Origin: Pseudomonadota bacterium
Lineage (GTDB): Bacteria; Pseudomonadota; Alphaproteobacteria; Rhodobacterales; Rhodobacteraceae
Length of the DNA stretch: 64,000 nt
Assembly (NCBI GenBank): GCA_020161655.1
Contig: JAIUPC010000017.1
Coordinates: 1 to 64,000, forward strand
Reading direction: 5' to 3'
Shown here: in pieces, positions 1 to 64,000 of the stretch
Position numbering within the stretch: the stretch's first letter is position 1
How the letters are laid out: every line of letters starts with the position of its first letter
Position numbers and translations under genes: made by a program
Notes under the pieces: model-generated
Told to the model about the DNA's origin: nothing
Database searches by the model: none
What the model saw: the letters and a program-made list of their open reading frames with translations, nothing else

Positions 1-513
1 CACCGGCGCGAAGATGTCCGGCATCAGATAGGCCACGTAGAACGGCAGCGACCCCAGCGACGCGATCAGGACGCACCAGAAGGTCAGCCGCGCCGCGTCG
101 GGGTGAACCGGCAGGTCGCGCATCACGATCGAGAAGGCGAAAAGCAAAGTCCCCACCGCCACGACCGCGTTCATCAGGGCCATGGTCTCGATGCTGCCCA
201 CCAGGAGCGAGAGCGCGGTCAGGATCGTATAGACCATCGCCCGCGAACCGTCGAAGGATTGCTGACCGCCCGGCTGAACCCGTGCCGGGGCGTCAGGATC
301 GACCTCTGCCACAGGCAGCACCAGATCCTCGCCGAAACCCAAGGCCTGGACCACCGCGACCCCGCGTTTGATGTAGTGCGCGCTGTCGGTGTAGGCCAGA
401 AGCCCGCCATTCGCGACGAAGACCCAGAGCGTCGTCGCAATGGCCAGAAGGATCAGTGCGATTGTTCTCCGGGCCTGGCCCTGTGCTGGATTTTTCCGGG
501 CGGCGAGTTCCAT
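1..513 (-). CDS. Multi-pass membrane protein of unknown function, 3' end cut off by the window
   Basis: The reading frame is open from an ATG at 513 to the left edge, giving 171 codons without a stop, so the C-terminus lies outside the window. The visible part has a short basic N-terminus and a hydrophobic segment at about residues 20-40. A soluble loop containing YTDSAHYIKRG and a proline- and acid-rich stretch follows, then at least two more hydrophobic segments from about residue 90 to the edge. A first membrane span followed by an acidic loop resembles GT-C type glycosyltransferases, but no diagnostic motif is complete, so I do not assign a function. No gene on the same strand lies directly upstream. 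Confidence 0.7.
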   Translation of the reverse strand, partial: MELAARKNPAQGQARRTIALILLAIATTLWVFVANGGLLAYTDSAHYIKRGVAVVQALGFGEDLVLPVAEVDPDAPARVQPGGQQSFDGSRAMVYTILTALSLLVGSIETMALMNAVVAVGTLLFAFSIVMRDLPVHPDAARLTFWCVLIASLGSLPFYVAYLMPDIFAPV

Positions 514-899
514 TCAGGTCACCCGACTGGGATGCGATGACGTGCCGGTTCCTGCTGGTTCGGGCAGAGGCACGAAATCTTGGCGCCGGACCAGGCCGTC
601 CACGACAAATCCCATGCGATGATCTGTCTTCGGGAAAGCAAAAATCGGTTGCCGCGTGCCCCGATTGTCCGCGGGACGCGGCGCATGCCATTCACCAAGC
701 AGAACCGTGCCGTGTCTGAAGACGTGAACCCCCGAAGGTAGGTTGTCGATCGTGCACCATTTTTCACAATTAATTCAACAACATAGCATCAAGATGACTG
801 CGCGTGCGGCCTGCGCCATGCGCTTCTGTCCGATTTTAACCACGACACTCACACCGGTCAACGAATCCTCGTCCTGGCGTCGGCCTCTGCGGTTTCGCC
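514..899. other. Gap of 386 bases without a supported gene
   Basis: The stretch lies upstream of the minus-strand membrane protein and downstream of the minus-strand phospholipase gene. Short open frames exist on both strands, but none has protein-like composition or a convincing ribosome binding site. The part from about 740 to 860 is less GC-rich than its surroundings and may hold the promoter of the membrane protein gene. I see no clear hairpin or repeat. Confidence 0.5.
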
Positions 900-2459
900 T
901 TACAGCAGCCACTCCACCGGCAGCCAGCCGATCACCCGGATGAGGATGCGCAGCGGCATGGTGGTGTTCGGCTCTGTCGTCGCGGTGACAGGCTTTCCGT
1001 CCGCGTCCTCGGTGGACCAGAGCAGCCCGCCCTCGGCCCCGCGCGTGACGCGCCAGGCGACGCGCGGCAGGTTGTCGTCAAGCCATCGCGCCATGCCGCC
1101 GGCGATGACCGGGCTGTCGATCAGAAGGCCCATCTCGCAGTTGAGCCGCGCCGAGCGCGGATCGAAGTTGAACGAGCCGATGAAGGCGCGCTCGCCGTCG
1201 ATGGACAGGCTCTTGGCATGGAGTGCCGCCTTCGACAGTTCCTTTATGCCGAGGTCGTTCACCGACTTCCGCTCGCTCCCTTCGGCGCGCAGTTCATAGA
1301 CCTCGATCCCGGCGTCGATCAGCGCTTCGCGGTAGCCGATGTAGCCGGAATGGACGGCGACCACGTCAGTCGCCTCAAGCGCGTTGGTCAGCGTGCGGAC
1401 CTTGGCGCCGGTCGCGGCAAAGGCCGCCATGTCGGCGGTGCCGATGGGGCCGGGGATGAAGTAGGCAGAGATGAGATCGACGGATCGCTCGGGCCTGCCG
1501 ATTTCGGCCATCAGCTTTTCGATCATAAGGTTGCCGGGATCGACAAGGCCCTGCGCCTTTGCCGGATCGTCACTGAAAAGCTTGGCGCCGACCCATTCCA
1601 GCGGCGCCGTCCCGCCCTGAAGCCCTTTGACGAGCGACGATTCCAGCACCGCTTCGCCATAGGCAATGCCCTGCGGCGATGCGCTGACTTCGGCATCGCG
1701 CGCCGCGAGAAGGCCGTCGCCGCCGGGTTCAGGGGTTATGATGAGGTCGGCGGGATAGGTGGAGGGGCTGTTCCAGTACCTGTCGAAATCCGCGCCCACA
1801 TCGGCCGCGGCGGGGCCGACGGCGAGCGTGTCGAGATCGAAGTAGAGATGGCCCGCGCCGGTTTCGAAATAGATGTCGCCGATGTTGCGCCCGCCGAGGA
1901 TGGTCGCCACGCCATCGACGGTGAAGCTCTTGTTGTGCATCCGCCGGTTCAGGCGGAAGAAATCGAAGCCGTAGTTGAGGACGCGCGGCGACCTGAGCAC
2001 GAAGGGGTTGAAATAGCGCACCTCCGCCGTGGGCATCGCGTCAAGCGCCACCATTTCCTGATCGAGCGCCGGGGTGCCGTTGTCATCGACAAGAAGCCGG
2101 ACGCGGACGCCACGCTCCGCCGCCGCCTTCAGTTCGGAAAGCAGGCGAATGCCGGTCAGGTCGTCCTGCCAGATGTAATACTGCGCGTCGATGGTGCGTT
2201 CAGCGGCCTGCGCCAGCCCAACCCGCGCGGCGAAAGCATCAAGTCCGCTGCCAAGGGGCAAAATGCCGGAGGTTCCGGGATGCTCTGCCGCCAGCGGCAG
2301 GATCGCCGCGCCAAGAGCGGTGTCGGCGCTCGCCGGTTCGGCCAGGCTTTCGATGCGGGCAGAGGCGTCGGGCAGGGGATAGAGAAGCCGCAAGACCACG
2401 ATCGCGACCGCGAGGAAGAGGATCAGCACCAGACAGAAGCGGAAGAACTTGCCGAGCAT
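900..2459 (-). CDS. Phospholipase D family protein (cardiolipin synthase-like)
   Basis: A 519-residue protein with an N-terminal membrane anchor (about residues 5-26) and two HKD catalytic motifs. The first is HNKSFTVD at residues 175-182 and the second is HAKSLSID at 414-421. Both are complete (HxKx4D), so the protein should be an active phosphatidyltransferase or phospholipase D. Length, anchor and motif spacing resemble the ClsC/YmdC branch of cardiolipin synthases, which act at the inner membrane. The gene starts 16 bp after dnaE on the same strand and may be co-transcribed with it. Phospholipid substrate is inferred from the family; nuclease or other PLD activities are not excluded. Confidence 0.85.
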   Translation of the reverse strand: MLGKFFRFCLVLILFLAVAIVVLRLLYPLPDASARIESLAEPASADTALGAAILPLAAEHPGTSGILPLGSGLDAFAARVGLAQAAERTIDAQYYIWQDDLTGIRLLSELKAAAERGVRVRLLVDDNGTPALDQEMVALDAMPTAEVRYFNPFVLRSPRVLNYGFDFFRLNRRMHNKSFTVDGVATILGGRNIGDIYFETGAGHLYFDLDTLAVGPAAADVGADFDRYWNSPSTYPADLIITPEPGGDGLLAARDAEVSASPQGIAYGEAVLESSLVKGLQGGTAPLEWVGAKLFSDDPAKAQGLVDPGNLMIEKLMAEIGRPERSVDLISAYFIPGPIGTADMAAFAATGAKVRTLTNALEATDVVAVHSGYIGYREALIDAGIEVYELRAEGSERKSVNDLGIKELSKAALHAKSLSIDGERAFIGSFNFDPRSARLNCEMGLLIDSPVIAGGMARWLDDNLPRVAWRVTRGAEGGLLWSTEDADGKPVTATTEPNTTMPLRILIRVIGWLPVEWLL

Positions 2460-2475
2460 GGACTATCCTTTCGGG

Positions 2476-5400
2476 TCAGATTTCCTCGACCATGACGACG
2501 CCCGCCATCGCCTTGATTGCCCCCTTGATCTGGGGATTGACCGGGTAATCCCGGCCTGCATCAACCTCGACCTCCTCGCCGGTCTCGCGGTCGGCGATGC
2601 AAAAGCGGATCGGTCCGCGACTGCGGATCTTCGCCTCTTCGGCGATGCGTTTCAGCAGGGCGGCGACTGAGGCCACGGCCTGATCGCTGTCGATATGGAT
2701 GCGCAAGCCAGCGCCGCCGGCATCGGCGACCACGCCCTCCATCGGCGCGACGGAGCGGGCAACGGGATCGAACTGGCCTTCGTTGAAGCGGGCCTCAAGC
2801 GTCATCACCACCTGATGCGTCTGCTCGAAGACCTTGCGGCAGGTTTCGAAGTCATCGGTGAAAAGCGCTATGCCGGCGACCTGCCCCGTGGGGTCGGAGA
2901 TGTTCATGCGGTAAAAGCGGTTGCCGCGCGCCGATTTCCGTTCCTGCAGGCCCGAGACGAGGACGCCGACACGGGCGATGACGGCGCCATCGCGTTCGGC
3001 CTTTAGCTGAAGCTCGGCGAGCGTCAGGAGGTTCTTGCGCTTCAGCGCTGCGGCGTAGTCGTCAAGCGGGTGGCCGGAAAGGTAGAAGCCCACGGCCTGA
3101 TGTTCCTGCGCCAGCCGGTCGGCGGGCATCCAGTCGTCGGATTGCGGCAGGCGCGGCTCGGGGAGGTCATCCCCCGCCTCGCCGAAAAGCGAAACCTGCG
3201 ACGATGCGCGGCCTTCGTGGATCGCGGCGGAATAGGCGGAAAGCGCGTCAAGCGCTGCAAAGACCCGGGCACGGTTGGGGTCGAGCTGGTCGAAGGCCCC
3301 GGCGCGGGCCAGCATCTCCAGGGGGCGCTTGCCGATGCGCTTGAGGTCGGCGCGGCGGGCGAAGTCGAAAAGCGTGGCGAAGGGTTTCTGCCCGCGCACC
3401 CCGGTGATAAGCCGCATCGCCTCGCCCCCGACGTTCTTCAGAGCACCCAGCGCATAGACGACCTGCCCGTCCATCACCGAAAAGGTCGCCTCGGAGCGGT
3501 TGACGCAGGGCGGCACGATGGTGATGCCAAGCCCGCGCCGGACCTCTTCGGCATAGATGGCGAGCTTGTCGGTCAGGTGGATGTCGCAGTTCATGACCCC
3601 GGCCATGAATTCGACCGGGTGATTGGCCTTCAGCCATGCCGTCTGGTAGCTGACCACAGCATAGGCGGCGGCGTGGGATTTGTTGAAGCCGTAGTTGGCG
3701 AATTTCTCCAGAAGGTCGAAGACCTCGCCCGCCTTTTTCGCCGGCACCGCATGGGTGACCTTCGCGCCCTCGATGAACTTCGGGCGTTCCTTGGCCATCT
3801 CTTCGGCGATCTTCTTGCCCATCGCGCGGCGGAGAAGATCGGCGCCGCCGAGCGTATAGCCCGCCATGACCTGCGCGATCTCCATCACCTGTTCCTGGTA
3901 GACGATGATGCCTTGGGTTTCCTTCAGGATATGGTCGATGGTCGGGTGGATGGATTCCAGATCCTTGAGGCCGTTCTTCACCTCGCAATAGGTCGGGATG
4001 TTCTCCATCGGGCCGGGGCGGTAGAGCGCCACGAGGGCCACGATATCCTCGATGCAAGTGGGCTTCATGCGCCGGAGCGCATCCATCATCCCTGAGCTTT
4101 CCACCTGAAAGACGGCGACGGTCTTCGCGGCGGCGTAAAGCTCGTAGCTCGGCTTGTCGTCGAGCGGGATCGCGTTGATCTGGTCGATGGCGGCCTCGGG
4201 CGGCGCGTAAAGCTGGCGGCCGTCAGGCGCGATGTGGAGGTGCCGTCCGCCCGCCCGGATCAGGTCCACGGCGTTCTGGATCACGGTCAGCGTCTTCAGC
4301 CCCAGAAAGTCGAACTTCACGAGGCCGGCCTGTTCGACCCATTTCATGTTGAACTGCGTCGCCGGCATGTCGGAACGCGGGTCCTGATAGATCGGCACCA
4401 GCTCATCCAAGGGCCGGTCGCCGATCACCACGCCTGCGGCATGGGTCGAGGCGTTCCTCAGAAGCCCCTCGATCTGCTGGCCGTAGTCGAGAAGGCGCTG
4501 CACCACCTCTTCGGCCCGCGCCGCTTCGCGCAGGCGCGGCTCGTCGGCAAGGGCCTTTTCGATGGAGACGGGTTTGACGCCCTCGACCGGGATCAGCTTC
4601 GACAGCCGGTCGACCTGCCCGTAGGGCATCTGCAAGACGCGGCCCACGTCGCGGACCGCGGCCTTCGACAGAAGCGCGCCGAAGGTGATGATCTGGCCGA
4701 CCCGGTCGCGGCCATAGCGCTCCTGCACATAGCGGATCACCTCTTCGCGGCGGTCCATGCAGAAGTCGATGTCGAAGTCGGGCATCGACACCCGTTCGGG
4801 GTTCAGGAAGCGCTCGAACAGAAGCGAATAGCGCAGGGGGTCAAGGTCGGTGATGGTCAGCGCGTAAGCCACGAGCGAACCCGCGCCCGAGCCACGCCCC
4901 GGCCCGACCGGGATGTCGTGATCCTTGGCCCATTTGATGAAGTCGGCGACGATGAGGAAGTAGCCGGGAAACCCCATCTGCTCGATGATGCCAAGTTCGA
5001 AGTCGAGCCGCTTCTGGTAGTCCTCCACGCTCACGGCAAGGGGAATGACTGCGAGCCGGGCTTGCAGGCCGGCGTTGGCCTGACGGCGCAGCTCCTCAAC
5101 CTCGTCATCGGCGAAGCGCGGCAGGATCGGGTTGCGCTTGAAGGCGGCGAAGGCGCAGCGGCGGGCAATCTCGACCGTGTTCTCAAGCGCCTCGGGGAGG
5201 TCGGCGAAAAGGGCCGCCATCTCGTCGGGCGATTTCAGGTAATGCTGCGGCGTCAGGCGGCGGCGCGGTTCCTGCTGGTCGACATAGGCCCCTTCGGCGA
5301 TGCAGATGAGCGCGTCATGCGCCTGATACATGTCGGGCTTCGGGAAGTAGACATCGTTGGTGGCAACAAGGGGCAGGCCCATCGCATAGGCCATGCCGAC

Positions 5401-5988
5401 ATGGCCCCGCTCCGTCGCCTGTTCGGCGGCGGTATACTGGCCGCCTTCGCCCGGATGGCGTTGCAGTTCGACATAAAGCCGGTCGGTGTAGATCGCGGCA
5501 AGGCGGTGCATCAGCGCCTCGGCCTTGGCGTTCTGCCCGGCCTGCAGGAACCGCCCGACGGGGCCATCCGGCCCGCCGGTCAGGCAGATGAGGCCGCCGG
5601 CATGGGCTGCAAGCTCACCCGCGGTGACATGGGGAAGCGATCCGTCGCCCCTGAGATAGAGGCAGGAATTCAGTTTCATCAGGTTTTCGTAACCCGCCTC
5701 CGACTGCGCCAGAAGGACGATGGGTGCGGGCGGGCGGGGCTTTTCCCCGGCTTCGGCCGGGTCATGGTCAAGCGAGACCTGGCAGCCGACGATGGGCTGC
5801 ACGCCGGCCCCCTTGGCCAGCGTCGAAAACTCCAGCGCCGCGAACATGTTGTTGGTGTCGGTGACGGCGATGGCGGGCATCGACATCTTGTCGCAAAGCC
5901 CGACAAGCTTTTTCACCGGCACCGCGCCTTCAAGGAGCGAATATTCGGTGTGGGTGCGAAGGTGGATGAATCGGGGTGCGCCGGCCAT
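2476..5988 (-). CDS. dnaE: DNA polymerase III alpha subunit
   Basis: The replicative DNA polymerase, about 1170 residues, the usual DnaE length. An N-terminal PHP domain begins FIHLRTHTEYSLLEG. The palm carries GPGRGSGAGS and the catalytic PDFDIDFC motif at about residues 403-410. The fingers include NYGFNKSHAAAYA, and a C-terminal OB fold begins near VGVLVSGLQERKSARG. In the PHP domain the usual TDHGN motif reads TDTNN, so a metal-binding histidine is missing and proofreading by this domain is unlikely. I chose the ATG at 5988 because related proteins start close to this MAGAPRFIHLR sequence; a GTG ten codons upstream is possible. Confidence 0.97.
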   Translation of the reverse strand: MAGAPRFIHLRTHTEYSLLEGAVPVKKLVGLCDKMSMPAIAVTDTNNMFAALEFSTLAKGAGVQPIVGCQVSLDHDPAEAGEKPRPPAPIVLLAQSEAGYENLMKLNSCLYLRGDGSLPHVTAGELAAHAGGLICLTGGPDGPVGRFLQAGQNAKAEALMHRLAAIYTDRLYVELQRHPGEGGQYTAAEQATERGHVGMAYAMGLPLVATNDVYFPKPDMYQAHDALICIAEGAYVDQQEPRRRLTPQHYLKSPDEMAALFADLPEALENTVEIARRCAFAAFKRNPILPRFADDEVEELRRQANAGLQARLAVIPLAVSVEDYQKRLDFELGIIEQMGFPGYFLIVADFIKWAKDHDIPVGPGRGSGAGSLVAYALTITDLDPLRYSLLFERFLNPERVSMPDFDIDFCMDRREEVIRYVQERYGRDRVGQIITFGALLSKAAVRDVGRVLQMPYGQVDRLSKLIPVEGVKPVSIEKALADEPRLREAARAEEVVQRLLDYGQQIEGLLRNASTHAAGVVIGDRPLDELVPIYQDPRSDMPATQFNMKWVEQAGLVKFDFLGLKTLTVIQNAVDLIRAGGRHLHIAPDGRQLYAPPEAAIDQINAIPLDDKPSYELYAAAKTVAVFQVESSGMMDALRRMKPTCIEDIVALVALYRPGPMENIPTYCEVKNGLKDLESIHPTIDHILKETQGIIVYQEQVMEIAQVMAGYTLGGADLLRRAMGKKIAEEMAKERPKFIEGAKVTHAVPAKKAGEVFDLLEKFANYGFNKSHAAAYAVVSYQTAWLKANHPVEFMAGVMNCDIHLTDKLAIYAEEVRRGLGITIVPPCVNRSEATFSVMDGQVVYALGALKNVGGEAMRLITGVRGQKPFATLFDFARRADLKRIGKRPLEMLARAGAFDQLDPNRARVFAALDALSAYSAAIHEGRASSQVSLFGEAGDDLPEPRLPQSDDWMPADRLAQEHQAVGFYLSGHPLDDYAAALKRKNLLTLAELQLKAERDGAVIARVGVLVSGLQERKSARGNRFYRMNISDPTGQVAGIALFTDDFETCRKVFEQTHQVVMTLEARFNEGQFDPVARSVAPMEGVVADAGGAGLRIHIDSDQAVASVAALLKRIAEEAKIRSRGPIRFCIADRETGEEVEVDAGRDYPVNPQIKGAIKAMAGVVMVEEI

Positions 5989-6043
5989 GCCACAGGGGTA
6001 GCGCAGGACGGGCGGCACGGGAAGCCGCCCGCGCCCGGTTTCC

Positions 6044-6583
6044 TCAGATCGTCAGCGGGCGCCGCCGCATGAAGAAGGTCAGTGTCGCGAGGATGACGAG
6101 CGCGCCGGTCGGGGCGAGGATGTCGTGCTCGCCCCAACCCGGTCGTGCCACCATCAGGACGATGATGGCGACGAGAAGCGCGGTTTCCAGTCGCGCCACC
6201 CGCAGGACGCGGCGGGTCATGTCGATTGCGATGCCTTCGTGCCCGGCCTCCTGCAATAGCGCGATGCGTTCGCCGGTTGGGCGAACGACGCCCGCGCCAA
6301 GCCCGAAGGCGGAAGCGACAAGCGGCAGCGACAGGATCGTCCAGGCCGTCCACGGCAGGCCGCCGATGACGAAAAGCATGGCACCCGACATCAGCGCAAG
6401 GACCGAGGCCGGAAGAAAGACGACCGGGCCAAGGACGGCGATGACTGTCACCACCGCAACCCCGGTGCGCAGGTCGCCGCGCCGTTCGAAGAAAGTACCA
6501 AGCACCGCAAGGCCGAGTCCGCCGCCGAACCAGACAAGTGCCGAAATCACATGAACAAATTTGAGAGCGAGAGAGAGTTCCAT
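6044..6583 (-). CDS. DUF2269-type integral membrane protein
   Basis: A protein of about 179 residues with four to five predicted membrane segments. It begins MELSLALKFVHVISALVWFG, with the His and Trp of the first helix typical of DUF2269 proteins. The function of that family is not established. An upstream extension of 30 codons is open, but I start at 6583 because the hydrophobic N-terminus begins there. The gene is divergent from an ArsR-type regulator at 6718, with 134 bp between them, so the regulator could also control this gene. It lies 55 bp upstream of dnaE on the same strand. Confidence 0.75.
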   Translation of the reverse strand: MELSLALKFVHVISALVWFGGGLGLAVLGTFFERRGDLRTGVAVVTVIAVLGPVVFLPASVLALMSGAMLFVIGGLPWTAWTILSLPLVASAFGLGAGVVRPTGERIALLQEAGHEGIAIDMTRRVLRVARLETALLVAIIVLMVARPGWGEHDILAPTGALVILATLTFFMRRRPLTI

Positions 6584-6717
6584 GATGTAAATCCAGTCTG
6601 AAATATCCGCGCAATCTATGCCTTTCCGCAAGGGTAGGTCAGGCAGGATTTCCAGACCTGACCAAATGGACATGTCCGACAGGTTGCGCCGGCAGAAGCT
6701 TCGTGATACTTAGTCTA

Positions 6718-7068
6718 ATGGCTAACTATTCGCCCCGACTTGCCCCGGTCTTCCACGCGCTCGCCGATCCGACCCGCGGCGCGGTGGTGGCGCGGCTGGC
6801 CGAAGGTCCTGCGAGCGTCGGCGCGCTGGCAGAGCCGTTCCAGATGGCGCTGCCGACCTTCCTTCAGCATCTGAAGGTGCTGGAGGCGGCGGGACTTGTC
6901 GTCAGCGAAAAGCAAGGCCGGGTGCGGATGGTGCGGATCGCTGCCGCCCCCCTGGCCGAGGCCGAGGACTGGCTTGCCCAAAGACGCCGGGAATGGGAAG
7001 CAAAGCTCGACCGGCTTCAGGCCTTCGTCGAGGCGCTTGAGACGGAAACCAAGGAAAAGGACCACTGA
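6718..7068 (+). CDS. ArsR-family winged-helix transcriptional regulator
   Basis: A 116-residue winged helix-turn-helix protein beginning MANYSPRLAPVFHALADPTR, the standard opening of the ArsR subgroup paired with SRPBCC proteins. The recognition region is around ALPTFLQHLKVLEAAGLV. No cysteine pair of the metal-sensing kind is visible, so a metal signal is unlikely. I start at the ATG at 6718; a GTG at 6703 is possible, but no ribosome binding site supports it and the transcript may be nearly leaderless. One base separates its stop from the first SRPBCC gene, so the three genes form an operon. Autorepression is usual in this group. Confidence 0.88.
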   Translation: MANYSPRLAPVFHALADPTRGAVVARLAEGPASVGALAEPFQMALPTFLQHLKVLEAAGLVVSEKQGRVRMVRIAAAPLAEAEDWLAQRRREWEAKLDRLQAFVEALETETKEKDH

Positions 7069-7069
7069 G

Positions 7070-7546
7070 ATGGCCATCACCCACGACAGCTTCACCCTGA
7101 AGAAGATCATCACCGCGCCGCCGGCAAGGGTCTTTGCCGCCTGGGCCGACCCCGAGCAGAAGCGGCAATGGTTCGTCGAGGCCGACAGCGGCGACTGGCA
7201 GACGCACGACTACGGCATGGATTTCCGCGTCGGCGGGCGCGAGCATGGCCGCTTCGTCCTTCTGGCGAATACCCCCGCCGAGGGTGAGCATGTGAACGAG
7301 ACGGTCTTTCTCGACATCGTGCCCGACAGCCGGATCGTCTATGCCTATACCATGGCGCAGAACGGCCGCATCCATTCCGCCTCGCTCGCCACCGTGCGCT
7401 TCACCGAGGCGGGGACCGGCACAAGGGTGAGTTACACCGAACAGGGCGCGTTCTACGACAAGGGCGACGGGGTCAATGGCCGCAAGGGCGGCTGGACCTC
7501 GCTTCTGAACGCCCTGGCGAAGTATCTGGCGAAGGAGGCCGAGTGA
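7070..7546 (+). CDS. SRPBCC (AHSA1-like) domain protein, first of a tandem pair
   Basis: A 158-residue single-domain protein of the START/AHSA1 superfamily. It opens with TAPPARVFAAWADPEQKRQWF and has the conserved GGREHGRF strand near the middle. Such proteins form a hydrophobic pocket for lipid-like or aromatic ligands, and the specific ligand is unknown. Start and stop are tightly packed: it begins one base after the ArsR gene and its TGA overlaps the next start. The pairing of an ArsR regulator with AHSA1 proteins is widespread in proteobacteria, which supports a shared but undefined stress or detoxification role. Confidence 0.88.
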   Translation: MAITHDSFTLKKIITAPPARVFAAWADPEQKRQWFVEADSGDWQTHDYGMDFRVGGREHGRFVLLANTPAEGEHVNETVFLDIVPDSRIVYAYTMAQNGRIHSASLATVRFTEAGTGTRVSYTEQGAFYDKGDGVNGRKGGWTSLLNALAKYLAKEAE

Positions 7547-8025
7547 TGGGACATGACCGCAAACTGATCCTTGACCGTCTGTTGCAGGCGAGCCCGGAGA
7601 ACGTCTGGCGCTGCTGGACCGAGCCGGAACTGGCGAAGCATTGGTTCGCGCCGAAGCCGGTCGAAACCACGGTCTTCGAGATGGATGTGCGGCCGGGTGG
7701 CGGCTTTCGCACCGTGATGGTGATCCCCGACCATGGCGAGATGGCGGGCGATCCCGGCTGCATCCTCGTCGCCGAGAGGGCGAAGCGGCTGGTGTGGACC
7801 AACTGCCTTGGCCCGGATTTCGCGCCGAACAAGCTTGGCGACGGCGAATTCGATTTCGGCTTCACCGTCGACATCCTGATGACCCCCGAAGCGGGCGGCT
7901 GCCGCTATGTGGCGGCCGTGACCCATGCCGATGACGCCGGCATGAAGAAGCACGAAGCGATGGGCTTCCACGACGGCTGGGGTGCTGCGACGGCGCAATT
8001 GGAGGCGCTGGCGGGCAGCTTGTGA
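7546..8025 (+). CDS. SRPBCC (AHSA1-like) domain protein, second of a tandem pair
   Basis: A 159-residue paralogue of the preceding gene. The conserved opening is ASPENVWRCWTEPELAKHWF, followed by the DVRPGGGFRTVM strand and a C-terminal helix with GFHDGWGAATAQLEAL. The ATG at 7546 overlaps the upstream TGA as TGATG, so translational coupling is likely; the preceding in-frame GTG is less likely. The two copies differ enough to suggest different ligands or a heterodimer. No catalytic residue can be assigned from sequence. Confidence 0.88.
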   Translation: MGHDRKLILDRLLQASPENVWRCWTEPELAKHWFAPKPVETTVFEMDVRPGGGFRTVMVIPDHGEMAGDPGCILVAERAKRLVWTNCLGPDFAPNKLGDGEFDFGFTVDILMTPEAGGCRYVAAVTHADDAGMKKHEAMGFHDGWGAATAQLEALAGSL

Positions 8026-8173
8026 CGTAAGGTTGGGTTTGTTGGTGAGGGCGGCAGATTGTGCTAGGCTCTCGCGGCGCGGCCGTGTCGGGCGAGTTTT
8101 TCGCCCGCCGGCGCGTTCTGTACCAGTGGCAGATTTGGTTGTTGCAAAAATCCGTTTTCAAGGAGGAATGGGA

Positions 8174-8461
8174 ATGTTTGCGCGCGTGACGCAGTACAAG
8201 ATGAAATCCGCAAGCATGGCCGAAGCGACGAAGCTTGTTGACACGCTTCGCGGCCAGATCATGGCCCTGCCGGGCCTCAAGCAATTCATCAACGTGGCAA
8301 AGCCGGACGGCAGCGGCTACGTTATTTCCCTGTCCGAAAGCGAGGCGGTGGCGAACGGGAATGCGGCTAAGGTCGCCGAGATATGGGGCGCCTTCGGCAA
8401 GCACCTCGAAGCGCCGCCGAAGCCGGATGGCTATGACGTATTGGCCAACTGGTCGAACTAG
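8174..8461 (+). CDS. Small protein with possible antibiotic-biosynthesis-monooxygenase-like fold
   Basis: A 95-residue protein beginning MFARVTQYKMKSASMAEAT. The pattern of a short strand, a long helix with LRGQIMALPGLKQF and later strands fits the ferredoxin-like ABM/YdhR fold. I cannot name a substrate. The start at 8174 is set by a strong AGGAGG at 8161-8166 with seven bases of spacing; the ATG at 8168 is too close to that site. A leader of nearly 150 bases separates it from the SRPBCC pair, so it is probably transcribed on its own. The fold assignment is a pattern judgement, but the gene itself is well supported. Confidence 0.7.
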   Translation: MFARVTQYKMKSASMAEATKLVDTLRGQIMALPGLKQFINVAKPDGSGYVISLSESEAVANGNAAKVAEIWGAFGKHLEAPPKPDGYDVLANWSN

Positions 8462-8498
8462 CCGCTTCGGGCTGTATCTGCCACCCCATGGCTCACAT

Positions 8499-8572
8499 CG
8501 TAGGGCGGGGTTCACCCCGCCATCTCTCGGCGGTCGCCGGGTGAAAGTGCCGGGGTGAACCCCGGCCTACGG
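8499..8572. repeat. Long imperfect inverted repeat (REP/BIME-like element)
   Basis: The left arm at 8499-8521 (CGTAGGGCGGGGTTCACC and onward) is matched by an inverted right arm at 8549-8572. Each arm also contains its own palindrome built on GGGGTTCACCCC. The element sits between convergent genes and includes the stop codon of the DUF6544 gene. The form fits a dispersed intergenic element that also serves as a transcription barrier. I see no second copy in this window. Confidence 0.6.
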
Positions 8573-9385
8573 CGCCAGATGGTTGTCGGTGACGGTAAGC
8601 CGGTAATAGGCCTCGTACCCCTCCGGGTAGACATAGCCGACCTCGGCCGTGGCCGGGATGCGGCGGGGGCCGATCTGTCGGTAGTCGCGGAAATAGCCGC
8701 GCCAGTCGCGCTTTGCCTCCGTCCCGTCGGCGTCGAGCGTCGGGCGACCCTTTGCCTCCATCTCCACGATGTCGCCGGCAGCGTCGAAGCGGAAGCTGAC
8801 CCGTGCCGAACCGGCGGGCGTCGCCATCCGCGCTTCAGCAATGTTGCGGGCGGTCAGGCGCCATTCGATCTCGGGGTTGCCGAGGATGGCGTCGGGCGCG
8901 AACGGCAGTTCGGCCAAATAACGATAGGCCTCGCCCAAGGTCAGCGCGGGGCCGCTGGCGCGGGCAAGGAGTATCGACCCGAAAGCGCGCGCCTCCAATT
9001 GCCCCGCTCCGCGCACATAGGCATCGAGGATGCGCAGCTTCGGCACCGGTCCGGCATCCTGCCGGGCAAGCCAGACAAACCCCGGCGTGCCGAGTGCTAT
9101 GGCCTGCCAGGCGCCGACCCTGGCGAAGGGGCCACCCTGTTTCAGCCGCAACTCGCCCACCTGCGTCAGTGAGGCGATGCGCAGGCCGGAACCGGGCTTC
9201 GCCCCGGCGCGCACCGCGAAATCATGGACAGGCTGCGGCAGGCCCGTCACGGGGCGCACCTGCGGGCTGTCATGCAGCCGTGCGATGAGCCGGGCAGATC
9301 GCGACCGGAACGCGCGCGCCAGGGCGACCTGTACAACGAGGCCGCAAATCATGAGAAGCATGACAATGGCGAGAAAGGTCTGCAT
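8567..9385 (-). CDS. DUF6544-type membrane-anchored protein
   Basis: A 272-residue protein with one N-terminal membrane segment (MQTFLAIVMLLMICGLVV) and a soluble domain. That domain contains VGELRLKQGG near residue 80, EIEWRLTARNIAEARMATP, and a C-terminal GYVYPEGYEAYYRLTV. The pattern matches the uncharacterised DUF6544 family, usually predicted to be exported and anchored. No enzymatic motif is recognisable. The stop codon lies inside the inverted-repeat element, which probably ends transcription. It is divergent from the xanthine dehydrogenase operon with about 270 bp between them. Confidence 0.65.
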   Translation of the reverse strand: MQTFLAIVMLLMICGLVVQVALARAFRSRSARLIARLHDSPQVRPVTGLPQPVHDFAVRAGAKPGSGLRIASLTQVGELRLKQGGPFARVGAWQAIALGTPGFVWLARQDAGPVPKLRILDAYVRGAGQLEARAFGSILLARASGPALTLGEAYRYLAELPFAPDAILGNPEIEWRLTARNIAEARMATPAGSARVSFRFDAAGDIVEMEAKGRPTLDADGTEAKRDWRGYFRDYRQIGPRRIPATAEVGYVYPEGYEAYYRLTVTDNHLAP

Positions 9386-9532
9386 CGAATGGGTCTGCCC
9401 GCCGGGGGGTTGGCTTCCCCCTTCAAGCCGATATTACGCGACCTGCGGCCCAATGCCAGCGGAGGTTGCAAGGCAGGCAAGCCGCCGGGCAATTCGCTTG
9501 CAAATCGAGAAACACTTGTGTGAGTTCCCGAT

Positions 9533-9549
9533 AAAGCATTGCTTGCTTT
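9533..9549. promoter_or_regulatory. Candidate operator upstream of xdhA
   Basis: AAAGCA and TGCTTT form a 6-5-6 inverted repeat in the 273-bp region between the DUF6544 gene and xdhA. It sits about 110 bp before the xdhA start in a locally AT-richer patch. I could not fix a convincing -10/-35 pair around it. A role as a regulator binding site for the purine operon is inferred from position only; no regulator gene is adjacent. Confidence 0.3.
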
Positions 9550-9658
9550 AAAGCGGGCATGCGGCTTTCATGCTATGAGGGAGACGGCGCGTGACCGCTT
9601 TACGCCGCATCGGGCGGGCACGCAAAGCCGGAGGAGGAGAAGGCGGCTGGTTCAGTCG

Positions 9659-11026
9659 ATGACGACCATCGCGTTTCTGTTGAACGGAACGCCGGTTCGT
9701 GTGTCCGGGGACAACCCGACGCGGACCCTTCTTGACTGGCTGCGCGAAGAGCGCGGCCTCACCGGGACCAAGGAAGGCTGCAATGAGGGCGATTGCGGCG
9801 CCTGTACCGTGATGGTGACGGATGACGCCGGAACCCGCGCCCTCAACTCCTGCATCCTCTTACTGCCGCAGCTTCACGGGCGCGCAGTGCGCACCGTCGA
9901 GGGGCTGACCGGCCCGAAGGGCGAGATGCATCCTGTCCAGACGGCGATGGTGGAAAAGCACGGCAGCCAGTGCGGTTTCTGCACGCCGGGTTTCGTCATG
10001 TCGCTGGCGGTGGCGCAGAAGACCGGCGCGGTGGATCACGACGACTACCTTGCCGGCAACCTCTGCCGCTGCACCGGCTATGCGCCGATCATCCGCGCGG
10101 CCGAGGCGGTGGCGGGGACGGAGGCGCCGGGCTGGGTGAACGACGATCCTGGCAAGGTGCGCGGTGAACGCGCACCCTACGCGCCGTCTTCGTCGGACGA
10201 GTTGGCGGCGTGGTATGAGGGGCACCCAGATGCGGTGCTGATCGCCGGGGCGACGGATGTCGGGCTTTGGGTGACGAAGGAGTTGCGCGACCTGCCGGAG
10301 GTCGCCTTCCTTCATGCCTGCACCGACCTGCAACGGATCGAGCGGACCGGCGACAGCATCCGCATTGGTGCCGGCGCGACCATCGCGGCGCTGCGGAAGG
10401 CCGTCGCGGAAACACATCCCACCTTCGCCGAGCTTCTGCGCCGCTTCGCCTCGGAACAGGTGCGGGGCGCAGCGACTATCGGCGGAAACATCGCCAATGG
10501 CTCGCCCATCGGCGATGCGCCGCCGGCGCTGATCGCCATGGGCGCCACGCTGCATCTGAGGAAGGGCGATACGCGGCGCGAGATGCCGCTTGAGGACTTC
10601 TTCATCGACTACAGGAAGCAGGACCGCGCCAAAGGGGAGTTCGTCGAGGCGGTGACGATCTCGGCCTCGGTGCCGGACCTCGCCTGCTACAAGCTCTCCA
10701 AACGCTTCGATCAGGACATTTCCGCCGTCTGCGGCTGTTTCAACGTGACGCGCGAGGCGGGCGTGGTGACGGCGGCGCGCATCGCCTTCGGCGGCATGGC
10801 CGGCACCCCGAAGCGGGCGGCGGCGGTCGAGGCGGTGCTGGTCGGACAGCCATGGACGGTTGCGACGGTGGAAGCGGCAGTCGCGGCCTTCGCGCAGGAT
10901 TTTACCCCGATGAGCGACATGCGCGCCTCGGCCGCCTACCGGCTTGAAGCGGCGGGGAATATGCTTCTGCGCTATTTCCACGCCACCGAGGGGCGCGCGG
11001 TATCGGTGCTGGAGGTTTCGGCATGA
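9659..11026 (+). CDS. xdhA: Xanthine dehydrogenase small subunit (2Fe-2S and FAD)
   Basis: A 455-residue electron-transfer subunit of xanthine dehydrogenase, which oxidises hypoxanthine to xanthine and urate with NAD. The plant-type 2Fe-2S cluster uses C41, C46, C49 and C65. The second cluster uses C105, C108, C136 and C138 in QCGFCTPGF and LCRCTGY. The FAD domain follows from about residue 180, with IAGATDVG and [15 protein letters not shown]. Length agrees with Rhodobacter capsulatus XdhA. I start at the ATG at 9659, where homology begins ([10 protein letters not shown]); the purine-rich GGAGGAG further upstream is too distant to be its binding site. The stop overlaps xdhB by four bases. 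Confidence 0.95.
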
Positions 11027-13338
11027 GCGTCGCGAAACCCTTGGCCCATGATTCCGCCCCGCTGCACGTCACCGGGCGGGCGCGCTATGTCGACGACGTG
11101 GCGCTGCCGGCGAATACGCTGCATCTGGCCTTCGGACTTTCGACCGTGGCGCATGGCGAGATCACCGCCATGGACCTTGACGCCGTGCGCGCAGCGCCGG
11201 GCGTGGTCGCGGTCCTGACCGCCGAAGATCTGCCCTTCGCCAACGATGTCTCCCCATCCGTCCATGACGAGCCGCTGCTGGCCACTGGAACGGTGCATTA
11301 CGTCGGCCAGCCAATGTTCCTTGTCGTCGCCGAAAGCCATCTTCAGGCGCGGAAGGCGGCGCGGCTGGGCCGGATTGAGTACCGTGAGCGGGCCGCGATC
11401 CTGACCGTCGATCAGGCGCTGGCGGCGGAGAGCCGCTTCGAGGGCGGGCCGGTCGTCTGGCAGAAGGGCGATGCCGCGAAGGCGATTGCCGGCGCCCCCC
11501 GCGTGATCGAGGGCAGCTTCGACATGGGCGGGCAGGAGCACTTTTACCTTGAAGGTCAGGCGGCGCTGGCGCTGCCGGCCGAGGGTGGCGTCACCGTCCA
11601 GTCTTCGACCCAGCATCCGACCGAGATCCAGCATAAGGTGGCCGAGGCTTTGGGCCTGCCGATGAACGCCGTCCGGGTGGAGATCCGCCGCATGGGCGGC
11701 GGTTTTGGCGGCAAGGAAAGCCAGGGCAATGCGCTCGCCGTGTCCTGCGGGCTTGTCGCGCATCTCTTCGGCCGTCCGGCCAAGATGCGCTATGACCGCG
11801 ACGATGACATGACCATCACCGGCAAGCGCCACGATTTCCGGATCGAGTACCGCGCCGGGGTGGATGAGGCGGGCCGTATCCTCGGGCTGGAGTTCCGGCA
11901 TCTCGCCCGCTGCGGCTGGAGCCAAGACCTGTCCTTGCCGGTCGCCGACCGGGCGATGCTCCATGCCGACAATGCCTATCTGCTTGACCATGTGCGGATC
12001 GAGAGCCATCGGCTGAAGACCAATACCCAGTCGGCGACGGCCTACCGGGGCTTTGGCGGACCGCAGGGGATGCTCGGGATCGAGCGGGCGATGGACCATG
12101 TCGCCCATGTCTTGGGGCTTGATCCGCTCGCGGTCCGGCGGGCGAATTTCTATGCGGATATGGCGGATGCCTCCGGCGGAGGTATTTCGGGCAAGATGAA
12201 TGGGCAGGTGACGCCCTATCAGATGGAAGTCGAGGATTTCATCCTGCACGGGCTGGTGGCGCGGCTGGAGGCGTCGAGTGATCTTGCGGCGCGGAAGCGG
12301 GCGGTGGCGGTCTGGAATGCGGAGAATGCGATCCTGAAGAAGGGGATCGCGCTGACGCCGGTCAAGTTCGGGATTTCCTTCACGCTCACCCATCTCAATC
12401 AGGCCGGTGCGCTGGTCCATGTCTATCAGGATGGCTCGATCCACCTGAACCACGGCGGCACCGAGATGGGTCAGGGGCTGAACCGCAAGGTGGCGCAGGT
12501 GGCGGCTTCGGCCTTCGGCGTCGATGCGGGCGCGGTGGCGATTACCGCGACCGATACCGGAAAGGTGCCGAATACCTCGGCCACGGCGGCGTCGTCAGGG
12601 TCCGATCTCAACGGCATGGCGGTGAAGGCCGCCTGCGACACGATCCGGGCGCGGATGGCGGAGCATCTCGCGCGCGAGCATCAGGCGGAGCCGTCATCGG
12701 TGCGGTTCGAGGGCGGCAAGGTCATTGTCGGCGGCGAGGAGATGCGGTTTGGCGAGGCGGCGGCGCGCTGCTATCAGGGCCGGGTCAGCCTGTCGTCGAC
12801 CGGGTTCTACGCCACACCGAAGCTGAACTGGGACCGGAAGGCCGGGCGCGGGCGGCCGTTCCTTTACTTCGCCTATGGCGCGGCGGTCTCCGAGGTGGTG
12901 ATCGACACGCTGACCGGCGAGAACCGCATCCTGCGCGCCGATATCCTCCATGACTGCGGCGCCTCGCTGAACCCGGCCATCGACATCGGCCAGATCGAGG
13001 GCGGCTATGTGCAGGGCGCGGGCTGGCTGACGACCGAGGAACTGGTCTGGGACGAGAAGGGCCGGCTTCGGACCCATGCGCCCTCGACCTACAAGATCCC
13101 CGCCTCCTCCGACCGGCCGCGCATCTTCAACGTGGCGCTCTGGGATGGCGCGAACCGCGAGGACACGATCTATCGCTCGAAAGCGGTCGGCGAGCCGCCC
13201 TTCATGCACGGGATTTCGGTCTTCTCGGCTTTGGCGGATGCCTGTGCGGCTTGCGGCCCGAACTTCCCCGATCTTCAGGCGCCCGCCACGGCAGAGGCGG
13301 TGCTGGCGGCGGTGAAGCGGGCGCGGGGCGGGCCATGA
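11023..13338 (+). CDS. xdhB: Xanthine dehydrogenase large subunit (molybdopterin)
   Basis: A 771-residue molybdenum-cofactor subunit that carries the hydroxylation site of xanthine dehydrogenase. Recognisable cofactor loops are [21 protein letters not shown] and [15 protein letters not shown]. The catalytic base is the Glu in [11 protein letters not shown], about residue 724, matching E730 of the R. capsulatus enzyme. It overlaps xdhA and xdhC by ATGA at both ends, so the three subunit and maturation genes are translationally coupled. The XdhB polypeptide pairs with XdhA as a heterotetramer in the cytoplasm. Confidence 0.96.
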
Positions 13339-14303
13339 GCTTTGACCGCGCCGCGATGGACCGCCTGATCGCCGCGCATGGCGCGGTGGTGCGGGTCGTG
13401 GTGGCGGAGGTCGCTGGGTCAACGCCGCGCGAGGCCGGGGCGGCGATGCTGGTCTGGGCCGGCGGGCAGGAGGGCACCATCGGCGGCGGCGCACTTGAGT
13501 TTGAAGCGGCGGCGCGGGCAAGGGGGATGCTCTCGGGCCGCGCCGACAGGGTTGACCGGATGGCGCTTGGCCCGGCGCTGAACCAGTGCTGCGGCGGGGC
13601 GGTGGTGCTTTTGTCCGAGGTCTGGGACCGGGCGCGACTGGGTGCCGTGACAGGCGCAGTCGTGGCGCGGCCCTTGCCGGGTGGTGCAGGGGAAATGCCG
13701 CTTTCCGTGCGGCGGATCGTGGCGCGGGGGCGGGGCGAGGGGGTTCGCCCCGTGGCGCGCGTGGTTCAGGGCTGGTTCGTGGAGCAGGTGGCCGAGCCTT
13801 CCCGCGAGATCTGGATCTGGGGCGCGGGCCATGTCGGGCGGGCGCTCGTTGCCGTCCTTGCCCCCTTGCCGGGCTTCAGGCTGACCTGGATCGACACCGA
13901 TGCCGGGCGCTTCCCGGAGGTGCCGGAGGGCGTGGTCCAGCGGATCGCGGCCAATCCGGCAATGCTGGTGGACGAGGCACCTCCGGGCGCAGAGCATCTG
14001 GTGCTGACCTTCTCCCATGCGCTTGATCTTGAGCTTTGCCACCGGCTTCTCGGCCATGGCTTCGGCGCGCTCGGCCTGATCGGGTCCGCGACGAAATGGG
14101 CGCGGTTCCGGTCGCGTCTGAAGGCGCTCGGCCACCCGGACGCCCGGATCTCGCGCATCCGCTGCCCGATCGGGCAGCCGGAACTTGGCAAGCACCCGCA
14201 GGCGATTGCCGTTGGTGTTGCAGCCGATCTTCTTATAAACAAAGATAAAAAAGACATGACAGGGAGTCGACTGGATGGCGAGGGATGTGCTGCTGGCCCT
14301 TGA
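13335..14303 (+). CDS. xdhC: Xanthine dehydrogenase maturation factor
   Basis: A 322-residue XdhC/CoxI-family chaperone that binds molybdenum cofactor, promotes its sulfuration and delivers it to XdhB. The N-terminal domain has AEVAGSTPREAGAAMLVW and GTIGGGALE with a following NQCCGG motif. A Rossmann-type domain begins around residue 159 with WIWGAGHVGRALV, and the C-terminus has RCPIGQPELGKHPQAIAVGVAADLL. The last ten codons or so run into the next gene, a 29-bp overlap. The tail after DLLI is unusually AT-rich for this region. A perfect 18-bp palindrome at 14161-14178 lies within the coding sequence. Confidence 0.93.
   Translation: MSFDRAAMDRLIAAHGAVVRVVVAEVAGSTPREAGAAMLVWAGGQEGTIGGGALEFEAAARARGMLSGRADRVDRMALGPALNQCCGGAVVLLSEVWDRARLGAVTGAVVARPLPGGAGEMPLSVRRIVARGRGEGVRPVARVVQGWFVEQVAEPSREIWIWGAGHVGRALVAVLAPLPGFRLTWIDTDAGRFPEVPEGVVQRIAANPAMLVDEAPPGAEHLVLTFSHALDLELCHRLLGHGFGALGLIGSATKWARFRSRLKALGHPDARISRIRCPIGQPELGKHPQAIAVGVAADLLINKDKKDMTGSRLDGEGCAAGP
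14212..14239 (+). promoter_or_regulatory. Candidate internal promoter at the end of xdhC
   Basis: TTGGTG at 14212-14217 and TATAAA at 14234-14239 are spaced by 16 bp in an AT-rich stretch (14230-14258) that stands out from the surrounding GC-rich coding DNA. It would start transcripts just before the importer genes and allow uptake to be expressed without the dehydrogenase. The -35 match is weak, so this is only a candidate. Confidence 0.3.
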
Positions 14304-15813
14304 GGGCATCAGCAAGACCTACCCCGGCGTGAAGGCCAATGACGACGTGACCTTTTCCATCGGCGCGGGCGAGGTCCATGCGCTTCTGGGCGAGAACGGG
14401 GCCGGGAAATCGACGCTGGTGAAGATGATCTACGGCCTCGTCCGGCCTGACGATGGCCGCATGACGCTGCGGAGCGCCGCCTATGCGCCCGCGAAACCCA
14501 GCGAGGCACGGGCGGCGGGCGTCGCCATGGTGTTCCAGCATTTCAGCCTCTTCGACGCGCTGAACGTGGCCGAAAACGTGGCGCTCGGCATGGACAACCC
14601 GCCACCGATGCGGGAACTGGCGGGACGCATCCGCGAGGTGTCGGAGGGCTACGGCCTGCCCTTGGACCCGTCCCGCCTTGTCGGCGATCTGTCGGCGGGC
14701 GAAAGGCAGCGGGTGGAGATCATCCGCTGTCTGCTCCAGGATCCGAAGCTCCTCATCATGGATGAGCCGACGAGCGTTCTGACGCCGCAGGAAGTGGCGA
14801 TCCTCTTCGGGACGCTCCGGCAACTGGCAGCGGAAGGCACCTCGATCCTCTACATCAGCCACAAGCTGGAAGAGATCCGGGCACTTTGCGACGCGGCGAC
14901 GATCCTCAGGCGCGGCAAGGTCGTCGGCACCTGCACCCCGGCGGAAAAGTCGGCGCGTGAGCTGGCCGAGATGATGGTAGGCATGACGCTGAAGTCGCCG
15001 GAACGCGAGGCGGCGGAGCCGGGGCCGGTGGCGCTGAAGGTCATGGGCCTGTCGCTCGCCTCGCCCTCGGCCTTCGGGACCAGCCTGAAGAACATCGGCT
15101 TCGAGGTGCGGCAGGGCGAGGTTCTGGGCATCGGCGGTGTCGCCGGCAACGGGCAGGACGAGCTGATGCTGGCGCTTTCGGGCGAAATGCGCGCGCCGCG
15201 CGATGCGGTGCAGATCCACGGGCGCGGCATCGGTGACACCGGGCCGAACGAGCGGCGGAAGGGCGGGCTTTGCACCGCGCCGGAGGAACGCCTTGGCCAT
15301 GCGGCGGCGCCTGACATGAGCCTGACGGAGAACGCGCTTCTCTCCGCCGGGGTGCGGCGGGTGCTGACCCGGAAGGGCTTCATCGACTGGCCGAAGACCA
15401 GGGCCTATGCCGAGGCTGTGGTCAGCACCTTCGACGTGCGCACCCCCGGCGTCGGCACGGCGGCGCGGGCGCTGTCGGGCGGCAATCTGCAGAAATTCGT
15501 CCTTGGCCGCGAGATCATGCAGGAGCCGGAGGTCATCATCGTCAACCAGCCGACCTGGGGCGTCGATGCGGCAGCGGCGGCCTTCATCCGGCAGGCGCTT
15601 CTTGACCGGGCGTCCAAGGGGGCGGCGGTTGTGGTCATCAGCCAGGATATCGACGAGATCATGGAAATCGCCGACCGTTTCGCCGCCCTGAACGAGGGCA
15701 GGCTTTCGGCCCCGGTGCCGACCAAGGGGCTGACTATCGACCGGATCGGCCTGATGCTGGGCGGGGCGCACGGGATGCACGAGGCAGAGGGGCCGGCGCA
15801 TGTTCATTCTTGA
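14275..15813 (+). CDS. Purine/nucleoside ABC importer, double ATP-binding subunit
   Basis: A 512-residue protein with two ABC cassettes in tandem, as in BmpA-type (NupA/YufO class) nucleoside importers. The first cassette has Walker A GENGAGKST at about residue 40, signature LSAGERQRVEI and Walker B LLIMDEPTS. The second cassette has a degenerate Walker A (GGVAGNGQDE), signature LSGGNLQKFVLG and IIVNQPTWGVD in place of a standard Walker B. A catalytic and a degenerate site are usual for this class. It overlaps xdhC by 29 bp and the next permease by 14 bp. The location directly after xanthine dehydrogenase indicates a purine base or nucleoside substrate. Confidence 0.9.
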   Translation: MARDVLLALEGISKTYPGVKANDDVTFSIGAGEVHALLGENGAGKSTLVKMIYGLVRPDDGRMTLRSAAYAPAKPSEARAAGVAMVFQHFSLFDALNVAENVALGMDNPPPMRELAGRIREVSEGYGLPLDPSRLVGDLSAGERQRVEIIRCLLQDPKLLIMDEPTSVLTPQEVAILFGTLRQLAAEGTSILYISHKLEEIRALCDAATILRRGKVVGTCTPAEKSARELAEMMVGMTLKSPEREAAEPGPVALKVMGLSLASPSAFGTSLKNIGFEVRQGEVLGIGGVAGNGQDELMLALSGEMRAPRDAVQIHGRGIGDTGPNERRKGGLCTAPEERLGHAAAPDMSLTENALLSAGVRRVLTRKGFIDWPKTRAYAEAVVSTFDVRTPGVGTAARALSGGNLQKFVLGREIMQEPEVIIVNQPTWGVDAAAAAFIRQALLDRASKGAAVVVISQDIDEIMEIADRFAALNEGRLSAPVPTKGLTIDRIGLMLGGAHGMHEAEGPAHVHS

Positions 15814-16882
15814 AAAACGCCCCACCCCGTCGCGCTTCTGGCTTTATGCCACGCCGGTGGTGGCGGTTCTTCTGACCATGATCGCGGGGGGGCTTCTCTT
15901 CGCGCTTCTTGGCACCAACCCCTTCGCCGTCATCAAGACCATCTTCTGGGACCCGATCTTCGGCGAGTTCGCCTTTTACCTCCGGGGCCAGCTTCTGGTT
16001 AAGGCGGGGCCGCTCATACTGATCGCCATCGGCCTTTCGCTCGGCTTCCGTGCCGGTATCTGGAACATCGGTGCCGAGGGCCAGTACATCATGGGCGCCA
16101 TCGTCGGCGCGGGCGTCGGCCTTGCGGTCTATCCGACTGAATCGCGGCTGATCTATCCGGTGATGGTGATTGCCGGGGCGCTTGGCGGTTGGGCCTGGGC
16201 GATGATCCCGGCGATCCTGAAGACCAAGTTCAACACCAATGAAATCCTCGTCTCGCTGATGCTGGTCTATGTGGCGCAGACCATCCTCGCCAAGGCCTCG
16301 ACCGGGTTCCTGAGGAACCCCGAAGGCGCGGGCTTTCCCGGAAGCCGCAACTTTTCGAGCTACAAGGCGGCGTCGAACCCGGAGTTCTTTGCCGGATCGG
16401 GCCTTCACTGGGGCGGAATCGCGGCGCTGGTCGCGGCGGGGCTGGCTTATGTCCTTCTCCAGCGCCACATCGTCGGCTTCCAGATCAAGCTGACCGGGCA
16501 GGCGCCGCGCGCAGCGAAGTTCCACGGGGTCAGCCCGAACCGTCTGGTCATGCTCTGCATGGGCCTGTCGGGCGCGCTTGCCGGGCTTGCCGGGCTTTTC
16601 GAAGTGACCGGCCCCGCCGGCCAGATCTCCATCGACTTTAACGTGGGCTACGGCTTCACCGCGATCATCGTGGCCTTCCTTGGCCGCCTCAATCCCATCG
16701 GCATCGTGCTTGCGGGGTTCCTGATGGCGCTCACCTATGTCGGCGGCGAGATGGCGGCGACCAACATGGGCCTGCCTGCGGCGGCGATCCAGGTCTTTCA
16801 GGGGATGCTTCTTTTCTTCCTGCTCGGTGTCGATGTGCTGACCAACTACCGTATCCGCCTGCTCTTTCGGGGGACCCGCTGA
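15800..16882 (+). CDS. Purine/nucleoside ABC importer, permease 1
   Basis: A 360-residue membrane protein with eight or more hydrophobic segments, of the BPD_transp_2 family used by BMP-class and sugar importers. Family features include GFRAGIWNIGAEGQYIMGA and, later, GVSPNRLVMLCMGLSGALAGLAG. It is the larger of two different permeases, as expected for the heterodimeric NupB/NupC-type channel in the inner membrane. The ATG lies inside the end of the ATPase gene, and its stop TGA overlaps the next ATG, so expression is coupled. The substrate class is inferred from the neighbouring xdh genes and the BMP-type binding protein. Confidence 0.9.
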   Translation: MFILEKRPTPSRFWLYATPVVAVLLTMIAGGLLFALLGTNPFAVIKTIFWDPIFGEFAFYLRGQLLVKAGPLILIAIGLSLGFRAGIWNIGAEGQYIMGAIVGAGVGLAVYPTESRLIYPVMVIAGALGGWAWAMIPAILKTKFNTNEILVSLMLVYVAQTILAKASTGFLRNPEGAGFPGSRNFSSYKAASNPEFFAGSGLHWGGIAALVAAGLAYVLLQRHIVGFQIKLTGQAPRAAKFHGVSPNRLVMLCMGLSGALAGLAGLFEVTGPAGQISIDFNVGYGFTAIIVAFLGRLNPIGIVLAGFLMALTYVGGEMAATNMGLPAAAIQVFQGMLLFFLLGVDVLTNYRIRLLFRGTR

Positions 16883-17814
16883 TGGACTTCGGATCAATCA
16901 ACCCCGTCATCCTCATCGCCTCGCTGATGGTGGCGGCGGTGCCGATCATGCTGGCGGCCGTTGGCGAGCTGGTGGTGGAGAAATCGGGCGTCCTCAACCT
17001 CGGGGTCGAGGGGATGATGGTGATGGGCGCGATCTGCGGCTTCATCACGGCGGTGGAGACCGGAAGCCCCTTCCTCGGCTTTCTCGGCGGTGCGGCGGGT
17101 GGCGCGGGCCTGAGCCTTGTCTTCGCCCTGCTGACGCAGGTGTTCCTTGCCAATCAGGTGGCGACCGGGCTTGCGCTGACACTCTTCGGGCTCGGCCTCT
17201 CGGCCCTCATGGGGCAGGGCTACAACGGCATCAAGCCCCCACTGACCCCGGATGTGCCTTTCGGACCTCTGGCGCAGATCCCCGCCCTTGGCCCGATCCT
17301 TTTCGCGCATGACTGGGTCGTCTATTTCTCGGTCGCCGTGATTGCCGTCACCTGGTGGGTGCTGAAGGCGACACGGCTTGGCCTCATCATCCGCGCGGTG
17401 GGCGAAAGCCACGATGCCGCCCATGCGCTTGGCTACAAGGTCAACCGCATCCGCCTTGGCTGCATCACCTTCGGCGGCGCCATGGCCGGGATGGGCGGCG
17501 CCTATGTCAGCCTTGTCCGGGTGCCGCAGTGGGTCGACGGCATCACCGCCGGGGCGGGCTGGATCGCGCTTGCCATCGTCGTCTTCGCAAGCTGGCGGCC
17601 CTGGCGCGTGCTGATCGGCGCCTATCTCTTTGGCGGCATTACCGTTCTGCAACTGAACCTTCAGGCGGCGGGGTCGGCGATCCCGGTCGAATACTTGTCT
17701 ATGTCGCCCTATCTGATAACCATCATCGTGCTGGTCATCATGTCCTCTGGCAAAGGCCGCGCAGCGCTGAATGCGCCCGCCGTCCTTGGCCAGAATTTCC
17801 ACGCCGCCCGCTGA
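16882..17814 (+). CDS. Purine/nucleoside ABC importer, permease 2
   Basis: A 310-residue hydrophobic protein of the same permease family as the preceding gene, with the conserved VEKSGVLNLGVEGMMVMGA near the N-terminus and YKVNRIRLGCITFGGAMAG further on. It is expected to form the translocation pore together with permease 1. Start and upstream stop overlap by one base. A short gap of 67 bp with a GGGAGAG ribosome binding site follows before the binding-protein gene, which allows the latter to be translated more strongly. Confidence 0.9.
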   Translation: MDFGSINPVILIASLMVAAVPIMLAAVGELVVEKSGVLNLGVEGMMVMGAICGFITAVETGSPFLGFLGGAAGGAGLSLVFALLTQVFLANQVATGLALTLFGLGLSALMGQGYNGIKPPLTPDVPFGPLAQIPALGPILFAHDWVVYFSVAVIAVTWWVLKATRLGLIIRAVGESHDAAHALGYKVNRIRLGCITFGGAMAGMGGAYVSLVRVPQWVDGITAGAGWIALAIVVFASWRPWRVLIGAYLFGGITVLQLNLQAAGSAIPVEYLSMSPYLITIIVLVIMSSGKGRAALNAPAVLGQNFHAAR

Positions 17815-17881
17815 CCGCGCGGCGGAGACCAAACCAACCAAACGGGGCAGGATAGCCCCCAAACCAACGGGAGAGTAACAA

Positions 17882-18967
17882 ATGCTGAGAAGAACCTTGC
17901 TGACGACCGCAGCCCTTGCCCTCGGTGTCCTTGGCGCGGGCATGGCGCAGGCGCAGGAAAAGCTGAAGGCCTGCTTCGTCTACGTCGGCCCCATAGGTGA
18001 CGGCGGGTGGACCTACCAGCACCATCAGGGCGCGCTGGCGGTGCAGGAGAAGTACGGCGACAAGGTCGAGATCCAGTGGCAGGAAAGCGTGCCGGAAGGC
18101 GCCGACGCGGAGCGCGTGCTGACGCAGATGGCGCTTGGCGGCTGCAAGATCATCTTCACCACCTCCTTCGGCTACATGGATGCGACCAATGCCGTCGCTG
18201 CCAAGTTCCCGGACGTGAAGTTCGAACATGCCACCGGCTTCAAGCGCGACCAGCCGAACGTCTCCACCTACAACGCCCGCTTCTACGAAGGCCGCGCGGT
18301 GGAGGGGCTGATCGCCGGCCGCATGACCAAGTCGAACAAGATCGGCTACATCGGCTCCTTCCCGATCCCGGAAGTGGTGATGGGGATCAACGCCTACTAC
18401 CTCAACGCCAAGAAGGTGAACCCCAACGTCGAGGTTTCGGTGGTCTGGGCCTTCACCTGGTTCGACCCGGCGAAAGAGGCCGATGCCGCCAAGGCGCTGA
18501 TCGACCAGGGCGTCGATGTGATCGCCTCGCACACCGACTCGACCGCGCCTCTGGCCGAAGCGGCCAAGACCAATGGCGCCGTCATCGGCTTCGGCCAGGC
18601 CTCCGACATGGCCGAATACACGGACGGCCCGCGCGTGACCTCGATCATCGACAACTGGGCGCCCTACTACGTGGAGCGAGTGGGCGCGCTCCTGGACGGG
18701 ACCTATGAGCAGAAGGACACCTGGGCGGGCATCGCCGGTGGCGAAGTGCTGATCGGCGACATCACCGAAAAGGTCCCGGCGGAGGTGAAGGCCGAGGCCG
18801 AGAAGATGCGCGACGACATCGCCGCAGGCACCTTCCATCCCTTCACCGGCCCGATCAACAAGCAGGACGGATCGCCCTGGCTGGCCGAAGGGGCGACCGC
18901 GCCGGACGGCGATCTCCTTGGCATGAACTTCTATGTCGAAGGGATCAAGGGCGACATCCCGAAGTAA
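17882..18967 (+). CDS. BMP-family substrate-binding protein of the purine/nucleoside importer
   Basis: A 361-residue periplasmic binding protein of the BMP (PnrA/Med) family. A signal peptide ends at AQA before residue 25. The mature protein begins with KACFVYVGPIGDGGWTYQHH, the typical BMP nucleotide-style ligand loop with Gly-Asp-Gly-Trp. Later motifs are IGYIGSFPIPEVVMGIN and TDSTAPLAEA. Members of this family bind purine nucleosides or bases. Coming last in a unit that starts with xanthine dehydrogenase, it likely captures a purine feeding the XDH reaction. A strong terminator follows directly. Confidence 0.92.
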   Translation: MLRRTLLTTAALALGVLGAGMAQAQEKLKACFVYVGPIGDGGWTYQHHQGALAVQEKYGDKVEIQWQESVPEGADAERVLTQMALGGCKIIFTTSFGYMDATNAVAAKFPDVKFEHATGFKRDQPNVSTYNARFYEGRAVEGLIAGRMTKSNKIGYIGSFPIPEVVMGINAYYLNAKKVNPNVEVSVVWAFTWFDPAKEADAAKALIDQGVDVIASHTDSTAPLAEAAKTNGAVIGFGQASDMAEYTDGPRVTSIIDNWAPYYVERVGALLDGTYEQKDTWAGIAGGEVLIGDITEKVPAEVKAEAEKMRDDIAAGTFHPFTGPINKQDGSPWLAEGATAPDGDLLGMNFYVEGIKGDIPK

Positions 18968-18989
18968 GCCATATCGGCTGACTGAAACA

Positions 18990-19021
18990 GGGCCGGTCCG
19001 GGCAATCCGGGCCGGCCTTTT
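18990..19021 (+). terminator. Intrinsic terminator of the xdh/purine importer operon
   Basis: GGCCGGTCCGG pairs with CCGGGCCGGCC (one G-U pair) around a short GCAAT-containing loop, and a run of T follows at 18-21 bases. It starts about 20 bases after the binding-protein stop codon. The GC-rich stem with a T-tract is a clear Rho-independent form. Confidence 0.85.
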
Positions 19022-19397
19022 GCTTGCACGCGGTCTTTTCGTGGCCTGAACGATGGCGGCGTGATGGGTCAAAAAATGGCAACAATGTGGCGCACGGACA
19101 GGATTGTTCGCCCTTGCGCGCAATCGGCCTCTGCTCATGCGCCGATGGGTGAAAGTTTTTTGCATTTTTCCCCCGCCCGCGCGTCGGTGAATCTGGGTCA
19201 ATGACCAATTTGCGCGGCCAATCATGATGTTACGGGCGTAAAATTCCACGCTTGCGGGATCGCCGAAATGGCTGAGCAACCCCCGATTGCGACGACGCGA
19301 GTCAGCCGCTCACACCTGTCGAAAAAGACGATTGCGGCGCGTCTGCGGCAACGCTAGGGCTGTTTCAGGAATCTGTACCAGTTCGGGTGTGAAGAAA
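19022..19397. other. Intergenic region before the CTERM protein gene
   Basis: This 376-base stretch contains several A/T runs, such as GTTTTTTGCATTTTT near 19160 and GTCAAAAAATGG near 19070, unusual for this genome. It probably holds the promoter and regulatory sites of the CTERM-type protein gene. I looked for a sigma-54 type -24/-12 pair, common before exosortase substrates, and found no convincing match. No gene or hairpin is supported. Confidence 0.4.
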
Positions 19398-20087
19398 ATG
19401 AAGAGTTTGAAGATTGTTCTGGCGACGCTCGCGATCACTGCGGCAACCGCCATGGCGCCGGCAAATGCGGCGACCGTCAATGTCACCAAGCAGGGTTCGA
19501 ATGCCTTCGTCGACGCGAGCGGCCAAAACGGCTGGTGGCAATCGGTGAGCTACACGCTTAACGGCACGACCCGCTCGGGCGTGGGCGCCGGGGCGTTCCG
19601 CCTGACCGCGACCGACGCGAGCGGCAAGGTCCAGGACTTCCTTGCCTTCTGCCTTGAACCTTTGGAATGGCTGACGCTGCCCAAGGACTACACCGTCGGC
19701 AGCTCGCTCAGCGCCCCGATCCTCGACCGCCTCGGCGCGTTGGTGTCGAATGCCTTCTCGCTGGTCAACGGGGCTTCTTCGGCGGCTGCGTTCCAGATGG
19801 CCGCGTGGGAGATTGCCAATGAAAGCGGCGCCAACCTCAGTCTCGGCGATGGCGCATTCATGATGACCCAGGCCAATGCCACGTCGCAGAGCCTTGCGCA
19901 GGGCTGGCTGAACAGCATCGCCTCGGGCTCCTGGACCTCGTCCGGCCGGGTCACCGTCCTGACGGCTCCGGGCACCCAGGACCTTCTGACCAACATTGCG
20001 CCGGTTCCGGTGCCTGCGGCGGGCGTGATGCTGCTCGGCGGTCTTGGCGGCCTTGGCGCGCTTCGCCGCCGCCGCAAGGCAGCCTGA
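19398..20087 (+). CDS. Secreted protein with VPLPA-CTERM-type sorting tail
   Basis: A 229-residue exported protein. The signal peptide runs to about ANA (residues 23-25), and the mature part is rich in Ser, Thr, Asn and Gly with no catalytic motif. The C-terminus is VPVPAAGVMLLGGLGGLG followed by a basic RRRRK cluster. This is the three-part VPxPA, hydrophobic and Arg-rich signal that Rhodobacterales use for exosortase-type processing. The protein is therefore likely anchored or released at the cell surface; its exact role (matrix, adhesion) is not visible. The start at 19398 is chosen because the signal peptide begins there. No exosortase gene is in the window. Confidence 0.8.
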   Translation: MKSLKIVLATLAITAATAMAPANAATVNVTKQGSNAFVDASGQNGWWQSVSYTLNGTTRSGVGAGAFRLTATDASGKVQDFLAFCLEPLEWLTLPKDYTVGSSLSAPILDRLGALVSNAFSLVNGASSAAAFQMAAWEIANESGANLSLGDGAFMMTQANATSQSLAQGWLNSIASGSWTSSGRVTVLTAPGTQDLLTNIAPVPVPAAGVMLLGGLGGLGALRRRRKAA

Positions 20088-20112
20088 ACCGATCAGCTTT
20101 CGGACTGAAAAC

Positions 20113-20142
20113 CGCCGGGGAGCGTCTCAACGCTCTCCGGCG
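20113..20142. terminator. Bidirectional terminator hairpin
   Basis: CGCCGGGGAGCG pairs with CGCTCTCCGGCG (one G-U pair) around a six-base loop between two convergent genes. On the minus strand the stem is followed by GTTTTC, a usable T-tract for the cation exporter gene. Its stem overlaps the last codons of that gene. On the plus strand the T-tract is weaker. Confidence 0.65.
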
Positions 20143-21005
20143 ATGTCTTTGTGGACGATCACGTCGGCCTGCGGATAGGTCGCGATGATCTTGCGGCGAA
20201 GGGCTGCACCGATGGCATGGGCCTCGCGCAGGGTCTGGTCGCCGTCAAGTTCGATGTGGATGTTGACGAAGACCACGCTGCCCGCCATCCGCGTCTTGAG
20301 GTCGTGAAAGCCGTGGACGCCGGGGAAGTCGCCGGCGATGCGGGCAATGCCCTTGATGACATCGGGGTCGGCGCGCCGGTCCATCAGCGCATCCCAGGCG
20401 CCCCTGCCGATGCGCATGGAGCCCGCGAGCAGGATCGCCGCCGCGCCGAGGGCGACAATGCTGTCGATCGCGCCGATCCCGAAACGCCGCGACATCCAGA
20501 GCGCGGCTATGGCGCCGACATTGGGGATGAGGTCAGAGAGGTAGTGGAGCGAATCCGCGGCGACGACGCGGTTGCCGGTCACCCTCGCGACGCGCCGCTG
20601 CCAGAGGACAAGGGCGAAGGTCAGGAAGATCGACACCGCCATCACCGTCATGCCCGCGCCCTGCGAGGCCAGCGTGGTCGGAGCGCCCGAAGTCAGTCGT
20701 TCCACCGCTGTCCAGCCGATCACGGCGGCGGAAACGAGGATCACCACGGATTGGCCGAGCGCCGCCAGATCCTCGGCCGAGGTGTGGCCGAAGGCGTGAT
20801 CCTCATCTGCGGGCCGTGCCGCATAGATGATCGCGGCGAGCCCGCCCAGGGACATCATCAGGTCCAGCGCAGAGTCGGCGAGCGAGGCCGCCACCGAGAG
20901 CGACGATGTCATGCCAAGCGCCCAGAGCTTCAGCGCGACAAGGATCAGCGCCACCGTCACCGATGCCGCCCCCGCCGAGAGATTGAGCGCGCCGCCCTTT
21001 GCCAT
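20127..21005 (-). CDS. fieF: Cation diffusion facilitator, FieF-like
   Basis: A 292-residue six-helix metal/proton antiporter of the inner membrane, with a C-terminal cytoplasmic dimerisation domain. The metal site residues match E. coli FieF closely: D44 and D48 in ADSALDL (FieF D45/D49), H154 and D158 in HYLSD (FieF H153/D157). The linker RPADEDHAFGHTSAEDLAAL is also FieF-like. This predicts Zn or Fe(II) export to prevent overload. The ATG at 21005 is chosen because an upstream extension has no homology and the protein length then fits the family. I cannot decide between Zn and Fe from sequence. Confidence 0.88.
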   Translation of the reverse strand: MAKGGALNLSAGAASVTVALILVALKLWALGMTSSLSVAASLADSALDLMMSLGGLAAIIYAARPADEDHAFGHTSAEDLAALGQSVVILVSAAVIGWTAVERLTSGAPTTLASQGAGMTVMAVSIFLTFALVLWQRRVARVTGNRVVAADSLHYLSDLIPNVGAIAALWMSRRFGIGAIDSIVALGAAAILLAGSMRIGRGAWDALMDRRADPDVIKGIARIAGDFPGVHGFHDLKTRMAGSVVFVNIHIELDGDQTLREAHAIGAALRRKIIATYPQADVIVHKDIAGER

Positions 21006-21093
21006 GCCATCCGTCCGTGATTCCAGAACCGGCTGTACCAGCTTCGCGGGGCGTCGGAAATGCGACTTGCGCCGGAAGCGGGCGTGGCGGTCG

Positions 21094-21648
21094 TCAGTCG
21101 CGCAATTCCTCGGGGTCGACACCCCAAAGCTCGGACTTCTGCACCCAGCCGCGCTCGCCGCTTGCGGTGATGCTGCACCACTCGCGCTGGCATTCGCCAA
21201 GCCGCCCGACCACGCCCTGCTCTGCCTCGGCAACCGCCGACGCAGCGGCATCAGGCTGGCTGCGAAGCGGCGTCCGCTCGGCGACGACAACGACCGTCCG
21301 GACGCCGGAAAGGAGCGAGTAGTTCACCCAGCCGCCCTGCCCTTCGCTGTCCTCGACGCGACGCCAGTTGCTGAATTCGGCCGTGATCTTGAGCGGCATG
21401 TTGCGACGGCGGAACAGCCAGTCAATGCGGTACGCCAGGCTCGGACCGCGGCGCGCGTTGGCGTCGTCCGTCTTGAGCGAGACATAGCGCGGCAGGGGCA
21501 GGTTCGTGACCGCTCCGCGAACCACGTCCCCGGCTTGGTCAGCCACTTCATCAGCCGCGCCGGGCACGGGCGAAAGCACCACGGTCAGAAGACATGGAAC
21601 AACGATGACAAGGCGCCGCATCAGGCGCCCGAAGGCTTTTGACTGCAT
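21094..21648 (-). CDS. Exported bacterial SH3-domain protein
   Basis: A protein of about 184 residues with an N-terminal signal segment (RLVIVVPCLLTVVLSPVPGAADE). It has two SH3-like repeats, one starting near VSLKTDDANARRGPSLAYRI and another near RTPLRSQPDAAASAV. Both contain the WxxV and GWV positions of the SH3_4 family. Such proteins act in the periplasm, often near peptidoglycan, without catalytic activity. The start is uncertain: ATG codons at 21720, 21648 and 21621 are in frame and none has a strong binding site. I use 21648. The gene is divergent from the hydroxyacid dehydrogenase. Confidence 0.72.
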   Translation of the reverse strand: MQSKAFGRLMRRLVIVVPCLLTVVLSPVPGAADEVADQAGDVVRGAVTNLPLPRYVSLKTDDANARRGPSLAYRIDWLFRRRNMPLKITAEFSNWRRVEDSEGQGGWVNYSLLSGVRTVVVVAERTPLRSQPDAAASAVAEAEQGVVGRLGECQREWCSITASGERGWVQKSELWGVDPEELRD

Positions 21649-21764
21649 CTCGACACTGGCCTGTTCTGCCGGGGAAATCCCCATCTTTCGGGGCTTGTGA
21701 CTTGCCCCGTTCGGCTGCACTTTGCCAGTACGGAAGCGCCGAGGGAAGAGAGGAGAGTGACGCC

Positions 21765-22751
21765 ATGGGAACCAAGCGTCTGAGTGTTGTGGTAACGCGA
21801 CGCTTGCCCGAGGTCGTCGAGACCAGGATGAAGGAGTTGTTCGACGTCGAACTCCGCGATCCCGACACCCGCATGTCGCGCGAAGAACTTGGCGCAGCGA
21901 TGCGGCGGGCGGATGTTCTGGTGCCTTGCGTCACCGATCAGGTCGATGCCAACCTCCTGGCGCAGGCCGGCGAACGGCTGAAGCTGATCGCCAATTACGG
22001 CGCCGGCGTCGATCACATCGACGTCCACAGCGCCCGGCAGCGCGGCGTCCTCGTGTCGAACACGCCGGGCGTCGTCACCGAAGACACCGCCGACATGGCG
22101 ATGGCGCTGATCCTTGCAGTCACGCGACGCATTCCCGAGGGGCTGGCGCTGATGCAGTCCGGCAACTGGCAGGGCTGGGCGCCGACGGCGATGATGGGCG
22201 GCCGTGTCGGCGGGCGCCGTCTCGGCATCCTCGGCATGGGCCGGATCGGCACCGCCGTGGCGCGGCGCGCCCATGCTTTCGGGATGCAAGTCCACTACCA
22301 CAACCGCAAGCGTCTCAGGCCCGAGCAGGAGGCCGAGGTCGGCGCGACCTATTGGGAAAGCCTCGACCAGATGGTCAGCCGGATGGATGTGATCTCCGTC
22401 AACTGCCCGCATACGCCCTCGACCTTTCACCTGATGAACGCCCGGCGGCTGAAGCTGATGAAGCCGACCGCGGTGATCGTGAACACCTCGCGCGGCGAGG
22501 TGATCGACGAAAACGCCCTGACTCGGATGCTTCGCTCCGGTGATATCGCGGGCGCCGGACTTGACGTCTTCGAGCATGGGCATGACATCAACCCGCGCCT
22601 GCGCGAGCTGAACAATGTCGTTCTCCTGCCGCATATGGGGTCGGCCACTGTCGAGGGCCGGGTCGAGATGGGCGAGAAGGTCATCATCAACATCAAGACC
22701 TTCGCCGACGGCCATCGGCCGCCGGATCTGGTCGTGCCGGGGATGCTCTGA
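21765..22751 (+). CDS. D-isomer specific 2-hydroxyacid dehydrogenase (glyoxylate reductase-like)
   Basis: A 328-residue cytoplasmic NAD(P)H-dependent reductase that interconverts 2-keto acids and D-2-hydroxy acids. The cofactor site GMGRIG is at about residues 157-162. Catalytic Arg is in NTSRGEV (about residue 243), Glu in LDVFE (about 270) and His in LPHMGSAT (about 290), so all three catalytic residues are present. The sequence resembles the glyoxylate/hydroxypyruvate reductase group (GyaR), but the substrate cannot be fixed from motifs alone. An AGGAGAG site lies upstream of the ATG at 21765. The following small gene is about 100 bp downstream. Confidence 0.88.
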   Translation: MGTKRLSVVVTRRLPEVVETRMKELFDVELRDPDTRMSREELGAAMRRADVLVPCVTDQVDANLLAQAGERLKLIANYGAGVDHIDVHSARQRGVLVSNTPGVVTEDTADMAMALILAVTRRIPEGLALMQSGNWQGWAPTAMMGGRVGGRRLGILGMGRIGTAVARRAHAFGMQVHYHNRKRLRPEQEAEVGATYWESLDQMVSRMDVISVNCPHTPSTFHLMNARRLKLMKPTAVIVNTSRGEVIDENALTRMLRSGDIAGAGLDVFEHGHDINPRLRELNNVVLLPHMGSATVEGRVEMGEKVIINIKTFADGHRPPDLVVPGML

Positions 22752-22848
22752 GGGCACGCAGAGGGCCATGAACTTTGACCATGGCCGTCACGTCAGCGCC
22801 CCAATTCGACGGGAGTGTGCCGGCGAAATCCCAGCGCCTGGCACCTTC

Positions 22849-23358
22849 ATGTCGAACTCCTTCTTTCTTGCATTCATGGTCACCGCCGTTCTCTCGGCCG
22901 GTGCGGTAGATTTCGTCAACCAGACCAAAGTCACGGGCGGGATCGGCGTACAGGAATATTTTGCCGCCCTGCCCGGACGTCTTGGCGGGAAGGCTTATGT
23001 GCCTGAAAGCTCCGCCGAAGCTGTGGCAGCGGCGCAGCCCGTCGCCGCAAGCCCGGCTGACCCGGCGGTCAACGATGAAGCCTTGCGCCAGCAGATGGCA
23101 GCGGCGGCAAGCCAGATCGCAGCGGCATCGACTGCCGCGCAGGCGGGGCAGCCTGCCAATGCGGCAGCGGCGGCAGGGGTCGCAGGCTTCATGAGCGCGA
23201 TTCTGAAGGGCATGCTGAGGGCAGGCGGCCAGACCGGGACGGCCGAGGGGGAACCGATCAAGCCGGCGAAAGCGGCGGTCGCCATCAAGCCCAGGGTCGG
23301 CACCTTTGGCGGTTGCTCTGGAACTGACCTCGGCAAGCGCTGCAGGGTCGGCGGCTGA
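22849..23358 (+). CDS. Small membrane-anchored, alanine-rich hypothetical protein
   Basis: A 169-residue protein I do not recognise. From the ATG at 22849 it opens with a hydrophobic segment (MSNSFFLAFMVTAVLSAGAV) that looks like an uncleaved anchor or signal. A low-complexity alanine- and glutamine-rich middle (about residues 55-110) follows, then a basic, glycine-rich end with two cysteines near the C-terminus (GGCSGTDLGKRC). An earlier ATG at 22768 would put 27 charged residues before the anchor and is less likely. The gene is convergent with the quinone oxidoreductase, six bases away. Confidence 0.6.
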   Translation: MSNSFFLAFMVTAVLSAGAVDFVNQTKVTGGIGVQEYFAALPGRLGGKAYVPESSAEAVAAAQPVAASPADPAVNDEALRQQMAAAASQIAAASTAAQAGQPANAAAAAGVAGFMSAILKGMLRAGGQTGTAEGEPIKPAKAAVAIKPRVGTFGGCSGTDLGKRCRVGG

Positions 23359-23364
23359 CACCCC

Positions 23365-24339
23365 TCACATTGTCAGGATGGTCGATCCCGTCGTCGCCCG
23401 CGCTTCAAGCGCGCGGTGGGCGTCGGCAACCTTCTCAAGCGGGAAGCGCTGGTCGATGTTGATCCTGACCGCGCCCGAGGCAACCTTGGCGAAAAGCCGC
23501 GCCGCCATGTCCTGACAGACCGCCGGATCGGCGATATGGGCGAAAAGCGTCGGCCGCGTCAGCTTCAGCGATCCCTTCGCCGCAAGCTGAAGGATGTCGA
23601 AGGGCGGCACCGGCCCGGAAGCGCTGCCAAAGGAAATCATCATGCCGAAGGGCACGAGCGAATTCAGCGAGCCTTCGAACGTGTCCTTGCCGACCGAATC
23701 CATCACCACCTGCACTCCCTTGCCGCCGGTGATCTCCCTCACCTTCGGGGCAAAGTCGCCCTGCCGGTAGTTGATCGCATGGGTGGCGCCAAGGTCGAGC
23801 GCCATCCGGCACTTCTCATCCGTCCCGGCGGTGGCGATGAGGTTGATCCCCTCGGACCGCGCCCATTGGCAGGCGATCTGGCCGACACCGCCGGCGGCGG
23901 CATGGAAAAGCACCCAGTCGCCCTTGGCGATGGGCGTGGTGCGGTTGAAAAGGTAGTCGACCGTCATCCCCTTCAGCATCATCGCGGCCCCTTCCTCGAA
24001 GGAAATCGCATCGGGGAGTTTGCAGACCTGCGCCGCCTGCATCACCCGCGCTTGCGTATAGGCGCCGGGCGCGCTGGTGGCATAGGCGGCGCGGTCGCCG
24101 GGCTTCAGATGGGTGACGCTAGGCCCCACCGCCTCGACCACGCCCGCGGCTTCCATGCCAAGCGCCGCCGGCAGCGGCAGCTTGTAAAGCCCGGACCGCT
24201 GGTAGACGTCGATGAAGTTCAGCCCCGCCGCCTTCTGCGCGATGCGGATTTCGCCCGGCCCCGGCTCGCCCACGGCGCGGTCGACAAGCGTCATCACCTC
24301 CGGCCCGCCATTGGTTTCGATGATGATGGTGCGTGCCAT
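23365..24339 (-). CDS. qor: NADPH:quinone oxidoreductase (MDR superfamily)
   Basis: A 324-residue zinc-independent medium-chain dehydrogenase of the QOR group, which reduces quinones using NADPH in the cytoplasm. Family marks are GLNFIDVYQRSGLY near residue 40, GMEAAGVVEAVG, and the cofactor loop HAAAGGVGQIACQWA. The zinc-binding cysteines of alcohol dehydrogenases are absent, as expected for QOR. The start at 24339 is fixed by an AGGAGG six bases upstream. It is divergent from the GntR regulator at 24488 with 148 bp between them, so the regulator may affect it, though I see no operator on its side. Confidence 0.9.
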   Translation of the reverse strand: MARTIIIETNGGPEVMTLVDRAVGEPGPGEIRIAQKAAGLNFIDVYQRSGLYKLPLPAALGMEAAGVVEAVGPSVTHLKPGDRAAYATSAPGAYTQARVMQAAQVCKLPDAISFEEGAAMMLKGMTVDYLFNRTTPIAKGDWVLFHAAAGGVGQIACQWARSEGINLIATAGTDEKCRMALDLGATHAINYRQGDFAPKVREITGGKGVQVVMDSVGKDTFEGSLNSLVPFGMMISFGSASGPVPPFDILQLAAKGSLKLTRPTLFAHIADPAVCQDMAARLFAKVASGAVRINIDQRFPLEKVADAHRALEARATTGSTILTM

Positions 24340-24430
24340 GGCGGCCTCCTGCGTTGGGCTGTTCACGCCGATGGTAACACGCGAGGCAGCGGGGTCGAGA
24401 GCCTTGGGCGCTGCCCCTTGGTCAAGGTTC

Positions 24431-24458
24431 TTGACAGGGTGGCGGTCCAGGGTAAAGT
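24431..24458 (+). promoter_or_regulatory. Sigma-70-type promoter of the GntR/ADP-ribosylglycohydrolase operon
   Basis: TTGACA at 24431-24436 and TAAAGT at 24453-24458 with a 16-bp spacer. The -35 matches consensus fully and the -10 matches in four of six positions. It lies 30 to 57 bases before the regulator ATG at 24488, and no other candidate in the intergenic region is as good. Confidence 0.7.
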
Positions 24459-24465
24459 ACAGGTA

Positions 24466-24477
24466 GGAACAGGTTCC
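24466..24477. promoter_or_regulatory. Candidate GntR operator at the operon start
   Basis: GGAACAGGTTCC is a palindrome (GGAAC, two bases, GTTCC) lying seven bases after the -10 box, where the transcription start is expected. The adjacent gene encodes a GntR/UTRA regulator, and bound protein here would block transcription. Assignment to this regulator is by position and symmetry only. Confidence 0.5.
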
Positions 24478-24487
24478 GTGGGGTGCC

Positions 24488-25198
24488 ATGTCTTCCCGAA
24501 TCGCCATCGCAAAGTCCGAACTGGTCGCCCAGACGCTGGAGCGTGAGATCCGCGACGGGCGCATCGGCCACGGCGACCTTCTGGAAAGCGAGGTTGGGCT
24601 GATGCGGCGCTTTGCCGTCAGCCGCAACACCGTCCGCAAGGGGCTGGAACAGCTCTCCCGGCAGGGGCTGATCGCCACCCGGACCGGCATCGGCTCTTTC
24701 GTGACCTATGACGGCACCACCATCGACAGCAATCTCGGCTGGACCGTCGCCCTGTCGCATGGTGCGGGCGCGATGGAGACGCGGCTGCTGAGGCTCGATC
24801 GTGGCGGCTCTGCCCATGCCGATGAAAGGCTGGGCGGGGTGGGCGACTATCTCAGGCTCGACCGGCTCAGGTTCTGCACGGTGGCGGGGCAGGGCATCTC
24901 TCTGGAACGGAGCCGCCTGCCCTGGCGCGAGGGGTTCCAGGACCTCATCGGCAACGGCCTGACCGGCGGCTCGCTCAGCCGCAGCCTCGCCGGTCTGGGC
25001 CTTGCGACCGCCAAGGGGCAGGAAACGGCGAGCGTCCTTCCGGCGCTGTCGGAGGAAGACGCCGCGATCATGAGCCGCCCCGCCGGTGCGCCGATGCTGC
25101 GGCTGGAGCGGATCAACCGCTCTGCTGATGGCTCTGTGCTGGAACATGTCGACAGCATCCTCGACCCGTCGCGCTTCGGGCTGAGGATCGAATTCTGA
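24488..25198 (+). CDS. GntR-family regulator with UTRA effector domain
   Basis: A 236-residue HutC-subfamily regulator. The N-terminal winged helix (residues 5-72) contains LESEVGLMRRFAVSRNTVRKGLEQL, and the C-terminal UTRA domain ends with the family-like MLRLERINRSADGSVLEHVDSILD. UTRA domains bind small metabolites, often the substrate or an early intermediate of the controlled pathway. It is the first gene of an operon with a glycohydrolase, a kinase and an ABC importer; its TGA overlaps the next ATG as TGATG. The promoter and a palindrome just upstream suggest autoregulation. The effector is unknown. Confidence 0.88.
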   Translation: MSSRIAIAKSELVAQTLEREIRDGRIGHGDLLESEVGLMRRFAVSRNTVRKGLEQLSRQGLIATRTGIGSFVTYDGTTIDSNLGWTVALSHGAGAMETRLLRLDRGGSAHADERLGGVGDYLRLDRLRFCTVAGQGISLERSRLPWREGFQDLIGNGLTGGSLSRSLAGLGLATAKGQETASVLPALSEEDAAIMSRPAGAPMLRLERINRSADGSVLEHVDSILDPSRFGLRIEF

Positions 25199-26211
25199 TG
25201 GGCGCGGCTGCAACCAGAGAGCTTGACCGCGCGCTCGGCGCCCTGACCGGGGTTGCCCTTGGCGATGCGCTCGGGATGCCGTCCCAGACCCTGCCGCGCG
25301 ATGCCATCGTGGCGGCCTATGGCCGGATCACTGACCTCGTCAATCCTGTCGCCGATCACCCGGTCTCGCACGGGCTGAAGGCCGGCATGGTCACGGATGA
25401 TACCGAACAGACCCTGATCCTCGCCGACCTCCTGCTTCGCACCCCCGGCGCCTTCGATGACCGCGCCTGGGCCGATGCGCTTCTGGCGTGGGAGCGGGAC
25501 GTGCGGGCGCGGGGGCTGCGCGACCTTCTCGGGCCGTCCTCCAAGCGGGCGCTCGACGCCCTCCTGGCCGGGGTGCCGGCGACGGAAACCGGCCGCGCCG
25601 GGACCACCAATGGCGCTGCGATGCGGATCGCCCCGGTGGGCATCGCCACGCCGCCGGATGACCCCGCCACGCTGGTCGCCCGCGTCGCCGAAGCCTGCCG
25701 CGTGACCCACAACACCCGCGAGGCGATCTCCTCCGCCGCTGCCGTCGCGATGGTCGTCAGCCTTGGCGTCGCCGGGGCCGGGTTCGATGCCGCCATCGCC
25801 GGCGCGCTCGATGCAGCAAAGCTTGGCGCGACCCTTGGCGCGCCGGTCGGCGAAGCCGACATGGCCGGGCGCATCAGGGCGGCGCTCAAGGTCGCCGAAA
25901 CCGGCTCCGCCGACGACCTCGCCAGCCGCATCGGCACCTCCGTCGCCAGCCGCGAGTCGGTGCCGGCGGCCTTTGGCGTGGTGCTTCTGGCCGGGGGCGA
26001 TCCCTGGCGGGCGGGCCTCATCGCCGCGAATATCGGCGACGATACCGACACGATCGGCGCCATCGCCTGCGCCATGGCCGGCGCCTGCAGCGGCCTTTCG
26101 GCCTTCCCGGCCGAGAAGGTCGACCGGGTCGTCACGCTCAACCATCTGTCGCTCGGGCCGCTGGCCGAGGGCCTTCTGGCGCTGCGCGCGGCGCGGGAGG
26201 CAGCGCCATGA
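25198..26211 (+). CDS. ADP-ribosylglycohydrolase family hydrolase
   Basis: A 337-residue, all-helical DraG/ARH-family enzyme. The two metal-binding clusters are present: VTDDTEQ at residues 65-71 and GDDTDTIGA at 280-288. The opening GVALGDALGMP and TNGAAMRIAPVGI are also conserved. Family members hydrolyse N- or O-glycosidic bonds to ribose with two Mg ions. The protein starts with no signal peptide, so it is cytoplasmic. Its tight coupling to a PfkB kinase and an ABC importer argues for cleavage of an imported ribosylated compound rather than of ADP-ribosylated protein. The true substrate cannot be read from the sequence. Confidence 0.9.
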   Translation: MGAAATRELDRALGALTGVALGDALGMPSQTLPRDAIVAAYGRITDLVNPVADHPVSHGLKAGMVTDDTEQTLILADLLLRTPGAFDDRAWADALLAWERDVRARGLRDLLGPSSKRALDALLAGVPATETGRAGTTNGAAMRIAPVGIATPPDDPATLVARVAEACRVTHNTREAISSAAAVAMVVSLGVAGAGFDAAIAGALDAAKLGATLGAPVGEADMAGRIRAALKVAETGSADDLASRIGTSVASRESVPAAFGVVLLAGGDPWRAGLIAANIGDDTDTIGAIACAMAGACSGLSAFPAEKVDRVVTLNHLSLGPLAEGLLALRAAREAAP

Positions 26212-27149
26212 CCGGCCGCCTTGTCCAGCTTTCCGGCGTGATCGTCGATCACATCTACTGGGTCGAGGGTGTGCCCGCCCCCGGCGCCGAGGCCATCGTC
26301 AGCCGTGTCGCCCTTTGCGCGGGCGGTGGTTTCAACGCCATGGTCGCGGCGCGGCGCGCGGGACTGGCCGTGGCCTACGCCGGCACCTTGGGCACGGGCC
26401 CCTTCGCCGGCATCGCCGCCGAGGCGCTGGCAGCGGAAGGCATCGCGGTGCTGCGCCCGCGCCTTCAAGGCCAGGATCAGGGCTGCTGCACCTGCCTCAT
26501 CGACCGGGCGGGCGAGCGTACCTTCATCGCTTCCTCCGGCGCCGATGGCGTGGTCACGGACCGGGACCTTGCCGCCATCAGGCCCGAACCGGACGACTGG
26601 TTCCTCCTCTCCGGCTACGCGCTCGGCTACCGGAAAAGCCGCGAGGCGCTGACCCGCTGGCTTCAGGCGGCCCCGGAAGGCCTGCGTCTGGTCTTCGACC
26701 CCTCGCCACTGGTCGCGGAAATTCCGGAAGAAACCCGCGCCGCCGCCCTTCATGCCGCCACTTGGGTCAGCGCCAACCGCGCCGAAGCTGCCTTCCTGAC
26801 CGGCGCCGCCGATCCGGCCCAAGCTGCCGAAGCGCTGGCGAAAGGCCGCCCCGGCGGTGCCGTGGTGCGTGACGGGGCCAACGGCTGCTACCTCGCCCTG
26901 AAGGACGGCACGGCCACCCATATCCCCGGCCATCCCGTCGCCGTGAAGGACACCAACGGCGCCGGCGACGCCCATATCGGCGCCTTCATCGCCGCCCTCG
27001 CAAGGGGCGAACCACCCCTCAAGGCGGCGCGTTTCGCCAATATCGCCGCTGCCCTTTCCACAACCAAAGAAGGGCCGTCCACGGCCCCGGACCTCAACGA
27101 AGTCCTTGCCATCCTCGGGTCCGATCCCGGAGTGGCAGGGGCCGCATGA
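26208..27149 (+). CDS. PfkB-family sugar/nucleoside kinase
   Basis: A 313-residue ribokinase-like kinase. Signature 1 is GGGFNAMVAARRAG at residues 39-52. Signature 2 is DTNGAGDAHIGAF from residue 248, with catalytic Asp at residue 254 and the anion hole GAGD. It lacks the lid motifs that would separate ribokinase from fructokinase or nucleoside kinase by eye. The ATG overlaps the stop of the glycohydrolase by four bases, so the products should be made together. A plausible role is phosphorylation of the sugar released by the glycohydrolase. The 5' neighbours and the importer give no direct hint at the sugar. Confidence 0.9.
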   Translation: MTGRLVQLSGVIVDHIYWVEGVPAPGAEAIVSRVALCAGGGFNAMVAARRAGLAVAYAGTLGTGPFAGIAAEALAAEGIAVLRPRLQGQDQGCCTCLIDRAGERTFIASSGADGVVTDRDLAAIRPEPDDWFLLSGYALGYRKSREALTRWLQAAPEGLRLVFDPSPLVAEIPEETRAAALHAATWVSANRAEAAFLTGAADPAQAAEALAKGRPGGAVVRDGANGCYLALKDGTATHIPGHPVAVKDTNGAGDAHIGAFIAALARGEPPLKAARFANIAAALSTTKEGPSTAPDLNEVLAILGSDPGVAGAA

Positions 27150-27174
27150 CACATCCGACACCAAGGAGGACCCC

Positions 27175-28206
27175 ATGAAAAGTCTGCTTCTGACGACCGC
27201 ACTGGCCCTGACCGCCGGCGGCGCCTTTGCCGAAGAAATCCGCGTCCTGAACTGGCAGGGCTATGGCACCGACCTTGACTGGGCCGTCGCCGACTTCACC
27301 GAAAAGACCGGCAACACCGTGGTCCACGAATACTTCACCTCTGAACAAGAGATGCTGACCAAGCTGCGCACCAATCCGGGCGCCTATGACGTGGTCCTCA
27401 TCAACTCGGCCTATACCAAGCAGGCCAAGGACGAAGGCCTGATCGACGCCATCGACACCGCGAAGATCGCCAATTTCGCCGATCTCGACCCGGCGCTGAC
27501 CGGGAATGAGGATCTCAACCCCGGCGGCCAGCTTTCGGGCGTGCCGTGGACCTGGGGCCTGACCTCGATCGCCGTCAATACCGCCGACTTCGCCGAAATG
27601 CCGACCTCGCTGTCGGTGCTTTGGGACCCGGCCTGGAAAGGCCGCGTCTCGATCCGCGACGACGGGCTTGAGGCGGTGCAGTTCGCCGCCATGGCGACGG
27701 GCCAGAACATCAACGAGATCACCGACATGGCGGCGGTCGAGGCCAAGCTGAAAGAGCTTCTGCCGCAGATCACCACCTTCTGGAGTTCGGAGAACGACTG
27801 GAACCAGTTCATGTCGGCAGGCGATTTCGCGGTCGCCACCTATTGGTCCGGCTCGGCGGCGCGGTCGCTGTCGAAGGGGCTGCCCATCGCCTTCGTCGTG
27901 CCCGAAGAGGGCGCCATCGGCTGGCTCGACGGGCTGTCGATCCCCACAAGCTCCACCAAGAAGGACGCGGCGGCGGCTTTCATCGACTGGATGGTCGATC
28001 CGGAGTTCTACGTGAAATGGGACGCCGAGGGCGCGCCGGTCTCGTCGAACACCAAGGCCCTCGCCGCCCTGCCTGAGACGAGCTTCAACCGGCAACTGGT
28101 GGCAGACCCGGCCACCGTGGCGCGGGTGCAGTTCATGCGGCCCGTGTCGGACGCCGACCGGGAAACCTACCTGAAGCTCTGGCAGGACATGAAGGCCGCG
28201 CAGTAA
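27175..28206 (+). CDS. PotF/PotD-like periplasmic substrate-binding protein
   Basis: A 343-residue binding protein of the spermidine/putrescine class. The signal peptide ends at AFA before residue 21. The mature protein begins EIRVLNWQGYGTDLDWAV, where PotD-type proteins place aromatic ligand residues, and later has FWSSENDWNQFMSAGDFAVATYW. An AAGGAGG site five bases before the ATG fixes the start. Polyamine binding is not certain: related proteins bind other small organic ligands, and the operon encodes no polyamine enzyme. The operon context suggests a ribosylated or nucleoside-like ligand. Confidence 0.88.
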   Translation: MKSLLLTTALALTAGGAFAEEIRVLNWQGYGTDLDWAVADFTEKTGNTVVHEYFTSEQEMLTKLRTNPGAYDVVLINSAYTKQAKDEGLIDAIDTAKIANFADLDPALTGNEDLNPGGQLSGVPWTWGLTSIAVNTADFAEMPTSLSVLWDPAWKGRVSIRDDGLEAVQFAAMATGQNINEITDMAAVEAKLKELLPQITTFWSSENDWNQFMSAGDFAVATYWSGSAARSLSKGLPIAFVVPEEGAIGWLDGLSIPTSSTKKDAAAAFIDWMVDPEFYVKWDAEGAPVSSNTKALAALPETSFNRQLVADPATVARVQFMRPVSDADRETYLKLWQDMKAAQ

Positions 28207-28239
28207 CGCGCGGACAGGGGAAAAGGGGAGGGGCGAGAG

Positions 28240-29103
28240 ATGGCTGGAACCATTGCCGGGCAGGATCGCCGCAAGGCATTCATGCTTCTCTCCCCCGCCT
28301 ATCTCTGGCTGACGGTGGCGGTGTTCCTGCCGCTGTCGGCCATGGCCTATTTCAGCTTCCTGTCGGAGGTGCCATTCGACGGGCGCGACTGGCACTTCAC
28401 CATCGCCAACTACCGCGCCTTCTTCGAGACCGGCACCTATGCCACGCTGCTCTGGAAATCGCTGAAGCTTGGCCTTGTGGTCACGGCGGTGTCGGTCGTG
28501 ATCGGCTTTCCCTGCGCCTATGTGCTGGCCAAGGTGGTGAAGGGCAGGGCGCGCGAGGCGCTCTTTCTCTTGGTCATCCTGCCCTTCTGGTCGAACTCCC
28601 TCGTCCGCATCTTCTCCTGGGCCATCGTGCTGCGCGGCAATGGCGTCCTTGACCGGGCGGTGAATGCGGTCCTGCCCTGGGACGTGAAGCTGAACCTCAT
28701 GTTCAGCCCGACCGCCATCGTCATCGGCCTTGTCCATTCCTATTTGCCTTACGTGATCCTGACCTCCTACCTCGCGCTGCAAGCCATCGACGACAGCCTG
28801 ATCGAGGCGGCGCGGTCCTTGGGCGCCAAGCGCCGCACGATCCTCTGGCGGCTGATCCTGCCTCTGGCCGCGCCGGGCATCATCGCCGGCGCGGTCCTCA
28901 TCTTCGTCCCCGTCGTCGGATCGTTCATGGAGCCGCGGCTCTTGGGCGGCAGGCTCGGCACGTACTACGGCACGGTGATCGAGGATCAGTTCGTCGCTGT
29001 CTTCAACTGGCCGCTCGGTGCTGCGCTTTCCTTCATCCTCCTCGCCGTCGTGCTGGCGATCCTCGCCGCTGCCAGCCCCGTCCTGAAAAGGGCCGCGACA
29101 TGA
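28240..29103 (+). CDS. PotB-like ABC permease
   Basis: A 287-residue inner-membrane permease with six predicted spans. The cytoplasmic EAA loop is EAARSLGAKRRTILWRLILPLAAPG, the contact for the ATPase. It belongs to the PotB/PotH side of spermidine/putrescine-type importers. The gene is 33 bp after the binding protein with a GGGGAGG site, and its last four bases overlap the next permease (ATGA). It is expected to form a heterodimer with the following gene. Confidence 0.9.
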   Translation: MAGTIAGQDRRKAFMLLSPAYLWLTVAVFLPLSAMAYFSFLSEVPFDGRDWHFTIANYRAFFETGTYATLLWKSLKLGLVVTAVSVVIGFPCAYVLAKVVKGRAREALFLLVILPFWSNSLVRIFSWAIVLRGNGVLDRAVNAVLPWDVKLNLMFSPTAIVIGLVHSYLPYVILTSYLALQAIDDSLIEAARSLGAKRRTILWRLILPLAAPGIIAGAVLIFVPVVGSFMEPRLLGGRLGTYYGTVIEDQFVAVFNWPLGAALSFILLAVVLAILAAASPVLKRAAT

Positions 29104-29885
29104 GCAACCGTTTCCTCGCCCATCTCGGTCGCGCCTATCTGGGGCTGATCCTCTTCTTCCTCTATGCGCCGATCCTCGTCATGGCGGCGATGTCGCTCAA
29201 CGCATCCGAATTCTACCAGCTCCCCTTCAAGTTTTCCGGCGAATGGTATGACCGGCTGTGGAACAACCGCGAAATCCTTGCCGCCGCCGGGCGTTCCATC
29301 TGGATCGCCGTCGTGGTGACGGTGCTTGCCACCACGCTTGGCACCGCCGCCTCCATCGCGCTCTACCGCCACGATTTCCCCGGCAAGCGCATCCTGCAGG
29401 CGCTCCTTTTCCCGCCCATCGCGATCCCGTGGCTCATCACCGGCACGGCGATGCTGATCTTCTTCTTCGGCATCGGCATCGGGCGCGGTACACCCGCCGT
29501 CATCATCGGCCATGTCGCCCTTGCGCTGCCCTACGTGATCGTCGTCGTCTCGGCCCGGCTCGCAAGCTTCGACCGCGTGCTGGAAGAGGCGGCGCGCTCG
29601 CTCGGCGCTTCCGCCTGGCAGGTGACGCGGGCGGTGACGGTGCCCTGGATCCTGCCCGGCATCATCGCCGGCGGGCTTTTCGCCTTCGCCGTCAGCTTCG
29701 ACCAGTTCGTCGTCTCCTACTTCCTGTCGGAACCGGGCGACACCACCTTGCCGGTCCTCATCTACACCTCGATCCGCAAGGGCTTCACGCCCGAGATCAA
29801 CGCGATCTCGACCATCATCATCGCCGTGTCGATGGGCCTCATGCTTCTGGCCGCGCGGTTCACGAAATTCGGAGGGGATCGCTGA
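29100..29885 (+). CDS. PotC-like ABC permease
   Basis: A 261-residue inner-membrane permease, shorter than its partner, as PotC usually is. The EAA loop is EEAARSLGASAWQVTRAVTV, and the periplasmic side carries the SLNASEFYQLPFKF segment typical of the family. It starts inside the stop of the PotB-like gene and its own TGA overlaps the ATPase start as TGATG. The three genes are therefore translationally linked and act as one transporter. Confidence 0.9.
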   Translation: MSNRFLAHLGRAYLGLILFFLYAPILVMAAMSLNASEFYQLPFKFSGEWYDRLWNNREILAAAGRSIWIAVVVTVLATTLGTAASIALYRHDFPGKRILQALLFPPIAIPWLITGTAMLIFFFGIGIGRGTPAVIIGHVALALPYVIVVVSARLASFDRVLEEAARSLGASAWQVTRAVTVPWILPGIIAGGLFAFAVSFDQFVVSYFLSEPGDTTLPVLIYTSIRKGFTPEINAISTIIIAVSMGLMLLAARFTKFGGDR

Positions 29886-30919
29886 TGGCCGAAGTCAGGG
29901 TCGAACGGCTGGTCAAGGCTTACGGCGCGGCGCGGGCACTGGACGAGGTGACGCTCGACTTTCCGGATGGCGGCTTCTTTGGCCTTCTCGGGCCATCGGG
30001 CAGCGGCAAGACCACGCTTCTGCGCGCCATCGCGGGCTTCGTCCTGCCCGACACCGGCCGCGTATTCATCGGCGGCGAACCGGTTGAGAACGTGCCGGTG
30101 GAGCACCGCGAGATCGGCATGGTGTTCCAGAATTACGCGCTTTTCCCCAACATGACGGTGGAGGAGAACGTGGCCTTCGGCCTTCATGTGCGGAAGACCG
30201 GTGCGGCCGAAACTGCAAAGCGCGTGAAGGAGGCGCTGGACCTTGTGCAACTCGGCCATCTCGCCGCCCGCAAGACCCACCAGCTTTCCGGCGGCCAGCG
30301 CCAGCGCGTCGCCATGGCCCGCGCCATCGTCACCCGCCCGCGCGTACTTCTGCTCGACGAACCCTTGTCGGCGCTCGACAAGGCGCTCAGGGTCGACATG
30401 CAGATCGAGCTGAAGCGCATCCAGCGTGAGGTCGGCATCACCACGATCTTCGTCACCCATGACCAGGAAGAGGCGCTGACCCTCTCCGACCGCATCGGCA
30501 TCCTGAAGGACGGAAAGCTGGTCCGCCACGGCCCCCCGCGCGAGGTCTACGATGACCCCCGCAACCCCTTCACCGCCCAGTTCCTCGGCGATGCGAACCT
30601 GATCGAGGGCAAGCCGGAACCCGAGGGCCTGCGCCTTTCCGACGGCACGCTCCTGCCCGGCCTCAAGGGGCCGACCATCGCCGTCCGGCCCGAAAGCCTG
30701 AAGCTCGACACCACGGAACCCGCGGCACCCTTCCGCCTCCGCGCCCGCCTCCAGCAGCGCATCTTCGGCGGCGCGATGGGCACCTGCATCATCGACTGGC
30801 AGGGCCGGCCCCTGAAGGCCGTGGGCCGCGATGCCGATTTCCGCGGCCTGCCCGATGCGGGCGATGTCTGGCTTTCGTGGCCTCGGGAAAGCACCATCGA
30901 ATTCGCCGCAAAGGCCTGA
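29885..30919 (+). CDS. PotA-like ABC transporter ATP-binding protein
   Basis: A 344-residue ATPase with Walker A GPSGSGKTT, signature LSGGQRQRVAMARA, Walker B LLLDEPLSALD and the H-loop VTHDQEEA. All catalytic elements are intact. A C-terminal TOBE-type regulatory domain runs from about residue 240. It energises the preceding two permeases. It is the last gene of the operon; the next gene is convergent and ends nine bases away, and I see no strong terminator between them. Confidence 0.93.
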   Translation: MAEVRVERLVKAYGAARALDEVTLDFPDGGFFGLLGPSGSGKTTLLRAIAGFVLPDTGRVFIGGEPVENVPVEHREIGMVFQNYALFPNMTVEENVAFGLHVRKTGAAETAKRVKEALDLVQLGHLAARKTHQLSGGQRQRVAMARAIVTRPRVLLLDEPLSALDKALRVDMQIELKRIQREVGITTIFVTHDQEEALTLSDRIGILKDGKLVRHGPPREVYDDPRNPFTAQFLGDANLIEGKPEPEGLRLSDGTLLPGLKGPTIAVRPESLKLDTTEPAAPFRLRARLQQRIFGGAMGTCIIDWQGRPLKAVGRDADFRGLPDAGDVWLSWPRESTIEFAAKA

Positions 30920-30928
30920 CCGCCGGAC

Positions 30929-31618
30929 TCAGGCGTTCCGGCGCATCCTCTCGAAACTCATCGAGATATGGGCGCGCTGGATCAGGGCTGCGGCATGCAG
31001 ATCGCCGATCTCGAGCGCGCGCAGGATGTCATGAACCTCGCGGTCAAAGATGTCGACCTCGTCGGCAATGTCGATCCGGGACGCAAAGACCGATTTCAGC
31101 CAGATGCGGGTGGTCTGGAAGTAGAGCCGTTCGCAGATCTCCTTCAGTGGCTCATTGGCGGTGAGCCTGAGAAGCGCGAGGAAGAAATCCATGTTGAGTT
31201 CGGCGAACCGGCGCGGATCGGGCGCGTCGATCAGCGCCTTCGACCGGGCCGACAGCGTGCGGAAATCCTGCCAGAGCGCCTCATCCGGCGCGACCGCGCT
31301 GAGCTTGCCGGTCAGTTCCGCAAGCTCCAGCCGAAGCTGATAGGTCTGCGTCAGCTCGCCGATCTCGACATCGGTGACAAAGGTTCCGACGCCGTGGACC
31401 GATTGTAGCAGGCCCTCGCCCTCCAGCCGCCCCAGCACCCGGCGCAAGGGCGTGCGGCTGACCCCGTACTCCGCCGCCAGCGCCTCTTCCGACAGGCGCG
31501 TGCCGGGGGCGTAGTCGAGAAGGCAGATGCGGTTGCGGATCGCGGCATGCATCCGTTCGAAGCGGTCGCGGGCGCTGGGCGCGGTCTCCGGCGCTTCGAA
31601 GTTCATGGAGGCGCTCAT
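30929..31618 (-). CDS. GntR-family regulator, FCD (FadR-like) type
   Basis: A 229-residue regulator with an N-terminal winged helix (RLSEEALAAEYGVSRTPLRR, about residues 41-60) and a C-terminal all-helical FCD domain. The FCD metal site looks altered: the usual DFH-type His appears as NMDFF. It is the last gene of a minus-strand operon with a DMT transporter, a deacylase and ectoine hydrolase, overlapping the DMT gene by four bases. It is therefore the likely regulator of the ectoine locus, in place of the MocR-type EnuR known from other Rhodobacterales. Candidate binding sites lie in the divergent promoter region at 34905-35021. Confidence 0.85.
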   Translation of the reverse strand: MSASMNFEAPETAPSARDRFERMHAAIRNRICLLDYAPGTRLSEEALAAEYGVSRTPLRRVLGRLEGEGLLQSVHGVGTFVTDVEIGELTQTYQLRLELAELTGKLSAVAPDEALWQDFRTLSARSKALIDAPDPRRFAELNMDFFLALLRLTANEPLKEICERLYFQTTRIWLKSVFASRIDIADEVDIFDREVHDILRALEIGDLHAAALIQRAHISMSFERMRRNA

Positions 31619-32520
31619 CCTCTGCCTGTCTGACGGCTCACCATGTACACCCCGAGGGCCGAGAGCGCAAAGCCCGCAAGTGCCAGCGCCGTCACCTTCT
31701 CACCAAGGATCGCCCAGGCGACGATCATCGCCAGAGGCGGCACGAGGTACATCAGCGACGAGATCCTCGTGGCATCGCCGCGCTGGACCAAGGCGATATA
31801 AAGCCCGACCGAGATGATCGAATTGGCGATGACGAGGTAGGCGAGCGCGACGAAAAGCTCGGGCTGCCAGTCGATCACCATGGTCTCCGTCGTCCAGGCC
31901 ACCGGCAGAAGGACGGCGAAGCCCACGATATATTGGACGATCCCGCCCACCACCGGATCGGACCGCATCCCGTGCCATTTCTCGAACAGCGTGGCGAGCG
32001 TGATGCCGGATAGTGCCGCCAGCGCCAGGATCACGGCGGCCGAGGGGCTTGGCCCGAGCGTCCCGCCCGAGACGATGACCAGAAGCACGCCCAGAAAGCC
32101 CAAGGCCAGCCCGAGCCAGAGCAGCGGCGTCGTCCGCGCCCCGGAGAGGACCGGCGCCGCAGCGGCAACAAGGATCGGCTGCAACGCCATGATGATCGCC
32201 GTGGTCCCGGCATTCATGCCGCGCTTCATGGCGAGGTAGGCGAGGCCGAAATAGACGCATTGGATGAGAAAGCCGGTCAAGGCGATGGAGGCCCAGTGCC
32301 GCGCGCCCTTGGGCCAGACCGGTCGGCGCAGAAGAAGGAACGGCAGCAGCGCCAGAACCGCCAGCCCGTAGCGCAGCGCCAGCATCGTCATCGGCTCGAT
32401 ATGGGCAAGGCCGAGCTTGGCGAAACTGTAGCCCCCCGCCCAGAACACCACGAAGACGAAAGGCGCCGCCCGCCAGATCAGGGCGTCGGTCCGTTCCTCT
32501 CCGGCAATGGCATCCGGCAT
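31615..32520 (-). CDS. DMT-superfamily (EamA) membrane transporter
   Basis: A 301-residue transporter with ten predicted membrane helices arranged as two EamA repeats. It begins with a short soluble leader, then VVFWAGGYSFAKLGLAH, and ends RQTGRG. Family members commonly export amino acids or metabolites. Within the ectoine operon it might export an overflow intermediate such as a diaminobutyrate derivative, but this is context only. I start at 32520, which has a GAGGGAT site; an earlier ATG at 32574 would overlap the deacylase gene by 46 bp. Its end overlaps the GntR start. Confidence 0.85.
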   Translation of the reverse strand: MPDAIAGEERTDALIWRAAPFVFVVFWAGGYSFAKLGLAHIEPMTMLALRYGLAVLALLPFLLLRRPVWPKGARHWASIALTGFLIQCVYFGLAYLAMKRGMNAGTTAIIMALQPILVAAAAPVLSGARTTPLLWLGLALGFLGVLLVIVSGGTLGPSPSAAVILALAALSGITLATLFEKWHGMRSDPVVGGIVQYIVGFAVLLPVAWTTETMVIDWQPELFVALAYLVIANSIISVGLYIALVQRGDATRISSLMYLVPPLAMIVAWAILGEKVTALALAGFALSALGVYMVSRQTGRG

Positions 32521-32528
32521 CACATCCC

Positions 32529-33689
32529 TCACGCGGCGAGCCTGTCGCCGAGACGTGACAGCATCGCGAGGCATTCGGCAAGCTGATCCACCGCCAGAAA
32601 CTCATCGGGCTTGTGCGCCTGCTCGATCGACCCCGGCCCGCAGACCACCGCCGACAGGCCGAGCGACTGGAAGATCCCGGCCTCGGTGCCGAAGGCGACG
32701 ATCTCGGCACGGTTCGCCCCGGTCAGTCCCAGGAAGATGTCGCGGGCCTCGTTCTCATCCGCCGGGATCAGGCCGTCGACCTCGCCGATGACCTCGGTGA
32801 CGATATCGGCATCCGGGGTCAGGGCGCGCATCGCCGGCAGAAGCGTATGGGCGCAGAAGGCGTGAAGCCCCGCCTTCACGAACTCCGCATCCCCCGGCTG
32901 GACCGGCCGCATTTCCCAGTCCACCCGCGCCTTGCCGGGGATGACGTTATGCGCGACGCCGCCCACAAGCGCGCCGGTGTTGATCGTCGTCCAGGGCGGA
33001 TCGAAGCGGCTGCGCGCCGGGGCGCGGGCCTTCAGCTCTTCCTTGAGGTCAAGAAGCCGCGCGACATAGCGCACCGCATATTCGACCGCATTCACGCCCC
33101 GGTCAGGACCGGAACCGTGGCCTTCCAGCCCGGTGAAATGGGTCGAGTATTCGTAGCAGCCCTTATGCCCCTCGATCACCCGCATCATCGTCGGCTCGCC
33201 GATGATGGCGACGCCGGGGCGCAAGCCGCGTGCCCGCAGCACAGCCGCCAGCGCCTGCGCGCCGAAACAGCCGACCTCCTCGTCATGGGTGAAGGCGAAA
33301 TGCACCGGCCGGTCCCTGACCTGCCCGGCATAGACCGGCGCCATCGCCACGGCGGCGGCGATGAACCCCTTCATGTCGCAGGTGCCGCGCCCGTAAAGCC
33401 TGCCCTCCCGCTCCACCATCTCGAAAGGTGCCGTGGTCCAGTCCTGATCGGCGACCGGCACCACGTCGGAATGACCCGACAGAAGGATGCCGCCATCGAC
33501 CTCCGGCCCGAGCGTGGCGAAGAGGTTGGCCTTGGTCCCGCCCGCGTCCTTCAGAACCTCGACCCGCGCGCCTGCGTCGCGCAACTGGCTGGCGAGAAAC
33601 TCGATCATCGCCAGATTGCTGTCGGTGGAGATGGTCGGAAAGGCGATCAGGTCGCGCAGAAGCGCCTTGGTGGTGTCGAGGACGGTCAT
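32529..33689 (-). CDS. M20-family deacylase (ArgE-like), likely N-acetyl-diaminobutyrate deacetylase
   Basis: A 386-residue zinc amidohydrolase of the acetylornithine deacetylase type. Metal and catalytic residues are visible in LSGHSDVVPV, GRGTCDMKG, HDEEVGCFG and the later EQAHKPDEF. By sequence it is ArgE-like. By position, six bases after ectoine hydrolase, it probably removes the acetyl group from N-acetyl-L-2,4-diaminobutyrate, the step normally done by DoeB/EutE of a different fold. Acetylornithine and N-acetyl-diaminobutyrate differ by one methylene, so the switch is chemically easy. A role in arginine synthesis remains possible. Confidence 0.8.
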   Translation of the reverse strand: MTVLDTTKALLRDLIAFPTISTDSNLAMIEFLASQLRDAGARVEVLKDAGGTKANLFATLGPEVDGGILLSGHSDVVPVADQDWTTAPFEMVEREGRLYGRGTCDMKGFIAAAVAMAPVYAGQVRDRPVHFAFTHDEEVGCFGAQALAAVLRARGLRPGVAIIGEPTMMRVIEGHKGCYEYSTHFTGLEGHGSGPDRGVNAVEYAVRYVARLLDLKEELKARAPARSRFDPPWTTINTGALVGGVAHNVIPGKARVDWEMRPVQPGDAEFVKAGLHAFCAHTLLPAMRALTPDADIVTEVIGEVDGLIPADENEARDIFLGLTGANRAEIVAFGTEAGIFQSLGLSAVVCGPGSIEQAHKPDEFLAVDQLAECLAMLSRLGDRLAA

Positions 33690-33695
33690 CGGGCT

Positions 33696-34880
33696 TCAGT
33701 CCTTCACGAAAAGCTTGCGCTCGACGTTGCAGAAGGTCTCGGCGGGGCCGCTGTCGCGGATCAGGATCGACTCGGTGGTCTCAAGCCCCCAGTCGGTCAG
33801 CCAGAGGCCGGGCATGAAATGAAAGGTCATGCCGGGTTCCAGCACCGTCTCGTCGCTCGCCCGGAACGAGGCGGTGCGCTCGCCCCAGTCCGGTGGATAG
33901 GACAGCCCGATCGGATAGCCTGACCGGGCCGACCGCTTGATGCCGATCTTCTCCAGTTCCGCGCCAAGGGCATTGGCCACGTCGCAGGCCCGGTTGCCGG
34001 CGCGGGCCGCCTCAAGCCCGGCCTCAAGCCCGGTGTTCAGCGCCTCGGCGGCATCGACCATGTCCTGCGGTGGCTTGCCGAGGTGGACGGTACGGCAAAG
34101 GGGCGCGTGATAGCGGCGGTAACAGCCCGAAAGCTCGAAGAACGTCGCCTCGCCGGTCTTCATCGCAGCGCCGTTCCAGGTCAGGTGCGGCGCGGTCGCG
34201 TCAATGCCCGAAGGCGTCAGCGGCACGATGGCGGGATAATCGCCCCAGGCCTCATCGACGCCAAGGATGCCGGCGCGGCTGATCTCGGCCACGAGTTCAT
34301 TCTTCCTCAGACCGGGGCGGGCGAGGTCGATCCCCAGCCGCACGATCTTTTCCGAAATCTTCGCCGCCTTGCGCATGAAGGCGATTTCCTCGCCCGACTT
34401 CACCATCCGCTGCCAGTTCACCAGCGCCGTCGCATCGACCAGCGTGGCGTTCGGCAGGTTGGCGGCAAGGACGGCATGGGCCTTGGCGGAGTAATAGTAG
34501 TTCTCCATCTCCACCCCGACCCGCGCCTTCGCAAAGCCCATGTCGGTCAGGCGCTGGGCCAGGTCTTCCATCGGATGCGAGGTCGTCGACTGGATGTAGC
34601 TTTCCGCATAGCGGGTGACGCAGTCATCCCCCATCCAGACGGTACGAAGCGCGCCATTGGCATCCTGCGCCCGGCCCCACCAGAGGGGATCGCCCGCCAT
34701 CGTCAGGATCACGCCCTGATGAACGTAGAAGGACCAGCCGTCATAGCCGGTAAGCCAGGCCTGATTCGACGGGTCGGTGGCAAAGAGCACGTCGATCCCC
34801 GCCCGTTCCATCGCGGCGCGGGTCTTGGCGATGCGGCGGGCATATTCGCCGGCGCTGAAGGGCGCGTTCTGTAAACCCAT
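33696..34880 (-). CDS. doeA: Ectoine hydrolase (M24 family)
   Basis: A 394-residue creatinase/aminopeptidase-P-fold enzyme, close in length to DoeA/EutD. It opens the ectoine ring to N-acetyl-L-2,4-diaminobutyrate. The segment TGYDGWSFYVHQG near residue 54 is typical of this group. The metal-binding aspartates of true M24 peptidases are missing at the expected place, which reads ELSGCYRRYHAPLCRT, as in non-metal creatinase-like members. The start at 34880 has a GGAGGAAG site; a 60-codon upstream extension has no homology. The gene is first in a minus-strand operon and is divergent from the ectoine importer, with eutB and eutC downstream of that. Confidence 0.85.
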   Translation of the reverse strand: MGLQNAPFSAGEYARRIAKTRAAMERAGIDVLFATDPSNQAWLTGYDGWSFYVHQGVILTMAGDPLWWGRAQDANGALRTVWMGDDCVTRYAESYIQSTTSHPMEDLAQRLTDMGFAKARVGVEMENYYYSAKAHAVLAANLPNATLVDATALVNWQRMVKSGEEIAFMRKAAKISEKIVRLGIDLARPGLRKNELVAEISRAGILGVDEAWGDYPAIVPLTPSGIDATAPHLTWNGAAMKTGEATFFELSGCYRRYHAPLCRTVHLGKPPQDMVDAAEALNTGLEAGLEAARAGNRACDVANALGAELEKIGIKRSARSGYPIGLSYPPDWGERTASFRASDETVLEPGMTFHFMPGLWLTDWGLETTESILIRDSGPAETFCNVERKLFVKD

Positions 34881-34904
34881 GGGCTTCCTCCGTGAGTCGG
34901 CTGA

Positions 34905-34916
34905 TTGGTACACAAC
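34905..34916. promoter_or_regulatory. Candidate GntR (FCD) operator near doeA
   Basis: TGGTACACAA at 34906-34915 fits the TNGTNNACNA pattern described for FCD/VanR-type GntR regulators. It lies 25 bases before the doeA start. The core GTACACAAC recurs at 35013-35021 next to the opposite promoter. The adjacent regulator gene is of the matching class. Confidence 0.45.
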
Positions 34917-34984
34917 GCTATGGCTGAGGCCGGTACTTGGCAAGAAGATTGCGTGATTATGGCGCAAAACATCGCAGTAATTTC

Positions 34985-34990
34985 TTGACA
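34985..34990 (+). promoter_or_regulatory. -35 box of the ehuB promoter (candidate)
   Basis: TTGACA lies at 34985-34990, about 80 bases before ehuB. Seventeen bases downstream the sequence reads GATGAT/ATGTAC, a poor -10, so the exact promoter is uncertain. The second GTACACAAC copy at 35013-35021 would overlap or adjoin the -10, a position suited to repression. Confidence 0.4.
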
Positions 34991-35010
34991 TGCGCGGCAT
35001 GCACAGGATG

Positions 35011-35021
35011 ATGTACACAAC
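35011..35021. promoter_or_regulatory. Candidate GntR (FCD) operator near ehuB
   Basis: ATGTACACAAC repeats the core of the site at 34905-34916 in the same orientation, about 105 bp away. It differs from the TNGTNNACNA pattern only at the first position. Two spaced copies in the divergent region suggest joint control of the doeA and ehuB operons, possibly with looping. Confidence 0.4.
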
Positions 35022-35071
35022 ACGATGAACTTCGACTCGAAACTCGAAGACGCTCAACACGGGAGAGAACT

Positions 35072-35917
35072 ATGAGAAGGGCTTACCTGACCACCACGAT
35101 CATGGCCGGCGTCGCGCTCGGCCTCAGTGCTGCGGCCGCCGTTGCCGGTCCGCTGATGGACCGCATCAACGCCGGCGAAACCATCCGCATCGGCTTTGCC
35201 AATGAGATCCCCTTCGCCTATCCCGGCCCGGATGGCAGCCCCAAGGGCTTCGTCAACGCCGAAACCCTCGGCGTCCTGAAGAAGATGGGGCATGAGAATA
35301 TCGAGGCCGTGCAGACCGACTGGGGCGGGCTCATTCCCGGTCTTCAGGCGGGCCGTTTCGACATCATCACCGGCGGCATGAACATCCTCGCCTCGCGCTG
35401 CGAGAACATCGCCTTTTCCGAACCGATGGCGAAGATCGGCGATGCCTTCATCGTCGCCGCCGGCAACCCCAAGGGGCTGACCACCTATGTCGACATCAAG
35501 GACAAGGCCGCGGTGATGGTCACCGGCTCGGGCTATTCCAACATCGAGGCTGCGAAGGCCGCCGGGGTGGAAGAGGCCAACATCATGCAGGTTCCGGGGC
35601 CGACAGAGATTCTCGCCGCCGTCAAGGCCGGCCGCGCCGATGCAGGTGCTGGGACCTACTTCACCGTCAAGCAGCTCGCCGACAGCTCCGGGGGCGAGCT
35701 TGAGGTGACCGATCCCGCTGCCCTGCCGGAAGCCTCGATCAACTGGGCCGGCATCGGTTTTCGCAAGGAAGACCAGGATTTCCTCGATGCCTTCAACGCG
35801 GCGCAGAAGGAATATCTCGGCACGCCCGAGATGATGGAAGCGGTCAAGGAATATGGTTACGGCGAACCGACGCTCCCCGGCGACGTGACCACCGAATGGG
35901 TCTGCGCCAACCGCTGA
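35072..35917 (+). CDS. ehuB: Ectoine/hydroxyectoine ABC importer, substrate-binding protein
   Basis: A 281-residue periplasmic binding protein of the polar amino acid class. The signal peptide ends around AVA (residue 25). The mature domain begins IRIGFANEIPFAYPGPDGSPKG, the style of EhuB, and later has GGMNILASRCENIAFSEP. Assignment to ectoine rests on the order ehuB-ehuC-ehuD-ehuA followed by eutB and eutC and a divergent ectoine hydrolase. A hairpin follows in the 69-bp gap to ehuC, which may raise the level of this protein relative to the permeases. Confidence 0.85.
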   Translation: MRRAYLTTTIMAGVALGLSAAAAVAGPLMDRINAGETIRIGFANEIPFAYPGPDGSPKGFVNAETLGVLKKMGHENIEAVQTDWGGLIPGLQAGRFDIITGGMNILASRCENIAFSEPMAKIGDAFIVAAGNPKGLTTYVDIKDKAAVMVTGSGYSNIEAAKAAGVEEANIMQVPGPTEILAAVKAGRADAGAGTYFTVKQLADSSGGELEVTDPAALPEASINWAGIGFRKEDQDFLDAFNAAQKEYLGTPEMMEAVKEYGYGEPTLPGDVTTEWVCANR

Positions 35918-35935
35918 TCGCCTGCCGCTGACATC

Positions 35936-35962
35936 CCGGGGGGTGGCGCCGCCACTCTCCGG
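35936..35962 (+). terminator. Stem-loop between ehuB and ehuC
   Basis: GTGGCG and CGCCAC (35943-35955) form an inner stem, and CCGG at 35936-35939 and 35959-35962 forms an outer clamp, followed by CCTTTT. It lies between the binding-protein and permease genes. It is more likely a partial terminator or mRNA stabiliser than a full stop, since the same operon continues. Confidence 0.5.
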
Positions 35963-35986
35963 CCTTTTCAGAACACGGGGGGTCCG

Positions 35987-36652
35987 GTGCCGATCTGGGA
36001 GTTTCTTCAGACCTACTGGCCGCTGCTCCTGAACGGGACGCTCATCACCTGCGCCCAGTTCCTGCTCGCTTCGGTCATCGCCATCGCCTGCGCCCTTGCC
36101 GCGGGCCTTGGCAAGCTGTCGGGAAACTGGCTGATCCGCGGCGCCGCCGTGATCTACATCGAGATCTTTCGCGGCACCTCGCTTCTGGTGCAGCTTTACT
36201 GGATCTTCTTCGTCCTGCCGCTTTTTGGGCTGACGCTGCCCAGCTTCATCGCCGGTTTCCTTTCCGTCGGCCTCAACGTCGGTTCCTACGGGGCCGAGAT
36301 CGTGCGCGGCGCGATCCAGTCGGTGCCGAAGGGCCAGTGGGAGGCGGGCTATGCCATCTCCATGTCGCCGGCCAAAAGGATGCGCCGGATCATCCTGCCG
36401 CAGGCGCTGGCGCTGATGCTGCCGCCCTGGGGCAACCTTCTGATCGAACTCCTCAAAGGCACCGCACTCGTCTCGCTCATCTCGGTCGCGGACCTGATGT
36501 TCCAGGCCAAGCAGATCAACGCCTCGACCTTTCTTTCGGCGCAGGCCTTCGGCACCGCGCTTGTGGTCTACTACATCCTCGCCCGCTTCCTCATCACGCC
36601 CTTCATGCGCTGGCTTGAACGGTCGATGGCACGGAGGCTCGGGCGGGCATGA
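35987..36652 (+). CDS. ehuC: Ectoine/hydroxyectoine ABC importer, permease
   Basis: A 221-residue inner-membrane permease of the His/Glu/Gln/Arg/opine class. Marks are the early YWPLLLNGTLITCAQFLLAS, FRGTSLLVQLYW, and the EAA-like loop PKGQWEAGYAISMSPAKRMR. It begins with GTG at 35987 behind a GGGGGGT site. The last four bases overlap ehuD as ATGA. With EhuD it forms the translocation pore. Confidence 0.87.
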   Translation: MPIWEFLQTYWPLLLNGTLITCAQFLLASVIAIACALAAGLGKLSGNWLIRGAAVIYIEIFRGTSLLVQLYWIFFVLPLFGLTLPSFIAGFLSVGLNVGSYGAEIVRGAIQSVPKGQWEAGYAISMSPAKRMRRIILPQALALMLPPWGNLLIELLKGTALVSLISVADLMFQAKQINASTFLSAQAFGTALVVYYILARFLITPFMRWLERSMARRLGRA

Positions 36653-37317
36653 GCTTTGACTGGAAATGGGACTTCACCTGGGAAATCCTGCCCCGGCTTC
36701 TGGCGGCCACGGTCAACACGCTGATCGCGGCCGGGGCGGGCTATGCCATCGCCGTCGTCCTTGGCCTCGTGCTGGCGCTGGCGCAGCGGACGCCGTGGAA
36801 GCCGCTGACGCTGATCGTGCGGGAATTCGTCGAATTCATCCGCTCCACGCCCCTCGTCCTCCAGATCTTCTTCGTCTTCTACGTCGGCCCGCAATTCGGC
36901 ATCCGCCTGTCGCCCTGGACCTCGGGCATGATCGCCATTGGCCTCCACTATTCGGCCTATCTCTCCGAGGTCTACCGCGCCGGGATCGACGCCGTGCCGC
37001 GCGGCCAGTGGGAGGCGTGCCGCGCGATCAACCTTTCGACCCGCGACACCTATTTCCGCGTCATCATCCCGCAGGCGCTGCCGCCCTCGATCGCCGGCAT
37101 GGGCAACTACCTTGTCGGCATCTTCAAGGACACGCCGATGCTCTCGGTCATCGGGGTTGCGGAACTGATGCACGCGGCCAATGCCATCGGGGCCGAGAAC
37201 TACCGATTCCTTGAACCCTATACGCTCGTCGGCCTGATCTTCCTCGCCATTTCCCTGCCCACGGCCGGCCTCGTCCGGCTCTTCGAAGGCTGGGTGCGGC
37301 GCAAAATGGGAATGTAA
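36649..37317 (+). CDS. ehuD: Ectoine/hydroxyectoine ABC importer, permease
   Basis: A 222-residue permease of the same class as EhuC. It has EFIRSTPLVLQIFF, the standard FRxTP-type motif, and the EAA loop PRGQWEACRAINLSTRDTYFRVI. The late GVAELMHAANAIGAENYRFLEPY is typical of EhuD-like proteins. It overlaps ehuC by four bases and is followed by ehuA three bases after its stop. Confidence 0.87.
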   Translation: MSFDWKWDFTWEILPRLLAATVNTLIAAGAGYAIAVVLGLVLALAQRTPWKPLTLIVREFVEFIRSTPLVLQIFFVFYVGPQFGIRLSPWTSGMIAIGLHYSAYLSEVYRAGIDAVPRGQWEACRAINLSTRDTYFRVIIPQALPPSIAGMGNYLVGIFKDTPMLSVIGVAELMHAANAIGAENYRFLEPYTLVGLIFLAISLPTAGLVRLFEGWVRRKMGM

Positions 37318-37320
37318 GCC

Positions 37321-38133
<813 letters not shown>

Positions 38134-38134
38134 A

Positions 38135-39139
38135 ATGTCCGTGACCCTAGCCGACATCTTCGCCGCGCGAAGGGCGATCCGGGGCATGGCCGATGGCACG
38201 CCCCTGGTGCCCTCGCCCTTCATGTCGAAGGCGGCGGGCCACCCGTTCCTGATGAAACTCGAAATCGCGCAAGCCATCGGCGCATTCAAGCTTCGCGGCG
38301 CGCTGAACGCGGTGGCGTCCCTGCCCGCCGATGCCCCCGGCGTCACCTGCTGTTCGACCGGCAACCATGGCCGCGCCCTTGCCTTCGCCGCGAAGGCGCG
38401 CGGGCTGAGGGCGGTCGTCTGCATGTCGAAACTGGTGCCGGGGGCCAAGGTCGCCGGCATCCGCGCACTTGGAGCGGAGGTGCGCATCACCGGCCTCTCG
38501 CAGGACGAAGCCGCGCTCGAAAGCCAGCGCCTCGCGCGGGACGAGGGGCTGATCGAGGTGCCGCCCTTCGACGATCCGAAGGTGATCGCCGGGCAGGGGA
38601 CCATCGGCCTTGAGATGCTGGAAGCGCGGCCCGACCTCGCCACCATCCTCGTCCCCCTCTCCGGCGGTGGCCTTGCTGCCGGGGTGGCCTTGGCGGCGAA
38701 GTCGGTCAATCCCGCTATCCGCGTGATCGGCGTCAGCATGGACCGGGGTGCCGCCATGCAGGCCTCGCTCGCCGCCGGCCACCCCGTCGAGGTCGCGGAG
38801 GTGGCGTCCCTCGCCGACAGCCTCGGCGGCGGCATCGGCCTTCATAACCGCCACAGCTTCGCGCTCTGCCGTGACTATCTCGACGAGGTGGTTCTGGTCA
38901 TGGAGGAGGAGATCCGCGACGCGATGCAGGTCCTCTACTTCGAGGATCGCATCATCGCCGAAGGCGCTGCGACCGTCGGCCTCGCCGCGATCCTGACCGG
39001 CAGGGTCAGGGCCGATGGCCCGACCGCCACCATCATCACCGGGCGCAATCCCGACATGGCCAGCTTCACCCGGATCATGGCCGGTAAGGATGTGCAACTG
39101 GGCGACGTGATCCTGAAAGGCAGACGCTATGGCGCATGA
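38135..39139 (+). CDS. eutB: Hydroxyectoine utilisation dehydratase EutB
   Basis: A 334-residue PLP enzyme of the serine/threonine dehydratase fold. The PLP lysine is K52 in IGAFKLRGALNAV, and the phosphate loop is CSTGNHGRA. SGGGLAAGVALAAK is the glycine-rich segment. EutB, with EutC, converts hydroxyectoine-derived material toward ectoine. It sits directly between the importer and eutC, with an 11-bp overlap into eutC. A general threonine dehydratase is unlikely given this neighbourhood. Confidence 0.87.
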   Translation: MSVTLADIFAARRAIRGMADGTPLVPSPFMSKAAGHPFLMKLEIAQAIGAFKLRGALNAVASLPADAPGVTCCSTGNHGRALAFAAKARGLRAVVCMSKLVPGAKVAGIRALGAEVRITGLSQDEAALESQRLARDEGLIEVPPFDDPKVIAGQGTIGLEMLEARPDLATILVPLSGGGLAAGVALAAKSVNPAIRVIGVSMDRGAAMQASLAAGHPVEVAEVASLADSLGGGIGLHNRHSFALCRDYLDEVVLVMEEEIRDAMQVLYFEDRIIAEGAATVGLAAILTGRVRADGPTATIITGRNPDMASFTRIMAGKDVQLGDVILKGRRYGA

Positions 39140-40115
39140 CATCCAGATCGTGACCGAGGCGGAACTGCGCCGGATCGTGCATCTCGACCTCACCACAGTC
39201 GACGTCATCGAAGCCGCCTTCGCCGCCCTGGCGAATGGCGGCGTCGTCATGCCGCCGATCCTCTCGATGGACCTCCACGCCGCCAATGGCGAGGTTGACG
39301 TCAAGACCGCCTATATCCCCGGCTTCGACGGCTTCGCGATCAAGGTCAGCCCCGGTTTCTTCGACAATCCGAAGATCGGCCTTGCCAGCCTCAACGGGCT
39401 GATGATCCTCTTTTCCGCCAGAACCGGCCTCGTCGAGGCGCTCTTCCTCGACAACGGCTATCTGACCGACATCCGCACCGCCGCCGCCGGCGCCGTCGCC
39501 GCCCGCCACCTTGCGCCGGAACATGTGGAAACCGCCGGCGTGATTGGCACCGGCGTTCAGGCCCGGCTCCAGATCGAGGCGGCGCATCTCGTCCGCCCCT
39601 TCACCCGCGTCCTCGTCCATGGCCGCGACATGGAAAAGGCCCGCGCCTGTGCCGATGATCTTGCCCGCACCTTGGGCATCAAGGCCGAAGCCATCGCCGA
39701 CGCCGCAACCCTTGTCAGCGAAAGCCAGCTCGTCGTCACCACGACCCCGTCGCGCGCGCCGGTCCTGAAGGCTGACTGGCTCCACCCCGGCCTCCACATT
39801 ACCGCCATGGGCTCCGACCAGTCCGGCAAGAACGAGATCGAGCCCGCGGCTTTGATGGCCGCCGACGCCTATGTCTCAGACCGCGTCAGCCAGTGCGAGG
39901 TGTCGGGTGAACTGGAGGCCGCCCTTGCCGCCGGCATCTGGACCAGGGGCACGCCCGCCGAACTCGGCGAGGTCATCACCGGCAGGAAACCGGGGCGACG
40001 GTCGCCAAAGGACATCACCATCGCCGACCTCACCGGCACCGGCGTTCAGGACACCGCCATCGCCACCCATGTCCGCGCCCGCTTCCCGAAAGCGGGAACC
40101 ATCATCCGGGCGTGA
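39129..40115 (+). CDS. eutC: Hydroxyectoine utilisation protein EutC (ornithine cyclodeaminase family)
   Basis: A 328-residue protein of the ornithine cyclodeaminase/mu-crystallin family, with an NAD-binding region around [16 protein letters not shown]. Others of this fold reduce ketimines, and EutC is thought to complete the hydroxyectoine to ectoine conversion. Conserved family positions are [14 protein letters not shown] and [17 protein letters not shown]. The start overlaps eutB by 11 bp. The stop is followed three bases later by the 31-codon aldehyde dehydrogenase remnant. EutA, usually near, is absent. Confidence 0.87.
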
Positions 40116-40118
40116 TCC

Positions 40119-40214
40119 ATGTTCAGGAACCCCTCCTCCGACGACCGCGAGGGATCGCGGCTGGGCATGGAGGAATTCACCGAAGTCAAATACATCTGCC
40201 GCGACTGGGCCTAA
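40119..40214 (+). pseudogene. C-terminal remnant of an aldehyde dehydrogenase (doeC/ssd)
   Basis: This 31-codon frame ends with [20 protein letters not shown]. It aligns well with the C-terminus of succinate-semialdehyde dehydrogenases such as E. coli GabD (REGSKYGIEDYLEIKYMC). Nothing of the catalytic domain remains. In Ruegeria pomeroyi the ectoine operon has ssd directly before the aminotransferase, exactly where this fragment lies. So an ancestral doeC/ssd was probably deleted, leaving its 3' end and the ribosome binding site of the next gene. The protein may still be made, but no function is expected. Confidence 0.6.
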
Positions 40215-40230
40215 GAGGAAGGAAGAACCG

Positions 40231-41604
40231 ATGCTGAAGAACGACCAACTCGACGCCTGGGACCGCGAGAGCTTTTTCCACCCCTCGACCCACCTTGCCC
40301 AGCACGCGCGCGGCGAAAGCCCGACCCGGGTGATCCGCACCGCCTCCGGCGTCCATATCGAGGACCGCGACGGCAACCGCCTCTTGGACGCCTTCGCCGG
40401 GCTTTACTGCGTGAACGTCGGCTACGGGCGGCAGGAGATTGCCGAGGCCATCGCTGCGCAGGCAAGGGAGCTGGCCTATTACCATTCCTATGTCGGCCAC
40501 GGCACCGAGGCCTCGATCACGCTCGCGCACATGGTCCTTGAGCGTGCGCCGAAGAACATGTCGAAAGTCTATTTCGGCCTTGGCGGCTCGGACGCCAACG
40601 AGACGAACGTCAAGCTCGTCTGGTACATGAACAACATCCTCGGCCGGCCGGAAAAGAAGAAGATCATCTCGCGCTGGCGCGGCTATCACGGCTCCGGCCT
40701 CGTGACCGGTTCGCTGACCGGGCTTGAGCTCTTCCACAAGAAGTTCGACCTGCCGCTTTCCCAGGTGATCCATACCGAAGCGCCCTTCTACTTCCGCCGC
40801 AAGGACCTGAACCAGACCGAGGCAGAGTTCACCGCCCATTGCGTGGCCGAGCTTGAGGCGCTGATCGAACGCGAAGGCGCCGACACCATCGCCGCCTTCA
40901 TCGGCGAGCCGGTCCTGGGAACGGGGGGCATCGTGCCGCCGCCCGCCGGCTACTGGCCGGCGATCCAGAAGGTGCTGAAAAAGCACGACATCCTTCTCAT
41001 CGCCGATGAGGTCGTCACCGGCTTTGGCCGCCTCGGCACCATGTTCGGCTCCGACCACTACGGGATCGAGGCCGACATCATCACCATCGCCAAGGGCCTC
41101 ACCTCGGCCTATGCGCCGCTCTCGGGCTCGATCATCTCGAAGCGCGTCTGGGAGGTGCTGGAAAAGGGAACGGATGAGAACGGCCCCATCGGCCACGGCT
41201 GGACCTATTCCGCCCATCCGATCGGGGCTGCGGCAGGGGTCGCGAACCTCAACCTCATCGACGACCTCGGGCTGGTGAGGAACGCAGGCGAAGTCGGGGC
41301 CTATCTGAAAAAGACCATGGCCGAGGCGCTGGGCGATCACCCGAACGTCGGCGACGTGCGCGGAGAAGGCATGCTCTGCGCCGTGGAATTCGTGGAGGAC
41401 AAGGCCGACCGCCGCTTCTTCGACCCGGCACGGAAGATCGGCCCGCAGTTGTCGGCGACACTTCTTGCGCAAGACAAGGTCATCGCCCGCGCCATGCCGC
41501 AGGGTGACATCCTCGGCTTCGCGCCGCCCTTCTGCCTGACGAAGGCCGAAGCTGATACCGTGGTTGCCGCGACGGCGCGGGCGGTGAAGGCGGTGCTTGG
41601 CTAG
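40231..41604 (+). CDS. doeD: Class III aminotransferase, likely diaminobutyrate transaminase
   Basis: A 457-residue PLP-dependent aminotransferase of fold type I. The PLP lysine is K288 in [15 protein letters not shown]. Other marks are [13 protein letters not shown] and [13 protein letters not shown]. In the ectoine pathway the DoeD/Atf enzyme converts L-2,4-diaminobutyrate to aspartate semialdehyde. Position after eutC and the doeC remnant supports that role, though other omega-amino acids fit the family. The start at 40231 has a GGAAGGAAG site; an apparent 120-codon extension overlaps eutC in another frame. It is the last gene of the plus-strand ectoine operon. Confidence 0.82.
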
Positions 41605-41607
41605 ACC

Positions 41608-42684
41608 TCAGCGCCTCAGCCGCCCGCCGAACACCCGCACGAAGCTTACCGCGAGGATGATCCTCAGCAGGTGATGCGCGGTGACATAAAGGATCGACAT
41701 GTTGAGGCTGAGCGCGATCAGCCCCATCTCGACGAGGCCACCCGGCGCGAAGGCAAGGAACACCGCCCGCGCCGGCTCCCCGACCGATCCGGCGATGGCC
41801 CATGAAAGGACCGCCGCCCCGCCGATGGTCAGCGTGCCGTTCATCACCGCCAGCCCCAGCGCATCGAGGATGCGCCGCTTCGGCATCCCGGCGAAACGGA
41901 CGCCAAGCGAGGTGCCGATCACCACCTGCGCCGCCGCGACGAGCCAGCCCGGCGGCACCGATTGCGTGAGGCCGGTGGCATGGACCACGCCGGACAGAAG
42001 GATCGGGCCGAGGACATGGCCGGCAGGCAGCTTCAGCTTCAGCCCAATGACGGCCCCGACCACGGCACAGGCGGCAAGGATCAGTACGTCCACCGCCCCA
42101 AGCCCATGCCCCGCCACCGCCGCCCCGCCCGCCGAACCGACGGCGTGCCCCTCCATCAGCGTGAAGGTCAGGGGCACGATCACGATGGTCAGGATCAGCC
42201 GCAGGAACTGCAGCATCGCCAGCATCTGGATATCGGCACCCGCCTCCTCGCCCATCTGCACGGTCTCGACGAGGCCGCCCGGCGCGGTGCCATAGAAGGC
42301 GGTCAGCCGGTCAGTCCGCCCGGTCGCAACCAGCATCCGGTAGCCGATGAAATGCACCGCCGGGATGAAGACGGCGAGGATGAGCAGGGAGAGTACCCAG
42401 CTTTGCGCCTCCTGAAGGATCTCGGGCCGCGCGGCGGCGCCGATGGCGACGCCGATGATCGGCACGAAGATCATCCTGATCCGCTGCGGCGCCTGCGGCA
42501 GGTGGCCAAAGGGCCGGAAGCCAAAGATCGCCGCCGCCCCGACAGCGACGAGCGAGCCAAGAAGCATCGGCAAGGGCAGATGCAGCGCCCTCGCCGCCAA
42601 CCCGCCCGCCGTCCCGAGCACATAGGTCAGAAGGACGGTCGGCCAGTGCGGTGTGCCGAAGAGGCGTTGGACAATTGGGGGCAT
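41608..42684 (-). CDS. AbrB-family (PF05145-type) membrane transporter
   Basis: A 358-residue membrane protein with about ten hydrophobic segments built as two repeats. Each repeat contains an APGGLVE motif: YGTAPGGLVETVQMG in the first half and FAPGGLVEMGLIAL in the second. This matches the AbrB/ammonia-monooxygenase-like family (not the AbrB DNA-binding regulator). Substrate is unknown. The gene is convergent with the aminotransferase, three bases away, so it is not part of the ectoine operon. A hairpin-rich gap lies upstream. Confidence 0.8.
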   Translation of the reverse strand: MPPIVQRLFGTPHWPTVLLTYVLGTAGGLAARALHLPLPMLLGSLVAVGAAAIFGFRPFGHLPQAPQRIRMIFVPIIGVAIGAAARPEILQEAQSWVLSLLILAVFIPAVHFIGYRMLVATGRTDRLTAFYGTAPGGLVETVQMGEEAGADIQMLAMLQFLRLILTIVIVPLTFTLMEGHAVGSAGGAAVAGHGLGAVDVLILAACAVVGAVIGLKLKLPAGHVLGPILLSGVVHATGLTQSVPPGWLVAAAQVVIGTSLGVRFAGMPKRRILDALGLAVMNGTLTIGGAAVLSWAIAGSVGEPARAVFLAFAPGGLVEMGLIALSLNMSILYVTAHHLLRIILAVSFVRVFGGRLRR

Positions 42685-42768
42685 GGGGAGGGTCCGCTGT
42701 TGCCGGCAAGCCTGTCAGCCGGGGCAGGGAAGGGCAAGGCCCGGAATCAAGGCGCAACGGATCGTCTT

Positions 42769-42796
42769 GCCCGATTTGTCCCGCGACAAATCGGGC
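42769..42796. repeat. Perfect 12-bp stem-loop
   Basis: GCCCGATTTGTC and GACAAATCGGGC flank the loop CCGC with no mismatch. It lies between two minus-strand genes and is the first of several hairpins in this 282-base gap. No T-tract follows, so it is more like a repeat element than a terminator. Confidence 0.6.
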
Positions 42797-42824
42797 CGCG
42801 CCTGCCTGCCCATTGGCAGGCGCG
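42797..42824. repeat. 10-bp stem-loop directly after the first
   Basis: CGCGCCTGCC and GGCAGGCGCG pair around TGCCCATT. It abuts the previous stem-loop with no spacing, so the two could form alternative or stacked structures in RNA. Confidence 0.55.
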
Positions 42825-42930
42825 TTACCGCGCCCGCCCAGGCAGCCGCGCCCCGATTTTCAGACCGGCGGTGCAAACGGCAAACCCCTTGGCCTCCGCC
42901 TCGCGGCTCCAGCCAATCGTCCCGCGCGGC

Positions 42931-42958
42931 CTGCCACTGGCAGCCCGCTTTTGCGGGC
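42931..42958. repeat. Two adjoining short hairpins upstream of the AbrB-family gene
   Basis: CTGCC-ACT-GGCAG (42931-42943) is followed at once by GCCCGC-TTTT-GCGGGC (42943-42958). They sit just beyond the slyX stop codon on the minus strand and may end slyX transcription. The remainder of the gap, 42825-42930, shows no gene. Confidence 0.5.
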
Positions 42959-42966
42959 CGTTCCGC

Positions 42967-43173
42967 CTACCAATGCGGCGGCTTCTGGTCGGCCAGCGGC
43001 ACCGCGCCCGAAGAGGCCGCCTCCGCCTCCGCCGCCCGCTCCATCAGCATCGCCGACCGGCGCGTCAGAAGGTCAATCTCGCGGCTCTGGCGGGCGACGA
43101 CATCGGAAAGGTCATCGACCGATTTCCTGAGATGCGCCACCTCTTCCTCCAGCGCCTTCAGCCTTTCGTCCAT
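42967..43173 (-). CDS. slyX: SlyX family protein
   Basis: A 68-residue protein of one long coiled coil (MDERLKALEEEVAHLRKSVDDL) ending in the characteristic PPHW tail. SlyX proteins are widespread and of unknown biochemical role. The ATG at 43173 gives the family length; a 36-codon upstream extension is not homologous. The gene is divergent from hisS with 149 bp between them. Confidence 0.85.
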   Translation of the reverse strand: MDERLKALEEEVAHLRKSVDDLSDVVARQSREIDLLTRRSAMLMERAAEAEAASSGAVPLADQKPPHW

Positions 43174-43192
43174 CGCGTTTCCCTCTCCCGCT

Positions 43193-43212
43193 GTCCCGAC
43201 AGATGTCGGGAC
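43193..43212. repeat. 8-bp stem-loop in the slyX-hisS divergent region
   Basis: GTCCCGAC and GTCGGGAC pair around AGAT. It lies 20 bases upstream of slyX and about 110 bases upstream of hisS, so it could be part of either leader. No T-tract follows, so it is not a terminator. Confidence 0.5.
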
Positions 43213-43322
43213 GGATGCCCGACGCAAAACCGACGCAAGACCGACGCCCCGCAACCAGCCGCTTGTTCGCCGCCCCCCCATCCGTTACACCCGCCCGCGA
43301 CAGGTTGTGAAGGGTCTGGACG

Positions 43323-44813
43323 ATGGCCAAGGACAAGGGGCCGAGACGGCCGAGGGCGGAAACCCCGAAGGGCTTCCGCGACTATTTCGGCGCGGAAGTG
43401 ACAGAACGGAAGGCGATGCTCGACAAGATCGCCGAGGTCTACCACCGCCACGGCTTCGACCCCCTGGAAACCTCCGCCGTCGAGACGGTCGAGGCGCTGG
43501 GCAAGTTCCTTCCCGACGTCGACCGCCCCAACGAAGGTGTCTTCGCCTGGCAGGATGAGGACAAGGACTGGCTCGCCCTCCGCTACGACCTGACCGCCCC
43601 CTTGGCCCGGGTCGCCGCGCAGTACCGCAACGACCTCGCCTCGCCCTACCGCCGCTACGCCATGGGCCCGGTCTGGCGCAACGAAAAGCCGGGGCCGGGG
43701 CGGTTTCGCCAGTTTTATCAATGCGATGCTGATACGGTGGGCAGCGCGTCCGTCGCGGCGGATGCCGAGATCTGCGCCATGCTGGCGGATGCCCTCGAAG
43801 AGGTCGGCATCCCCCGTGGCGACTATGTGGTCAGGGTCAACAACCGCAAGGTCCTGAACGGCGTGATGGAGGTCGCAGGCATCTTCGACCCCGCCGACCC
43901 GGAAAAATTCACCCACGAACGCGGCATCGTCCTTCGCGCCATCGACAAGTTCGACCGTCTGGGGCCAGAAGGGGTACGGGCGTTGCTGGGCGCGGGCCGC
44001 AAGGACGAAAGCGGCGATTTCACCAAGGGCGCGGGGCTATCCGAGGCGCAAGCCGATGTTGTCCTGGGCTTCATCTCCGCCAAACGCGACAGCGGCACGG
44101 CAACCGTCGCCCGCCTGCGCGAACTTGCGGGCGGATCGCAGATCGGCCTAGAAGGCACCCAAGAGCTTGAAACCATTGCAGAACTTCTCGCCGCCCAGGG
44201 CTACGGCCCCGACCGCATCACCATCGACCCCTCCGTCGTCCGCGGCCTCGGCTACTACACCGGCCCGGTCTTCGAGGCTGAACTGACCTTCGAAATCCTC
44301 GACGAAAAGGGCCAGAAGCGGCAGTTCGGCTCCGTCGCCGGCGGCGGCCGCTATGACGATCTCGTCAAGCGTTTCACCGGCCAGTCGGTCCCTGCAACCG
44401 GCGTCTCCATCGGCGTCGACCGCCTGCTGGCGGCCTTGCGCGCCAAGGGTCGCAGCCAGACCGACACGCGCGGGCCGGTCGTCGTCACCGTGATGGACCG
44501 CGACCGGATGGCCGAATATCAGGCCATGGCCGCCGACCTTCGCCGCGCCGGCATCCGCGCCGAGGTCTATCTCGGCAACCCGAAGAACTTCGGTAACCAG
44601 TTGAAATACGCCGATAAAAGGAACTCTCCCGTCGCCGTGATCCAAGGCGGGGATGAGGCGTCGCGGGGCGCGGTGATCCTCAAGGACCTCTTCCTTGGCG
44701 CGAAGATCGCCGCCGAGGCAAGCCATGAGGAATGGAAAAGCCAACCCGCCCAGACCGAGGTTCCGCGCGAGGATCTCGTCGCTGCCGTCCGCCAGATGCT
44801 GGGGCAGGGCTAG
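43323..44813 (+). CDS. hisS: Histidyl-tRNA synthetase, alphaproteobacterial type
   Basis: A 496-residue class II aminoacyl-tRNA synthetase. Motif 2 is [20 protein letters not shown] at about residues 118-137, and the histidine loops are [11 protein letters not shown] and GGGRYDDL. It is longer than the usual 420-residue enzyme. The motif 2 loop differs from the canonical RHERPQKGRYRQFHQ. This matches the variant in a group of Alphaproteobacteria whose tRNA-His lacks the extra G at position -1. It is the first gene of hisS-hisZ-hisG, the stop overlapping the hisZ GTG by one base. Confidence 0.95.
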
Positions 44814-45901
44814 TGGCGCCAAAGGCCGAAGCCAGGGCCGAGGCCGACCGCCTGATGGCGGCCTTCCGCGCGGCAGGCGCCGTGCCGGTCGAGGCCGACA
44901 TCCTGCAGCCGGCCGAGGTCCTGCTCGACCTTTACGGCGAGGATATCCGCGCGCGCGCCTACGTCACGAACGACCCGATCCGGGGTGAGATGATGCTCCG
45001 CCCCGACTTCACCGTGCCGGTGGTGCAGATGCACATGGCCGGCGGCGCCGACCCCGCGCGCTACTGCTACATGGGTGAGGTCTTCCGCAAGCAGGAACAC
45101 CTGACCGAGCGGAAATCCGAATATTTTCAAGCGGGTTACGAGGTCTTTGCGCGGGAAAACCCGGAAAGCGCCGATGCCGAGGTCTTCGCGCTTTTTGCCG
45201 GGCTCCTTGCCCCCCTTGGCCTCCGCGCCGTCACCGGCGATATCGCCATCCTGATGGCGGCGGTCCGGGGGCTGAACACGCTGGAAAGCCGCAAGGCAGC
45301 GCTTCTGCGCCACATCTGGCGGCCGGGCCGCTTCACCCGGCTCCTTGACCGCTTCGGCGGCCGCGTACCCCTGCCCGAAAGCCGCAGCCGGCTTCTCGCC
45401 GCCATCACCTCGGGCGAAAGCCTCACCGATGCACCGCTCGTCGGCCTTCGCACCGAAGAGGAAGTCAAAGCGCGCCTTGCCGCGATAGCCGAGGATGCCG
45501 CCCATCCGCCGATCCCTGCGGACGAAGTCGCCCGCCTCGAAACCCTCCTGAACCTCACGGCGAAAAGCCCCGCAGCCCTCGCCCGCCTCCGCGACCTTTC
45601 GCGCGAGATGCCGGCGGTCCTGCCCGCCGTCGACCGGATGGAGGCGCGCCTCGCCGCCCTCGCCGCGCGCGGCATCGACATCGACGCGCTTGATTTCGAG
45701 GCGAGCCATGGCCGCACAACCCTAGAATATTACGACGGTTTCGTGTTTTCCTTCCATTCCGCCGACCCCGGCCTGCCGCCCGTCGCCTCGGGCGGGCGCT
45801 ATGACGCGATGACGGTGGTGCTTGGGGCCGGGCGCTCGATCCCCGCCGTCGGCGGCGTGATCCGCCCCGGCCTCGTCGCCGACCTGAAAGGGACGCCATG
45901 A
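44813..45901 (+). CDS. hisZ: ATP phosphoribosyltransferase regulatory subunit
   Basis: A 362-residue HisRS paralogue that lacks a functional aminoacylation site and binds the short HisG. Recognisable positions are MLRPDFTVPVVQMHM, YCYMGEVFRKQEH and SEYFQAGYEVF. It starts with GTG at 44813 inside the hisS TAG (TAGTG); an upstream ATG would overlap hisS by more than 80 bases. The end overlaps hisG by ATGA. The complex performs the first step of histidine synthesis and is feedback-inhibited by histidine. Confidence 0.93.
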   Translation: MAPKAEARAEADRLMAAFRAAGAVPVEADILQPAEVLLDLYGEDIRARAYVTNDPIRGEMMLRPDFTVPVVQMHMAGGADPARYCYMGEVFRKQEHLTERKSEYFQAGYEVFARENPESADAEVFALFAGLLAPLGLRAVTGDIAILMAAVRGLNTLESRKAALLRHIWRPGRFTRLLDRFGGRVPLPESRSRLLAAITSGESLTDAPLVGLRTEEEVKARLAAIAEDAAHPPIPADEVARLETLLNLTAKSPAALARLRDLSREMPAVLPAVDRMEARLAALAARGIDIDALDFEASHGRTTLEYYDGFVFSFHSADPGLPPVASGGRYDAMTVVLGAGRSIPAVGGVIRPGLVADLKGTP

Positions 45902-46605
45902 TGCTGAAGCTTGGCGTGCCTTCCAAGGGCCGGCTGTTGGAGCAATGCTTCGACTGGTTCGGCCAGCGCGGCATCACGCTCAGGAAGTCAGGGTCCGACC
46001 GCGAATATGCCGGCGCCGTCGATGGCGCAGAGGGGCTTGAGCTTGTCCTTCTCTCCGCCGGCGAAATCCCCCGCGAGCTGGCATCGGGCCGCATCCACCT
46101 CGGCGTCACCGGCTCGGACCTCGTCCGCGACAAGCTCGCCGACTGGGATCGTCAGGTGGCCGAGCTTGCGCCCCTCGGTTTCGGCCATGCCGACCTCTTC
46201 ATCGCCGTCCCCGCCTCCTGGCCCGATGTGGAGACGCTCGACGATCTCGACGCCGCCGCCGCGCAGTTCCGCCGTGCCCATGGCCACCGGCTCAGGATCG
46301 CGACGAAGTACCACCGCCTCGTGCGCGACTTCCTCACCTCGAACGGTGTCGCCGATTACCAGCTTGTCGACAGCCAGGGCGCAACCGAAGGCACGGTGAA
46401 GAACCTCACCGCCGAGGCCATTGCCGACATCACCTCGACCGGCGAGACGCTGCGCGCCAACCACCTGAAGATCCTTTCCGACGGCCTCATCCACCAGAGC
46501 CAGGCCACGCTCTACGCCGCCCGGAGTGCGGACTGGACGAATGGCGCACCCGCCGTCCTCGCCAGCCTCGCCGCGCGGCTTGGTATCGCCGCACCCACGC
46601 TCTGA
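45898..46605 (+). CDS. hisG: ATP phosphoribosyltransferase, short form
   Basis: A 235-residue catalytic subunit that joins ATP and PRPP to give phosphoribosyl-ATP, the first step of histidine synthesis. It has the substrate loop ADITSTGETLRAN and lacks the C-terminal ACT-like regulatory domain of long HisG, so it needs HisZ. The start is ATG at 45898 or the next codon at 45901. Placing it with hisS and hisZ allows coupled supply and use of histidine. Confidence 0.95.
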   Translation: MMLKLGVPSKGRLLEQCFDWFGQRGITLRKSGSDREYAGAVDGAEGLELVLLSAGEIPRELASGRIHLGVTGSDLVRDKLADWDRQVAELAPLGFGHADLFIAVPASWPDVETLDDLDAAAAQFRRAHGHRLRIATKYHRLVRDFLTSNGVADYQLVDSQGATEGTVKNLTAEAIADITSTGETLRANHLKILSDGLIHQSQATLYAARSADWTNGAPAVLASLAARLGIAAPTL

Positions 46606-46636
46606 ATTTCATCTTGCCCAAAATACCTCGGGGGTT

Positions 46637-46653
46637 CGGGGGCAGCGCCCCCG
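46637..46653. terminator. Hairpin terminator/repeat after hisG
   Basis: CGGGGGCAGCGCCCCCG is a strong short stem-loop between convergent genes hisG and DUF1489, preceded by AAAATACCTCGGGGG. I recall this composite from Rhodobacterales intergenic regions as a frequent terminator-like repeat. There is no T-tract. Confidence 0.5.
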
Positions 46654-46663
46654 GCCTTGGCGG

Positions 46664-47095
46664 CTATCGCAACCCGATGGCCGCCAGCGCCAGCGCCATC
46701 TCCTCAGGGAGCGCGCTATCCGACTCGCGCCCCTTCGGCAGATCGGGCGGCGCGTCGCCCGCGTCGAGATAGCGCCAGCCCTGGAAGGGACGCCGTGCCG
46801 CCGCCTCGGTCCGCACCACCTCGGGGTCCATGACGATGCCGCAGCGGAGGATGCCGTCGGCGCCCGCCACCTCGTCGAGCCGGACGATCCGTTGGCGGCA
46901 AAGGATGACGCCCTTGATGACCCAGTAGAGCGAGCCGCCCGCCACGACCTCGGCCTCGCGCTTCGGCCACATGCGGGTGACGTGGCGCCGTTCCCCGGTC
47001 GGGAAGGGCGAGGGATGCGTCAGCTGCCAGTCGATGAGATCCTCGACCGAATCCGCGCCGACGCAAAGCTTCAGGATGTGAACGAATCCGGCCAT
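46664..47095 (-). CDS. DUF1489 family protein
   Basis: A 143-residue protein beginning MAGFVHILKLCVGADSVEDL with the downstream THPSPFPTGERRHVTRMWPKR segment typical of DUF1489, a family largely restricted to Alphaproteobacteria and without assigned function. No membrane segment or signal is visible, so it is likely cytoplasmic. It is convergent with hisG and divergent from nrdJ. Confidence 0.82.
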   Translation of the reverse strand: MAGFVHILKLCVGADSVEDLIDWQLTHPSPFPTGERRHVTRMWPKREAEVVAGGSLYWVIKGVILCRQRIVRLDEVAGADGILRCGIVMDPEVVRTEAAARRPFQGWRYLDAGDAPPDLPKGRESDSALPEEMALALAAIGLR

Positions 47096-47144
47096 CGTGC
47101 CCCCAAGACCTTGCTATTCTAGCGCTCGCGACCGCGAGATCAAG

Positions 47145-47173
47145 TTGACCTCACGGGGACCGGGGCGTATGCT
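47145..47173 (+). promoter_or_regulatory. Sigma-70-type promoter of nrdJ
   Basis: TTGACC at 47145-47150 and TATGCT at 47168-47173 with a 17-bp spacer, ending 56 bases before the nrdJ start. The leader between them is too short and lacks the conserved B12 box expected for a cobalamin riboswitch. Confidence 0.6.
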
Positions 47174-47229
47174 GGTCAGCCCGCGCAAGGGCGCGGGACG
47201 ACCTCTCCCAAAGCGCAAGGACCGCCCCG

Positions 47230-49536
47230 ATGACCGCCTTCGCCGCCCCGATTGCCGAGCAGATCTGGGACATGAAATACCGCCTGAAGGAAGCCGATGG
47301 CACCCCCGTCGATGGCACGGTCGAGGATACCTGGCGCCGCATCGCCCGGGCGCTGGCGTCGGTCGAGAAGGACCCTGCCGCCTGGGAGGATCGCTTCTAT
47401 TCTGCACTCGAAGGCTTCAAGTACCTGCCCGCCGGCCGGATCACGGCGGGGGCCGGTACCGGGCGGACGGTCACGCTTTTCAACTGCTTCGTCATGGGCA
47501 CCATCCCCGATGACATGGGCGGCATCTTCGACGCCCTGAAGGAAGCCGCGCTGACCATGCAGCAGGGCGGCGGCATCGGCTATGACTTCTCCACCATCCG
47601 CCCGCGCGGGGCCGAGGTGAAGGGCGTGGCGGCGGATGCCTCCGGCCCCTTGAGTTTCATGGATGTCTGGGATGCGATGTGCCGCACCATCATGTCCGCA
47701 GGCTCGCGCCGCGGCGCGATGATGGCGACGATGCGCTGCGACCATCCGGATATCGAGGCCTTCATCGCCGCCAAGCAGGACGCGGCGCGGCTTCGCATGT
47801 TCAACCTTTCTGTCCTTGTCACCGATGCCTTCATGGACGCGGTCAAGACAGGCAAGCCCTGGGACCTGACCTTCGGCGGCAAGGTCTACAAGACGGTCGA
47901 GGCGCAGGATCTCTGGAACCGGATCATGCGGGCGACCTTCGACTATGCCGAACCGGGCGTGATCTTCATCGACCGCATCAACACGATGAACAACCTGAAC
48001 TACGCCGAGACAATCGCCGCGACCAATCCTTGCGGCGAACAGCCCTTGCCGCCCTACGGTGCCTGCCTTCTCGGCTCGGTCAACCTTGCGCGGCTGGTGA
48101 CGGACCCTTTCGGGCCTGAGGCGGCGCTTGACCTTGAGGCGCTGGATGACCTCACCCGCGTGGCCGTCCGCATGATGGACAACACCGTCGATGCCTCGCG
48201 CTTCCCGCTGCCTGAACAGGCGGCGGAGGCGAAGGCCAAGCGGCGGATCGGCCTAGGCGTGACCGGCCTTGCCGATGCGCTTCTGATGGTGGGCTTGCGC
48301 TATGGCTCCGAAGATGCGGCGAAAGCGACCGAGGAATGGATGCACCGGATCGCCCGGGCGGCCTATCTCGCCTCGGTCGATCTTGCGAAGGAAAAGGGCG
48401 CCTTCCCGCTTTTCGACGCGAAGATGTTCCTCGCCTCGGGCACGATGCAGGCGATGGACGCGGACGTGCGCAAGGCCATCGAAAAACACGGTATCCGCAA
48501 CGCGCTTCTGACCTCGGTGGCGCCGACCGGGACGATCAGCCTTTACGCCGGCAATGTGTCGTCAGGGATCGAGCCGGTCTTTGCCTATGCCTACAAGCGC
48601 AAGGTCCTGCAGAAGGATGGCTCGCGGACCGAGGAAGAGGTGGTGGATTACGCCGTGCAACAGTGGCGCGACCGTTTCGGCGACATGCCCCTGCCGGAGC
48701 ATTTCGTCAATGCCCAGACCCTGCCGCCGCTCGACCATGTGCGGATGCAGGCGGCGGCACAGAAATGGGTGGATTCCTCGATTTCGAAGACGATCAACTG
48801 CCCCGAGGACATCGGTTTTGACGCATTCAAGGACGTCTACATGGCGGCCTGGGATCAGGGCTGCAAGGGCTGCACGACCTACCGCCCGAATGCGGTGACT
48901 GGATCGGTGCTGACGGTGGCGGAGGAGAAGCCCGCCAAGGCCGAGAAAGCCGCCCCCGAAGTCCTGTCGAAGGACGGTTCCGAGCCGATGACGCCGCATG
49001 GCGATGTGATCTACCTGTCGGAACCCCTGGACCGGCCGCAGGCGCTGGAGGGGGCGACCTACAAGCTGAAATGGCCCGACAGCGAACATGCGATCTACAT
49101 CACCATCAACGACATCGTGCAGGGCGGCCACCGGCGGCCCTTCGAGGTCTTCATCAACTCCAAGAACATGGAGCATTTCGCCTGGACCGTGGCACTGACG
49201 CGGATGATCTCGGCGGTGTTCCGGCGCGGCGGCGATGTGTCTTTCGTGGTCGAGGAGTTGAAGGCCGTCTTCGACCCGCGCGGCGGGGCCTGGATGCAGG
49301 GGCGCTATATCCCGTCGATCCTCGCCGCCATCGGCGGGGTGATCGAGCGCCACATGATCGCCATCGGCTTCATTGAAGGCGAGGGGCTTGGTCTCAAGAC
49401 CGACCCGAAGGCGCAGGCCATGGCGGTCGGCGAAACCCCGCGCGGGCCGGCCTGCCCCTCCTGCGGGCAGTTCGGGATGCATATGGTCGAGGGCTGCATG
49501 ACCTGCCCGAACTGCGGCTATTCGAAATGCGGGTGA
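47230..49536 (+). CDS. nrdJ: Adenosylcobalamin-dependent ribonucleotide reductase, class II
   Basis: A 768-residue enzyme that reduces ribonucleotides to deoxyribonucleotides using a B12-generated radical. The active-site block NPCGEQPLPPYGACLLGSVNL is at about residues 265-286, with a partner cysteine in TLFNCFVMG. A C-terminal cysteine-rich tail (CPSC, CMTC, CPNCGYSKC) is the reducible zinc-ribbon-like end. A TSCPD-type domain precedes it from about residue 600. The enzyme needs no oxygen, so it works in aerobic and anaerobic cells. It stands alone, with no NrdAB gene nearby. Confidence 0.95.
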   Translation: MTAFAAPIAEQIWDMKYRLKEADGTPVDGTVEDTWRRIARALASVEKDPAAWEDRFYSALEGFKYLPAGRITAGAGTGRTVTLFNCFVMGTIPDDMGGIFDALKEAALTMQQGGGIGYDFSTIRPRGAEVKGVAADASGPLSFMDVWDAMCRTIMSAGSRRGAMMATMRCDHPDIEAFIAAKQDAARLRMFNLSVLVTDAFMDAVKTGKPWDLTFGGKVYKTVEAQDLWNRIMRATFDYAEPGVIFIDRINTMNNLNYAETIAATNPCGEQPLPPYGACLLGSVNLARLVTDPFGPEAALDLEALDDLTRVAVRMMDNTVDASRFPLPEQAAEAKAKRRIGLGVTGLADALLMVGLRYGSEDAAKATEEWMHRIARAAYLASVDLAKEKGAFPLFDAKMFLASGTMQAMDADVRKAIEKHGIRNALLTSVAPTGTISLYAGNVSSGIEPVFAYAYKRKVLQKDGSRTEEEVVDYAVQQWRDRFGDMPLPEHFVNAQTLPPLDHVRMQAAAQKWVDSSISKTINCPEDIGFDAFKDVYMAAWDQGCKGCTTYRPNAVTGSVLTVAEEKPAKAEKAAPEVLSKDGSEPMTPHGDVIYLSEPLDRPQALEGATYKLKWPDSEHAIYITINDIVQGGHRRPFEVFINSKNMEHFAWTVALTRMISAVFRRGGDVSFVVEELKAVFDPRGGAWMQGRYIPSILAAIGGVIERHMIAIGFIEGEGLGLKTDPKAQAMAVGETPRGPACPSCGQFGMHMVEGCMTCPNCGYSKCG

Positions 49537-49543
49537 GGCGGGA

Positions 49544-50923
49544 TCAGGCCGCCAGGACCCGTTCCCGCCAAAGCGCGGCATAGCGCGCCAGAAGTGCCGT
49601 CCGTTCCGGCCCGACCGTGACCGGCGTAGTGCTCATCCGTGCGGCCTCCGGTGCCGCCAGAAGTGCTGCCCCTTGGCTCGTGCCGGTCTGCCCGGCGGCG
49701 GTTTCGACCGGGCTTCCCATGGCCACTGCCAGCATCGTGCAATAGTCCGGGTTGCGGGCGAAGGGGCCTTCGACAACCACCGTTCCGGCATGGCCGATCA
49801 GCTTCAGGGATTCCGCCGTCATGAGGGCGAGGTAGTAGCTGACGGCAACCATGCGCGCGCCGGTTCCTTGAACAGGCTCGTGCGGCAGCCACGCGGCTCT
49901 GCGCCCCCGGAATGGGCCGGACTCGCCGACGACCGCAGGCAGCAGCATCACGCCTTCCGCCAGAACCCCGGCGATGTCCGCCTCGGATGGCGTCACCCGC
50001 GCGCCCGGCATCAGCATCTCGAACTCCCGCCCGCCCATGAAGCGCGCAGAGGGGACCGGCGCCCCAAGCGCGTTGACGTTGACGAGCGTGTCGCGCGCCG
50101 GGTCGAGCGTGACCGGCGTCCCGCCCATCGCCATGGAAATGACCCAGGTTCCGGTGGAGACGACCGAGAAGGGCGTTGCCCGCGTCAGTACATGCGGCAG
50201 GAGCGAGGCGTTGGAATCGTGGATGCCGCAGTGGACTAGTGTGCCTTCTGGCAGGCCGGTTGCAGTTGCGATTTCGGGAAGGATCGGGCCGAGCACCGCC
50301 GCCGAGGGCAGGGTGGGCGCGATCTTGTCCGCGATGCCAAGGCGAGGGGCGAGGGTCGAGAGCCGCCCCGCCTGCGGCTCCCAGAGGTCAGTGTGGCAAC
50401 CGAGCGAGCTTGCATCGGTCGCGGCTATCCCGGTCAGGCGCTGTCCCCAGTATTGCGGATAGGTCAGGATCGCCGCCGTGCGGTCCTTCAGGCCCGGATC
50501 GGTGGCGAACATCCAGAAAAGCTGCGCGCCGACGTTCAACCCCAAGGGCAGGCGCGGCGATCCGGTCTCGGCGAACGGCGGGCGGACCCGATCATATTCC
50601 GCATGAAGGGTATCCGGCCCCGGATGTTCATAGTCGAGCATCGGTGCGGCGAGGTTTCCCGCTGCATCCAGAAGCACGCAGGACGCGCCATGCGTCGTGA
50701 CCGAAATCGCGTCGATGCCGTGGGCCCGGTGGAAATCGGCCAGCGCGGAAAGCAGGAACTGCCAATGCCCCTCAAGATCGAAATGCGGCCAGGGCGGGCC
50801 GGGCAGCACCCCGTTCGGCCGTGTCACCACGGCGATCTCGTTGATATCGGCGGTATCGACCAGCGCCAGCTTGGCGTTGGTCTTGCCGATATCGATGACG
50901 GCGACGCGGCGCGGCGTGGTCAT
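49544..50923 (-). CDS. rhaK: L-rhamnose/rhamnulose kinase, FGGY family
   Basis: A 459-residue FGGY-type carbohydrate kinase. The first phosphate loop reads [13 protein letters not shown], and the second is [11 protein letters not shown]. Its length and its place at the end of rhaRSTPQUK match Rhizobium leguminosarum RhaK. There the kinase phosphorylates the sugar and is also needed for full transporter activity. The start overlaps rhaU by four bases. The gene is convergent with nrdJ, seven bases away. Confidence 0.88.
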
Positions 50924-51237
50924 GGCATGTGAAAGACGGTGACAAGCGGGGTGGCCACGGGCTCATTATCCAGCTTTGTCGCCATGATGTCGGCCATATG
51001 CGCCCACCAGCGCTGCATGACCGGGCTGTTCGGCAGGTCGCCCATCCGGTGATCGTCCGTCCGCCAGAGGACGCCGAAAAGCGTTCCCGTCCCACGGTCG
51101 AGGTGGATCGAATAGTCGGAAACGCCCGCATCTTTCAGCAGCGCCACAAGCTCAGGCCAGATCTCGTCATGGCGCTTGCGGTATTCGGCTTCCATCCCCG
51201 GATTGAGCCGCATCGTGAAGGCGAATTTCTCCATCAC
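50920..51237 (-). CDS. rhaU: L-rhamnose mutarotase
   Basis: A 105-residue dimeric alpha/beta barrel protein that interconverts the alpha and beta anomers of L-rhamnose. Marks are [19 protein letters not shown] near the N-terminus, with the catalytic His, and [17 protein letters not shown]. Its length equals E. coli RhaM. The double ATG at 51237 and 51234 leaves two possible starts, both overlapping rhaQ and rhaK. Confidence 0.92.
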
Positions 51238-52220
51238 TTCCCCCGCGCCATGGACCAGAGCCGAGGCAGCGCGATGACGCCGATCAGCAAAAGCCCGATG
51301 AAGATCGACATGACGATACCGGGGACATTGAGAAGGCCAAGCCCGAAGGTGACAAGGCCCATGACGAAGGCCGCGATCACCACGCCGGGGATCGAGCCTG
51401 ATCCGCCAAGGATGTTGACGCCGCCGAGGACAACCATCGTCACCACCTCAAGCTCCATCCCAAGGCCGATGGAGGGGCGAGTGGAGCCGAGGCGCGAGGT
51501 CAGGCAGACGGCGGCGAGGCCGGACATGAGGCCGGTTAGGAGGAAGAGGATGAACTTCACCCGCTGCACCCGGATGCCTGAGAACATCGCCCCCGTCGCG
51601 TTGTTGCCGATGGCATAGACCGCCCGACCGAAGTTGGTCTTGTGGAGGAGGACGCCGTAGATCACGGCCAGCACCGCGAAAAGCACGAATTCGAAGCTGA
51701 AGACCCAGAAGACATAGCCCTGCCCGAAATACTCGAACCCCGGCGGGTAGCCGCCATAGGCGGTGTCGCCAAGGACGATGTAGCTGATGCCGCGGAAGAG
51801 GCTCATGGTGCCGATGGTGACGACGATGGACGGGAGGCCCATCACCGTCACGAGGACGGCGTTGAAGGCGCCGCAGGCTAGGCCGACGCCAAGGCCGATA
51901 AGGACAAGGACCGCCGGCCCGGCCCCCACCTGCGCCGCGGCCCCCATGGCAGTCGAGGCGAGCGCGATGATCGAGGCGACGGAAAGGTCGATCTCCCCCG
52001 CGATGATGAGCAAGGCCATGGCGAAGGCGATCATCGCCTTTTCGGTGAAGTTGAAGGTCGCGTCGCTGAGGTTCCAGGCGTTGAGGAAATAGGGCGAGGC
52101 CAGTGAGTTGACGATGAAGATCGCCACGGCGACAGCCAGCAGCAGCGTCTCCCAGCTTTTCAGGACGCGCGCGGCGGGGGTGGTCAGCCGGTCGGGGATA
52201 TGACGGTCAGTAACGCTCAT
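51234..52220 (-). CDS. rhaQ: L-rhamnose ABC importer, permease
   Basis: A 328-residue membrane protein of the RbsC-type (CUT2) sugar permease family with about nine hydrophobic segments. [21 protein letters not shown] opens the channel domain, and [15 protein letters not shown] is the family glycine loop. It pairs with RhaP. It overlaps rhaP and rhaU by ATGA. The symbol follows the R. leguminosarum gene order. Confidence 0.87.
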
Positions 52221-53197
52221 GCCGCATGCTCCGCGCGTTTCAGGATCACCCGCCCCGGCACCCGCGAGGCGCGGGCGTTGAAGGCGATGGCGACGATGAT
52301 GGCCGTGCCCGAAATGGCCAGTTGCCAGAAGGGCGAGATATTGACGACCGGCAGCGCGTTCTTGACGACGCCAAGAAAGATCGCGCCCAGAAGCGCGCCT
52401 ATCACCGATCCACTGCCGCCGGCGATGGAGACGCCGCCGATGACGCAGGCAGCAACGACGTCAAGCTCGAACCCGCCGGCGATATCGACGTAAGCCACGG
52501 CATAGCGCGCGACCCAGAGATAGCCGGTGAGGCCGGCGAGCGTGCCGGAGATGACATAGGCCCAGAACTGTGTGCGGCCGACATTGATGCCGGTATAGAC
52601 CGAGGCATGGGGGTTGCCGCCCACGGCAAAGAAGGCGCGGCCCAGGGCGGTGCGGGTGGTGAGAACGTAGAAGGCCAGAACGGCGGCAATGGCAATCCAG
52701 CTCAAGGTCGGCAGGCCGAGGATGACATGGCGCGGGAAGTCCTTGAAGGGTGCCGACATCTCATGCGCGTTCACCCAGGCGCCATCGGAAATCAGGAAGA
52801 TGATGCCCCGGAAGATCGTCATGGTGCCAAGCGTCACGACGATGGGCGGGATCGACAGCTTCCAGACGAGGATACCGTTGATCGCCCCCATCAGCGCGCC
52901 GAGCGCAAGGGCGATGAGGAGGATGACGATGACGGGCACCCCCGGCGCGACGGTGTTCAGCATCGCCACGACCATGCCGGTCAGGGCAAGGTTCGCCGCG
53001 ACCGAAAGGTCGATGCATTTCGTCAGGATCACGATCATCTGGCCCAGCGCCAGAAGGATCAGCGGAGCGGTGTCGTTGAAGACATTGGCAAGGTTCCCCG
53101 GTGCCGCGAAGCCGGGGTAGCGGGTGGAGATGAGCGCGATGAGGACGAGGATCGCCCCGGTCAGGATCGCCTCGCGCGATTTCAGGGCCTCGGTCAT
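52217..53197 (-). CDS. rhaP: L-rhamnose ABC importer, permease
   Basis: A 326-residue CUT2-class permease, partner of RhaQ. It opens with a soluble segment and the FAAPGNLANVFNDTAPLILLALGQ helix. Further on it has IGGVSIAGGSGSVIGALLGA, the same glycine loop as its partner. It overlaps rhaT and rhaQ by four bases at each end, so the importer genes are translated as one unit. Which of the two permeases is P or Q follows the usual order only. Confidence 0.87.
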   Translation of the reverse strand: MTEALKSREAILTGAILVLIALISTRYPGFAAPGNLANVFNDTAPLILLALGQMIVILTKCIDLSVAANLALTGMVVAMLNTVAPGVPVIVILLIALALGALMGAINGILVWKLSIPPIVVTLGTMTIFRGIIFLISDGAWVNAHEMSAPFKDFPRHVILGLPTLSWIAIAAVLAFYVLTTRTALGRAFFAVGGNPHASVYTGINVGRTQFWAYVISGTLAGLTGYLWVARYAVAYVDIAGGFELDVVAACVIGGVSIAGGSGSVIGALLGAIFLGVVKNALPVVNISPFWQLAISGTAIIVAIAFNARASRVPGRVILKRAEHAA

Positions 53198-54732
53198 CTC
53201 GCCGCCTCCGTGATGCCCGCCGCGTGGCGCACAAGGGTCTCCGGTGTCATCTCCGCGCCCGCGACCTCGGCCACGATGCGGCCTTCGCGCATCACGATCA
53301 CGCGGTCGGACATGCCAAGCACCTCGGGGATTTCCGAAGAGACCATGATGACGGCAAGGCCCTCGGCGGCCAGTTCCGCCATGAACTCATGCACTGCCGC
53401 CTTCGATCCGATGTCGATGCCCTTCGTGGGTTCATCGAGGATGATGACCTTCGGCTTCGTGGCGAGCCACTTGGCGATGACGACCTTCTGCTGGTTGCCG
53501 CCTGAAAGATTGCCGACCGGCGTGTCGAGCGAGGCGGCACGGAGGTCGAGCCTCCGGGTGTACTCCCGCGCCAGCTTGAACTCCTCGGCGAGCCTGAGAA
53601 AACCCGACCGCGAGGTTCGCGACAGCGAGGGCAGGGTGACGTTCTGGAAGATCGGCAGCGCGGTGATGGCACCTTGCCGACCGCGATCCTCGGGCACGTA
53701 GACGATGCCGTTCTCGACCGCATCGGCGGGGGAGCGGATCACGCGGATCTGCCCGTCGATCTTGGTCACGCCTTTCGATGGCCGGGTGATGCCGAAGAGC
53801 GCCTGCATGAATTCGGACCGCCCGGCGCCGACGAGGCCGTAAAAGCCGAGAATCTCACCCTTGCGAAGCGTGAAGCCGATATCCGCGAATTCGGTCGGAT
53901 GGTCATAGCCTGCAACCTGCAGCACCTCGGCCCCGACATTATGGGCGCGCTTGGGGAAGATCTGGTCGACCGGACGCCCGACCATCATCTTGACCAACTC
54001 GCTTTCCTTCACCTCGGCGATCAGGCCCTCGCCCACGAACTGGCCGTCGCGGAAGACCGTGTAGCGGTCGGCGATGCGGAAGATCTCATCGAACTTGTGC
54101 GAGATGAAGAGGATGGCCTTGTCCTGCCGCTTCAACTCATCGACGAGGTCGTAAAGCTCCTGGATTTCCTTGTGGGACAGGGCGGCGGTGGGTTCGTCCA
54201 TGATGACGACGCGGGCGTCGATCGAAAGCGCGCGGGCGATGGCGACAAGGTGCTTGTTGGCGATGCCAAGATCGCGAAGCCGCACGTTGGGATCGACCTT
54301 CGCACCGATGCCATGCAGGATCTTCCGCGCCTCATCGACCATCCTCTCGGTGTCGATCAGGCCGAAGCGTCCGCGCGGGGCATGGCCGAGGAAGATGTTC
54401 TCGGCCACCGAAAGCTCATCGAAAAGCACGGTTTCCTGATGGATCGCGGTGATCCCTGCGGCAGCCGCGTCCTGCGCGGTGGGAAAGCGGACGGCTGTGC
54501 CATCGACCCGGATCGCGCCGCCATCGGGCTGGTAGATACCGGTCAGGATCTTCACCACCGTCGACTTGCCGGCGCCGTTTTCGCCGACAAGTGCCGTGAC
54601 CTGACCGGGATAAAGCCGAAGCGAGACCTCCGACAGCGCCTTCACGCCCGGAAAGGTCTTGGTCACGCCATCGAGCGCAAGAACGGGAATGTCCGGGGTA
54701 TCCGCCTGAGCGGGGAGGGCCTGCATCTGCAT
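53194..54732 (-). CDS. rhaT: L-rhamnose ABC importer, double ATP-binding subunit
   Basis: A 512-residue RbsA-type ATPase with two cassettes. The first has Walker A GENGAGKST and Walker B VVIMDEPTAAL. The second has the usual degenerate Walker A GLVGAGRSE, signature LSGGNQQKVVIAKW and VIILDEPTKGID. Both halves together energise RhaP and RhaQ. It starts 67 bases downstream of rhaS, with a strong stem-loop between, and overlaps rhaP at its end. Confidence 0.9.
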   Translation of the reverse strand: MQMQALPAQADTPDIPVLALDGVTKTFPGVKALSEVSLRLYPGQVTALVGENGAGKSTVVKILTGIYQPDGGAIRVDGTAVRFPTAQDAAAAGITAIHQETVLFDELSVAENIFLGHAPRGRFGLIDTERMVDEARKILHGIGAKVDPNVRLRDLGIANKHLVAIARALSIDARVVIMDEPTAALSHKEIQELYDLVDELKRQDKAILFISHKFDEIFRIADRYTVFRDGQFVGEGLIAEVKESELVKMMVGRPVDQIFPKRAHNVGAEVLQVAGYDHPTEFADIGFTLRKGEILGFYGLVGAGRSEFMQALFGITRPSKGVTKIDGQIRVIRSPADAVENGIVYVPEDRGRQGAITALPIFQNVTLPSLSRTSRSGFLRLAEEFKLAREYTRRLDLRAASLDTPVGNLSGGNQQKVVIAKWLATKPKVIILDEPTKGIDIGSKAAVHEFMAELAAEGLAVIMVSSEIPEVLGMSDRVIVMREGRIVAEVAGAEMTPETLVRHAAGITEAAR

Positions 54733-54755
54733 GGGTCCGTCTCTGCCAGTGAGAA

Positions 54756-54785
54756 CCCCGGCGCGGGGGAGCGTCAGCGCCGGGG
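54756..54785 (-). terminator. Stem-loop between rhaS and rhaT
   Basis: CCCCGGCGC and GCGCCGGGG pair over nine bases around a 12-base loop. The element lies just after the rhaS stop and before rhaT on the minus strand. No T-tract follows, so it probably protects the upstream mRNA rather than ending it. Confidence 0.55.
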
Positions 54786-54799
54786 GAGGAGTTCAGCAA

Positions 54800-55801
54800 T
54801 CAGAAGATCGACTTGAAATCCGCGATGTTCGACTTGTCGTAGACGAAGGGATCGGCCATCGCGCCTTCGTTGCTGTCGTCAAGCGTGACCTCACCCATGC
54901 GGCCCATCCCGATCTTGCCGCCGGGCTCTGCCTTGGCGTTCCCCTTGACGAGGTTGTAGGCGATCATCGTCGCCGAATAGCCAAGGTCGATCGGGTTCCA
55001 GATTGCGAAGGATTGCGAGGCGCCGGATTCGACCGCCGCCGCCATTTCCGAGGGCAGTCCAAGCCCGGTCACGTTGATCTGGCCGATCTTGCCCGCATCC
55101 GTCACCGCCTGCGCGGCGGCCACGATACCGACCGAGGTCGGCGCGATGATCGCCTTCAGGTTCGGATAGGTCTGCATCAACCCTTGCGTCTCGCGGTAGG
55201 ACTTGTCGGCAAGGTCGTCGCCATAGACGGTGCCGACGACATTGATGCCGGGATAATTCGGCAGGACCTTGTTCATCTCCTCGATCCAGGTGTTCTGGTT
55301 CGTGGCGGTGGCCGAGGCCGAAAGCACGGCGACATCGCCGCCATCGGGCAGATGATCGGCGGCAAGCTTGATGATCATGTTGCCGATGAGCGGGTTCGAC
55401 GAGGGGTTGAGGTGCATCTGGCGGCCTTCCGGCGCGACACCGGAGTCCCACGAGATGACGGTGATGCCGCGGTCCATCGCCTTCTTCAGCGCGGGCACGA
55501 GGGCGTCGCGGTCATTGGCGGAAATCGCGATGGCGTTGACCTGCTGTGCGATCAGGGCGTTGATGACCTCGATCTGGCCTTCCGCCGTGGTGTCGGTCGG
55601 ACCGGTGTAGATGATCTCCACATCGCCCAGTTCCTTGGCAGCCTCTTCGGCGCCCTTGTTCGCGGCCTCGAAGAAGCCGATGCCCAGCGCCTTGACGACG
55701 ATGGCGATGCGCGTCTTGTCCTGGGCCATCGCCGAGGTGCCCATGAGGCAGGCGGCGAGCGTCAGCCCGGCGGTCAGTGTTCCGAAAGTGCGGCGTTTCA
55801 T
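54800..55801 (-). CDS. rhaS: L-rhamnose-binding periplasmic protein
   Basis: A 333-residue binding protein of the RbsB (Peripla_BP_4) family. The signal region ends AMAQ, a normal signal peptidase I site, though an LAAC sequence at residues 15-18 also resembles a lipoprotein box. Ligand-side positions include RIAIVVKALGIGFFEAANKG and ISANDRDALVPALKKA. The start at 55801 has a GGGAGG site. Name and order follow the R. leguminosarum locus (RhaS there is the binding protein, not the AraC regulator of E. coli). Confidence 0.9.
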   Translation of the reverse strand: MKRRTFGTLTAGLTLAACLMGTSAMAQDKTRIAIVVKALGIGFFEAANKGAEEAAKELGDVEIIYTGPTDTTAEGQIEVINALIAQQVNAIAISANDRDALVPALKKAMDRGITVISWDSGVAPEGRQMHLNPSSNPLIGNMIIKLAADHLPDGGDVAVLSASATATNQNTWIEEMNKVLPNYPGINVVGTVYGDDLADKSYRETQGLMQTYPNLKAIIAPTSVGIVAAAQAVTDAGKIGQINVTGLGLPSEMAAAVESGASQSFAIWNPIDLGYSATMIAYNLVKGNAKAEPGGKIGMGRMGEVTLDDSNEGAMADPFVYDKSNIADFKSIF

Positions 55802-55850
55802 CTTGCTGAACCTCCCGTGTTTGCAAGTGTCTTCGGTCAAATGGCGGCGA

Positions 55851-56657
55851 TCAGGATGCCGCCCCTTCCTGCTGTTGCGCCGGCCCTTTCGGGACGACGA
55901 TCAGAGTGATGTCCGCCGCATCGAGCATGGCGGCGTCGCGGTCGGTGATGCCTTCATCGGTGATGAGCGTGTGCACCCGCCTGAGCGGGCAGAGGACAAG
56001 GCTCGACCGGTTGCGGAATTTCGAGGAATCGACGAGCAGGATCAGCTCCTCCGCCTGGCCGATCAGCTTCTGTTCGGCCTGGATCAGCAGGGGATCGGCC
56101 TCCATCAGGCCAAGCGGGCCGACGCCCTGGGCGCCCATGAACATGCGGCGGGCGTAGAAGTTCTTCGACACGTCATTGTCGAAGGGCGACAGGATGATGT
56201 TCTGTTCGCGGTAGATGGCGCCGCCGGGCAGCAGGACGGTGTTCTTCGAATGCTTGAGAAGATGCTCGGCGATCGGGAAGGAATTGGTGAAGACCTGGAG
56301 CCTGCGGCTCGCCAGGGGATGCACCATCTGGAAGGTCGTGGTGCCGCCGTTGATGATGATCGGCTCGCCATCCTCGCAAAGCTCCACCGCGGCGCGGGCG
56401 ATGGCCTGCTTTTCGGCGCTGTGGAGCTGTTCGTTGATGGAAAAGGGCCGCCCGGCGAGGCCGACAAGCTGCGGCGGATTGATCGATTCCGCCCCGCCCC
56501 GGATGCGGCGCAGTTTCTTTTGCTGGTCGAGCGTGGCGATGTCGCGGCGGATCGTCGCCTCGGAAGCGCCGGTCATGTTGCAAAGGTCGATGACGGTGAC
56601 CACGGGCCGGTCCTGAACTGCGGACAGAATGATCCTGTGGCGTTCCGTTTCGTGCAT
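55851..56657 (-). CDS. rhaR: DeoR-family regulator of the rhamnose locus
   Basis: A 268-residue DeoR-type repressor. The helix-turn-helix is at about residues 18-50 (VIDLCNMTGASEATIRRDIATL), followed by RIRGGAESI and the sugar-phosphate-sensing DeoRC domain with IIINGGTTTF. The ATG at 56657 has a GGGAGGG site; a 20-codon upstream extension would run into the operator and is not needed. It heads rhaRSTPQUK and faces rhaDI. The symmetric repeat array at 56704-56770 is its likely operator, so it probably controls both operons and itself. Confidence 0.9.
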   Translation of the reverse strand: MHETERHRIILSAVQDRPVVTVIDLCNMTGASEATIRRDIATLDQQKKLRRIRGGAESINPPQLVGLAGRPFSINEQLHSAEKQAIARAAVELCEDGEPIIINGGTTTFQMVHPLASRRLQVFTNSFPIAEHLLKHSKNTVLLPGGAIYREQNIILSPFDNDVSKNFYARRMFMGAQGVGPLGLMEADPLLIQAEQKLIGQAEELILLVDSSKFRNRSSLVLCPLRRVHTLITDEGITDRDAAMLDAADITLIVVPKGPAQQQEGAAS

Positions 56658-56703
56658 CTGACCCTCCCGTTGATGAGAAGGTTGAGCGGATTCGCCGGGT
56701 CTG

Positions 56704-56770
56704 TCAATCAAAAACAATCACAAACAATCATGCTGCAATGCAGAATGACTGAATATGATTGAAAATGATT
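56704..56770. promoter_or_regulatory. RhaR operator array: three plus three hexamers at 10-bp spacing
   Basis: CAATCA occurs at 56704-56709, 56714-56719 and 56724-56729, each ten bases apart. Inverted TGACTG and TGATTG copies lie at 56745-56750, 56755-56760 and 56765-56770, also ten bases apart. All pairs share one dyad centre at 56737, inside CTGCAATGCAG. The array occupies most of the region between rhaR and rhaD and places six half-sites on one DNA face. Assignment to RhaR is by position. Confidence 0.75.
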
Positions 56771-56845
56771 GACACAATGCCGCGCAGGCCGCAGGCTTTG
56801 CACAACAAAAGCTGCCGCGCAACCTGCGCCTGCCGGGAGGATACC

Positions 56846-58948
56846 ATGCCGAAAACAGCCGAAAGTCAGCGCCTTGAGAACCGCTGGGACGCGGCGAAGG
56901 CCAAGGGGATGAGCGAATCGGAAAAGCTCCTCTACCGGTCGAACCTCCTCGGCTCCGACAAGCGCATTACCAATTACGGCGGCGGCAATACCTCGGCCAA
57001 GGTGATGGAAAAGGACCCGCTGAGCGGCGCGGCAGTCGAGGTTCTCTGGGTCAAGGGATCGGGCGGCGATGTCGGCTCGATCAGGATGGACGGGTTTGCC
57101 ACGCTCTACATGGACAAGCTCCGCGCGCTGAAGGGCGTCTATCGCGGCGTGGAATTTGAAGATGAGATGGTCGGCTACCTGCCGCACTGCACCTTCAATC
57201 TCAACCCGCGTGCCGCTTCCATCGACACGCCGCTGCATGCCTATGTGCCGAAAGCCCATGTCGATCACATGCATCCGGATGCGATCATCGCCATCGCGGC
57301 GTCGAAGAATTCGAAGGCCCTGACGAAAGAGATCTTCGGCGATGAGATCGGCTGGCTGCCATGGAAGCGGCCGGGCTACGAGCTCGGGCTGTGGCTGGAG
57401 AAGTTCTGCAAGGACAATCCTGCGGCCAAGGGCGTGGTTCTGGAAAGTCACGGGCTTTTCACCTGGGCCGACGATGCGAAGGATTGCTACGACCTGACGC
57501 TCCGCGTGATCCAGCAGGCGATGGACTGGTTTGGCGAAAAGACGGCCGGTGTCGCGGCCTTTGGCGGGGCGGTGCACGCTAGCCTGCCGCCCGCCGAACG
57601 CCGTGCCGTGGCGGCGCGGCTGATGCCAGCGATCCGGGGGATGGTCTCCGGCCAGCAGCCGATGGTCGGGCATTTCGACGATTCCGAAGCGGTGCTTGAG
57701 TTCGTGAATGCGCGCGACATGAAGCCCCTCGCCGCGCTCGGCACCTCTTGCCCGGATCACTTCCTCAGGACCAAGATCAGGCCGCTGGTGGTGGATTTCG
57801 ACCCCGCGAAGGCCGATGTGGACAAGACCCTCGCCGGTCTCGATGCCGCCGTTGCCGCCTACCGCGACGGTTACGCCGTCTATTACGACCGCAGCAAGCA
57901 TCCCGACAGCCCGGCGCTGCGCGACCCCAACGCGGTCGTCTATCTGGTGCCGGGGGTGGGGATGTTGACCTTCGCAAAGGACAAGGCGACGGCGCGGATT
58001 TCGGGGGAGTTCTACGTCAACGCCATCAACGTCATGCGCGGGGCATCCTCGGTCAGCACCTATGTCGGCCTGCCGGAACAAGAGGCTTTCGACATAGAAT
58101 ACTGGCTGCTTGAGGAAGCGAAGCTGCAACGGATGCCGAAGCCGAAATCGCTGGCGGGGCGCGTGGCGCTTGTCACCGGCGGCGCCGGTGGCATCGGCTC
58201 GGCAACGGCGGAGCGCTACTTGGCCGAGGGCGCCTGCGTCATGCTCGCCGATATCGACGAAAAGGCGCTGGGCGAGACCGGCGCGGCGCTGGCCAAGCAG
58301 TACGGCAAGGACATGGTGCGCACGGTCGCGATGAACGTGACCGATGAGGGCGCCGTCGCCGCCGCTTTCGCCAGCGCAGCGGTGGAATTCGGCGGGCTCG
58401 ACATCCTCGTGTCGAACGCGGGGATCGCCTCGTCGGCGCCGGTCGAGGAGACCTCGCTCGCGCTCTGGAACCGCAACATGGATATCCTCTCCACCGGCTA
58501 TTTCCTTGTCAGCCGCGAGGCGTTCCGACTGATGCGCGGGCAGAAGATGGGCGGATCGCTCGTCTTCATCGCCTCGAAGAACGGGCTGGCGGCCTCGCCC
58601 AATGCCTCGGCCTATTGCACGGCGAAGGCCTCGGAAATTCACCTCGCGCGCTGCCTTGCGCTGGAAGGGGCGGAGGCTGGCATCCGCGTCAACGTGGTCA
58701 ACCCGGATGCGGTCCTGCGCGGGTCGAAGATCTGGTCGGGCGAATGGCTGGATCAGCGCGCCTCGACCTACAAGACCGACAAGGACGGGCTGGAGGAGAT
58801 GTACCGCCAGCGGTCCATGCTGAAGCGGTCGGTCTACCCCGAGGATATCGCCGAGGCGGCCTATTTCTTCGCCTCCGACCGCTCGGCAAAATCGACCGGC
58901 AACATCCTGAACGTGGATGCGGGCAACGTGCAGGCGTTCACGCGCTAA
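56846..58948 (+). CDS. rhaD: Bifunctional rhamnulose-1-phosphate aldolase/lactaldehyde dehydrogenase
   Basis: A 700-residue fusion. Residues 1-430 are a class II aldolase with HVDHMHPDAI near residue 138, whose histidines bind zinc; it splits rhamnulose 1-phosphate into DHAP and L-lactaldehyde. Residues 435-700 are a short-chain dehydrogenase with TGGAGGIG and the catalytic YCTAK near residue 589; it oxidises lactaldehyde to lactate. The start at 56846 has a GGGAGG site. rhaI follows after 12 bases. This fused form is usual in alphaproteobacteria and differs from the separate RhaD of E. coli. Confidence 0.95.
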   Translation: MPKTAESQRLENRWDAAKAKGMSESEKLLYRSNLLGSDKRITNYGGGNTSAKVMEKDPLSGAAVEVLWVKGSGGDVGSIRMDGFATLYMDKLRALKGVYRGVEFEDEMVGYLPHCTFNLNPRAASIDTPLHAYVPKAHVDHMHPDAIIAIAASKNSKALTKEIFGDEIGWLPWKRPGYELGLWLEKFCKDNPAAKGVVLESHGLFTWADDAKDCYDLTLRVIQQAMDWFGEKTAGVAAFGGAVHASLPPAERRAVAARLMPAIRGMVSGQQPMVGHFDDSEAVLEFVNARDMKPLAALGTSCPDHFLRTKIRPLVVDFDPAKADVDKTLAGLDAAVAAYRDGYAVYYDRSKHPDSPALRDPNAVVYLVPGVGMLTFAKDKATARISGEFYVNAINVMRGASSVSTYVGLPEQEAFDIEYWLLEEAKLQRMPKPKSLAGRVALVTGGAGGIGSATAERYLAEGACVMLADIDEKALGETGAALAKQYGKDMVRTVAMNVTDEGAVAAAFASAAVEFGGLDILVSNAGIASSAPVEETSLALWNRNMDILSTGYFLVSREAFRLMRGQKMGGSLVFIASKNGLAASPNASAYCTAKASEIHLARCLALEGAEAGIRVNVVNPDAVLRGSKIWSGEWLDQRASTYKTDKDGLEEMYRQRSMLKRSVYPEDIAEAAYFFASDRSAKSTGNILNVDAGNVQAFTR

Positions 58949-58960
58949 AGGGGGCAAGGC

Positions 58961-60205
58961 ATGACAACGCGGTATGAGACGGCCCGGCAGGTCTTTGCGG
59001 ACTGGGGCGTGGATGCGGAACGGGCACTGACGCGCCTCGCCGGTATCCCGATCTCGGTCCATTGCTGGCAGGGCGATGACGTGGGCGGCTTCGAGAGGAA
59101 GTCCGGCAGCTCCGGCGGCGGCATCCAGGCGACCGGCAACCATCCCGGCCGCGCCCGGACCCCGCAGGAGTTGCGCGCCGATCTGGAGTTCGCCTATGCC
59201 AATATCCCAGGCAAGCACCGGCTGAACCTTCACGCCTGCTACCTCGATACCGATGAAAGCCCCGACCGCGACGGGATCGAGTACCGGCATTTCGAGCCTT
59301 GGGTCGACTGGGCCAAGGACATCGGCATCGGCATCGACTTCAATCCGACTTTCTTTGCCCATGCAAAGGCCGACGACAACCTGACGCTCAGCCACCCCGA
59401 CAAGGGCATCCGCGACTTCTGGATCGAACACGGCCGCCGCTCGCGCGAGATCGCGGCAGGGATCGGCAAGGCGCTGGGGAGCGCTGCCGTCAACAACATC
59501 TGGGTGCCGGACGGCTACAAGGACACGCCCGTCGACCGGATGGCGGCGCGGCGGCGGCTGGAAGGATCGCTCGACGCGATGCTGGCGGAGAAGCAGGACC
59601 GGGCAGCGATGCTTGATGCCGTGGAATCAAAGCTCTTCGGCATCGGGGTTGAGGCCTGCACCGTCGGCAGCCATGAATTCTACCTTGGCTATGCCATCCG
59701 CAAGAATACGCTCCTCTGCCTCGACATGGGCCATTTCCACCCGACCGAGAACATCGCCGACAAGCTTTCGTCGGTAGCGCTTTCGGTGGGTGAGATCCTT
59801 CTTCATGTCTCGCGCCCGATGCGCTGGGACAGCGACCATGTGATCCTTCTGAACGACGACATCCTCGCGATGGCTCAGGAACTGGTCTTTGCCGATCTTC
59901 TTGGCCGCACCCACATCGGCCTCGATTTCTTCGATGCCACCATCAGCCGGACCGCCGCCTGGGTGATCGGCACGCGCAACATGCAAAAGGCGCTGCTTCG
60001 GGCGCTGCTTCTGCCCGAGGCGCGGCTGAAGGCGGCGGAGGAACGGCTCGACTTCACCGGGCGGCTGCTCTGGACCGAAGAGGCGAAGGACCTGCCCTTC
60101 GCCGCCATCTGGGACGAGTTCTGCGCGCGGAACGAGGTTCCGACCGGCCAACCGTTCATCGCCAGTCTTGAGGCCTATCAGGCGAAGGTCGCCGGGCGCG
60201 GCTGA
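58961..60205 (+). CDS. rhaI: L-rhamnose isomerase, rhizobial type
   Basis: A 414-residue TIM-barrel enzyme converting L-rhamnose to L-rhamnulose. It belongs to the Rhizobium/Pseudomonas RhaI branch rather than E. coli RhaA. Family segments are HCWQGDDVGGFE, FNPTFFAHAKADDNLTLS, LCLDMGHFHPTENIADK and SDHVILLNDDI, which carry the metal ligands. It is last in rhaDI. With RhaK, RhaU and RhaD the window contains the whole route from rhamnose to DHAP and lactate. Confidence 0.95.
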   Translation: MTTRYETARQVFADWGVDAERALTRLAGIPISVHCWQGDDVGGFERKSGSSGGGIQATGNHPGRARTPQELRADLEFAYANIPGKHRLNLHACYLDTDESPDRDGIEYRHFEPWVDWAKDIGIGIDFNPTFFAHAKADDNLTLSHPDKGIRDFWIEHGRRSREIAAGIGKALGSAAVNNIWVPDGYKDTPVDRMAARRRLEGSLDAMLAEKQDRAAMLDAVESKLFGIGVEACTVGSHEFYLGYAIRKNTLLCLDMGHFHPTENIADKLSSVALSVGEILLHVSRPMRWDSDHVILLNDDILAMAQELVFADLLGRTHIGLDFFDATISRTAAWVIGTRNMQKALLRALLLPEARLKAAEERLDFTGRLLWTEEAKDLPFAAIWDEFCARNEVPTGQPFIASLEAYQAKVAGRG

Positions 60206-60213
60206 TCGCGACT

Positions 60214-60228
60214 GCCCGGAAACCGGGC
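60214..60228 (+). terminator. Weak terminator hairpin after rhaDI
   Basis: GCCCGG and CCGGGC pair around AAA nine bases after the rhaI stop. The following sequence has only a short T run (ATTT), so termination may be incomplete. Confidence 0.4.
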
Positions 60229-60335
60229 GTCGGGCGATTTCTGCCGGATAAAGTGACTTCGCCTGCGTTTTGCCGCTGGCCTCGGCGCGCGTCCGCCCTA
60301 AACATGGGCGGGCGACCGACCGAGCGAGCACCCGA

Positions 60336-63300
60336 ATGGCGATCCACGCGAGCATCTACCACCTGACCCATTACAGCTATGACCGCCCGGTCATGCTCGG
60401 GCCCCAGATCATCCGCCTGAGGCCCGCGCCGCATTCGCGGACCCGCGTGATCTCGCATTCCCTGAAGGTCAGCCCCGGCGGCCATTTCGTCAACCACCAG
60501 CAGGACCCCTATGGCAACTGGCTCGCCCGCTTTGTCTTCCCCGAGCCGGTCAGGGAGCTGAAGATCGAGGTCGATCTTGTCGCCGACATGACCGTCTACA
60601 ACCCCTTCGACTTCTTCGTCGAGGAAAGCGCAGAATTCTGGCCCTTCGACTATCCGGCGGACCTGCGGGAAGATCTCGTGATCTACCGGACGCCAGAGCC
60701 CGCCGACCTGCGGCTCGCGGCCTTCGTCGCCTCCGTGGACCGGTCCCGGATAAGGACCACCGACTTTCTCGTCGGCCTCAACGCCCGCATCGCCGCAGAG
60801 GTCAACTACACCATCCGCATGGAGCCGGGCGTGCAGACGCCGGAAGAGACGCTCACGAAGAAATCCGGCTCCTGCCGGGATTCGAGCTGGCTGCTGGTGC
60901 AGGTGCTGCGCCACCTCGGTTTCGCCGCGCGCTTCGTCTCGGGCTACCTGATCCAGCTTGCGCCTGATCTGAAGTCGCTCGATGGCCCTTCGGGGACGGA
61001 GCACGACTTCACCGACCTTCATGCCTGGTGCGAGGTCTATATCCCCGGCGCGGGCTGGATCGGTCTCGACCCGACCTCGGGCCTTCTGACCGGCGAAAGC
61101 CACATCCCCCTGGCCGCGACCCCGCATTACCGGAACGCCGCACCTATCTCGGGCGGGTTCACGGCGGCCGGAACACCGGAAGTCACCTTCGATTTCGACA
61201 TGAAGGTGCGCCGGGTGGCCGAGCATCCGCGCATCACCAAGCCATTTTCGGATGAGGCCTGGGACCGGCTGAACGCCCTTGGCCGCAAGGTGGACCAAGC
61301 GCTGACTGAAGGCGATGTGCGCCTGACGATGGGGGGCGAGCCGACCTTCGTCTCCATCGACGATTTCGAAAGCGAGGAATGGAACACCGCCGCCGTCGGG
61401 CCGGACAAACGGGCGCTCGCCGATACGTTGATCCGCCGCCTGCGCGACCGTTTCGCGCCGGGCGGGTTCCTGCATTACGGGCAGGGCAAATGGTATCCCG
61501 GCGAAAGCCTGCCGCGCTGGACCTTTTCGCTCTACTGGCGTCGCGACGGGAAGCCCGTCTGGGGCGATGAGACGCTGATTGCCAAGGAGGGCGCTGACAC
61601 CGGCGCAGGCGAGGCTGAAGCAGGGGCGCTCACCCACGGCATCGCCACGCGGCTTGGGATCGAGGCGGATTTCGCCGTGCCGGTATTCGAGGACCCGGCG
61701 GAATGGATGCTGAAGGAGGGCAACCTCCCCGCCAATGTCACGCCCGAGGACAGCAAGCTGAAGAACCCCGAGGATCGCGCCCGCTTCGCCCGCGTCTTTG
61801 AGCGCGGCCTCGACAAGCCCACCGGCTATGTCCTGCCGATCCAGCGCTGGCAGGCCAAGGCCGAGGGGCATCGCTGGCGGTCGGAAAAGTGGAAGGCGAG
61901 GCGCGGCAAGCTCTTCCTCATTCCCGGCGACAGCCCGGCGGGCTTCCGGCTGCCCTTGGGCGCGCTGCCCTGGGTGCCGCCGGCGCAGTATCCCTATCAC
62001 TTCGTCACCGACCCTTCGGTGCCGCGCGGGCCCTTGCCGGATTTCCACCGGGCGGCAGAGGAAACTCTGGTGCCCGAGACCGACCGCACCCGCACCCAGC
62101 CGGTGTCAGAGGCGCAATCCGCCCCGCCCGGACAGGAGATCGTGGAGCAGGAGCTGGGCGCCATCGGCGGCGTCGTCCGCACCGCGATTTCGGTCGAGCC
62201 GCGCGACGGACGGCTTTGCGTCTTCATGCCGCCGACCGAAGACCTTGAGGATTACCTTGAACTCATTGCCGCCGCCGAAGGCAGCGCCAAGGCGCTGGGC
62301 CTTGCAATCCATATCGAAGGCTACGCCCCGCCGAACGACCCGCGCCTGAACGTGATCCGCGTCGCCCCCGACCCCGGCGTGATCGAGGTCAACATCCACC
62401 CGGCCCATAGCTGGGACGATTGCGTGGCGACAACCGAAGCGATCTACGAAGAGGCGCGGCAATCAAGGCTTGGCGCCGACAAGTTCATGATCGACGGCCG
62501 CCATACCGGCACCGGCGGCGGCAACCATGTCGTCGTCGGCGGCGGTACGCTTCTCGACAGCCCGTTCCTGAGGCGGCCCGATCTTCTCAAATCGCTGATC
62601 CTCATCTGGCAGCGCCATCCCTCGCTCAGCTACCTCTTCGCCGGCCTCTTCATCGGCCCGACCTCACAGGCCCCCCGGATCGATGAGGCGCGGCATGACA
62701 CGCTTTACGAGCTTGAGATTGCGCTGTCGCAACTGAAGCCGCCCGCTGAAGGGCAGGTGCCGCCGCCATGGCTGGTGGACCGGCTCTTGCGCAACATGCT
62801 GACCGACGTGACCGGCAATACCCACCGGGCCGAGATCTGCATCGACAAGCTTTTCTCGCCCGACGGGCCGACCGGGCGCCTTGGCCTCGTGGAGTTCCGC
62901 GGCTTCGAGATGCCGCCCCATCCGCGCATGAGCCTTGCGCAGCAGCTTCTTCTTCGCGCCATCATCGCGCGGTGCTGGCAAAACCCGGTCGAAGGCCGCC
63001 CGGTGCGCTGGGGCACGGTGCTGCATGACCGCTTCATGCTGCCGCACTACCTTTGGGAAGATTTCCGCGACCTTATCGCCGACCTTGGCCGCCACGGCTT
63101 CGACCTCGATCCGGTCTGGTTCGAGGCACAGGCCGAATTCCGTTTCCCCTTCTGCGGCCAGATCGAGGCGGAGGGCGTGCATCTGGAGATCCGCCAGGCG
63201 CTGGAACCCTGGCATGTGCTTGGCGAAACCGGCGCCATCGGCGGCACCGTCCGCTATACCGACAGTTCGGTCGAGCGCTTGCAGGTGAAGCTGACGACGC

Positions 63301-63695
63301 TGCATCAGGACCGCTACCGGGTGACGTGCAACCGCCGCCCGGTGCCTTTGGCCCGCACCCGGACATCGGGCGTCTCGGTCGCCGGGGTGCGCTACAAGGC
63401 CTGGCAACCGGGCGAGGCGCTGCATCCGACGCTGCCGGTCAACGCGCCCCTGACCTTCGACATCTACGATGACTGGACCGGCCGCGCCCTTGCAGGCTGT
63501 GTCTATCACGTCGCCCATCCCGGCGGGCGGAACTACGACACCTTCCCGGTCAACGGCAATGAGGCCGAGGCGCGGCGGCTGGCGCGGTTCGAAGCCAATG
63601 GCCACCTTCCTGGCGCCTACCGGCCCGAACCGGAAACCCCGCACCCGGAATTTCCGATGACGCTTGACCTCAGACGGCCGGTGGGCCTCCACTAG
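60336..63695 (+). CDS. Transglutaminase-like protein with DUF2126 domain
   Basis: A 1119-residue protein. Residues 1-300 form a transglutaminase-like cysteine protease fold with the triad Cys180 ([10 protein letters not shown]), His229 ([12 protein letters not shown]) and Asp245 (LDPTSG). The rest, from about residue 315 ([19 protein letters not shown]), is the large DUF2126 region. No signal peptide is seen. The gene starts at 60336, where homology begins; an upstream 22-codon extension is not supported. Eighteen bases downstream begins a circularly permuted ATP-grasp gene, and the two types of gene are commonly neighbours. The pair is suspected to make or process a peptide, but no reaction is known. 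Confidence 0.88.
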
Positions 63696-63713
63696 CGCTG
63701 TTCGAGGAGGCCG

Positions 63714-64000
63714 ATGCAACAGCGCAACCCCAACCATGCCGAAGACCCGCGCCTGCGGGCATACCGGCCCGCACCCGGCGTCCCCGACGAGCTTTTCGAC
63801 GCCGAGGGCAGGCTGAGGCCGGTCTGGAAGCCGTTCATCGACCAGTTCCTTGGCCTTTCCCCCGATGACATCGCCGCCCGGTTCGAACGCGGCGACCAGT
63901 ATCTGCGCGAGGCCGGGGTCTACTTCCGGCGCTATTCCAGCGACCCGACGCAAGAACGGGAATGGCCACTGAGCCATGTGCCGGTGATCCTCGGCGGCAG
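63714..64000 (+). CDS. Circularly permuted ATP-grasp protein, 5' end only
   Basis: The frame opens at an ATG at 63714 behind a GAGGAGG site and runs without a stop to the window edge, giving 95 codons. The visible N-terminus (HAEDPRLRAYRPAPGVPDEL, then WKPFIDQFLGLSPDDIAARF and VYFRRYSS) matches circularly permuted ATP-grasp type 2 proteins. These normally stand next to transglutaminase/DUF2126 and alpha-E domain genes. The catalytic residues lie outside the window. Confidence 0.8.
   Translation, partial: MQQRNPNHAEDPRLRAYRPAPGVPDELFDAEGRLRPVWKPFIDQFLGLSPDDIAARFERGDQYLREAGVYFRRYSSDPTQEREWPLSHVPVILGG

What the first reader, a model, noticed from the sequence alone, without database searches (positions are those of the whole stretch)
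24431..30919. Candidate salvage operon: glycohydrolase, sugar kinase and dedicated ABC importer under a GntR/UTRA regulator
Seen: regulator, ADP-ribosylglycohydrolase-family enzyme and PfkB kinase overlap by TGATG/ATGA, and a complete PotFBCA-like importer follows, with its own promoter and palindrome upstream. Known: DraG/ARH enzymes cleave bonds to ribose and PfkB kinases phosphorylate free sugars; UTRA domains sense pathway metabolites. Inference: the operon imports a ribosylated small molecule, splits it inside the cell and traps the sugar as a phosphate. I know of no characterised pathway with this set.
Basis: partly seen in the sequence, partly recalled or inferred. Interest (0 to 1): 0.72.

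Follow-up and report, generated by a model that had tools for sequence, protein, structure and literature searches.

The report
Riboside uptake and cleavage operon
A seven-gene set in this bacterium most likely brings in a small molecule attached to ribose, cuts the two apart and keeps the sugar; gene neighbours in some distant relatives suggest that the molecule is a form of vitamin B3, a prediction that can be tested directly, also in E. coli.

Summary
The seven-gene operon (24488-30919) is real: GntR/UTRA regulator, ADP-ribosylglycohydrolase-family (ARH) enzyme, PfkB kinase and Pot-type ABC importer behind one promoter-like site (24431-24458). It travels as a unit: 52 of 80 kept ARH loci carry all seven genes in order. 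A direct repeat, ACAGGT-N4-ACAGGT (24459-24474), is the likely operator: at least 11/12 in 47 of 61 sequences, 0.8% of random stretches.

Relatives keep regulator, ARH and kinase but swap the importer: ABC (9), NCS1 (6) or the nucleoside:H+ symporter of E. coli yegTUV (10) in 25 of 25 loci of an even phylum draw. So 'import a riboside, cleave it, phosphorylate ribose' is well supported.

New lead: the cassette adjoins vitamin-B3 genes in separate lineages: nicotinate-degradation clusters in Rhodobacterales, Aurantimonadaceae and Pantoea, NrtR-NAPRT-nicotinamidase in one Lactiplantibacillus plasmid. I propose a pyridine riboside (nicotinate or nicotinamide riboside). Against: such neighbours are rare (5 of 80; 1 of 25), the window genome lacks NicX, an often attached isochorismatase-like gene lacks the nicotinamidase metal motif, and a catalytic Glu of the family is Gln here. 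Nothing was assayed. E. coli yegTUV is a named but unassigned relative.

The parts
24431..24458 (+). Promoter-like site TTGACA-16-TAAAGT for the whole operon
   Evidence: Only site found in 24350-31050, 10 of 12; TTGAC lies 28-30 bases before the operator in 26 of the 47 sequences with a good operator
24459..24474 (+). Likely operator, direct repeat ACAGGT-N4-ACAGGT
   Evidence: At least 11 of 12 letters in 47 of 61 sequences, 0.8% of 1220 random stretches; one other exact copy in the genome, inside a coding frame
24488..25198 (+). GntR/UTRA transcription regulator, likely repressor
   Evidence: Pfam GntR and UTRA over cut-off
25198..26211 (+). ADP-ribosylglycohydrolase-family enzyme, proposed riboside hydrolase
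   Evidence: PF03747 210 bits; model pLDDT 97.2, nearest 1t5j, ARH3 and DraG; metal-site residues kept in 94 of 94
26208..27149 (+). PfkB-family kinase, proposed ribose kinase
   Evidence: PF00294 138 bits; nearest solved structures are ribokinases
27175..28206 (+). Periplasmic binding protein of the importer, PotD-like
   Evidence: SBP_bac_8; PotD with spermidine nearest by sequence and fold
28240..29103 (+). ABC permease, PotB-like
   Evidence: BPD_transp_1; PotB 197 of 348 bits
29100..29885 (+). ABC permease, PotC-like
   Evidence: BPD_transp_1; PotC 215 of 326 bits
29885..30919 (+). ABC transporter ATPase, PotA-like
   Evidence: ABC_tran and TOBE_2; PotA 340 of 482 bits

Best explanation
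A repressor-controlled uptake and catabolic operon for a riboside, probably a pyridine N-riboside (nicotinate riboside or nicotinamide riboside). The ABC importer brings it in; the ARH-family enzyme hydrolyses the bond between ribose and pyridine; the PfkB kinase phosphorylates the ribose; the released nicotinate or nicotinamide goes to NAD by the Preiss-Handler route here, and in some relatives into nicotinate degradation. The GntR/UTRA protein represses the operon at the ACAGGT repeat until substrate or product binds it. Shown: genes, conserved gene order, conserved operator-like repeat, exchange of importers, B3-gene neighbours in some relatives. Inferred: every reaction, the substrate and the effector.
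For: Seven genes in order in 52 of 80 loci, six in 8 more. Regulator, ARH and kinase with NCS1, nucleoside-symporter or ABC importer in 25 of 25 other loci of an even phylum draw; Bmp-like nucleoside ABC beside ARH in L100, L148, L156. Nicotinate-degradation genes in the stretch in 5 of 80 loci, identified by 7cn3 (E 1e-91); the complete island beside the yegTUV-type cassette in Pantoea dispersa; ARH about 5 kb from 6-hydroxynicotinate monooxygenase in 9 of 9 Pantoea plasmids that have the latter. NrtR, NAPRT and nicotinamidase-type genes beside ARH-NCS1-PfkB in L117. ARH1 and ARH3 are reported to split alpha-NAD+ to nicotinamide and ADP-ribose (PMC9738213, passages). Own genome has NAPRT with a PF00857 gene next to it.
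Against: B3 genes are near only 5 of 80 and, loosely, 1 of 25 loci. NicX of the five alphaproteobacterial loci is 84-100% identical, so these may stem from transfer of one block. The window genome lacks NicX and PnuC. L111 and L173, other Lactiplantibacillus loci, have no NAD genes beside the cassette. The isochorismatase-like accessory lacks the metal ligands of nicotinamidase. Position 30 is Gln where DraG, MJ1187 and 2cwc have Glu. Characterised ARHs prefer alpha anomers and need the ADP part (recalled for the latter). The binding protein keeps several polyamine contacts. The B3 link was noticed in these loci first, so the chance estimates are after the fact.
Confidence: 0.5

Rival explanations
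1. Same scheme for a different riboside: a modified purine or pyrimidine nucleoside, or a riboside with an amide or ureide that the attached isochorismatase-like hydrolase then opens. The B3 neighbours would be incidental.
For: NCS1, nucleoside-symporter and Bmp carriers point to nucleosides in general. The isochorismatase-like gene stands next to the cassette in 10 alphaproteobacterial/Halomonas and 6 actinobacterial loci and is not a nicotinamidase by motif.
Against: No purine or pyrimidine catabolic family turned up among the recurring neighbours that I identified, while nicotinate genes did (clusters in 4 or more loci only).
Confidence: 0.3
2. The importer is a polyamine importer and the ARH-PfkB pair merely shares its transcript.
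For: PotD with spermidine is the nearest solved structure; seven PotD contact positions are kept (contact list recalled).
Against: Importer and enzymes stay together in 52 of 80 loci; in other lineages the enzymes pair with non-polyamine carriers; other contact positions are changed; importer proteins stay under the curated Pot cut-offs.
Confidence: 0.08
3. The ARH removes ADP-ribose from a protein or acts on ADP-ribose derivatives, as DraG or ARH3 do.
For: Family, fold and metal site.
Against: Far under the DraG and Tri1 cut-offs (77.5 of 337; 83.7 of 490); Glu of DraG replaced by Gln in 66 of 66 and 15 of 15; fixed partnership with a sugar kinase and an importer.
Confidence: 0.06
4. The cassette concerns ADP-glucose and glycogen, as proposed for E. 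coli YegW (GgaR).
For: ADP-glucose released GgaR from the yegT operator in vitro and a ggaR deletion raised glycogen (PMC10819704, passages).
Against: Only ADP-glucose, glucose and ADP were tried as effectors in the passages seen. The window regulator aligns to YegW only over residues 14-145 at 24%. No glycogen family was recognised among the recurring neighbours.
Confidence: 0.05

Closest known systems
E. coli yegTUV operon with repressor YegW (GgaR)
   Same: ARH (YegU, 35% identity), PfkB kinase (YegV, 28%), GntR/UTRA regulator, single-operon control (PMC10819704 passages)
   Different: Nucleoside:H+ symporter instead of an ABC importer; regulator divergent; Glu at ARH position 30. Function unassigned in that paper
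PotABCD spermidine/putrescine importer
   Same: Binding protein, two permeases, ATPase of the same families
   Different: Part of the ligand site changed, scores under the curated cut-offs, tied to enzyme genes
DraG and ARH1/ARH3 ADP-ribosyl hydrolases
   Same: Fold and metal-site motifs; ARH1/ARH3 split alpha-NAD+
   Different: Gln at the position of the family's Glu; operon context; far below the equivalog cut-offs
Inosine-uridine-type nucleoside hydrolases (RihA/B/C, URH1)
   Same: Would do the same type of reaction; URH1 is described as serving nicotinamide salvage (PMC11241417, start of abstract in listing)
   Different: Different family (PF01156); this genome has one such gene elsewhere

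Membership tests
E. coli yegTUV/yegW-type cassette | ARH of the YegU branch | tested here: not met
   35% to YegU but on another branch of the ARH tree, with Gln30 against Glu
E. coli yegTUV/yegW-type cassette | ARH, PfkB and GntR/UTRA genes together | tested here: met
E. coli yegTUV/yegW-type cassette | Nucleoside:H+ symporter as carrier | tested here: not met
   Four-gene ABC importer instead
PotABCD polyamine importer | Scores over the curated equivalog cut-offs | tested here: not met
   PotD 154 of 582, PotB 197 of 348, PotC 215 of 326, PotA 340 of 482 bits
PotABCD polyamine importer | Polyamine contact residues | tested here: inconclusive
   Seven of twelve mapped positions kept, five changed, one more not mapped (alignment; contact list recalled)
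DraG / ARH ADP-ribosyl hydrolases | PF03747 domain and metal-site motifs | tested here: met
DraG / ARH ADP-ribosyl hydrolases | Catalytic Glu (E41 of ARH3; recalled equivalence) | tested here: not met
   Gln30 where DraG, MJ1187 and 2cwc have Glu
DraG / ARH ADP-ribosyl hydrolases | Hydrolysis of ADP-ribosyl bonds | not testable with these tools
   Needs assay
Nicotinate-degradation (nic) cluster | NicX in the genome | tested here: not met
   No match at E 1e-60 in the window genome
Riboside salvage system | Riboside hydrolase and ribose kinase activity | not testable with these tools
   Needs assays

The most novel reading that the evidence does not exclude
ARH-family enzymes of this branch, and of the YegU branch, are free-living pyridine-nucleoside hydrolases, possibly for the alpha anomer that ordinary nucleoside hydrolases leave alone. 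The cassette would be a widespread modular vitamin B3 riboside system in which unrelated importers serve one enzyme pair, and the glycogen role given to E. coli YegW would be indirect.
Probability: 0.3. Interest if true: 0.75.

Novelty: new variant of a known kind. Interest (0 to 1): 0.6.

Why it matters
It offers a testable function for a cassette found here in Alpha-, Beta- and Gammaproteobacteria, Actinobacteria and lactobacilli, including the unassigned E. coli genes yegT, yegU and yegV. If right, it adds a small-molecule role to a protein family known for undoing ADP-ribosylation, and a way for vitamin B3 ribosides to enter bacterial carbon and NAD metabolism.

Tried and rejected
Rejected or left open: (1) a promoter of the importer's own: none found. 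(2) The palindrome as operator: not conserved. (3) Nicotinamidase as general partner: the isochorismatase-like proteins of Proteobacteria and Actinobacteria lack the metal motif (motif recalled), only L117 shows it. (4) A second operator in the genome: inside a coding frame. (5) A cytochrome P450 between TM2 and ATPase in L033 as a pathway clue: one case. (6) An 800-900-residue glycosidase-like neighbour in 7 loci: no Pfam family, weak rhamnoside domain. (7) Glu70 as replacement for the lost Glu30: not supported, since DraG and MJ1187 have Glu at both places. Literature: ten searches of CC-licensed PMC text listed no paper that assigns a riboside to an ARH-PfkB cassette; searches returned nothing. 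Subscription papers were not searched. Papers seen: PMC10819704, PMC9738213, PMC9503650 as passages; the rest as listings. The NrtR regulon paper PMC2330246 was not held. Alignment A1 had two wrong-strand rows and was replaced by A2.
Full report
WHAT IS THERE. Searches give seven tightly packed genes on the + strand: GntR/UTRA regulator 24488-25198, ARH-family enzyme 25198-26211, PfkB kinase 26208-27149, binding protein 27175-28206, permeases 28240-29103 and 29100-29885, ATPase 29885-30919. Each carries its expected Pfam domain over the cut-off. NCBIfam places the importer nearest PotABCD, but all four proteins stay under the curated cut-offs, as do ARH and kinase for every equivalog listed. 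The genome has one PF03747 gene. The flanking genes on both sides are on the - strand: a quinone-oxidoreductase-like gene 23368-24339, and GntR/FCD, EamA and acetylornithine-deacetylase-like genes from 30932 on.

REGULATION. One promoter-like site, TTGACA-16-TAAAGT at 24431-24458, is found in 24350-31050. Directly behind it lies ACAGGTAGGAACAGGT (24459-24474). ACAGGT-N4-ACAGGT, in either orientation, occurs upstream of the regulator with at least 11 of 12 letters in 47 of 61 sequences (window included) against 10 of 1220 random stretches of the same sequences. In 26 of those 47, TTGAC lies 28-30 bases before it. The palindrome GGAACAGGTTCC (24466-24477) is not conserved. The one other exact repeat in the genome falls in a coding frame, so this looks like a single-target regulator, as reported for E. 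coli YegW (PMC10819704, passages).

CONSERVATION AS A UNIT. In an even draw of 292 genomes of the order, ARH at E 1e-20 or better occurs in 12, the window's included. Of the 11 others, 8 carry all seven genes in order, one lacks the regulator, one has ARH alone, one only a distant ARH. In the named genome collection 447 stretches encode a relative and the best 80 were kept: 52 have all seven genes in order, 8 have six without a recognised regulator, 4 are cut by contig ends, 16 differ. Holders are mostly Rhodobacterales, with Aurantimonas, Jiella, Fulvimarina, Mesorhizobium, Rhizobium, Geminicoccaceae, Halomonas and Burkholderia. The three genes downstream of the window operon follow it only in the nearest relative, L026.

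EXCHANGE OF THE IMPORTER. Elsewhere regulator, ARH and kinase stay and the importer changes: NCS1 (PF02133) in Cryobacterium, Kribbella, Propionibacteriaceae, Paraburkholderia, Plesiomonas, Photobacterium and Lactiplantibacillus (in some of these no regulator was recognised); nucleoside:H+ symporter in E. coli, Salmonella, Pantoea and Vibrio; Bmp/PnrA-like ABC importers in L100 and, by 26% similarity to that protein, L148 and L156, where no PfkB was recognised. An even draw of 398 genomes of the phylum, searched with a Pantoea ARH at E 1e-25, gave 26 with ARH; the 25 other than the window all have regulator, ARH and kinase, with 10 nucleoside symporters, 9 ABC and 6 NCS1 importers (in one, G759, the ARH match holds a stop). 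Enterococcus and Listeria pair a more distant ARH with a beta-glucoside PTS, so not every ARH of the wider family fits. Unrelated nucleobase or nucleoside carriers in place of the ABC importer are the best evidence that the shared substrate is nucleoside-like.

LINK TO VITAMIN B3. At E 1e-30, nicotinate-degradation genes (nicA, B, D, E, F, X) lie in the fetched stretch of 5 of 80 loci: L046, L054, L083, L088, L089. NicX of L046 has one hit at E 1e-10 or better among solved structures, 2,5-dihydroxypyridine 5,6-dioxygenase (E 1e-91); NicF matches isochorismatase-family entries including 3ot4/3uao (that 3uao is a maleamate amidase is recalled). NCBIfam has no model that names these four. The Pantoea dispersa stretch L172 shows nucleoside permease, ARH and PfkB with a GntR gene, directly beside an MFS carrier, isochorismatase-family, Asp/Glu racemase, alpha/beta hydrolase, FAD monooxygenase, annotated 2,5-dihydroxypyridine 5,6-dioxygenase, MarR, 2Fe-2S and molybdopterin genes, that is a whole nicotinate island. 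The monooxygenase of the At-9b plasmid matches 6-hydroxynicotinate 3-monooxygenase 5eow at 6e-144. All 9 Pantoea plasmids with that gene have ARH about 5 kb away, while 15 Pantoea plasmids carry ARH; eight of the nine are P. dispersa, so these are one or two events. In one Lactiplantibacillus plasmid the order is NrtR-type regulator, NAPRT, nicotinamidase-type hydrolase, ARH, NCS1, PfkB; two others, L111 and L173, lack the NAD genes. On the ARH tree these cases sit in three places (Aurantimonadaceae; Rhodobacterales; Pantoea) plus Lactiplantibacillus. But NicX is 84-100% identical among the five alphaproteobacterial loci, so one transferred block may explain both of their places.

CHANCE. In the 292-genome draw NicX (E 1e-60) occurs in 9 and ARH in 12; they share 2 genomes (hypergeometric P 0.048) and are neighbours in both. 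If positions were independent, two such adjacencies within 10 kb would have odds of about 1.6e-6; this is after the fact, because the link was noticed in these loci. In the phylum draw 1 of 25 loci (G986) has nicotinate-type genes, about 8-15 kb away, without a NicX match; a second (G1005) has only weak dehydrogenase-like matches; just these two were followed beyond the first 20 kb stretch. The window genome lacks NicX and PnuC but has NAPRT with a PF00857 gene beside it and one ordinary nucleoside hydrolase.

ENZYME. The AlphaFold2 model (pLDDT 97.2) is nearest MJ1187, then ARH3 and DraG; the list includes ARH3 E41A with alpha-NAD+. ARH1 and ARH3 are reported to hydrolyse alpha-NAD+ and not beta-NAD+ (PMC9738213, passages), so the family can cut a ribose-nicotinamide bond, of the alpha anomer. 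TDD (66-68) and D282, D284, T285 are kept in 94 of 94 ARHs. Position 30 is Gln in 66 of 66 ungapped ABC-clade proteins and 15 of 15 of the actinobacterial-type clade (which includes Paraburkholderia L108 and L100), while it is Glu in DraG, MJ1187 and 2cwc and in all 12 of the YegU, Lactiplantibacillus, Bmp and PTS types. Position 70 is Glu in 67 of 67 and 14 of 15 (Asp in the other) and not acidic in the 12, but DraG and MJ1187 have Glu at both positions, so a simple swap is not shown. A pyridinium leaving group would need no general acid; yet the Pantoea ARH beside nicotinate genes keeps the Glu, so this proves nothing.

BINDING PROTEIN. The model (pLDDT 91.3) is nearest PotD with spermidine. 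In the alignment, W27, Y30, D163, E166, W224, W250 and D252 match PotD W34, Y37, D168, E171, W229, W255 and D257, while Q28, G29, N77, A79 and A287 replace T35, E36, S83, Y85 and Y293 (my hand mapping; contact list recalled). A cationic ligand of another shape would fit; a pyridinium riboside is such a ligand, a polyamine is not excluded.

UNEXPLAINED. An isochorismatase-like gene is the commonest accessory that I saw: next to the ATPase on the same strand in 10 loci (L042, L047, L055, L056, L058, L062, L064, L078, L084, L086), further down or rearranged in L059 and L072, and between NCS1 and ARH in six actinobacterial loci. It keeps the catalytic Asp, Lys and Cys but not the metal ligands of nicotinamidase (motif recalled). 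It hints at an aglycone with an amide or ureide and is the best reason to doubt plain nicotinate riboside.

VERDICT. Ordinary parts, a conserved combination, and a named but unassigned cousin in E. coli.

Noticed in passing
L042, L047, L055, L056, L058, L062, L064, L078, L084, L086, next to the ATPase gene; L094, L096, L097, L098, L101, L102 between NCS1 and ARH: A distinct isochorismatase-like cysteine hydrolase without nicotinamidase metal ligands joins the cassette in two importer types; its substrate is unknown.
   Followed up: partly
L033:14662-15909: A cytochrome P450 gene sits inside the importer operon, between the second permease and the ATPase, in a Geminicoccaceae genome.
   Followed up: no
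L113, L174: In Enterococcus and Listeria a more distant ARH follows a beta-glucoside PTS transporter gene and a PRD regulator, another sugar-linked ARH context.
   Followed up: no
L083, L088, L089 about 2.5 kb before ARH; L221:592-2121: A symporter-like membrane protein of about 500 residues (similar N-termini by eye) stands between nicotinate genes and the ARH cassette in Aurantimonas, Fulvimarina and G986; it was not searched against families.
   Followed up: no
L042:18452-20956 (-) and six relatives: An 800-900-residue protein with a weak rhamnoside-type domain lies convergent to the operon in 7 loci.
   Followed up: partly
window 30932-31618 (-): A GntR/FCD regulator lies tail to tail with the operon, followed by EamA and ArgE-like genes on the same strand; probably a separate unit.
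   Followed up: no
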